Virus record (IMG/VR): IMGVR_UViG_3300042154_001170
Location: 1 to 30,174 of that record
DNA: 30,174 nucleotides
Strand: one strand, 5' to 3'
Origin: a virus
In this document: positions 1 through 30,174 of the stretch, in pieces
Layout of the letters: each line of letters opens with the position of its first letter
Position numbering within the stretch: the first letter of the stretch is position 1
Notes under the pieces: generated by a model
Databases searched by the model: none
What the model saw: the letters and a program-made list of their open reading frames with translations, nothing else
Told to the model about the DNA's origin: nothing
Translations under genes and position numbers: made by a program

Positions 1-1031
1 TTAGTCCTGTTTATAGTCAATGTAAGAAAGTTTACGGTGAGATATTTAAGGCTATAGCAAACAGTCCTTATATTAGCGAATCAAACAAATCTGATCTTAT
101 AATTACTTTTGCTAATGGAAGCACAATTCAGTTTTTCAGTGCAGAACGTTACGATAATATAAGAGGTAATACTTTCGACTATCTTATTTGTGATGAGTTC
201 GCGTTCATTAAGAAGGAAGCCTGGACGGAAGTACTTAAAGCTACTGTACTCGTTAAGGGTAAGAAAGTTTTAATCATTTCAACGCCTAAGGGTAAAAATC
301 ATTTCTTTGAGTTGTTTAATCAATCAAAAGAAAACGAAGCTTACTATTCAATGGCGGGTACGTCTTATGATAACCCGAAGATAGACCCTTCAGAGCTTGA
401 AGATGCAAGGCGCAATTTACCCGATCATGTATTCAGACAGGAATATTTAGCAGAGTTTTTAGATGACGGCTCGGCAGTGTTTAAGAACGTTAAAGAATGC
501 GTTAAGCTATCAAGTTCAACACAAAATTGTTATGCCGGTGTTGATTTAGGCCGAGCGGATGACTACACAGTATTAACTATTATTAACGAACGTAACGAGG
601 TGTTTTATTGTGAACGTTGGCGACATATGGAATGGTCCTCGATAATTAATAATGTTGTTAAAGTGTTGAATGTTTACAAGCCTAAAACATTAATCGAAAC
701 CAATGGCGCACAGGATGCTATCTTTGAACAGATCAAGAACGCGGTTAACTACAATAAGAATCAAATTCAGCCATTCGTAACAACTGCCAAAAGCAAGCAA
801 TCAATAGTTGAAGATTTGATTGTAAACTTTGAGAATAAAGAAATATCAATCCCTGATAATAGCGAGCTTATAGATGAGTTAAATTACTTTACATACGAAT
901 ATAACCTTAAGACAAGGCAGATACATTATAGCGCGCCTAATGGCCTTCATGATGACATGGTAATGAGTTTATGTATTTGCTTAAGAGCTAAGAAAGAAAT
1001 GGTGTCGAGTGGTGTATATTTGATCAGATAA
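1..1031 (+). CDS. terL: Terminase large subunit (5' end outside window)
   Basis: This is the ATPase and nuclease that cuts concatemeric phage DNA and pumps it into the prohead. The reading frame is open from base 3, giving 342 visible residues; the N-terminus with Walker A lies upstream. Visible motifs are a Walker B strand ending in Asp-Glu (LICDEF, codons at 192-197), a coupling motif (ISTPKG, about 276-293), and an RNase H-like nuclease domain with its first catalytic Asp in GVDLG (codon 543-545) and C-terminal acidic residues in HDDMV (951-956). A TTG at 312 could be read as a start, but it would cut the ATPase domain, so the gene is treated as partial. The tail assembly chaperone gene follows after 32 bases. 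Confidence 0.95.
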   Translation, partial: SPVYSQCKKVYGEIFKAIANSPYISESNKSDLIITFANGSTIQFFSAERYDNIRGNTFDYLICDEFAFIKKEAWTEVLKATVLVKGKKVLIISTPKGKNHFFELFNQSKENEAYYSMAGTSYDNPKIDPSELEDARRNLPDHVFRQEYLAEFLDDGSAVFKNVKECVKLSSSTQNCYAGVDLGRADDYTVLTIINERNEVFYCERWRHMEWSSIINNVVKVLNVYKPKTLIETNGAQDAIFEQIKNAVNYNKNQIQPFVTTAKSKQSIVEDLIVNFENKEISIPDNSELIDELNYFTYEYNLKTRQIHYSAPNGLHDDMVMSLCICLRAKKEMVSSGVYLIR

Positions 1032-1063
1032 AACAATATAACAAATAATATATTTATAATTAA

Positions 1064-1666
1064 ATGGAGATAAAATTACCAACAACCTGGGAGGCGGTGA
1101 ATTTAAAACAATTCGCAGCACTGCAAAGTAAATTGCAACAGGAAGACACAGACGCAATAGAACGCTATATAGACATTATCGCACTATTAAGCAATGAAAA
1201 ACCTAGCTTAATAATGAAGATGCCTATTGATGCATTAAAGAAAGCGATTGACTATGTTTCTTTCATTAATGAGTTACCGAAAGAAACCAAGATTAAGAAT
1301 GTAATTGAAATAAATAATCAGGTATATAAAGGTACATTAGATGTTACTAAGTTAACAGCTGGCCAATACATTGACATTAAAACATTTTGTAAGGAAAGTG
1401 AGTTGATCTTTGAAAACTTAGCTAATATAATGGCGGTAATCTATGTTGAGGAGGGTTCAGAGTACGAAGGCACTAAGCACGCAGCAAGGGCGAGAGTGTT
1501 TCAGGAAAAGTTAAACATAGCCGATGTATACGGGTTCACGCTTTTTTTTTCGAATCTCTTAAACGATTTGACAAAGGATATACTAGACTATACAATTCAG
1601 CAACAGAAGCAACTGATAGCGGATCTTCAGGATTCTCTGAGCAGTGGGGATGGTTTGGGATATTAG
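1064..1666 (+). CDS. Tail assembly chaperone, short (G-like) form
   Basis: This 200-aa protein, mostly predicted helical, begins MEIKLPTTWEAV. It fits the G-like chaperone that coats the tape measure protein while the tail tube assembles. The main evidence is architecture: near the 3' end a T9 run (1542-1550) contains an in-frame slippery heptamer, and the -1 frame beyond it is open and protein-like to 1815, as in the G/GT genes of siphoviruses. The normal-frame C-terminus is itself helical and polar (LIADLQDSLSSGDGLGY), so both frames look used. The ATG at 1064 directly follows an AT-rich stretch without a Shine-Dalgarno. Its position right after the terminase, far from the tape measure gene, is unusual. 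I infer the function from these features and family resemblance, not from a database match. Confidence 0.72.
   Translation: MEIKLPTTWEAVNLKQFAALQSKLQQEDTDAIERYIDIIALLSNEKPSLIMKMPIDALKKAIDYVSFINELPKETKIKNVIEINNQVYKGTLDVTKLTAGQYIDIKTFCKESELIFENLANIMAVIYVEEGSEYEGTKHAARARVFQEKLNIADVYGFTLFFSNLLNDLTKDILDYTIQQQKQLIADLQDSLSSGDGLGY
1543..1549 (+). promoter_or_regulatory. Predicted -1 ribosomal frameshift site (T TTT TTT)
   Basis: The chaperone codons here read ctt ttt ttt tcg, so the heptamer T-TTT-TTT has the X-XXY-YYZ form that allows both tRNAs to re-pair one base upstream. The surrounding run of nine T (1542-1550) would also allow transcriptional slippage. I saw no convincing stimulatory hairpin directly downstream. 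Confidence 0.65.
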
Positions 1667-1815
1667 ATATGCTTTCCAAAGGTGATGTATTGAAATTTGA
1701 TGAGTTATTGAGGCAAAATATAGTTTGGTTTTTAAACATGATAGCATATTTTAAGGATAAAGCAGAAAACGAAAAAGAAATTTTAGAACATGCCAAAAGG
1801 AAACATAGATTTTAA
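1549..1815 (+). CDS. Frameshift extension of the tail assembly chaperone (T-like part of GT)
   Basis: If ribosomes slip back one base at the T9 run, they read from 1549 in the -1 frame through 88 more codons to the TAA at 1813-1815. The fusion would have 162 residues of the short form plus 88, about 250 in total. The extension has a Trp-rich centre (SEQWGWFGILDML), then GDVLKFDELL and a helical lysine/glutamate-rich end. Such a 'WGW ... GD ... KFD ... YFKDK' pattern resembles T-like extensions I know from Bacteroidota phages. An ATG at 1669 could start a separate 48-aa protein in this frame, but the open frame continues upstream to the slip site. The end overlaps the next gene by 26 bases. 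A sequencing error in the homopolymer is the alternative. Confidence 0.7.
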   Translation, partial: FESLKRFDKGYTRLYNSATEATDSGSSGFSEQWGWFGILDMLSKGDVLKFDELLRQNIVWFLNMIAYFKDKAENEKEILEHAKRKHRF

Positions 1816-2404
1816 CAAGGTTGGGGAGTTAGTATTTGATTTTGCAAGTGATATTTTAAAGGATTTACAATCTAATTTAAGAGATCGCGGTATAAATGCC
1901 ACTGATAATTTAAGCCAATCTATTACTTTTGAGCCGTTACATATTTTAAAGACGGGAATAGTATTTGAATTGATGCTTGATTCTTACTATAAGTATGTAG
2001 ATCAAGGTGTTAAGGGTGCGGATAGCTCAGCAAAAGCGCCAAATAGTCCTTTTAAATATTCAGATAAATTGCCTCCTGTTAGTAAATTAAAACAGTGGAT
2101 AAAAGATAAACCATTAATGATTAAGACGTCAGTTGATTTAACTAAAAGAGATTCAAAAGGCAATCCGTTAATTAATAAAAAGACTGGTAAAATAATGAAA
2201 AAAAGACCTTCAACAGTTGAGAAGGAAACTATTGAAAGCGAGATTGAAAAAGTTGCTTTCTTAATGGCAGAGGGCATAAGGCGAAAAGGATTAAAGGCCA
2301 CTAACTTTTATTCCGATGTAGTAAACGAGGAGCGATTCAATAAGTTTAGAAAAGATATAGCAGAGGCATTTAAACAAGACGTAATAATTTCAATAAAGGA
2401 ATAA
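1790..2404 (+). CDS. Putative tail-completion / neck protein
   Basis: This 204-aa, lysine-rich protein probably belongs to the head-tail joining or tail-completion proteins (HK97 gp10-like in role). It has an N-terminal helical part, a core YYKYVDQGVKG followed by a loop rich in Ser/Ala/Pro, a segment SKLKQWI, and a C-terminal helix. That arrangement is seen in minor structural proteins of Bacteroidota phages. It starts inside the last 26 bases of the chaperone extension and its stop overlaps the next start (TAATG), so it sits in a translationally coupled tail operon. I recognise no catalytic motif. The assignment rests on pattern and position. Confidence 0.5.
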   Translation: MPKGNIDFNKVGELVFDFASDILKDLQSNLRDRGINATDNLSQSITFEPLHILKTGIVFELMLDSYYKYVDQGVKGADSSAKAPNSPFKYSDKLPPVSKLKQWIKDKPLMIKTSVDLTKRDSKGNPLINKKTGKIMKKRPSTVEKETIESEIEKVAFLMAEGIRRKGLKATNFYSDVVNEERFNKFRKDIAEAFKQDVIISIKE

Positions 2405-3627
2405 TGGCATTTACTATTTTACAACAACCGCTGCAATACACTCCGGTATATAACGACATTAATTATGTGGTTAGCTCAAGCAACAACACGCAGCCGAATT
2501 TTAATTACATCTTTGATGTTAAGATCAACGGGGTGTTTATATCAAGGCATAGAATACCGGCAAGGCCTGACAATGGTTACGGGTTGTTTAATGCAAAACG
2601 GATTGCAGAAACTTATATTTCGCAGTCAATTAACTTTGATCAGATCACAGTAACCAATAGTAGTGAATCAATACTATCATTAGTTATTGAATGCCGGGAG
2701 GAGTATACCGGCCATGCTGCTGATGATTCTATTTTAGCTACATCGACAGCGGTGTTTTGTTGGAATGCTGTTTTCCCTTACCCTACTTATGTTAATTATA
2801 CTGTAAGTTTATTTAGGCAGATGACATCACAAATTGATGTAAGTTATTTATTATCTGATAATCTAATTAATAAAATTAAACTAACTGAAAAAGGTTTTAT
2901 ATCTGTTATGGTTGGAGAGGCCGGGGCAGTTAATGAGATCGGGGTGTTTGCTTATAACTCAAGCGGTACATTGATTAAATCGACTTATATTTTAAATCCA
3001 TTTTATAACGTTACTAACACAGCCTCTAGGTTTATCACTTTACCAGCTGGTCCCGTTAACCTTAATCAAATATTAAATGCTAATTTAAATGCGACAACTC
3101 AGAATCAAGGGGTAATTATTCCAAGTACTACGGCTTACTACGAAATTAGAAGTTACGGGAATTTATCGGCCTCTAAAATTTATCGTTATAATATTACGGA
3201 GGTTTGCTCTAAATTTACTCCGGTACGTTTGCATTTCTTAAATCGATTAGGCGGTTGGGATTCATTTACTTTTGATTTGTTAAATACTTTTACAAGCAAT
3301 ATTGAACGAAAAGAATATAGACAAAATTTAGGCGGATTTGTTGGGTCAACTTATACATATGACATTAAAGACAGATCGGCCACTATATTTGATACACAAA
3401 TCAAAACAACACAAGTTTTAAATAGTAATTGGATAACAGACACAGAGGCTGGATGGCTTGAGCAATTGTTAACTAGTCCAGATGTTTATACTGAAGTTGG
3501 GACGCAATTACAGGCGGTTAATATAACCGATACAAGTTATACGCAGAAAAGAACTGTTAACGATCAATTATTTAATTTGACAATGACAATAGAAAAATCA
3601 TTCTTAAAACATAGACAGCGTGGTTGA
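2404..3627 (+). CDS. Tail/baseplate structural protein (unnamed family)
   Basis: This 407-aa protein is rich in predicted beta strand and aromatic residues and lacks a signal peptide or membrane segment. The N-terminal part contains repeated short strands (FNYIFDVKINGVFISRHRIP). The C-terminal part contains a segment HFLNRLGGWDSFTFDL, a type I have seen in tail proteins of Bacteroidota phages. It starts with the TAATG overlap from the preceding gene and overlaps the following gene by 8 bases. A distal-tail or baseplate role is plausible because it precedes a very large tail protein, but no diagnostic motif confirms it. Confidence 0.5.
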   Translation: MAFTILQQPLQYTPVYNDINYVVSSSNNTQPNFNYIFDVKINGVFISRHRIPARPDNGYGLFNAKRIAETYISQSINFDQITVTNSSESILSLVIECREEYTGHAADDSILATSTAVFCWNAVFPYPTYVNYTVSLFRQMTSQIDVSYLLSDNLINKIKLTEKGFISVMVGEAGAVNEIGVFAYNSSGTLIKSTYILNPFYNVTNTASRFITLPAGPVNLNQILNANLNATTQNQGVIIPSTTAYYEIRSYGNLSASKIYRYNITEVCSKFTPVRLHFLNRLGGWDSFTFDLLNTFTSNIERKEYRQNLGGFVGSTYTYDIKDRSATIFDTQIKTTQVLNSNWITDTEAGWLEQLLTSPDVYTEVGTQLQAVNITDTSYTQKRTVNDQLFNLTMTIEKSFLKHRQRG

Positions 3628-6007
3628 GATATTTATTAAAAGGGTAAACGATACGACATACAGTAAGTTAGACTTATATGATACTATAAGCCTTCCTATT
3701 ACTTATAGTATTGCTGACATTAGGCAGCCTGATCAAAGGCAAGGGACGTTTACAAAGACTATAAGCCTTCCGGGTACTAAGCAAAACAATCACTTGTTTA
3801 ATCACATCTTTAGGGTGAATAAGGTTACCTATTTAACTAATGACTTTAACCCGTCATTAAAGGCTAGTTGTTTAATTTTAGAGGATTCAATTGAGATCTT
3901 TAAAGGTTCTTTAAAGCTTAACGACATTAGCTATCTTGAAGACGGCGAGATCATTTATAATTGCGTGGCATTTGGTGAAACTACTGATTTGTTTTTCTCA
4001 TTGGGCAACAAAGAGATAGTAGAGCTATTCACCGAAACAGATTCTTTAAACCATATATGGAATAGACCTAATATAGTTTTCTCATGGGGTGCAACTAAGG
4101 GAGAGGGGTATGTTTACCCTATGATTGATTACGGAAACCACTTTGAAAAAACCCGCAACCAATGGGATGTTAAAGAGTTTTTTCCGGCGGTATATGTAAA
4201 AGAATATATTGACAGAATGTTTGAACAAGCTGGCTATACTTATTCATCTGCTTTTTTCAACACGACAAGATTCAAGAGTTTAATTATTCCTTATAATAAA
4301 GGCAGCGTTAAAAGAACAGAAAACGAAATTAACAAATACAAAGCACAGGCGGTTATATCCCCAAGTTTAACAGTTGATTTTAACTTGATTCAAACTTTTG
4401 CAGATGATCCAACATTTTGGCACAAAGGGACTTATGAATATAGAAAGATTATTCAGGTAGCTAACGTTTATTATTATAAAGAGTTAACCAATCAATCCGG
4501 TTCATGGGGTAATAATACATATACTGCACAACTGCAAGGGACTTATAATTTTAATAATACTTTAAAGATATCAGGCGCTGTTGTTACTAACCCACCTTCC
4601 GGAAGCTATGATTATTTATTTGTGATTGAAATCATAGGAGTGCTTTATAAAAATAATGTTGAGTTTAAGAGACAAAAAATTTATCAGATATTTGAAAAAA
4701 ACGCAGTCCCCCAGGTTCATACTACATTCCCATTTGAAACCGGTAATATTTCTTTAAATGTAGGTGATACAATAAGAATTGAATATCAATACGATTTAGA
4801 ATATGATTTAGATAATACAACTAATAATTTAAGTAGTTACGTTCCGAATTTTTCATTTACTTACGTAGCTGATGAATGCGTTTTTAATTCAAACTTATTA
4901 GACGCTATCCTGCCGGGCGATAACTTAAAGATTCAAGCCTTTATCCCTGAAAAGGTTTTGTGCAAGGATTTTTTAGGAAGCATAATTAAAATGTTCAATC
5001 TTTATGTAGAGCCGGATAAACAGAACGCTAAAAACTTATTAATTGAAACAAGGGATGACTTTTATGCACTTGAAACAAGTACGTTAAATTGGAGCAATAA
5101 AGTAAATAGAGATGTACCCTGGAAAATCACACCACTAGGTGAATTAGATTTTAAAGATTTAATATTCACTTATAAGGAAGATAAAGACGCAGACAATCAA
5201 GCCTATCAATATAAGTACAATGAGGCTTACGGCACCAGGAAGGTAAGTGTAGTTAACGACTTTTTAACCAATCAAAAAAAGATCGAGCCTATATTTGCTG
5301 CAAGTCCAACAGTAGTGGATAACTTAAACTGGAATAATACAAGGGCAATTCCGAGAATTATTAACGAGTCAATTGGTCAGACGGCCTCAGTAATACGTAT
5401 CTTATATTATAGCGGTTTGGTAGATACTGAATTGTGGGGCTTGATTCAAAACAATAGCGGTGTTACTTATACGCAGTATCCTTATTCCGGGATGAACGAC
5501 AGTCCTAATTTGGTAAGCTTTGATTTATGCTGGCAGACTCCGAAAGAGTTATACTGGGACATTGACAAATCAAACTATTTGAACAATAACCTTTATAACA
5601 TTTACTATTCTAAAATGATCGACGAAATCACAGACGTGGATAGTAAGATAATAGAAATGGAATTATTGTTAACATCGAATGATTTGTTTGAAATCAATTT
5701 TGCGAAAAAGATATTTATTGATAATAACTATTATATTTTAAATCGTATAATAGATGCCGACCGAATGCAAACACAATTGTGTAGAGTCGAGCTTTTAAAA
5801 TTAAAATATGGTTCGAGCTACATTCCTAATGTAACAGCTACATTCAGCAACGCTAGGAGGCGTAACATTGACATAGTAGAAGGAGGAGAGAACATAGTAA
5901 GCAGCTCATTAAATGGAGCGCCAGCAATGATAGAAGGCGGTTTAAATGAGGTTAGAAGTTTAGAAGCAACAAGTACAATAATAATATTAACAGGAGGGTT
6001 AAATTAA
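3620..6007 (+). CDS. Large tail tip / baseplate protein
   Basis: This 795-aa protein is probably the central tail-tip or baseplate component. It starts at a GTG (3620) that lies inside the end of the upstream gene; no in-frame ATG lies nearby. The N-terminal region reads TYSIADIRQPDQRQGTFTKT and then SLPGTKQNNHLFNHIF, a pattern repeated in large tail proteins of Bacteroidota phages. The rest is beta-rich with many Asn, Tyr and Asp residues, and there is no coiled coil. The C-terminal 40 residues are low-complexity Gly/Ser/Glu. A tail-associated protein (Tal-like) is the best guess by size and place. The TAATG at 6005-6009 couples it to the next gene. Confidence 0.55.
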   Translation: MVEIFIKRVNDTTYSKLDLYDTISLPITYSIADIRQPDQRQGTFTKTISLPGTKQNNHLFNHIFRVNKVTYLTNDFNPSLKASCLILEDSIEIFKGSLKLNDISYLEDGEIIYNCVAFGETTDLFFSLGNKEIVELFTETDSLNHIWNRPNIVFSWGATKGEGYVYPMIDYGNHFEKTRNQWDVKEFFPAVYVKEYIDRMFEQAGYTYSSAFFNTTRFKSLIIPYNKGSVKRTENEINKYKAQAVISPSLTVDFNLIQTFADDPTFWHKGTYEYRKIIQVANVYYYKELTNQSGSWGNNTYTAQLQGTYNFNNTLKISGAVVTNPPSGSYDYLFVIEIIGVLYKNNVEFKRQKIYQIFEKNAVPQVHTTFPFETGNISLNVGDTIRIEYQYDLEYDLDNTTNNLSSYVPNFSFTYVADECVFNSNLLDAILPGDNLKIQAFIPEKVLCKDFLGSIIKMFNLYVEPDKQNAKNLLIETRDDFYALETSTLNWSNKVNRDVPWKITPLGELDFKDLIFTYKEDKDADNQAYQYKYNEAYGTRKVSVVNDFLTNQKKIEPIFAASPTVVDNLNWNNTRAIPRIINESIGQTASVIRILYYSGLVDTELWGLIQNNSGVTYTQYPYSGMNDSPNLVSFDLCWQTPKELYWDIDKSNYLNNNLYNIYYSKMIDEITDVDSKIIEMELLLTSNDLFEINFAKKIFIDNNYYILNRIIDADRMQTQLCRVELLKLKYGSSYIPNVTATFSNARRRNIDIVEGGENIVSSSLNGAPAMIEGGLNEVRSLEATSTIIILTGGLN

Positions 6008-6705
6008 TGAATATATTAGACGCAAGGATTTTATTAAAGAGATCAACAACTGCCGGAGTAGTCCCGACAATCCCGGCAAGTGCAACCCATACAGATGGGA
6101 GCTGGATTAATACCGACATTTATAGTGGTGAAGCTTTTCTAAATACAGTAGATCAAAGAATGTATGTTAGGACAGGCGCAAATATTAAAGAGATTACGTT
6201 CCAAAATAATTGGGTAGGTCAGTCATTTGGTGGCGGGGTTATATTCCATACTTATAGAGATGCCTCAAATGTCGAGCATGGGTTAATTGTTAGTATTGTT
6301 GATCAATCGACAAGTTCACCATGGAGTGATATAACATCTGCAAGTGTAGGAATTACAACTACATGGAACGGACAAGCAAACACTAACTTAATGAAGGCAC
6401 AAACCGGCGCAACTTCCGGAGCCTGGAAAGATGCAGACGATTATAGTTATGGTGGTTTCACTGATTGGTATTTGCCGGCAATTGATGAATTAATTTTAAT
6501 GTCTAATAATAGATTTGCTATAAATAAAACATTATCAACTATTGGAGGATCAAATCAATTACAAAATTTAGTTACTTATTGGAGTAGCACTCAAGATTAT
6601 TCATTTCCAAATAATCAAGCGAGAGTTTTAGATTTTGGTTTTATGACTGGTGATATGGCTGGAAAAAATTTAAATCGTTACGTTCGCGCAATAAGACAAT
6701 TCTAA
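6007..6705 (+). CDS. Lectin-like (DUF1566/Lcl_C-type) putative receptor-binding protein
   Basis: This 232-aa protein has a short N-terminal collar-like part (residues 1-70) and a C-terminal C-type-lectin-fold region of the DUF1566 kind. The diagnostic features are GGGVIFHTY (about 75-83), a WKDADDY/DWYLPAIDEL block in the middle, YWSSTQ, and the closing YVRAIRQF. Such domains occur in adhesins and phage receptor-binding proteins, where they present variable loops. It sits between the tail-tip gene and two small tail proteins, and its start overlaps the upstream stop (TAATG). I infer host-surface binding. No reverse transcriptase or template repeat was found, so there is no sign of a diversity-generating retroelement in the window. 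Confidence 0.65.
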   Translation: MNILDARILLKRSTTAGVVPTIPASATHTDGSWINTDIYSGEAFLNTVDQRMYVRTGANIKEITFQNNWVGQSFGGGVIFHTYRDASNVEHGLIVSIVDQSTSSPWSDITSASVGITTTWNGQANTNLMKAQTGATSGAWKDADDYSYGGFTDWYLPAIDELILMSNNRFAINKTLSTIGGSNQLQNLVTYWSSTQDYSFPNNQARVLDFGFMTGDMAGKNLNRYVRAIRQF

Positions 6706-6935
6706 TGAATATAGATAATATCACAAGGACTAAGAGTTACCGGGATAATTTGAGCAAGTCAGATTTTGAACACATATACGCAGATATGTATTCAATGAAT
6801 GGCAGTATTGTTACCGGTACTATTCCCTTTGTAAATTCGGCTGGTGTTGATAAGCCTTTGCCTTTAACGATAGATAAAAAGATGCCATTTCAGAAAGCTA
6901 ACGGCACAACTTCAAATTTAAGTTTAATTATATGA
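6705..6935 (+). CDS. Small hypothetical tail-module protein
   Basis: This is a 76-aa protein of unknown function. The first half is charged (SYRDNLSKSDFEHIYADMY) and the second is hydrophobic with short strands (GTIPFVNSAGVDKPLPLT). It is coupled on both sides: its ATG overlaps the lectin stop and its stop overlaps the next ATG (ATGA at 6932). It may be a small adaptor or collar segment for the neighbouring binding proteins. Confidence 0.5.
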   Translation: MNIDNITRTKSYRDNLSKSDFEHIYADMYSMNGSIVTGTIPFVNSAGVDKPLPLTIDKKMPFQKANGTTSNLSLII

Positions 6936-7564
6936 CATACATAACTCCTTTAAAAATGCTTTACGATGGCGGAGGTAATGCCATTAAATTGAGCGAAGCT
7001 GAAGCAAGCGATGTAATCCCTTCGCAATACATTGAAGCTGCTAACACATTGATCGGTTATACAGAGCTGACAAGTGCTGCAGCTGCTTTGGTATCCTTTA
7101 CAGTAGGTACGGGCAGCTTAACGGCTATCAATTTAAATAGTGATACTATTCCAAGGTACGCGAAGATTTCCTTTGTTGCTCCTCAATACGGGAATGTATC
7201 TGTTGAGATGGAATTTGACATGATTATATTTAACAGTTCGACTGTTTTATTTATCGGGCTTCACAATGCTTCAACTTCAACAACAACACCAAATAAAGGG
7301 TGTTTTAGGATAAATGCCGATAATGACTCTGCCGGAACGACTTCAGGGATGAGTACATTTTACGCTCGATTTGTTTTAACGGGATTAACGCCAGGTCAGA
7401 CTTATCATTATTACTTCATGGCAGCGGCTAACTTTTCCGGATGTATAATTAGGGCAAGTAAACAACAGGCAAGTTATGTAAGCGGTTCTGATCATCCGGC
7501 ACCTTTAAGAATATTTGCATACGATTTAGGAAATATAACAGCAACAAGTAACCCAGCAAGCTAA
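6932..7564 (+). CDS. Putative tail fiber/appendage protein
   Basis: This 210-aa protein is rich in Thr, Ser and Ala. The middle consists of predicted beta strands (ISFVAPQYGNVSVEMEFDM) and there is a segment LTGLTPGQTYHYYFM that resembles a fibronectin-like or jelly-roll sandwich. Together with the lectin-like gene and the 76-aa gene it forms a coupled three-gene set placed before the tape measure gene. It could be a second receptor-binding subunit or a minor tail protein. No catalytic motif is seen. Confidence 0.5.
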   Translation: MTYITPLKMLYDGGGNAIKLSEAEASDVIPSQYIEAANTLIGYTELTSAAAALVSFTVGTGSLTAINLNSDTIPRYAKISFVAPQYGNVSVEMEFDMIIFNSSTVLFIGLHNASTSTTTPNKGCFRINADNDSAGTTSGMSTFYARFVLTGLTPGQTYHYYFMAAANFSGCIIRASKQQASYVSGSDHPAPLRIFAYDLGNITATSNPAS

Positions 7565-9372
7565 TGGCAGACAAAGTAGTAAGTTTAGAATTTAACGTCA
7601 AGACTGCCGGAGCGGTAACCGAGATAAACAAGGTTACCAAGGCCACCGAGGGGGCAACGTCTGCTACCATTGATTATGAAAAGCAGCTAAATGATATAAA
7701 GAAAGCAACTGACGGAGGCGGCTTCAAAGATTTATCAAGGGCATTAAAAGAGTATCAGGATATAGCTTTAAAAGCTGGTGAAACGACACCAATAGGAAGG
7801 CAAGCTTTAGCCGAAGCCGGGGAGCTTAAAGATAGGTTACTTGATTTAAAAGGTGCTATTAAAACAACAGGCCAGGACGGTTTAGCCTTGCAGGGTTCTT
7901 TACAATTGGGTGGCGGTATAGTAGCTGGATTCGGTGCGGTTCAAGGTGTTATGGCTTTAGTTGGTTCTGAGTCCGAAGACTTACAAAAAACTTTGGTTAA
8001 GCTTCAAGCGGTACAAGCTACTTTGGCAAGTGTTGAAGAGATACGTTCTGTTTTAGAAAAAGAATCGGCATTAAGAATAACGGCGGTAACGATAGCAGAA
8101 AAGGGAAGGGCAGCAGCTACGGCACTTGCAACAATTGTTACTAATGCCGGTATAATGAGCTTAAGAGCTTTTAAAATAGCTTTAGCGGCTACCGGTATCG
8201 GTGCAATAGTAGTTGTTTTAATTGCAGCAGCTGAGGCTATGGGGTTGTTTGGAGACTCAGCAGATGACACAGCAAAGAAGGTCGAAGATTTAAATAAAAA
8301 ATTAGAAAAACAATCTGACTTAACTAAGAAATTAAATGAAGATATAGATAATAATACCAAGGTTCAAAAGTTAAAAGCTCAAATAGCTGGCAAAACTGAG
8401 GCTGATATTATACAGATTGAAAAGGAAGCACAAGCCGAAAAAACTAAAAACCTTTATAATTATTATTTACAAACGCAAAAGGCAAATGATAGTATAAAGG
8501 CAAATCAAAAAGCAAGTGCAGAAGATAGGTTAACGTTTTTAAAAAATGAACAAGACGCTTATAATACATGGCAAAATTCAGTTAATGAAACTTTAATAAT
8601 TAATCTAGAAAAAGAAAAAGAGTTAGCCGATAAAGCTAGAGAAAGAGAAAAAGCTGCAGAGGAAAAAAGGAAAGCCGATTTAAAAAAGGCAGCTGATGAT
8701 AGGAGGGCAAAAGAAAAGGAATGGCAAGCAGAACTACAAGCAGATAAAGATAAATTAGCAGAGGATGTTAAGAAAAAAGAAGCTGAGGATTTTGCTATTC
8801 AACAATTAACATTATCATTAAGATATGAAGAAAGGGCAAAACAAGATCAGATTCGAAGAGACAAAGAAAAAGCTTACGATCAAGAGGTTCAAGATACTAA
8901 AATAATGTTAGCATGGCAAGGAGCTAACTTGATAAATCAGTTAATGGAGTTAACTGCTAACAAATCAAAAGCGAATGCGGAGAGAGCGTTTAAAATTAAT
9001 AAAGCATATCAATTAGCGGTTGCAATTAATGACGGGTATAAGGCGGTTTTATCAACTTATGCAGAAACAAAAGGCGGCCCTATATTAAAGGGTATAGCAG
9101 CTGGTTTAGCCGGTGCTTTTGCTGGTGTTCAAATAGCTAAAATATCACAATCAAAATTTGATAGTACAAAATTTGATAAAACTTCAAGTAATGTTCCAGG
9201 TGGTGATCTTACTGCTGCTGCACCAACACAAACACAAGCTCCACAAACTCCAGGTAGGGTAAGCAATTTAACAGGAAGCCAAACAACAACAGTAAAAGCC
9301 ATAGTAGTAGAAAGCGACATCACAACAACACAAAAAAGAATTAATTCAATTCAAGAAATAGCGAAAATATGA
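7564..9372 (+). CDS. Tail tape measure protein
   Basis: This 602-aa protein has the layout of a tape measure protein. It has a Lys/Thr/Ala-rich N-terminus, hydrophobic segments near residues 115-135 and 203-226 (the latter GIGAIVVVLIAAAEAMGL), a long Lys/Glu/Ala coiled coil from about 235 to 430, a small hydrophobic stretch around 510-530, and a Gln/Thr/Pro-rich tail. It sets tail length and is coated by the chaperones before the tube polymerises. At roughly 1.5 angstrom per residue, a rule of thumb for the family, it predicts a tail near 90 nm. It lies about 5.7 kb downstream of the chaperone gene, not next to it. The ATG overlaps the previous stop. Confidence 0.85.
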   Translation: MADKVVSLEFNVKTAGAVTEINKVTKATEGATSATIDYEKQLNDIKKATDGGGFKDLSRALKEYQDIALKAGETTPIGRQALAEAGELKDRLLDLKGAIKTTGQDGLALQGSLQLGGGIVAGFGAVQGVMALVGSESEDLQKTLVKLQAVQATLASVEEIRSVLEKESALRITAVTIAEKGRAAATALATIVTNAGIMSLRAFKIALAATGIGAIVVVLIAAAEAMGLFGDSADDTAKKVEDLNKKLEKQSDLTKKLNEDIDNNTKVQKLKAQIAGKTEADIIQIEKEAQAEKTKNLYNYYLQTQKANDSIKANQKASAEDRLTFLKNEQDAYNTWQNSVNETLIINLEKEKELADKAREREKAAEEKRKADLKKAADDRRAKEKEWQAELQADKDKLAEDVKKKEAEDFAIQQLTLSLRYEERAKQDQIRRDKEKAYDQEVQDTKIMLAWQGANLINQLMELTANKSKANAERAFKINKAYQLAVAINDGYKAVLSTYAETKGGPILKGIAAGLAGAFAGVQIAKISQSKFDSTKFDKTSSNVPGGDLTAAAPTQTQAPQTPGRVSNLTGSQTTTVKAIVVESDITTTQKRINSIQEIAKI

Positions 9373-9947
9373 AACTACCAATATACAATTTAGAAATTAA
9401 CGAAGACGACCAAGACACAGGGGTGAACTTTGTGGCACTTGTGGACACTCCGGCAATAGAACGCAACTGGGTTGCGTTTAACAAGCAGCAAAAGTTCATA
9501 GCAAACGAGGATAAACAGATTGTTTCTGGTCCGCTCATGGTTGCAGATTTACCTATTTACCGACAAGATGCCATTTTAGGAGAATATTACGCGGTGTTCA
9601 CTGCCGATACAATAGAAAAGATAGTAAATAAATTCTTTAAAACCGGCATGATTCATAATGTAAACCTTATGCACGATGCTTCACAAGTTGTTAATGGTGC
9701 TTACATGATCGAAAGCTACATAATCAACAGAGAAAAGGGCATTAACCCACCAAAAGGATTTGAAGGAATTTCAGACGGGAGCTGGTTCGGTTCGTTCAAA
9801 GTAGAGAATCAAGACATTTGGAAGCGAATTAAAGAGGGTGAGTTTAAAGGATTCAGTATTGAGGGCGCATTTGATCATTTGTTTTATGTTGACAAGGAGC
9901 AAAAAGCTATAAATGAAATAATCGATATTATTAAGGCAATAGAGTAA
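9369..9947 (+). CDS. XkdF-like prohead protease
   Basis: This 192-aa protein matches the XkdF-like phage serine protease family, which cleaves scaffold and capsid precursors during head maturation. Supporting segments are VSGPLMVADLPIYR (52-65), GEYYAVFTADTIEKIV (71-86), and GFSIEG (162-167). By analogy with other prohead proteases, H102 (in NLMHD) and S163 (in GFSIEG) are the likely catalytic residues; that assignment is an inference. The gene starts with an ATGA overlap from the tape measure gene and is followed by the scaffold-like and capsid genes, the usual order for a head maturation set. Confidence 0.8.
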   Translation: MKLPIYNLEINEDDQDTGVNFVALVDTPAIERNWVAFNKQQKFIANEDKQIVSGPLMVADLPIYRQDAILGEYYAVFTADTIEKIVNKFFKTGMIHNVNLMHDASQVVNGAYMIESYIINREKGINPPKGFEGISDGSWFGSFKVENQDIWKRIKEGEFKGFSIEGAFDHLFYVDKEQKAINEIIDIIKAIE

Positions 9948-9950
9948 AAT

Positions 9951-9987
9951 GGTACATTATTAACAGTAAATATATTTTTAATTAAAA
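9951..9987 (+). promoter_or_regulatory. Possible promoter before the scaffold gene
   Basis: The 52-base gap contains GGTACA (9951-9956) and, 14 bases later, TATATTTTTAATTAAAA (9971-9987). The same pair with 13-base spacing occurs at 12384-12419, upstream of another gene set. TATATTTT is one base away from the Bacteroidota -7 box TAnnTTTG. The -33 box is poor, so this is tentative. Confidence 0.3.
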
Positions 9988-9999
9988 ACGCGAGATAAT

Positions 10000-10596
10000 A
10001 TGAACTTAAACGAAGCAATAGAGAAATTAAGCGGACTTGTAAGCAAGTTCAACGCTGAGCCAACAACGGAGACAAAAGAAACGTTTGTTGATGCCAAATT
10101 AATGGATGGCACTATAGTGAGATATGAAAAATTAGAAGTTGGTGAGACACTATTGGTTATTGATGAAGCCGGTAATGAATTACCCGCTCCAGATGGTGAA
10201 CACGAGCTTGAAGACGGAACAAAAATAACTGTTGAAAGTGGTATTATAACCGAAGTAGCAACCAAAGAAGAGGAAGCTCCGGAAGCTGAAGAGATGCCAA
10301 TTGAACAACCAATGGCAGCAGTGGAAACAGTAAGCAAAGAAGATTTTGAAACATTGAAAAATGAAGTTGCTGATCTTAAAAGTAAGTTTGAAGAGTTCAG
10401 CACAACAAACGAAACTTTATCTGCTGATAACATAGCAATGAAGGAAATTGTAAAAGAAACTTTTTCTATTGTTGAAAAACTTGCAAAAGTACCTTCAGAC
10501 AATCCGGTAACAGTTAGATCAAACAACCCTTTCAAAAAATCAGTAACAAGAGAACAAGAATTAGAAAATTTAATAAACAAATTTAAAAACAAATAA
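10000..10596 (+). CDS. Putative prohead scaffold protein
   Basis: This 198-aa acidic protein lies between the protease and major capsid genes, the normal place for a scaffold. The N-terminal half includes a small beta-rich module (DAKLMDGTIVRYEKL ... DGTKITVESGIITEV). A Glu/Pro/Ala linker at about 88-105 and a coiled coil at about 110-160 follow, ending in a basic helix (ELENLINKFKNK). Acidic coiled-coil proteins with a basic end are typical of scaffolds that bind capsid protein and are then cut by the protease. The identification rests on composition and position. Confidence 0.65.
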   Translation: MNLNEAIEKLSGLVSKFNAEPTTETKETFVDAKLMDGTIVRYEKLEVGETLLVIDEAGNELPAPDGEHELEDGTKITVESGIITEVATKEEEAPEAEEMPIEQPMAAVETVSKEDFETLKNEVADLKSKFEEFSTTNETLSADNIAMKEIVKETFSIVEKLAKVPSDNPVTVRSNNPFKKSVTREQELENLINKFKNK

Positions 10597-10600
10597 TATT

Positions 10601-11752
10601 ATGGCTTTTTCAGTAGGTACCTTAGCTAATTATACGGACGAACAAAGATTCCCATTAATTAGAAAAGCGGTTTTAAGTGCTAAAACTGCATCTTTATTAA
10701 CATTACAAGCTGGCGTTAAGTCTTCAGCTGCTATTAACATTTTAGAATCAGACGCAGTTTTTCAAGCTGATGGTTGTGGATTCAATGCTTCAGGTACAAC
10801 TGCATTAACTCAAAGAGTTATTACAGCCGGTGCTATCAAAGTTCAAGAGGCTTTATGTCCTAAAACTTTAGAGGCTAAGTATATACAAACTCAATTGGCT
10901 CCAGGTTCAATGTATGATTCAATCCCATTTGAACAAATCTACGCAGAAGAAAAAGCAGCTCAAATTGCAAAAGCTTTAGAGGTTTCTTTATGGCAAGGTG
11001 ATTTGGCTAGTGGAACTGCTAACCTTAACAAGTTTGACGGACTTTTGAAAGTTATCGATGGTTCTTATTCAGCTGCTAACGTTAACGCTCAAAAAATCGT
11101 TGGTACTGTAGCTACAACTTCAGGTTCTGCAACTGTTACCGGTACTTCAACCTTATTTACTTCACAAGTTACTGCTGGTGATAAATTGGTTATCGGTGCT
11201 AACACTTACACTGTATCTGTTGTAACTTCAAATACTGCAATCACTTTAACAGCTAACGCTGCGGCATCTGTTTCTTTAGTAGTTGCAAAAGTTGTTAAGG
11301 CTGCATCTGATTTCTTCGCTGCTCCGATTGCTGCAATAACTGTTTCAAATGTTGAGGCTATCATTGATGCTGTTTACAAATCCATTCCGGTTGACGTTTT
11401 AGACAAAGAAGATCTATTTATTGCTTGTGGAACTGATACTTTCAGATTGTTTACTGTAGCTTTAAAAACTGCAAATCTCTATCACTACGGTGTTGATGCT
11501 GTTAACTTTGAATTATTCATCCCAGGAACTAACATTAAATTAGTAGCTCTTAACGGACTTAATGGAACTTCAAGACTTATTGCCGGCCGTAAATCTAACA
11601 TGTTTATGGGTGTTGACTTAATGAACGAAGAGGAAAAATTTGAAATATTCTTTGCAAAAGAAGCTGATGAAGTAAGATTCATGTGTGCTTTCAAAGCTGG
11701 TGTTCAAGTTGCCTTTCCTTCACAAATTGCAAATTTCGAATTAACTGCTTAA
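10601..11752 (+). CDS. Major capsid protein with inserted beta domain
   Basis: This 383-aa protein follows protease and scaffold genes and has the features of an HK97-fold capsid protein: an N-terminal arm and helix, a region FEQIYAEEKAAQIAKALE (110-127), WQGD (131-134), FDGLLKVID (145-153), and a C-terminal beta part ending in VQVAFPSQIANFEL. Between about 166 and 230 lies a Thr/Ser/Val-rich segment (GSATVTG, then TAGDKLVIGANTYTV) that reads like a separate small beta domain inserted in the fold. It probably projects from the capsid surface. Codon choice is even and regular, as expected of a highly expressed gene. An intrinsic terminator follows directly. Confidence 0.85.
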   Translation: MAFSVGTLANYTDEQRFPLIRKAVLSAKTASLLTLQAGVKSSAAINILESDAVFQADGCGFNASGTTALTQRVITAGAIKVQEALCPKTLEAKYIQTQLAPGSMYDSIPFEQIYAEEKAAQIAKALEVSLWQGDLASGTANLNKFDGLLKVIDGSYSAANVNAQKIVGTVATTSGSATVTGTSTLFTSQVTAGDKLVIGANTYTVSVVTSNTAITLTANAAASVSLVVAKVVKAASDFFAAPIAAITVSNVEAIIDAVYKSIPVDVLDKEDLFIACGTDTFRLFTVALKTANLYHYGVDAVNFELFIPGTNIKLVALNGLNGTSRLIAGRKSNMFMGVDLMNEEEKFEIFFAKEADEVRFMCAFKAGVQVAFPSQIANFELTA

Positions 11753-11761
11753 TACTAACTT

Positions 11762-11790
11762 AAGAGAGGGTGTAAAATACCCTCTTTTTT
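11762..11790 (+). terminator. Intrinsic terminator after the capsid gene
   Basis: AGAGGGT (11765-11771) pairs with ACCCTCT (11779-11785) around a 7-nt loop. Three further outer pairs include one G-U, and the T-run follows or forms the distal strand (11785-11790). It lies 10 bases after the capsid stop codon and 15 before the next ATG, so it probably limits read-through into the next gene. Confidence 0.8.
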
Positions 11791-11804
11791 AAAACTTATA
11801 TTTT

Positions 11805-12326
11805 ATGGCTTGTGCATTAACAGCAGGAAGGGCTTTAGATTGCAGAGATTCAGTAGGAGGTATTAAAAGACTTTTAATCACTGAACTAGCAAACAAAGCT
11901 ACATTAACAACAACAACGGGAGCAATCTCCGCATTTACTTTAGCTATAGGAAAACAGTTTTGGTCTTATGAGCAAGTTAGAGAAACTTCCAACTTTTCAG
12001 AGGCAATATTGGCATCTGTTGAGAATGGTAGTTTAGCTTATGAAACTACTTTAACAGCTATATTTAACAAGGGAGAAACTGCAACAAGAAATCAAATCAG
12101 ATTGTTAGCTCAAAATAGATTAATGGTTATTGCAGAGGATAGAAATGGTAAATATTGGTTGTTAGGTGAGGCAAACGGAGCTGAACTTACAGCTGGTAGT
12201 TATGCTTCCGGTACTGCAATGGGTGATCGTAACGGTTACGAACTTACTCTAGTAGCAAAAGAAGCCGAGCCTATTAAAGAGGTTGCAAGCGGATTGATTT
12301 CTGCTTTATTAGCTCCAGCAGTTTAA
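11805..12326 (+). CDS. Putative major tail tube protein
   Basis: This 173-aa protein begins MACALTAGRALDCRDSVGG and contains a regular alternation of strands. A central block reads SFSEAILAS-like as FSEAILASVENGSLAYETTL, and the end reads GDRNGYELTLVAKE. In Bacteroidota phages, proteins of this kind and size follow the capsid gene and look like tube or decoration subunits. The 'YELTL.AKE' ending and even codon use suggest an abundant structural protein. It sits between two terminators, so it may be made from capsid-operon read-through or from its own start; TATATTTT lies just before the ATG. A capsid decoration protein is the alternative. Confidence 0.55.
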   Translation: MACALTAGRALDCRDSVGGIKRLLITELANKATLTTTTGAISAFTLAIGKQFWSYEQVRETSNFSEAILASVENGSLAYETTLTAIFNKGETATRNQIRLLAQNRLMVIAEDRNGKYWLLGEANGAELTAGSYASGTAMGDRNGYELTLVAKEAEPIKEVASGLISALLAPAV

Positions 12327-12346
12327 TAATTAATAATAATATTTTG

Positions 12347-12383
12347 AATCCATAACATCTAATCGGTGTTATGGATTTTTTTT
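12347..12383 (+). terminator. Intrinsic terminator after the tube gene
   Basis: An 11-bp perfect stem, AATCCATAACA (12347-12357) with TGTTATGGATT (12367-12377), closes a 9-nt loop and runs into eight T (12376-12383). It lies 20 bases after the stop codon. It is a clear Rho-independent terminator ending the capsid/tube transcript. Confidence 0.9.
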
Positions 12384-12410
12384 GGTACAAAATGAATAAT
12401 TTTATATTTA
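12381..12410 (+). promoter_or_regulatory. Possible promoter for the portal gene set
   Basis: TTTG (12381-12384), overlapping the terminator T-run, is followed after 18 bases by TATATTTA (12403-12410). This matches the Bacteroidota -33/-7 pattern except for the last base. The terminator directly upstream makes a new promoter here likely. Transcription would start about 10 bases before the ATG at 12426. Confidence 0.5.
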
Positions 12411-12425
12411 TAAATAAAAACTATT

Positions 12426-12575
12426 ATGAAAATCAAAGCAGAATATTTAGCAAAAGAGGTTTATTCAAAGCTATTGGATAAAATGATTTTTGTTTCTTAT
12501 GAGAATTTGGACTTACTTAAGAATTTGGATCTTAATTTTATTTTTGAAGAAGAGCCACAACCAAAGAAAAAATGA
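12426..12575 (+). CDS. Small hypothetical protein, paralog 1
   Basis: This 49-aa protein begins MKIKAEYLAKEVYSK and ends EEEPQPKKK. It is similar along its length to the next small protein: both begin MKIKAE, then a hydrophobic pair, an acidic or basic K/D position, a FVS/LIS strand, and an FIF/FLF-E segment. The function is unknown. The stop overlaps the next ATG (ATGA at 12572). The gene is first after the terminator and candidate promoter and lies in the portal set. The duplication itself supports it as a real gene. Confidence 0.65.
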   Translation: MKIKAEYLAKEVYSKLLDKMIFVSYENLDLLKNLDLNFIFEEEPQPKKK

Positions 12576-12751
12576 AAATAAAAGCAGAATTTATCGGTAA
12601 AGATATGTTTAGCCAGGAGCTTAACAGAATCATTTTAATAAGTGAGGAAAATATATCATTATTTAAAGAGTATGGATATAATTTCTTATTTGAAGTTGAA
12701 ATTAAAACTAAAAAAGTTAAACGTGATAAAGTTAATAAAGAATCAAAGTAA
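12572..12751 (+). CDS. Small hypothetical protein, paralog 2
   Basis: This 59-aa protein begins MKIKAEFIGKDMFSQ and contains NRIILISEENISLFKEYGYNFLFE, which lines up with the corresponding part of the preceding 49-aa protein without gaps. It has an extra basic tail (KTKKVKRDKVNKESK). It probably arose by tandem duplication. Its last 29 bases overlap the next gene if that starts at the GTG at 12723. The function is unknown. Confidence 0.65.
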   Translation: MKIKAEFIGKDMFSQELNRIILISEENISLFKEYGYNFLFEVEIKTKKVKRDKVNKESK

Positions 12752-13118
12752 CATTATTGTGTTGACGTTAACAGAAAAATGTACCTTAAGCAATCCTTTG
12801 TTTTTGTTTAGGTTCATTAACGATGAATCAAAGGTAAGTTATACATTTATTGCTCAAGACACTTCATTGCATCCTGATAGATATAATAGATTCACAATTA
12901 CAGAGAAACTAAATCCAACTTTGACACAATCAGAGGTTTATTTGCCTTTAAACGGATTTTATCACTATGAAATTTATGAGCAAAGTTCACCAACAAATTT
13001 AAATTATACTTTAGCAACAGGGATAGTAGAGGAGGGCAAAGTGAAAGTAATAGGAACGGCAAGCAGCACAACGGCTTACGATAACCAAACTAAGATAAAT
13101 ATAATATATAATGGCTAG
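12723..13118 (+). CDS. Small structural protein upstream of the portal (hypothetical)
   Basis: This 131-aa protein is beta-rich and begins MIKLIKNQSN if started at the GTG (12723). The frame is open further upstream to an ATG at 12642, but that extension lies wholly within the 59-aa gene and reads as a lysine/leucine-rich shadow, so the GTG start is preferred. The core includes VLTLTEKCTLSNPLFLFRF and later FYHYEIYEQSSP, ending in a small strand (TKINIIYNG). I know similar proteins near portal genes of Bacteroidota phages, with no assigned role. The end overlaps the portal start by 8 bases. Confidence 0.6.
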   Translation: MIKLIKNQSNIIVLTLTEKCTLSNPLFLFRFINDESKVSYTFIAQDTSLHPDRYNRFTITEKLNPTLTQSEVYLPLNGFYHYEIYEQSSPTNLNYTLATGIVEEGKVKVIGTASSTTAYDNQTKINIIYNG

Positions 13119-14895
13119 TAATATACTTTACGTTAAATTAAATGCCTTTGAGATTCCGGAATTTAAGGAAAACAAGGGTAAAGAGTGGGTAAGCTACGGA
13201 GCGGATAATAACTTTCCGAACTTATTACTAGATATGTACGACAACGCGCCTAAACATAGGGCAATAGTTGACGGTAAAGCTGATTTAATTGCTGGTAAAG
13301 GATGGAATGTTAATAATAAGGCTTTAAGTGTTTTAAACGCTGCCAAATTGATTGAATTTACACAGTCAATAAATCCAAGCGAATCATTATATGAGTTAAC
13401 TAAAAAAATTAGCTTAGATCTTGAGTTATTCGGGGGCTTTTATATTCAAGCCATTTGGAATAATCTTAGAACTGATTTTGATTTATACCATGTTGACTTT
13501 TCCAAAATAAGAACTAACAAAACACAAGATAAATTCTTTTTTTCCAACGATTGGAAAGCTTACAATCAGTCTGCTGATAAAACAGGATTTAAAGAAATTG
13601 AAAAGTTTGATCCTGAGAAAAAGACTTCCGGTATCTTTTACTACAAAGCATACCGCCCGAACCAAGGAGTGTATCCATTACCTGGGTACGTTGCAGCTTT
13701 GAAATATATTGAGATTGAAAAAGAAATTGCAAACTTTCACTTAAACAATATAAAAAATTCCTTCGTGGGCGGGACTCTGCTGGCCTTTAACAATGGCCAA
13801 CCAACTTTGGAAGAGCAAAAAGAGATTGAAAAACAGATTAAAAACAAGCATACAGGAACTGATAACGCTGGAGGTATTGTATTAGTATTTAGTGAGGGCA
13901 AAGATAAAGAGCCAAGTGTTATTCCATTAAGATCAAATGATTTTGACAAAGCATTTGAGATACTTAACAAGACAGTTACCCAAGAGATATTCACCGGGCA
14001 TAGAATAACAAGCGGTCAATTGTTTGGAATAGATGGAGAAAGCGCGTTTGCTAGGAATGTAATAAGAGATGCTTCGGAGTTCTTTCAAAATACCTATGTA
14101 ACGCCAAAACAACAGACTATTGAAAGTGTTGTTAATGACTTTGCTAACTTATTAAATATTGATGGAAAGTTAAATATTATTCCTTTGGAGATTATAGGAG
14201 TTGATTATTCAGAGGCATTTATTCAGTCAGTAATTCCAATAGAAATCTTAAGAAAAAAAGTAGCTGAAAGATTGGGAATAGATTTAAATGAAGGGCAAAA
14301 ATTTAGCAAAGAACTAACAGAAGAGGAAGTAAATACTATATTTGAAAAGTATGGCGAATCTATGGAAGGTTATGAAATAATTCATACAGAGGCTATCCCT
14401 ACAAACTTTGCAACTATTACAATTACTACATTAGATAAATCAATTATAGACCTTTTAAGCGAAGATAATTTAATCAGTAATAAGAACATAGCTGAAGCCT
14501 TAAAAGTTGATATAAAGACTATTAATGAAGCTATAATAAAGCTTATTGATAATGGTATGATTGTTACTGTTGATAACGAAAGGAATTTGACTAAAAAAGG
14601 CGAAAGCATTAAGAAATTGGATTCACCGGTTGAGGAAATATTGGTTAGATATGTTTACGACAAAAAGCCAGGTATTGAAGGTGAAAAAATAATACCTACA
14701 ACTAGAGATTTTTGCAGAAAGAGGTTGGAAAATCCAAAACAATACACAAGACAAGAGATTGAAGCATTAACAAACGATCTAGGGACTGATGTTTGGTTAA
14801 CAAGGGGCGGTTGGTATCATAACCCAAAAACAGGATTAACAAGCACATCATGTAGGCATATATGGCAACAAGTTTTATTAAGACCAAAGAAATAG
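13111..14895 (+). CDS. Portal protein fused to a winged-helix-like segment and Cys/His C-terminus
   Basis: This 594-aa protein is longer than many phage portals. Residues 1 to about 390 look like the portal core that forms the dodecameric DNA entry ring: WVSYGADNNFPNLL (26-39), KHRAIVDGKADLI (48-60), a stem region around TVTQEIFTGHRITSGQLFG (288-306), and ARNVIRDASEFF (314-325). Residues about 440-497 form a compact helical unit with the sequence order of a winged helix (LISNKNIAEALKVDIKTI, then LIDNGMIVTV, then LTKKG). The C-terminal 85 residues carry conserved-looking Cys and His positions (C535, H570, C581, H583) and YTRQEIEAL. I infer both extra parts from pattern only. The next gene follows after 3 bases. 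Confidence 0.8.
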   Translation: MASNILYVKLNAFEIPEFKENKGKEWVSYGADNNFPNLLLDMYDNAPKHRAIVDGKADLIAGKGWNVNNKALSVLNAAKLIEFTQSINPSESLYELTKKISLDLELFGGFYIQAIWNNLRTDFDLYHVDFSKIRTNKTQDKFFFSNDWKAYNQSADKTGFKEIEKFDPEKKTSGIFYYKAYRPNQGVYPLPGYVAALKYIEIEKEIANFHLNNIKNSFVGGTLLAFNNGQPTLEEQKEIEKQIKNKHTGTDNAGGIVLVFSEGKDKEPSVIPLRSNDFDKAFEILNKTVTQEIFTGHRITSGQLFGIDGESAFARNVIRDASEFFQNTYVTPKQQTIESVVNDFANLLNIDGKLNIIPLEIIGVDYSEAFIQSVIPIEILRKKVAERLGIDLNEGQKFSKELTEEEVNTIFEKYGESMEGYEIIHTEAIPTNFATITITTLDKSIIDLLSEDNLISNKNIAEALKVDIKTINEAIIKLIDNGMIVTVDNERNLTKKGESIKKLDSPVEEILVRYVYDKKPGIEGEKIIPTTRDFCRKRLENPKQYTRQEIEALTNDLGTDVWLTRGGWYHNPKTGLTSTSCRHIWQQVLLRPKK

Positions 14896-14898
14896 ATT

Positions 14899-15471
14899 AT
14901 GGCAGTTATATTTATCAGCGAGCAAGCCTTAAAGGATAACTCGATAATTAACGAGAATGTGGATATGAAGGTACTTTTACCGGTTATCAAGTTATCACAG
15001 GAAAAGTACATGCTTCCAATATTAGGCACCGGACTTTATAACGAAGTTAAAACACAAGTAAGCGCTGCCACTGTTTCTGTACTTAATAAAACTTTGCTTG
15101 ATGACTACATCCAACCGGCTTTGATTTGGTGGATAATGGCAGAAGCTCCGATGCCTTTGACATATAAGTTCATGAATAAGTCTGTAGCTACAAGATCAAG
15201 TGAGAATGCAAGCGCAGCTAGTTTAAACGACTTGTTAAAGTTAGAGGAACGATTCAAAGATAATGCGCAGTGGTATTCACAACGAATCACAAACTATTTA
15301 TTAGAAAATTCAACATTATATCCTTTATATTTAAATCCTGGAAATGGGATTGACACTATTGTTCCTAAAAAAACAATGTATTCAACAGGAATGTATTTAG
15401 GTACTATAAGTAAAAATTTACCTTTCAAAGATCGATTTCAGGGTAATTATGATTCAAACTGCTTAGACTAA
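14899..15471 (+). CDS. Putative head-tail connector protein (DUF6712-like)
   Basis: This 190-aa protein is mostly helical: ENVDMKVLLPVIKLSQEKYMLPILGTGLYNEVK, then YIQPALIWWIMAEAPMPLTYKF, then a long helix with LNDLLKLEERF. This pattern and the place right after the portal match the adaptor proteins that seal the portal (HK97 gp6-like in role), including a family common in Bacteroidota phages. The C-terminal tail is Asn/Ser-rich. The stop overlaps an ATG (TAATG at 15469) that begins a 41-aa frame. Confidence 0.6.
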   Translation: MAVIFISEQALKDNSIINENVDMKVLLPVIKLSQEKYMLPILGTGLYNEVKTQVSAATVSVLNKTLLDDYIQPALIWWIMAEAPMPLTYKFMNKSVATRSSENASAASLNDLLKLEERFKDNAQWYSQRITNYLLENSTLYPLYLNPGNGIDTIVPKKTMYSTGMYLGTISKNLPFKDRFQGNYDSNCLD

Positions 15472-15596
15472 TGGCATATACTAAAAACGAAAACAAACTA
15501 AAAATATTCCTTCAAAAAATCGATAATGAAAAGAACATTAAACCAAATAAACGAGCTATTAGAGGGAATAGCAACGGCTCACCAACAAATAAATAG
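15471..15596 (+). CDS. Possible 41-aa basic protein overlapping the next gene
   Basis: An ATG overlapping the connector stop (TAATG) opens a 41-aa frame, MAYTKNENKLKIFLQKIDNE and a basic Asn-rich end. Its last 71 bases overlap the following gene, which starts at 15526. The coupled start and the 55 bases otherwise left empty support translation. The heavy overlap and the poor second half argue against. It could be a leader that couples translation of the next gene. Confidence 0.35.
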   Translation: MAYTKNENKLKIFLQKIDNEKNIKPNKRAIRGNSNGSPTNK

Positions 15597-16158
15597 CTAC
15601 GGGATAGGAGATCTTTACGACCTTGTGGCCAATGGTGCTGTTACCTATCCTTTGATGTTTACTGTTATCAATCCAGGTCAGATACAAGGAAAGCAAATGA
15701 GCTTAAACTTGTCTTTGTTATTCATGGATTTGGTGCATAAAGATCAACACAACGAACTTGAGGTGTTGAGTGATCAATTGCAGATCGGAACTGATGTAGT
15801 GGCTCAGTTACGCGCTCCATTATATGAGGATTGGTTTATAGTTGGCGATTCGGTAAGTTTTGAGGACTTTACAGAGCGGTTTAATGACGAAGTAGCGGGA
15901 TATAAAATTGACATTACATTAAATTTATCAGAGCAATTTAATCTCTGCGCCTTGCCAATTGTGGGCGCTCCGGCTGGTCCTTCCGAATGTTCGCCATCAT
16001 TGGTACAAAACAGCGATTTGTCATATTTAGTATATGTAGCAAGTGGAGGCACATTGACTTTACCCGATACAGTAATTAACTTTAACGTGGGTGGAAATAT
16101 AACAACAACAACAATTCCAACGCTTAAGACTGAAACAATAAACGTAGTATGGCAATAG
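15526..16158 (+). CDS. Putative tail terminator / neck protein
   Basis: This 210-aa protein starts MKRTLNQINELLEGIATAHQQINSYG, followed by GIGDLYDLVANGAVTYPLMF. Then come hydrophobic and strand segments and an acidic stretch YEDWFIVGDSVSFEDF. In Bacteroidota phages this family sits between the portal/connector genes and the fibers, which fits a tail-terminator or neck role. The C-terminal end is Thr-rich. The last 10 bases overlap the fiber gene. Function is inferred from place and family resemblance. Confidence 0.5.
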   Translation: MKRTLNQINELLEGIATAHQQINSYGIGDLYDLVANGAVTYPLMFTVINPGQIQGKQMSLNLSLLFMDLVHKDQHNELEVLSDQLQIGTDVVAQLRAPLYEDWFIVGDSVSFEDFTERFNDEVAGYKIDITLNLSEQFNLCALPIVGAPAGPSECSPSLVQNSDLSYLVYVASGGTLTLPDTVINFNVGGNITTTTIPTLKTETINVVWQ

Positions 16159-17480
16159 ATATTAACATTCCTTCACAAGTTGCGCAAACCATTACTAACG
16201 GTGTAACGGGTACAGCTCCCAGCCAGGATGCGGTGTTTGATGCTTTAGCACTTAAAGAGAATACCGCTAATAAAGGAGCTGCCAACGGTTACGCTCCGTT
16301 AAATAGTTCAACAAAGATTGATTCAAGCTACTTGCCTTCATACGTTGATGATGTAATTGAAGTGGCTAACTTTGCATCCTTGCCTGTAACTGGTGAGAGT
16401 GGAAAGATTTATATTACTTTAAATAATAACCTATTATTTCGTTGGGGCGGTACTGTATACGTTCAAGTTGGTGGACAGGATCCGGTGTGGGGTGGGATAG
16501 TTGGTACTTTGAGTAATCAAACGGACTTACAAACTGCTTTAGATGCTAAAGTGCCTTATACGGGTGCTATTTCAGATGTTAATTTAGGCGAGTTTGGTTT
16601 ATTAACGGGAAATTTAGAATTTGATACAACGCCTACCAATATTCCAACAGCGGCAGGTTCTATGGTGTGGAATGATACCGATGGGACATTAAATTTAAAA
16701 TTAAAAGGCGGTAATGTTACTTTACAGATAGGGCAAGAACAAGTTGTGAGAGCTGTTAATAAGACAGCCACTAACATTACGTTATTAGAGGCTAACTATC
16801 AAGCTGTAAGAGTAACGGGCGCACAAGGGCAACGATTGAAAGTTGATTTAGCTTTAGCAACAAATGATTTATTAAGTGCTGAAACAATTGGGTTAGTTAC
16901 AGAAACAATAGCTAACAATCAAGAGGGGTTTATCACTACTAGCGGTCTTGTTAGGGGCATTAATACAACGGGTAGTTTACAGAGTGAAACATGGATTGAT
17001 GGGGATATTGTTTATCTAAGCCCAACAACAGCGGGAAATTTAACGAATATTAAACCAATTGCGCCTAATCACTTAATCATTATAGGCTATGTGGTTTCTG
17101 CGCATATAACACAAGGGACTATCTTTGTCAAAGTTGATAATGGTTATGAATTAAATGAGCTACACAACGTTTTAATTAATGGTTCTTTAGCTAATAATGA
17201 CGCTTTGATTTATGAAAGTAGCACTCAGCTTTGGAAGAATAAGGTTTTAAACACTATCAACGGCAGTTCATTAATTGGAAGTGGTAACATAGTTACTACT
17301 TATATTCGTAGACATGAAACAACTTCAAGTTATGATTATTTAGGTTATGCGTTGAGTGGAACTTCCGAAAGTTCAGCAACATGGACATTAACACGATTAA
17401 CACTATCAAGCAGCGGAATAAGCGCAGTAATGCACGCAACAGATTCATGGAATAATAGAGTAACAGCAACTTATATATAA
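16149..17480 (+). CDS. Tail fiber protein
   Basis: This 443-aa protein is rich in Asn, Thr, Gly and Val and has a modular fiber layout. It starts with a short N-terminal attachment part (TNGVTGTAPSQDAVFDAL). A strand-rich collar with SSYLPSYVDDVIEV and KIYITLNNNLLFRWGGTVYVQV follows, which is a common phage fiber pattern. Repetitive beta segments come next, and then a C-terminal domain of alternating Ser/Thr strands (STWTLTRLTLSSSG-like as WTLTRLTLSSSG) ending in NNRVTATYI. It probably makes up or carries a host-binding fiber. No chaperone or catalytic motif was seen. Confidence 0.75.
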   Translation: MAIDINIPSQVAQTITNGVTGTAPSQDAVFDALALKENTANKGAANGYAPLNSSTKIDSSYLPSYVDDVIEVANFASLPVTGESGKIYITLNNNLLFRWGGTVYVQVGGQDPVWGGIVGTLSNQTDLQTALDAKVPYTGAISDVNLGEFGLLTGNLEFDTTPTNIPTAAGSMVWNDTDGTLNLKLKGGNVTLQIGQEQVVRAVNKTATNITLLEANYQAVRVTGAQGQRLKVDLALATNDLLSAETIGLVTETIANNQEGFITTSGLVRGINTTGSLQSETWIDGDIVYLSPTTAGNLTNIKPIAPNHLIIIGYVVSAHITQGTIFVKVDNGYELNELHNVLINGSLANNDALIYESSTQLWKNKVLNTINGSSLIGSGNIVTTYIRRHETTSSYDYLGYALSGTSESSATWTLTRLTLSSSGISAVMHATDSWNNRVTATYI

Positions 17481-17488
17481 TAGAAATT

Positions 17489-17671
17489 ATGATAGATTAT
17501 AAATACACATTTGTAAGTAGTAATATGGAGGGTGATATGTATGCCCTTGTAATGAATTGTTACTATTATGATAATGAAGGAAATAGGATTGAAGAAAAAT
17601 CCAAAAATGAAATAAATAAAACATTAACAGAATGTTTTGAGTTAGCTCAAGCTTTCATAATACCTGAATAG
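17489..17671 (+). CDS. Small hypothetical protein between fiber and spike
   Basis: This 60-aa acidic protein begins MIDYKYTFVSSNMEGDMY and contains NEINKTLTECFELAQAFI. I do not recognise it. It lies 8 bases after the fiber gene and 2 before the spike gene, so it is cotranscribed. Small proteins in such places sometimes serve as fiber assembly helpers, but nothing in the sequence shows this. Confidence 0.5.
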   Translation: MIDYKYTFVSSNMEGDMYALVMNCYYYDNEGNRIEEKSKNEINKTLTECFELAQAFIIPE

Positions 17672-17673
17672 TT

Positions 17674-19326
17674 ATGGCTGTTGTATTTGCGACTAAAAAT
17701 GGAAATTGGAATGACACAACTGTTTGGAGCAATGGTGCTATTCCAGTTTCAGATGATGATGTATATGCTAATGCATTTAGTATCCAATTAAATGCTGATG
17801 TAAATGTTAATACATTAAGAAATAATGCTCCTCCTGTTAGGTTAAACTATATGAATGTACCTAAAATGTTAAATAATACTTCTCCTAGTGGTTATGTAGC
17901 AAATGCATCTTTTAATTCAACAATTGCTTATACAGCATTTGACCAAGTAGCAGGGGTAAATTATTTTACTGGAACTATTAATAATTGGCTATCATTTAAA
18001 TATCCTTCAACTAAATTAAATGTAAGATATTCATTAACTTTTACTGCTTCTTTATATGCACAGGCTTGGAGATATGAAGGAAGCAATGATGGTATTAATT
18101 ATGACCCATTACATACTGTTACAGGAAATACTGCATTAACTTATTATAGTCCATTATTAACTTTTACAACTCCTTATTTATATTATCGAATTTTTGTAAC
18201 AGCTCAAATATATGCTCCTGGTGCATATATTGAAAGTTTTGAAATGACAGAGGATACTAATCCAAATCCTATTTATGGAGCAAGTTCGGGAGGTACTTTT
18301 AATAATACAACAACTAGAACGGTAATATTAAATGGAACTGATGGGTGTATATTTGGAGCTTTAACTGGCTCAACAGTAATTAATGCTGCACAAAATACAA
18401 CAGATATTTTATCAATAACATCAACTTACAATAAATTAACTAATAGTAATTTTGTTATTTCTGGAGCAAGTATAAGTGCTATACAAACAACAGGAACAGG
18501 AATAACTAATATAACAGGAGATTTATATAATGCGGGTAATGTTAGTTTTGACAATTCAAGAGCTGTGCTTGTAAATTCAAACTGCACAGTTAATATTACA
18601 GGAAGTTTATTTGGAGGCACATCAACAACCACAGGAGCTTTATTAATGAGTTCCGCATGTACAACAGGAATAATAACAATAACAGGAACTGTAAACGGAG
18701 GTAATATTTATTCAAATGGTTATGGAATTACTTTAAGTGGAACAGGAACATTAACTGTTATAGGAACAATAAATGCAACATTAACTCACTCGATTTATGT
18801 AACTTCATCGCCAACAATTAATATAAATGGAATAGTAAATGCAAATGCAGTTAATGGGACAAGTGGTGTTTTCATGTCTGCAATAACAAATACTCCAATA
18901 ATAAATTTAGTAGCTGGAGCAATTTTAAATAATAAAGGATTATACGCTGCAATAGTTAGCCGAAGATTAAGATTAAATCAAAATGCTAATGTTCAATGGG
19001 TGTTTCAAGATACAACAAATGCAGATGTAGCTTTATCAACAGGAACTCCTGCTGGGGGGATTTATCCTTCTGCTTCTGATGTAAGATATAACGTGGCTTA
19101 TGGTGCTAATCCAACAGTTTTTGGAACTTTAAGAGTGCCTCCTCCAAATAGTGTAGCTTTAAATGTACTTACTGATAATACAGTTGGAACGGCTTACTTA
19201 TCAGCTGCCGATGTATGGAATGTACTCAGCTCAAGTATAACAACAGCTGGAAGCATAGGAGAGCGATTGAAAGTAGCTTCAACAGTAGAGACAACAGGAG
19301 ACCAATTAGCGGCTTATATAGTTTAA
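17674..19326 (+). CDS. Tail spike with discoidin-like region and beta-helix
   Basis: This 550-aa protein begins like a G8-type or cell-surface beta-helix protein (ATKNGNWNDTTVWSNGAIPVSDDDV, residues 6-30). Residues about 60-193 resemble an F5/8 type C (discoidin) carbohydrate-binding domain: FNSTIAYTAFD, NNWLSFKY, then YEGSNDGINYDPL and a final IESFEMT. Residues about 200-460 are Thr/Asn/Ile-rich short repeats of the right-handed beta-helix kind. I infer binding, possibly cleavage, of a host surface polysaccharide; no catalytic residues were identified. The gene is noticeably AT-rich compared with the neighbouring structural genes, which may mean recent exchange. Confidence 0.7.
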   Translation: MAVVFATKNGNWNDTTVWSNGAIPVSDDDVYANAFSIQLNADVNVNTLRNNAPPVRLNYMNVPKMLNNTSPSGYVANASFNSTIAYTAFDQVAGVNYFTGTINNWLSFKYPSTKLNVRYSLTFTASLYAQAWRYEGSNDGINYDPLHTVTGNTALTYYSPLLTFTTPYLYYRIFVTAQIYAPGAYIESFEMTEDTNPNPIYGASSGGTFNNTTTRTVILNGTDGCIFGALTGSTVINAAQNTTDILSITSTYNKLTNSNFVISGASISAIQTTGTGITNITGDLYNAGNVSFDNSRAVLVNSNCTVNITGSLFGGTSTTTGALLMSSACTTGIITITGTVNGGNIYSNGYGITLSGTGTLTVIGTINATLTHSIYVTSSPTININGIVNANAVNGTSGVFMSAITNTPIINLVAGAILNNKGLYAAIVSRRLRLNQNANVQWVFQDTTNADVALSTGTPAGGIYPSASDVRYNVAYGANPTVFGTLRVPPPNSVALNVLTDNTVGTAYLSAADVWNVLSSSITTAGSIGERLKVASTVETTGDQLAAYIV

Positions 19327-19328
19327 TT

Positions 19329-19931
19329 ATGTGGGAAAACCTATCCGAGATTTTAAAAGCAATCAATAAATTAAGGTTTAAGATAATTATATTATTATTT
19401 ATTGGGACTTTGATTTATTGGTTTAAATCTGACATTTCAAAATTGATCACAGCGGAAAAGATTAATAAAGACATTAACAACAATGTGTTAATTAATAAGA
19501 TGCTTAACGATTTAATGTTTAAGTATTCAGCAGATAGGGCATATATATTTCAATTCCATAACACTATCAAATTTTATGACGGGACGCACAAAAACCACCA
19601 ATCTTGTACTTTTGAGGTGGTTAATTTAGGAATTTCAAGAGTATCAAGTCAACAGCAAAACATCCCGGTGAGCCTTTTTCCGGTGTTTCTTCAAGATGTA
19701 ATGTTTAATAAGATGCACTATCAAAACATTGATAACATGGAGGAGACTACAACACGCATAGAGCTAAGCAATCAGGGGGTTAAGTCGTTATACATAGCGC
19801 CATATTTTAAAGATGGGCAGTTTGTGGCTTATATCGGCTTAGATTACGTAAAGGACACAATGAAAACAAATATTAATTACTTGCAATTTCAAGGTTACAC
19901 AAATCAAATTGGTAATTTATTAACTGAATAA
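19329..19931 (+). CDS. Membrane-anchored GAF-like protein of the lysis cassette
   Basis: Started at the ATG at 19329, this is a 200-aa protein with one hydrophobic segment (KIIILLFIGTLIYWF, about residues 17-31) followed by a soluble domain. The soluble part has the order of a GAF-like sensor domain: MFKYSADRAYIFQFHNT, then a Glu/Val strand and loop, then LYIAPYFKDGQFVAYIGLDYV. A longer frame begins at 19215, but that part overlaps the spike gene, so the later start is preferred. Its place directly before the endolysin (TAATG overlap) suggests a role in lysis timing, perhaps as an accessory or spanin-like protein; this is inference. Confidence 0.6.
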   Translation: MWENLSEILKAINKLRFKIIILLFIGTLIYWFKSDISKLITAEKINKDINNNVLINKMLNDLMFKYSADRAYIFQFHNTIKFYDGTHKNHQSCTFEVVNLGISRVSSQQQNIPVSLFPVFLQDVMFNKMHYQNIDNMEETTTRIELSNQGVKSLYIAPYFKDGQFVAYIGLDYVKDTMKTNINYLQFQGYTNQIGNLLTE

Positions 19932-20341
19932 TGGAAAATATATCGAAACATATAACATTTGCAGAGGCCACACAGTCACCAACGGCGGCAAAACTAGGTA
20001 TTAATAACAACCCTGACAAAGCGCAGTTAGAAGCTATGAAATTAGTAGCAGAAAAGTGCTTTGAGCCTTTGCGTACATGGTATAATAAGCCGATTAAGGT
20101 AAACAGCTTCTTCAGATCTGATTTGTTGAATAGGGCTGTAAAAGGATCTTTAACTTCACAACATAAAAAAGGTGAAGCGATTGACATTGACGCCGGAAGC
20201 AAAGAGGAAAACAAAAAGATTTTCGAGTATATTAAAAATCATTTAGACTTTGATCAGGTAATAAATGAATATAACTACTCATGGGTGCATGTTAGCTACT
20301 CTAAAACAAAGAATCGTAAACAAATACTTATAATAAAATGA
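19931..20341 (+). CDS. Peptidase M15 endolysin
   Basis: This 136-aa protein is a zinc D,D- or L,D-peptidase of the M15_3 type, which cuts the peptide part of peptidoglycan at the end of infection. The zinc-site pattern is complete: H78 and D85 in SQHKKGEAIDID and H120 in WVHVSY, with E113 just upstream as the likely catalytic acid. It has no signal peptide, so release probably needs the holin. The length is normal for a single-domain phage M15 enzyme. It is coupled on both sides (TAATG upstream, ATGA downstream). Confidence 0.88.
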   Translation: MENISKHITFAEATQSPTAAKLGINNNPDKAQLEAMKLVAEKCFEPLRTWYNKPIKVNSFFRSDLLNRAVKGSLTSQHKKGEAIDIDAGSKEENKKIFEYIKNHLDFDQVINEYNYSWVHVSYSKTKNRKQILIIK

Positions 20342-20547
20342 ATATAAAAGAAAGATTTTTAGCACCAACTCCCAAGTTTTGGCGCAAAGTACGAAATGTA
20401 ATGATAGGAGTCGGAACATTTAGCGCGGCGGTTATAGCAACTCCGGCAGCTTTACCCATTGGCTTAGTTACTTTGGCCACATATGGGCTTACAATTGGCT
20501 CAATAGGAGCAGCACTTAGTCAGTTAACAGTAGAAGATAAAAAATAA
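20338..20547 (+). CDS. Holin-like small membrane protein
   Basis: This 69-aa protein has a basic amphipathic start (MNIKERFLAPTPKFWRKV) and one or two hydrophobic stretches (about residues 20-40 and 42-62) separated by Pro residues, then an acidic end (TVEDKK). Size, membrane segments and the ATGA coupling to the endolysin fit a holin. The hydrophobic parts could make two short membrane helices. Holins share little sequence, so the call rests on context. Confidence 0.6.
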   Translation: MNIKERFLAPTPKFWRKVRNVMIGVGTFSAAVIATPAALPIGLVTLATYGLTIGSIGAALSQLTVEDKK

Positions 20548-20561
20548 TTGATTTGAAAATC

Positions 20562-20592
20562 AAGTAGTTAGAGAAATTTAACTACTTTTTTT
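20562..20592 (+). terminator. Intrinsic terminator after the lysis cassette
   Basis: A 9-bp stem, AAGTAGTTA (20562-20570) with TAACTACTT (20579-20587), closes an 8-nt loop and is followed by a run of seven T (20586-20592). It lies 14 bases after the holin-like gene and separates the virion/lysis genes from the early region. Confidence 0.88.
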
Positions 20593-20603
20593 ATGTTTTG
20601 ATG

Positions 20604-20642
20604 TAAATAAATTTGTTAGTATTAAATTTATTACGATATTTG
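20604..20642 (+). repeat. Direct repeat copy 1 (39 bp, early promoter)
   Basis: Copy 1 of a 39-bp direct repeat that contains an entire promoter. The first 30 bp are identical to 22145-22174, and the last 9 differ at two positions. The copies bracket the DnaA-like/HTH gene block. Confidence 0.9.
20612..20642 (+). promoter_or_regulatory. Early promoter 1
   Basis: TTTG (20612-20615) and GATATTTG (20635-20642) are separated by 19 bases. This is one mismatch from the Bacteroidota consensus TTTG-N19-TAnnTTTG. The site directly follows the terminator and faces the early genes. The stretch 20604-20633 is repeated exactly at the second early promoter (22145-22174), so the promoter pair is homologous. 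Confidence 0.75.
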
Positions 20643-20687
20643 TAACAGAAACAACGACAAAAACTAACTTATTAAAAAATAGAAATC

Positions 20688-20816
20688 ATGAAAACAAAAA
20701 TGATAGCAAAAACAGTTAAGCCAGCGAGAAGATGCCAAAATTTTAATCATTGGGCAGAGTATATTAAATTAACAGTACAAACCATTAAATTAAAAGACAA
20801 TGAGAACAATAAATGA
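20688..20816 (+). CDS. Small basic protein (42 aa)
   Basis: This is the first frame after early promoter 1, with an A-rich leader before its ATG. It starts MKTKMIAKTVKPARRC and has a helical middle (FNHWAEYIKLTVQTIKL). It overlaps the next gene by 17 bases. The Lys/Arg-rich N-terminus could bind nucleic acid or a host protein, as small early phage proteins often do. I do not recognise it. Confidence 0.5.
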   Translation: MKTKMIAKTVKPARRCQNFNHWAEYIKLTVQTIKLKDNENNK

Positions 20817-21027
20817 ATTATTACAAGATATTAAGTACATAAATCAAGAAAATATCATAGATCATACTAATGATTTTGAAGATTTAAAAATTAAAATTAA
20901 ATTTTATGATTTGCATAATTTACAAGAAGAAAAAAGAATTGCTGAAATAAAATTAGAATCAATGACATATATTTTAGCTGATTATAAACAAATGTATAAT
21001 GATTTAATTAAATTAATAAAACTTTAA
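20800..21027 (+). CDS. Hypothetical early protein (75 aa)
   Basis: This 75-aa, Ile/Lys/Asp-rich protein is predicted to be two or three helices (LQDIKYINQENI, KIKFYDLHNLQEEKRIAEIKL, YKQMYNDLIKLIKL). It is strongly AT-rich. It lies in the run of small genes after early promoter 1. No motif suggests a function. Confidence 0.55.
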   Translation: MRTINELLQDIKYINQENIIDHTNDFEDLKIKIKFYDLHNLQEEKRIAEIKLESMTYILADYKQMYNDLIKLIKL

Positions 21028-21031
21028 AAAT

Positions 21032-21310
21032 ATGAAAACAATAAATAAAATAAACAAGATTAATGAGCTATGTTTAGAAATTCAAGATAAACAACTAGCG
21101 ACAGTGTTTACAAGGTATGCCGGCCATACAGATCAAATAGATATTACTTTATATCCGGGTGAGTGGAATGCTGATTATCCATACAAAGACATAATATTTA
21201 TTACGATTTATTGCTATAATCATGACAAGACATACAACGATTTGCAGTATTTTAAATTAGTTAATTATCTGCAATCAATATTATTAACAGGAATAATTGA
21301 AAAGCCATGA
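21032..21310 (+). CDS. Hypothetical early protein (92 aa)
   Basis: This 92-aa protein starts MKTINKINKINELCLEIQDK, then a strand-rich middle (ATVFTRYAGHTDQIDITLY) rich in Tyr and Asp. It lies 4 bases after the previous gene, and its stop overlaps the DnaA-like gene start (ATGA at 21307). I do not recognise it. Coupling to the DnaA-like gene suggests a related role. Confidence 0.55.
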   Translation: MKTINKINKINELCLEIQDKQLATVFTRYAGHTDQIDITLYPGEWNADYPYKDIIFITIYCYNHDKTYNDLQYFKLVNYLQSILLTGIIEKP

Positions 21311-21624
21311 ATTACTTTACAATACCCGGAATATTAAAAGTAGATATAAATCCGGAAAATTTATTCAATGCAATCGAAAAAGTTACCGGTATAAGTAAGA
21401 ATGTTTTGTGTTCACCGGCAAGGCAAAGGCCTATTGTAGAAGCTCGTTATATCTTTGCTTATATCATAAGAAAGAAAACTAATTTATCTTTATTAGAAAT
21501 CGGTAATTTACTAAACAAGAATCATTCATCAATAATATTTTATAATAAACAGATGGATTGGTTTATTAAGTCAGACGAAAATTTAATTAATCTTTACAAA
21601 AAAACACTAAATCAATTATGCTAA
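21307..21624 (+). CDS. Stand-alone DnaA domain IV-like DNA-binding protein
   Basis: This 105-aa protein matches the C-terminal DNA-binding domain of the replication initiator DnaA, without its AAA+ part. The clearest segment is PARQRPIVEARYIFAYIIRK (37-56), followed by SLLEIGNLLNKNHSSIIFY (61-79). This corresponds to the basic loop, helix-turn-helix and the 'DHSTV'-like signature (here NHSSI) of domain IV. It should bind DNA in a sequence-specific way. It could bind phage origin sites, act as a transcription factor, or compete with host DnaA. The next gene, an HTH regulator, overlaps by 7 bases. Confidence 0.8.
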   Translation: MNYFTIPGILKVDINPENLFNAIEKVTGISKNVLCSPARQRPIVEARYIFAYIIRKKTNLSLLEIGNLLNKNHSSIIFYNKQMDWFIKSDENLINLYKKTLNQLC

Positions 21625-21806
21625 CACTTGAACAAGTGATGTTGAAAGCCTCAGATCACAGAAAGAAAAAATTAATCAGTAAAAATTCAATTGCGGTTAA
21701 AATGAAAGTAAGTCCGCAAAGGATAACTGCATGGGAAAACGGGAAAAACAAACCAAGAGCAGATTATTTTTTACAATATTTATCATTAATAGGGTATAAG
21801 TTATGA
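21618..21806 (+). CDS. Small XRE-type helix-turn-helix regulator
   Basis: This 62-aa protein has the order of a Cro/CI-type HTH: SKNSIAVKMKVSPQRITAWENGKNKP, with the second helix at VSPQRITAWE. There is no dimerisation or ligand domain. It probably represses or activates an early promoter. It sits directly after the DnaA-like gene and between the two homologous early promoters, which are candidate targets. The stop overlaps the next start (ATGA). Confidence 0.75.
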   Translation: MLTLEQVMLKASDHRKKKLISKNSIAVKMKVSPQRITAWENGKNKPRADYFLQYLSLIGYKL

Positions 21807-22147
21807 AAAGCAAATTACAACAATCATTAGAAAAAAAAGCAAAAACAATCATAGAAATAAGTAATTATGTAGATGATTTTTGTACACTTCAAGAGAGAGA
21901 ATATATTCTTGAATTAATTAAAAAAAGAGATATTGATTTTTATAAAACTATAACTAATAATCATATGACATTTACATACGGAGATAAATATTTTTATCCA
22001 GCGAATGAGGTTTTTATATGTATTCCAAAAAATTCAAAATTTAAAGGATTAAAGAAATTTTGTAGTAATATAGTTTATAATGAATTAAAACAAGATTATA
22101 ATAAATATAAAAAAAATTTTAACGGATATTTTGATATATCAATATAA
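21803..22147 (+). CDS. Hypothetical AT-rich early protein (114 aa)
   Basis: This 114-aa protein has an N-terminal helix (LQQSLEKKAKTIIEISNYV), a middle with Tyr/Phe/Asp, and a C-terminal basic stretch (ELKQDYNKYKKNFNG). It is among the most AT-rich genes of the window and is the last gene before early promoter 2. I do not recognise it. Confidence 0.5.
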   Translation: MKSKLQQSLEKKAKTIIEISNYVDDFCTLQEREYILELIKKRDIDFYKTITNNHMTFTYGDKYFYPANEVFICIPKNSKFKGLKKFCSNIVYNELKQDYNKYKKNFNGYFDISI

Positions 22148-22183
22148 ATAAATTTGTTAGTATTAAATTTATTAGTATATTTG
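22145..22183 (+). repeat. Direct repeat copy 2 (39 bp, early promoter)
   Basis: Copy 2 of the promoter-bearing repeat, 1541 bp downstream of copy 1. Its -7 box is the better match to consensus, so it may be the stronger promoter. Confidence 0.9.
22153..22183 (+). promoter_or_regulatory. Early promoter 2
   Basis: TTTG (22153-22156), 19 bases, then TATATTTG (22176-22183) is a perfect match to the Bacteroidota consensus. Including flanks, 22145-22183 equals 20604-20642 except for two bases near the -7 box. It lies a few bases before the ATG at 22188, so the transcript would be nearly leaderless. Confidence 0.85.
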
Positions 22184-22187
22184 AACT

Positions 22188-22376
22188 ATGGAAGACTACG
22201 AAAACTATTTATATGCTCAGATGCGCTGGCATGAAAAAAACAAAGCTTACGAATTAAACCAAATCATGTTGCAAATTGAGGAAAAACAAAACGAACTAGA
22301 ATTTTTGCAATCTGAAATAAAATTCTTACAAACTCAATACGATGAATTAAACAGTACTAATCAATTCGACCTATGA
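22188..22376 (+). CDS. Small coiled-coil protein (62 aa)
   Basis: This 62-aa protein is almost entirely one helix with a heptad-like pattern (LNQIMLQIEEKQNELEF, then SEIKFLQTQYDELN). It is the first gene after early promoter 2 and its stop overlaps the ERF gene start (ATGA at 22373). A role as a dimeric partner of the recombination proteins is possible, but nothing in the sequence proves it. Confidence 0.55.
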   Translation: MEDYENYLYAQMRWHEKNKAYELNQIMLQIEEKQNELEFLQSEIKFLQTQYDELNSTNQFDL

Positions 22377-22846
22377 AAACACTAACCGATAAACTATTGG
22401 AATTTCAAAAGCAAATTTCAGTTATTAAAAAGGATGCTAAAAATCCACACTTCAAAAATACTTATGCGACATTAAAACAAGTATTAAGCGAGGTTAAACC
22501 GATACTTAATGAAGTAGGTTTATTGTTAACCCAGCCTATTGATGAGCGCGGTATAGGTACTGTAATAACAGATGGTAAGGATTCAATCAGTTCATTTATT
22601 CCTTTGCCTTCCGGACTTGCTCCGCAGCCATTAGGAAGTGCGATCAGTTACTTTAGAAGGTACACTATCTGTTCATTGTTAGCCTTAGAGATTGATGACG
22701 ATGACGCGCAGTTAACAACTACCAGCAAACCAATTGCAACAAAGGAAAACATCGAGAAAGCAAAGAACGGCAATTTCACGATCCAACAAATTAAACAACA
22801 CTATACAGTAACTAAAGAAATGGAGGCTTATTATGAATCTTTATAA
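22373..22846 (+). CDS. ERF family single-strand annealing protein
   Basis: This 157-aa protein matches the ERF recombinase family, which anneals complementary single strands in phage recombination. The family block PLGSAISYFRRYTICSLLALEID lies near residues 84-106, preceded by FKNTYATLKQVLSEVKPILNEVGL (about 27-50), and followed by an acidic patch (DDDD). The C-terminal third is a short linker and helix. It overlaps the next gene by 14 bases and belongs with the SSB-like and nuclease genes downstream. Confidence 0.88.
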   Translation: MKTLTDKLLEFQKQISVIKKDAKNPHFKNTYATLKQVLSEVKPILNEVGLLLTQPIDERGIGTVITDGKDSISSFIPLPSGLAPQPLGSAISYFRRYTICSLLALEIDDDDAQLTTTSKPIATKENIEKAKNGNFTIQQIKQHYTVTKEMEAYYESL

Positions 22847-23309
22847 CATTAAATCTGAATACCTGGCAATAGCTCACGGGCTAACAGAAGGAGAGTTAAC
22901 TCCGGAACTTGAACAGGCTTTGATCATAACACAGGAAAACTTACAGGAGAAGGCGATTAACTACGGCTATGTGATTAAAAACTTTGAAAGTGAAGTAGAT
23001 ATAATCGAAGAAGAAATAAAGCGTTTAAATGCGCTTAAAAAGGCTAGGATTAATGCAGTTGAAAAACTTAAGACTAACATATCGGATGCAATGCAATTGT
23101 TTGGAATCCTGGAGGTAAAAGCACCAACGTTTAAAATGAATTTTAGAACGTCTGAATCAGTTGAAATCTTTGAAGGATTGGATAATGAGTTTATCACAGA
23201 AAAAGTAAGTTACCAACCGGACAAGATCGCAATAAAAAACGCTATCAAAGAAGGAAGAACAGTTAACGGCGCGGCCTTAGTTACTAATTTTAATTTGCAA
23301 ATCAAATGA
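22833..23309 (+). CDS. Siphovirus Gp157-family protein
   Basis: This 158-aa protein matches the Gp157 family in layout: an N-terminal helix (LYNIKSEYLAIAHGL), a long coiled coil (about residues 45-90, EEEIKRLNALKKARINAVEKL), and a C-terminal strand-rich part (KAPTFKMNFRTSESVEI and VSYQPDKIAIKNAIKEG). The family is usually next to recombination or SSB genes in phages; its action is poorly known. Its neighbour here is the ERF gene, which fits. The stop overlaps the next ATG (ATGA). Confidence 0.85.
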   Translation: MNLYNIKSEYLAIAHGLTEGELTPELEQALIITQENLQEKAINYGYVIKNFESEVDIIEEEIKRLNALKKARINAVEKLKTNISDAMQLFGILEVKAPTFKMNFRTSESVEIFEGLDNEFITEKVSYQPDKIAIKNAIKEGRTVNGAALVTNFNLQIK

Positions 23310-23488
23310 TAATTGGCAATATTGTTTTTATTTATAAATATTGTTTTAAATGCAAAAAAAAAAGATTATTATGGGGTAAATCTGAAAAAAAATATGTCAT
23401 CAATATTACAAAAGGAACAAATTATTGCTGCTTAAAATGTGTTTATAAACAAAAACAAACCTATAAATTAAATGAATCCTCGCGATAA
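23306..23488 (+). CDS. Small zinc-ribbon-like protein
   Basis: This 60-aa, lysine-rich protein has two CxxC pairs, C13-C16 (CFKC) and C42-C45 (CLKC), 25 residues apart, the usual layout of a zinc ribbon. It probably binds one zinc and may contact nucleic acid. It is coupled to the preceding gene by ATGA and overlaps the following gene by 17 bases. Confidence 0.55.
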   Translation: MIIGNIVFIYKYCFKCKKKRLLWGKSEKKYVINITKGTNYCCLKCVYKQKQTYKLNESSR

Positions 23489-23669
23489 GGCCTTAGATAT
23501 AATACTCGATTTTAAGCAAGGTGAAACAAGTATATTAGAAGCCAAGAGAAACGCTCTTAAATGTATCGAAATCATGTTAGATCATAACCTGGTTATTAAA
23601 TCAGATTATGTAAAAGAAAAATACCTAACCTATTGGGCTGATGTAGTCCATCAAATTAATAAACTATGA
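23472..23669 (+). CDS. Small helical phage protein, family shared with the gene at 26145
   Basis: This 65-aa protein has the pattern M-N-P-R-D-K-A near the start, AKRNALKCIEIML in the middle, and YWADVVHQINKL at the end. Small proteins with this layout ('..DKA...AK..A...I......YW..V...I..L') are common in Bacteroidota phages with no known role. The gene at 26145 has the same beginning and ending. The stop overlaps the next ATG. Confidence 0.6.
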   Translation: MNPRDKALDIILDFKQGETSILEAKRNALKCIEIMLDHNLVIKSDYVKEKYLTYWADVVHQINKL

Positions 23670-23857
23670 GAACAATTAAAGAACTTACATACTATTACAT
23701 ATTCAGAATAATAGTTAAATTTGACAAGATTTTAGAACGATTCGCTAAGGAATCAAATCACCTGGGAAGTACGGGAATAAATTACACAATTTGCACTAAG
23801 GGAAATAAATTTCACAATTCCTGTAAATGCGGTTCAACAACTGGGAGGTGTTTATGA
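23666..23857 (+). CDS. Hypothetical Cys-rich protein (63 aa)
   Basis: This 63-aa protein has a hydrophobic aromatic N-terminus (LTYYYIFRIIVKFDKIL) that could be a short membrane or helical anchor, and a C-terminal part with cysteines at 43, 53, 55 and 62 (CTKGNKFHNSCKCG). The cysteine cluster may bind metal. It is coupled to both neighbours through ATGA. I do not recognise it. Confidence 0.45.
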   Translation: MRTIKELTYYYIFRIIVKFDKILERFAKESNHLGSTGINYTICTKGNKFHNSCKCGSTTGRCL

Positions 23858-24153
23858 ATCCGATTATAGAAGTCAATATCATGGTTGCTTTATTAAGAGC
23901 TGCAACTGAACAAACAAGAATGTTAAATGGTCATTTCAGACACGAGAAAAAGCATTCATTCAACAACATGCAAAGAGCCATGGAACACTGGCTGGCATTA
24001 ATGGAAATAAGGAATAAAAATAGTCCACAAGATGAAATATTCTTTGACAACCTAACAGACGCAATACACGAAGTTTGCGATTACTTAAGAGACGAAATGG
24101 ATAAAATAATTAAACAAAATGAAAAAGGACAAGATAGTACAACAAGTAATTAA
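23854..24153 (+). CDS. Hypothetical helical protein (99 aa)
   Basis: This gene has a good Shine-Dalgarno (GGGAGGTG, 23843-23850) four bases before the ATG at 23854, unusual in this window, so that start is chosen over an upstream one at 23827. The 99-aa product is mainly helical (IMVALLRAATEQTRML, then AMEHWLALMEI, then DEIFFDNLTDAIHEVCDYL) with a basic middle. Function unknown. Confidence 0.6.
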   Translation: MNPIIEVNIMVALLRAATEQTRMLNGHFRHEKKHSFNNMQRAMEHWLALMEIRNKNSPQDEIFFDNLTDAIHEVCDYLRDEMDKIIKQNEKGQDSTTSN

Positions 24154-24322
24154 GAAATTCGAGCAACGCTCTGAAATAGGGATCAGAAAGTATGGCACGA
24201 CATTAGAAGAGAATAATAATGATGACTTTATCAATCATTTACAAGAGGAGTTAATGGACGCTATACTTTATTTAGAAAAAATTAAATCAATTAAACAAAG
24301 GACTCAATATTATGGATGCTGA
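24119..24322 (+). CDS. Small conserved phage protein (RSxxGxxKYGTTL pattern)
   Basis: This 67-aa protein carries RSEIGIRKYGTTLEEN and NHLQEELMDAILYLEKI. I know this pair of segments from many phage proteins of unknown function; the Glu/Asp-rich second helix resembles the first half of MazG-type pyrophosphohydrolases. It overlaps the previous gene by 35 bases and the next by 11. A MazG-like gene lies 204 bases further on. Confidence 0.6.
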   Translation: MKKDKIVQQVIKKFEQRSEIGIRKYGTTLEENNNDDFINHLQEELMDAILYLEKIKSIKQRTQYYGC

Positions 24323-24536
24323 AAAAAAAGAAAGAAATATAATTAGTCAATTTTTTGCGATACAAGAAATGGCTAACTTATCAGATGAAGTTTTAAAACT
24401 TATGAAAGCTATAAATGATTTAAATAATAATGATGAATTTAATTCAGTAAAAAATATTAAATTTAGTTTATATAAATTATGTAAACATATAGACATTAAT
24501 TTTAACAATATAAATATAAAAGATCATGACTATTAA
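24312..24536 (+). CDS. Hypothetical AT-rich protein (74 aa)
   Basis: This 74-aa acidic, helical protein (NIISQFFAIQEMANLSDEVLKLM) has a C-terminal Asn/Asp/Ile stretch. It is very AT-rich. It overlaps the genes on both sides by 11 bases. I do not recognise it. Confidence 0.5.
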   Translation: MDAEKKERNIISQFFAIQEMANLSDEVLKLMKAINDLNNNDEFNSVKNIKFSLYKLCKHIDINFNNINIKDHDY

Positions 24537-24816
24537 CGAAAAGGTTTTAGAATGGGCAAAAGAACGCGGAATATTAATCACTGACAACGCCACAAAACAG
24601 ATGCTAAAGCTAACAGAGGAAGTTGGAGAGCTTGCCGGAGCAATTGCAAAGAATAATAAAACAGATCAAATAGACGCAATAGGCGACATTCAAGTGGTTT
24701 TAATCATACTTTCTAAACAACTTGGTATTGACTATGGAAACGCTTTAGCTAGTGCTTACGATCAAATTAAATTTAGAACAGGAAAAACAATTAACGGAGT
24801 ATTTATTAAAGACTAA
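24526..24816 (+). CDS. MazG-like nucleotide pyrophosphohydrolase
   Basis: This 96-aa protein has the metal-binding pattern of MazG-like enzymes: EEVGE (31-35) in the first helix and DAIGD (50-54) in the next. These enzymes split nucleoside triphosphates to monophosphates, which may clean nucleotide pools or lower alarmone-like signals during infection. The single-domain size fits phage versions. The rest (VVLIILSKQLGIDYGNAL) forms the helical bundle. Confidence 0.8.
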   Translation: MTINEKVLEWAKERGILITDNATKQMLKLTEEVGELAGAIAKNNKTDQIDAIGDIQVVLIILSKQLGIDYGNALASAYDQIKFRTGKTINGVFIKD

Positions 24817-24828
24817 CAAACTAAAACT

Positions 24829-25089
24829 ATGGAAACTAAACAAAACACAGGAGCTATCTTTAAAAACAACAACAAGACTAAAGATACACAACCGGATTAC
24901 AGAGGTAAGGTAAATGTAGAAGGCAAAGAGCTTGAAATTTCACTTTGGCTTAAAGAATCTAAACAAGGAGTAAAATACTTTAGTGCATCATTCCAGGAGC
25001 CTTATGTTAAGCCAGTTGCTTCGATAAGCGAAACAATGAGCAACAATATAGCTGCTTCAGTTGGTTTTCCTGATGATTTACCTTTCTAG
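24829..25089 (+). CDS. Small SSB-like/DUF736-like protein
   Basis: This 86-aa protein begins with NTGAIFKNNNKTKDTQPDYRGK and continues with a strand pair (VEGKELEISLWLKES, YFSASFQEPY). It ends in an acidic aromatic tip, DDLPF, that resembles the protein-binding tail of single-strand DNA-binding proteins. It is probably a small single-strand DNA-binding or related protein; the strand layout also resembles DUF736. It lies between the MazG-like gene and a nuclease gene, which fits a replication/recombination role. Confidence 0.65.
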   Translation: METKQNTGAIFKNNNKTKDTQPDYRGKVNVEGKELEISLWLKESKQGVKYFSASFQEPYVKPVASISETMSNNIAASVGFPDDLPF

Positions 25090-25090
25090 T

Positions 25091-25546
25091 ATGAAGGCAT
25101 TGCAGATACTTAATGAAATGGCATTCGAGAGATTGTGTGCCATTTCAACAATGCCAAGACATACAATCCCAAAGCCTAAATTTAGCGATAGTTCAGCAAA
25201 CAATTTGACTAAAGCTATTATAAAATATATCGAATTAATGGGTTACCAAGCCGAAAGAATAAGTAATACAGGCCGGTATGTAGACAACACAAAAAAATTC
25301 AAGAATATCCAAGGGCAACAAATACAAGTCGGATCCGGTCAATACATACCAGGGACGGGAACAAATGGCACTGCCGACATTAGCGCGACAATCAAAGGAA
25401 AGTCAGTTAAGATAGAAGTAAAATTCGGTAAGGATAGGCAAAGCGAAGCACAAAAAGACTATCAATTAACTATTGAAAGATCAGGCGGTATTTATTACAT
25501 AGCTAAGGATTTTGAAACATTTTATAACTTTTTCCAAACATTATGA
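25091..25546 (+). CDS. VRR-NUC-like nuclease
   Basis: Started at the ATG at 25091, just after the upstream stop, this is a 151-aa protein of the PD-(D/E)xK type. It has an N-terminal helix with KAIIKYIELMGYQAERIS (41-58), then GTADI (D96), IEVKFG (E109, K111) and a following Gln-containing helix (DRQSEAQKDYQL). That is the order of VRR-NUC nucleases, which act on branched or flap DNA. A resolvase or repair role during replication is likely. The frame extends upstream to 25061, but that part overlaps the SSB-like gene. The stop overlaps the methyltransferase start (ATGA). Confidence 0.78.
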   Translation: MKALQILNEMAFERLCAISTMPRHTIPKPKFSDSSANNLTKAIIKYIELMGYQAERISNTGRYVDNTKKFKNIQGQQIQVGSGQYIPGTGTNGTADISATIKGKSVKIEVKFGKDRQSEAQKDYQLTIERSGGIYYIAKDFETFYNFFQTL

Positions 25547-26148
25547 CAATAACAAACGAGGATAATATGGAGTTAATGGCTAGATATCCTGATAAATATT
25601 TTGAGCTTGCTATTGTGGATCCGCCGTATGGGATAAATATAACTAATGAATGTATGGGAGGAAGAAAAAATATTAAACCAAATAAAAATAAAAATTGGGA
25701 TAATGAAATACCAAATAAACAATACTTTGAAGAATTATTTAGAATTTCAAAAAATCAAATAATTTGGGGAGGTAATTATTTTAATCTTCCTATTAGTAGA
25801 TATTTTATTATTTGGGATAAAGGTGAAACAATGTATGGGAGAGATTTTGCTGAGTGTGAATATGCTTGGGTATATAAAGGCGGTACAAGAATATATAAAA
25901 AATCACCTAATCAACCTGAACGTATTCACCCAACACAAAAGCCAGTCGCTCTTTACAAATGGATTCTTGATAAATACGCCAAGCCTGGAGATAAAATACT
26001 TGATACACATTTAGGTTCAGGTTCAATTGCCATAGCTTGCCATGATTATGGATTTGATTTAACAGCGTGCGAACTTGACAAAGAATACTTTGATAAAGCA
26101 ATGCAGAGAATAAATAATCATACTAACCAATTAAATCTATTCAAATGA
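25543..26148 (+). CDS. DNA methyltransferase 1 (N6-adenine or N4-cytosine, beta class)
   Basis: This 201-aa enzyme has the motif order of a beta-class amino-methyltransferase: catalytic DPPY (26-29) first, a short variable region, HPTQKP (129-134), then the SAM-binding motif LDTHLGSGS (153-161). It transfers a methyl group from S-adenosylmethionine to adenine N6 or cytosine N4. The small recognition region suggests a short target. No restriction enzyme lies next to it, so it is an orphan. Likely roles are protection against host restriction or marking of the phage's own sites. It overlaps genes on both sides by 4 bases. Confidence 0.9.
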   Translation: MTITNEDNMELMARYPDKYFELAIVDPPYGINITNECMGGRKNIKPNKNKNWDNEIPNKQYFEELFRISKNQIIWGGNYFNLPISRYFIIWDKGETMYGRDFAECEYAWVYKGGTRIYKKSPNQPERIHPTQKPVALYKWILDKYAKPGDKILDTHLGSGSIAIACHDYGFDLTACELDKEYFDKAMQRINNHTNQLNLFK

Positions 26149-26369
26149 GACCTGAAGACAAAGCAAAACAACTACATGACAATGCCTATAAGATACTTTA
26201 TTTAGAGGGCAATTCACCACTAGTTAACAACCTTTCAAAGAATGTAGCTAGAGTAACTATTAACGAATTTATTAAATATCACGAGCGAGAATGGGAGGGT
26301 AATTATGGCAGATGCCCAGGACTTATCTATTGGGAAGAAGTTTTATATCACCTTGAAAATTTAGAGTAA
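26145..26369 (+). CDS. Small helical phage protein, same pattern as the gene at 23472
   Basis: This 74-aa protein starts MRPEDKAKQLHDNAY and ends YWEEVLYHLENLE, with a central VARVTINEFIKYHE. The start and end match the pattern of the 65-aa protein at 23472, so they are probably distant paralogs. The function is unknown. It is the last gene before the long gene-free region. Confidence 0.6.
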   Translation: MRPEDKAKQLHDNAYKILYLEGNSPLVNNLSKNVARVTINEFIKYHEREWEGNYGRCPGLIYWEEVLYHLENLE

Positions 26370-26384
26370 AAATTACCGTCACGC

Positions 26385-26528
26385 GTAACTTGTTGATAAT
26401 CAGCTCCGCGACGCAAAACGCAAATCCTTATTAGACGTTTTAAACAGAGTTGAAAATTTACAGGGGGTACCCGTTTTTTTTGAATATTTTCCGTCATATC
26501 GTCGCGGAGCTGATAATCAAGAAGTTAC
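26385..26528. repeat. 29-bp inverted repeat with 86-bp spacer
   Basis: The left arm (26385-26413) and the right arm (26500-26528) are inverted copies with two mismatches. Each arm contains ATCAGCTCCGCGACG or its complement. The arms end at a CGTCGCG/CGCGACG core on the spacer side, the same core as the tandem repeats downstream. The spacer is AT-rich and contains the palindrome GGGTACCC (26465-26472) followed by T8. The arms could form a cruciform or bind two copies of a protein. Confidence 0.9.
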
Positions 26529-26550
26529 AAGACACGATAAATTAAATTAT

Positions 26551-26610
26551 CGTCGCGCTTAGTTGTTTTCCGTCGCGCTTTTAAATTTTCCGTCGCGTTT
26601 TAAACTATTT
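26551..26610 (+). repeat. Three 20-bp iteron-like tandem repeats
   Basis: CGTCGCG starts at exactly 26551, 26571 and 26591. The first two units share CGTCGCGCTT and end in GTTTTC or ATTTTC; the third reads CGTCGCGTTTTAAA. The 20-bp period is close to two turns of the helix, so bound proteins would lie on one face. The -33 box of the promoter for the structured RNA starts 12 bases downstream. Confidence 0.85.
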
Positions 26611-26621
26611 TTTTAAATAGT

Positions 26622-26653
26622 ATTGTTATTTTAAATTATTATTTATATATTTG
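26622..26653 (+). promoter_or_regulatory. Promoter for the structured RNA
   Basis: ATTG (26622-26625), 20 bases, then TATATTTG (26646-26653) fits the Bacteroidota consensus with one mismatch in the -33 box. Transcription would start near 26657-26661, just at the first hairpin of the RNA. The iteron-like repeats and a 7-bp inverted repeat lie directly upstream. Confidence 0.75.
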
Positions 26654-26659
26654 CATTAC

Positions 26660-26751
26660 AGTTACGCTCTCACAATATAGTAACTAAAGGTATTAGCCTT
26701 ATTAAATGCGTGTAGATGTGAGAGCCTACACAAGTTTAGTAAGGCTTTTTT
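26660..26751 (+). ncRNA. Structured RNA with loop-loop complementarity and terminator hairpin
   Basis: Hairpin 1 is AGTTAC/GTAACT (26660-26665 with 26680-26685) with a 14-nt loop. Hairpin 2 has a 12-bp outer stem (26695-26706 with 26735-26746, one G-U), a 3x3 internal loop, a 6-bp inner stem GTGTAG/CTACAC (26710-26715 with 26726-26731) and a 10-nt loop. Six T follow (26746-26751), so hairpin 2 is an intrinsic terminator. Loop 1 (GCTCTCACA, 26666-26674) is exactly complementary to loop 2 (TGTGAGAGC, 26717-26725) over 9 nt. A promoter starts it. It could be a stand-alone small RNA or an attenuator for the methyltransferase at 26768. No named family is recognised. Confidence 0.7.
26695..26751 (+). 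terminator. Intrinsic terminator of the structured RNA
   Basis: AGCCTTATTAAA (26695-26706) pairs with TTTAGTAAGGCT (26735-26746) and six T follow. It ends 16 bases before the ATG of the second methyltransferase gene, so any transcript from the promoter at 26622 must pass it to reach that gene and the primase-helicase. Confidence 0.85.
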
Positions 26752-26767
26752 ATTTAATTTTATTATT

Positions 26768-27565
26768 ATGCTTATTAGAGATCATTTCCAAAATTTTAAA
26801 AGTTATAATTTGCCAAAGGCACAATTAATAATTGCAGATATTCCATATAATTTAGGAGTTAATGCTTATGCTTCAAATCCGGCCTGGTATGAAGATGGTG
26901 ATAATAAAAATGGAGAAAGTAAATTGGCTGGTAAATCTTTTTTTGATACTGATAATGATTTTAGACCGGCTGAATTTATGCATTTTTGCTCCACTATGTT
27001 AAAAAAAGAACCAAAAGAAAAAGGGCAATCACCTTGCATGATTATATTTTGCGCATTTGATCAACAAATGTATTTAATTGATTTAGCTAAAAAACACGGA
27101 TTAAATAATTATATTAATTTAGTATTTAGAAAAAACTTTTCTGCACAAGTTTTAAAAGCTAATATGAAAGTAGTAGGTAATTGCGAATATGGATTATTAT
27201 TATATAGAGAAAAACTTCCAAAATTTAATAATAAAGGAAAAATGATTTTTAATTGTTTTGATTGGCCAAGAGATAATGAAAGCGAAAAAATACATCCAAC
27301 GCAAAAACCAGTGAAATTATTAGAAAAATTAATAGAATTATTTACAGATAAAGGAGATGTTGTTATTGATCCATGTGCTGGGTCTGGAAGTAGTTTAATA
27401 GCTGCTGATAATTTAGAAAGAAAATCACATGGTTTTGAAATAAAAAAAGATTTTTATTTATTAGCTTCAAAATGGATTGAAGAAAACAAAAAACAAATTG
27501 ATGAAATCAAGGAATTAGGATATGCAAAAACAAAATTAAATATTATAAATCCTACCTTATTTTAA
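26768..27565 (+). CDS. DNA methyltransferase 2 (beta class, DIPY variant)
   Basis: This 265-aa enzyme has the same motif order as the first methyltransferase: a catalytic-type motif ADIPY (23-27, DIPY in place of DPPY), IHPTQKP (175-181), and SAM-binding VIDPCAGSGSSL (199-210). Its recognition region is longer and unlike that of the first, so the target is probably different. The gene is more AT-rich than its neighbours, which may indicate transfer. It lies just after the terminator of the structured RNA and 7 bases before the primase-helicase gene. Whether the Ile in DIPY changes activity is unknown. Confidence 0.85.
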   Translation: MLIRDHFQNFKSYNLPKAQLIIADIPYNLGVNAYASNPAWYEDGDNKNGESKLAGKSFFDTDNDFRPAEFMHFCSTMLKKEPKEKGQSPCMIIFCAFDQQMYLIDLAKKHGLNNYINLVFRKNFSAQVLKANMKVVGNCEYGLLLYREKLPKFNNKGKMIFNCFDWPRDNESEKIHPTQKPVKLLEKLIELFTDKGDVVIDPCAGSGSSLIAADNLERKSHGFEIKKDFYLLASKWIEENKKQIDEIKELGYAKTKLNIINPTLF

Positions 27566-27572
27566 TTTATAT

Positions 27573-29960
27573 ATGACTAACTTCAATCCCATTATTTCCA
27601 TATTTAAAAACTTATATGGATCTAAAGAAACTCCCTATAATCTTAAACTATTAGAAGTTTATAACCGTATTAAAAATGGTTATCCTGATCTTATATCTAA
27701 GATTAATATAATTAGACAATCAACAGATAAAAATCAAATAAAGAAAACTAAAGAATCTTTATTGGGTATTATGTTTAATGGAACATTCCAGGAACGAAAC
27801 GATAATGGACTTATAGAACATTCCGGACTTTGTATATTGGATTTTGACAAGTACCCTAGTATTGAAATAATGAATCAGGAACGATCAAAATTGATTTCTG
27901 ATAAGTATATACTAATGGTGTTTACTTCTCCTTCAGGAGAGGGTTTAAAAGCCCTAATTAAGATTCCTAAATCTGATAAGCTCGAACACAAACGCAGATT
28001 CAATGCCTTTAAGAATTATATTAAATCAGATTACTTTGATGATAAAAATATTAATATAAGCCGGGTTTGTTTTGAGTCTTATGATCCTAATATCTATTTA
28101 AATTTAAATTCTGAACTATTCCAGGATATTGAAGAGGATAAAGGATTTAATTATATTGATAAAGTCCCAACATGCATTCTTTATGATGAGCAAAGAAAGA
28201 TTGATCTAATAATGAAATTCAATTGGCAAAAGGATTTTATAGAAGGTGAGCGTAATCATTATATATTTAATATTGCTGGTGCATTCTGCGAATATGGAAT
28301 AAATCAAACAAGCGCAGAAGGTTACATTTTAAATAATATTGTTATAGGTGATTTTAGCGAAAATGAAGCAAAAATAGCTATAAGATCAGCTTATCGTAAA
28401 CGTCAATTTGATTCTAAATACTTTGAAGATTATTCAGCAGTTAATAATATTAAAAACAAAATTAAGGCCGGAATACCTAAAGAAATAATTAAGAAGGAAC
28501 TTAATGTTAATGATGAGGTTATAGATGAAATCAAAAGCCAACTTATTGAGGCAGATGACACATTTTGGGAAATTAAAACAGATAAGAACGGAAACGAAAA
28601 AATACAAATAGAGCCTTTTAAATATGCTTCTTTTTTAACAAAGAACGGATTCAATAAATATTATCCTGAAACTTCAGAAAGTCCGACATTTGTAAGGGTT
28701 AGAGAAAACAAAGTAAATATTTCAAGCAGCACTCAGATAAAGGATTTTGTACTTGATTTCTTATTTAGCAAAGGTTTAATTAACGTTTGGAATTATTGCA
28801 GTAAAAGCCCTTATCTATTCCAGGAATCACATTTAAACATGATTGATTCTATTTATATTAAGATGCTTTCAGATACTAAAGAAACTAGTTTTATTCCTTA
28901 TAAAAATGGTGTTGCTAAGATAACAGCTGATAATATTGAATTATTAAACTACATTGATGTTGACGGTTATATTTGGGAGAATCAAATAATAAATAGGGAT
29001 TTTATTATTGATAAAAATAACACCAACGACTTTAAAGACTTTATAAGCAAAGTAAGTAATAATGATGCTCAAAGAATTGAATCTTTAGAATCTACTTTAG
29101 GTTATTGCCTTCATACCTTTAAAGACAAAACAGACCAAAAATCTATTATTTTTAATGATCAAGAAATTGACGATAACCCTAATGGAGGTTCCGGAAAGTC
29201 TTTAGTATTAAATGCACTAAACTACATACGAAAGTGCGTTAAAATAGACGGTAAGGCATTCGATCCTAAAAAATCAGACTTTGTTTATCAAAGGGTAAAC
29301 CTTGATACTCAAATATTAGCCTTTGACGATGTGAAAAAGAATTTTAACTTTGAGCAGTTGTTTTCTTTAATTACCGAGGGTATAACAGTTAACAGAAAAA
29401 ACAAAGATGAAATATTTATCCCGTTCGAACGTTCACCAAAAATTATAATTACAACTAATTACGTTATTAATGGAGTTGGAAGCTCCCACGAACGCAGAAG
29501 GCATGAAATAGAATTCTTCCAATATTTTAACCAAAAGAAAAGTCCTTTAAATGAATACGGTCGTTTGTTATTTGATCAATGGGATTTTAAGGACTGGAAT
29601 AAATTTGACAATTATATGATTAATAACCTTCAGAAATTCCTTAAGAATGGACTTAACAAAACTATTAGCATTAACGCAGATGTTAAAAGATTGATCCAGG
29701 CAACTACTAAAGATTTCTTTGATTGGGCAGAAGATGGAAACCTACAATTAAATACAAGGCTTTATAATAACGATCTTTTTAACTCTTTTTTAAATGAATA
29801 TAAAAACTATAAAGAACTTAATATCAAATCTTTATTAAAATGGGTAAAAGAATATGCAGACTTTAAAGGTTATGAGTTTACAAAGATTAACGATCACAAA
29901 GGAAGAGGAGTTATTTTAGCAACAGAAAAACAATTAGTAGACAATGAATGTCCATTTTAA
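27573..29960 (+). CDS. Primase-helicase (VirE N-terminal/BT4734-like primase part plus SF3-type helicase)
   Basis: This 795-aa protein probably primes and unwinds phage DNA at the fork. Residues about 60-185 resemble the BT4734/VirE N-terminal domain found in primases of Bacteroidota elements: HSGLCILDFD (83-92), FTSPSGEGLKALIKI (117-131), RVCFESYDPNIYLN (164-177). A linking helical region follows. The C-terminal part is a viral SF3/D5-like ATPase: Walker A GGSGKS (about 537-542), Walker B ILAFDD (about 580-585), and SSHERRRHE (about 636-644) as likely arginine finger. The order fits a self-sufficient replicative enzyme. It lies downstream of the candidate origin, and the next gene overlaps by 17 bases. 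Confidence 0.85.
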   Translation: MTNFNPIISIFKNLYGSKETPYNLKLLEVYNRIKNGYPDLISKINIIRQSTDKNQIKKTKESLLGIMFNGTFQERNDNGLIEHSGLCILDFDKYPSIEIMNQERSKLISDKYILMVFTSPSGEGLKALIKIPKSDKLEHKRRFNAFKNYIKSDYFDDKNINISRVCFESYDPNIYLNLNSELFQDIEEDKGFNYIDKVPTCILYDEQRKIDLIMKFNWQKDFIEGERNHYIFNIAGAFCEYGINQTSAEGYILNNIVIGDFSENEAKIAIRSAYRKRQFDSKYFEDYSAVNNIKNKIKAGIPKEIIKKELNVNDEVIDEIKSQLIEADDTFWEIKTDKNGNEKIQIEPFKYASFLTKNGFNKYYPETSESPTFVRVRENKVNISSSTQIKDFVLDFLFSKGLINVWNYCSKSPYLFQESHLNMIDSIYIKMLSDTKETSFIPYKNGVAKITADNIELLNYIDVDGYIWENQIINRDFIIDKNNTNDFKDFISKVSNNDAQRIESLESTLGYCLHTFKDKTDQKSIIFNDQEIDDNPNGGSGKSLVLNALNYIRKCVKIDGKAFDPKKSDFVYQRVNLDTQILAFDDVKKNFNFEQLFSLITEGITVNRKNKDEIFIPFERSPKIIITTNYVINGVGSSHERRRHEIEFFQYFNQKKSPLNEYGRLLFDQWDFKDWNKFDNYMINNLQKFLKNGLNKTISINADVKRLIQATTKDFFDWAEDGNLQLNTRLYNNDLFNSFLNEYKNYKELNIKSLLKWVKEYADFKGYEFTKINDHKGRGVILATEKQLVDNECPF

Positions 29961-30156
29961 ACTAATATCAGGAGATCAATTCCGTACTTCAGACAATAGG
30001 ACATTTAAGATCGTGAACGTATGGTTCAGACAGGGTAAGTCTTGTGATTATGATTTTATTGAGATCAAAGAAGAGCCGGAGCCGGTGGAGTTGATCAGTA
30101 GAAGTTATAATATTATTGAAGAATTAGTAATTAATAAAAAAATTATATTAATTTAG
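29944..30156 (+). CDS. Hypothetical protein (70 aa)
   Basis: This 70-aa protein has a strand-rich N-terminal half (VHFKLISGDQFRTSDNRTFKIVNVWF), an acidic Pro/Glu linker (EEPEPVELI) and a hydrophobic end. It overlaps the primase-helicase gene by 17 bases, so it is cotranscribed. I do not recognise it. Confidence 0.5.
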   Translation: MNVHFKLISGDQFRTSDNRTFKIVNVWFRQGKSCDYDFIEIKEEPEPVELISRSYNIIEELVINKKIILI

Positions 30157-30174
30157 CCGAATGACATTCACAAG

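Follow-up and report, generated by a model that had tools for sequence, protein, structure and literature searches.

In plasmids of the pT181 and pIP501 type the replication initiator genes are preceded by a leader in which a terminator is set against an antiterminator, and a separate antisense RNA pairs with this leader. The CI system of phage P4 comprises long-range segments and a processed RNA, operates in the prophage and causes early termination before the replication genes. In the kissing complex of ColE1 RNAI and RNAII the loops, about 7-8 nt long and paired throughout, come from two molecules. The put RNA of phage HK022 brings about antitermination by binding directly to polymerase and is not known to carry a terminator of its own. 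The IsrK promoter of Salmonella Gifsy-1 gives rise both to a short terminated RNA and to a read-through mRNA of downstream phage genes, among them one for an antirepressor (PMC4825925).

The onset of DNA metabolism is poorly known in Bacteroidetes phages. The stretch of DNA analyzed in this work (the window, i.e. the whole virus record of 30,174 bases) is a Bacteroidetes-phage contig, the genes of which were assigned by PHROG and Pfam to a portal protein, tail proteins, an ERF recombinase, Gp157, two N6/N4 methyltransferases and a primase/helicase. An RNA element is located between an open reading frame and the second methyltransferase gene, with the following features:

26145-26369: open reading frame 5′ of the element
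26646-26653, + strand: promoter -7 box TATATTTG of the Bacteroidetes sigma-A type, from the sequence, with a predicted start at about 26658
26660-26685, + strand: hairpin 1, from the fold, with stem AGTTAC/GTAACT and the 14-nt loop GCTCTCACAATATA
26666-26674, + strand: kissing strand of loop 1, GCTCTCACA, the exact complement of 26717-26725, its first 8 nt being the family core
26686-26694, + strand: linker between hairpin 1 and the terminator, differing from relative to relative in both length and sequence
26695-26746, + strand: terminator hairpin, from the fold, with outer stem 26695-26707/26734-26746 and inner stem 26710-26715/26726-26731
26716-26725: terminator loop of 10 nt, ATGTGAGAGC
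26717-26725, + strand: kissing strand of loop 2, TGTGAGAGC, within the terminator loop, the exact complement of 26666-26674
26746-26751, + strand: U-tract of the intrinsic terminator, from the sequence
26768-27565, + strand: N6/N4 DNA methyltransferase (Pfam PF01555, E 3.4e-23), the first downstream gene
27573-29960, + strand: primase/helicase, the next gene in the same run (BT4734-like N domain and PriCT_1 in Pfam; primase/helicase in PHROG)

In the minimum free energy fold (-27.9 kcal/mol, z = -4.1, none of 200 shuffles being equally good) exactly the two hairpins are formed and both loops are open. The promoter, the two hairpins, the 9-nt loop match and the terminator named in a preliminary description of this locus are all present in the sequence. 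We calculate that loops of 14 and 10 nt would match over 9 nt by chance with a probability of about 12/4^9, or 5e-5. The -7 box consensus of Bacteroidetes/Flavobacterium sigma-A, TAnnTTTG, is located at -12 to -5 (PMC9723704). Since the box occupies these positions, the RNA is predicted to start at about 26658 and, with this start, to be about 94 nt long; the type of the promoter named earlier is corrected to the Bacteroidetes one, and the earlier estimate of an RNA of about 92 nt from about 26660 is replaced by these values.

Upstream of the element the window contains an inverted repeat (26370-26543, arms of 44 nt, 82% complementary and 86 nt apart, including CGTCGCGGAGCTGATAATCA), and five YCGTCGCG-type 10-mers, reaching position 26597, adjoin the predicted RNA promoter on its upstream side. 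The repeat and the 10-mer array could be a replication origin or a protein-binding array. N6/N4 methyltransferase genes stand on both sides of the element (25543-26148 and 26768-27565), and the leader precedes only the second.

More than 100 relatives with both hairpins and covarying loops, the kind of homologs proposed as a check, were collected from IMG/VR contigs. A blastn search against isolate phages found Tenacibaculum phage Gundel_1, in which the copy precedes an antirepressor gene, and Flavobacterium phages hattifnatt9-1 and snusmum, in which it precedes a helicase gene; the loops in these three are GCTCTCAC/GTGAGAGC and GCTTCGAC/GTCGAAGC, both loops being altered together in the Flavobacterium phages. 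Pattern scans of IMG/VR for hairpin 1 gave 24 close relatives, all distinct; their loops are of three types, none of them broken. A covariance model built without the loop-loop pairs (R1, alignment of 76 rows) retrieved copies that have diverged further and whose stems and loops are different. When IMG/VR was scanned for the promoter and the GTTAC/GTAAC stem only, a loop complement of at least 7 nt was present in 49 of the 68 new matches examined, among the matches listed, and nearly all complements lay 33-38 nt past the stem, again among the matches listed. The GTTGC/GCAAC version of the stem was accompanied by a loop complement in 39 of 85 cases and the arbitrary stem GTCAC/GTGAC in none of 14, the latter scan serving well as a control of specificity.

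A second model (R2) was run over 14 whole isolate phage records and found the element in seven. Tenacibaculum phage JQ, Cellulophaga phage phi10:1, Flavobacterium phage FCL-2 and Polaribacter phage Freya_3 were new, all four with a loop complement of at least 7 nt (read by eye in phi10:1 and FCL-2), which brings the carriers among isolates to seven, with Flavobacterium, Tenacibaculum, Cellulophaga and Polaribacter as hosts. In the whole records of phi40:1, phi14:2, phi3:1, Ingeline_6, Molly_5, mumin6-1 and crAss001 the same model did not find the element. Throughout the relatives the TAnnTTTG box lies 4-8 nt (once 10 nt) 5′ of the hairpin stem, against a background of 0.023 per 28-nt window, and a T-run follows the terminator hairpin. 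The window has every part by which the family is recognized, namely the box near hairpin 1, the kissing strand in loop 1 and the complementary terminator loop.

In the least selection-biased comparison the terminator was detected in promoter-plus-stem matches without the use of loop 1, and the loops were compared afterwards. All 55 such matches with a terminator, among the matches listed, have a complement of at least 7 nt at the right place, as against 334 of 2750 (12%) when partners with different loops were swapped; even this fraction is reached because many loops share 7-mers. At least 27 distinct loop sequences are represented. In the R1 alignment of 76 rows each of the eight kissing pairs has changed on both sides and 94.7% of the cells are paired, the unpaired ones coming mostly from misaligned rows; the pairs of the hairpin 1 stem are 100% kept, with both-side changes at two positions. 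The outer and inner stems of the terminator covary in relatives as well, and the structure as a whole is 93.8% paired in comparison with 33-44% when slid. The preliminary description had held that homologs with one loop changed alone would speak against it: breaks of the whole helix were not found among the relatives, and single end mismatches or G-U pairs occur occasionally. The covariation is strong enough for the sequences by themselves to establish the loop-loop pairing, which supports the idea of a structured, promoter-driven RNA with genuine contact between its loops. The 9-nt match is exact in the window, and 8 of its 9 pairs form the helix conserved in the family. Terminators are common in phages, and one might take this one for an ordinary terminator with an accidental match to the upstream hairpin; the covariation, seen in dozens of different sequences, excludes that explanation, and we leave it practically no chance.

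The length of the kissing helix is kept tightly to 7-9 bp and is mostly 8 bp, and the geometry is fixed. In loop 1 the kissing strand is usually preceded by 0 nt and followed by 5-7 nt, the common arrangement (46 of 74 members) being an 8-nt strand adjoining the 5′ stem with about 6 nt after it, and loop 2 has 2 nt before and 0 nt after its strand in 55 of 74. On structural grounds, such a geometry would let an 8-bp kissing helix stack on the inner stem of the terminator.

A looser variant with short, fully paired loops of 7-8 nt has been found in L009, L041, L061, the third copy of L093 and FCL-2. A version unrelated in sequence, with the terminator GGGGGAGGC-loop-GCCGAACCC, occurs in L009 (5409-5512), L041 (330-454) and L155-L167; its fully paired 7-8-nt loops are TGTACGGA/TCCGTACA and TGTGCAG/CTGCACA. 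In L041 the variant is situated directly 5′ of a methyltransferase about 75% identical to that of the window. The hairpin pair of L061 (764-830), which precedes an open reading frame of 103 codons, has the loops GTGAGAG/CTCTCAC and an exceptionally long stem in its terminator; it is a possible further variant.

In three scans no family of Rfam 15 matched the window or ten diverse relatives, and one of these scans, taken up to E 10, gave only weak, chance-level matches; membership in an Rfam family was rejected as no score exceeded the gathering threshold, in agreement with the earlier statement that no named family has this layout. No prior description of the element was found in the openly accessible literature searched. 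It is a new RNA family, probably acting in the manner of a known kind of attenuator. In host genomes the strict pattern had two matches only, at chance level, among 84,980 species genomes. The RNA model gave one weak match in 395 Bacteroidia genomes, unlike the element when inspected, and the promoter-plus-stem pattern gave three in the same 395 genomes, the level of the reversed-pattern control, none of which shows the element. The element is phage-bound and essentially absent from the host genomes sampled.

The position of the element is that of a leader. Of 76 descriptor matches, 75 are followed by an open reading frame (30 codons or more, or continuing past the contig end) whose start is no further than 46 nt from the U-tract; by a stricter criterion 63 of 74 copies end no more than 30 nt from a start codon, compared with 11 of 58 other terminators on the same contigs. 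The gap between terminator and open reading frame is too small for another promoter. In the window, where the methyltransferase ATG (26768) begins 16 nt past the U-tract, a terminator stands between a promoter and a nearby start codon as in an attenuator. Among 62 downstream proteins there are nine DUF6291 proteins (primosomal/replication initiation in PHROG), seven NUMOD4, six HNH, two GIY-YIG and two Prim-Pol proteins, a BT4734-like primase, methyltransferases, a helicase and an antirepressor. The downstream genes share a theme of replication initiators, primases, helicase, methyltransferases, homing endonucleases and antirepressor. Position before replication and homing-endonuclease genes makes it likely that the element controls when these phages start their DNA metabolism. 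In the preliminary description transcription could continue into the second methyltransferase and the primase-helicase; the terminator does directly precede the methyltransferase, yet the link is a local one, and relatives precede many other genes. When the upstream regions of 77 of 80 relatives of the methyltransferase were inspected and the RNA model was run over all 80 loci, the element was directly upstream only in the near-identical contig L002 and, as the divergent variant, in L041, and an element tied to the methyltransferase was rejected; in L007, L034 and L052 it lies elsewhere, not before the methyltransferase relative.

Many copies before homing-endonuclease-like genes (NUMOD4/HNH, GIY-YIG) were seen, in L093 (minus strand, 1167-1646 and 9062-9751) and in L184, L190, L203, L229, L238, L255 and L413, which suggests that mobile endonuclease genes can take the leader along with them. 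At some loci (L186, L189, L220, L228, L237, L299, i.e. phi10:1, and probably L398, L401 and L409) a second conserved motif, e.g. AATAGTTATCGGTAATCTTAAAACCGTT or AAAGGTTACTCGTTATCCTAAAACGTTT, lies between the terminator and a more distant start codon; it is possibly a translational operator.

Compact phage genomes could also place a stand-alone small RNA just before a gene. Such an RNA would act in trans on host or phage, with the kissing helix merely compacting and stabilizing it. The promoter, the 5′ hairpin at the transcript start and the terminator are conserved as a single unit, and the unit is found before unrelated genes, as a small RNA gene would be; the spacing from terminator to start codon is leader-like, however, widely varying loops fit poorly with a fixed target in trans, and the loop sequence occurs elsewhere in the same locus in 12 cases versus 7.2 +/- 2.8, without significant excess. 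We regard a small RNA gene as doubtful.

Our preferred reading, to which we give a probability of roughly 0.55, is that the element is the 5′ leader of an early or replication-type phage transcript and acts as a transcription attenuator. Judging from the promoter, transcription would start 2-3 nt 5′ of hairpin 1, and 8-9 nt of the emerging terminator loop would pair with loop 1, the pairing following from covariation and its timing being presumed. The loop-loop helix might displace hairpin 1 and hold off the terminator, thereby constituting the antiterminator state, or it might coexist with the terminator as a kissing complex, which the geometry permits. Should the 3′ arm prevail at the U-tract, the product would be a stable, released RNA about 94 nt long; otherwise polymerase would read through into the gene starting about 15 nt further on. 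Polymerase speed, a phage or host protein and copies of the terminated RNA are candidates for biasing the choice.

The competing states were compared in a nested energy model, which has no pseudoknots, proteins or kinetics and cannot score the coexisting kissing form. For an RNA that stops 7 nt short of the U-tract, this model favours the loop-loop helix over hairpin 1 plus the partial terminator in 70 of 74 members; with the stem complete the helix loses in most of them, the switch points clustering between -3 and +1. For the window the modelled balance is -4.8 kcal/mol at -7 and has risen to +4.5 kcal/mol at 0. The calculated pattern resembles that of a terminator and an antiterminator balanced around the point of decision; part of it would come from the GC-rich base of the stem by itself. 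The competing fold and read-through envisaged in the preliminary description are consistent with the leader position and with this model, and the results speak neither for nor against the dimerisation of two RNA copies that it also considered. No conserved antiterminator besides the loop-loop helix was seen among relatives. A leader peptide was rejected, since the AUGAA that some members have in the terminator arm does not belong to a conserved open reading frame, and so was an antiterminator formed by linker and terminator arm (AAGG/CCTT), present only in some members.

The terminated RNA could also serve feedback or immunity, its loops pairing in trans with nascent leaders of the same kind, freeing their terminators and silencing the replication genes; the loop type would then confer specificity, in the manner of P4 CI RNA immunity or pT181-type attenuation. 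The loops are diverse yet always self-complementary, replication genes lie downstream, and phages with two or three copies have a different loop in each: most phages carry one copy, G007 three, and G428, G429, G439, G442 and G443 two, the loops always differing between copies. Because two random members share a loop with a probability of only 0.08, different loops within one genome are expected by chance and are no evidence for avoidance; moreover, intramolecular pairing should outcompete pairing in trans, and there are no prophage copies in the sampled host genomes. We find feedback of this kind unlikely. The extended picture of a widespread control system, in which every leader would serve at once as switch and as signal, the RNA it releases using its loops to silence matching leaders and the many loop types forming specificity groups that keep phages, and copies within one phage, apart, is likewise improbable.

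A polymerase-modifying element similar to put of HK022, which would suppress its own and later terminators, would also be a two-hairpin RNA opening an early phage transcript (PMC9378689), but an intrinsic terminator is obligatory in each copy here, which leaves this explanation quite improbable.

The element represents a large family of structured RNAs in Bacteroidetes phages, one that is missing from Rfam 15, with the layout, unusual for an attenuator, that the terminator's own loop pairs with a 5′ hairpin, and there are cultured carriers (FCL-2, hattifnatt9-1, Gundel_1, phi10:1, JQ and Freya_3). It resembles the pT181 and pIP501 leaders in standing before replication genes and in the presumed use of loop-loop pairing for a choice between terminator and antiterminator, and differs from them in having both loops in one sense RNA instead of a separate antisense RNA. 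A pT181-type countertranscript from the opposite strand was rejected: antisense TAnnTTTG boxes are at background level, with 11 in 74 as against 11.3 expected. With P4 CI RNA it has in common a promoter, self-complementary segments in the leader and, as predicted here, an early stop of transcription ahead of phage replication genes, whereas the P4 segments are long-range and the RNA is processed in a prophage, and no prophage copies were found here. The likeness to IsrK lies in the predicted pair of a short terminated RNA and a read-through mRNA from one promoter, and in the Gundel_1 element, which precedes an antirepressor gene; a loop-loop helix kept throughout the family is not known from IsrK. 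Complete pairing of loops about 7-8 nt long recalls ColE1 RNAI/RNAII, the difference being that here both loops belong to one molecule. Like put, the element is a two-hairpin RNA that would open an early phage transcript (PMC9378689), and unlike it has a terminator integral to the element in the window and its relatives. The resemblances to pT181, P4 CI RNA, IsrK and put are best taken as analogies.
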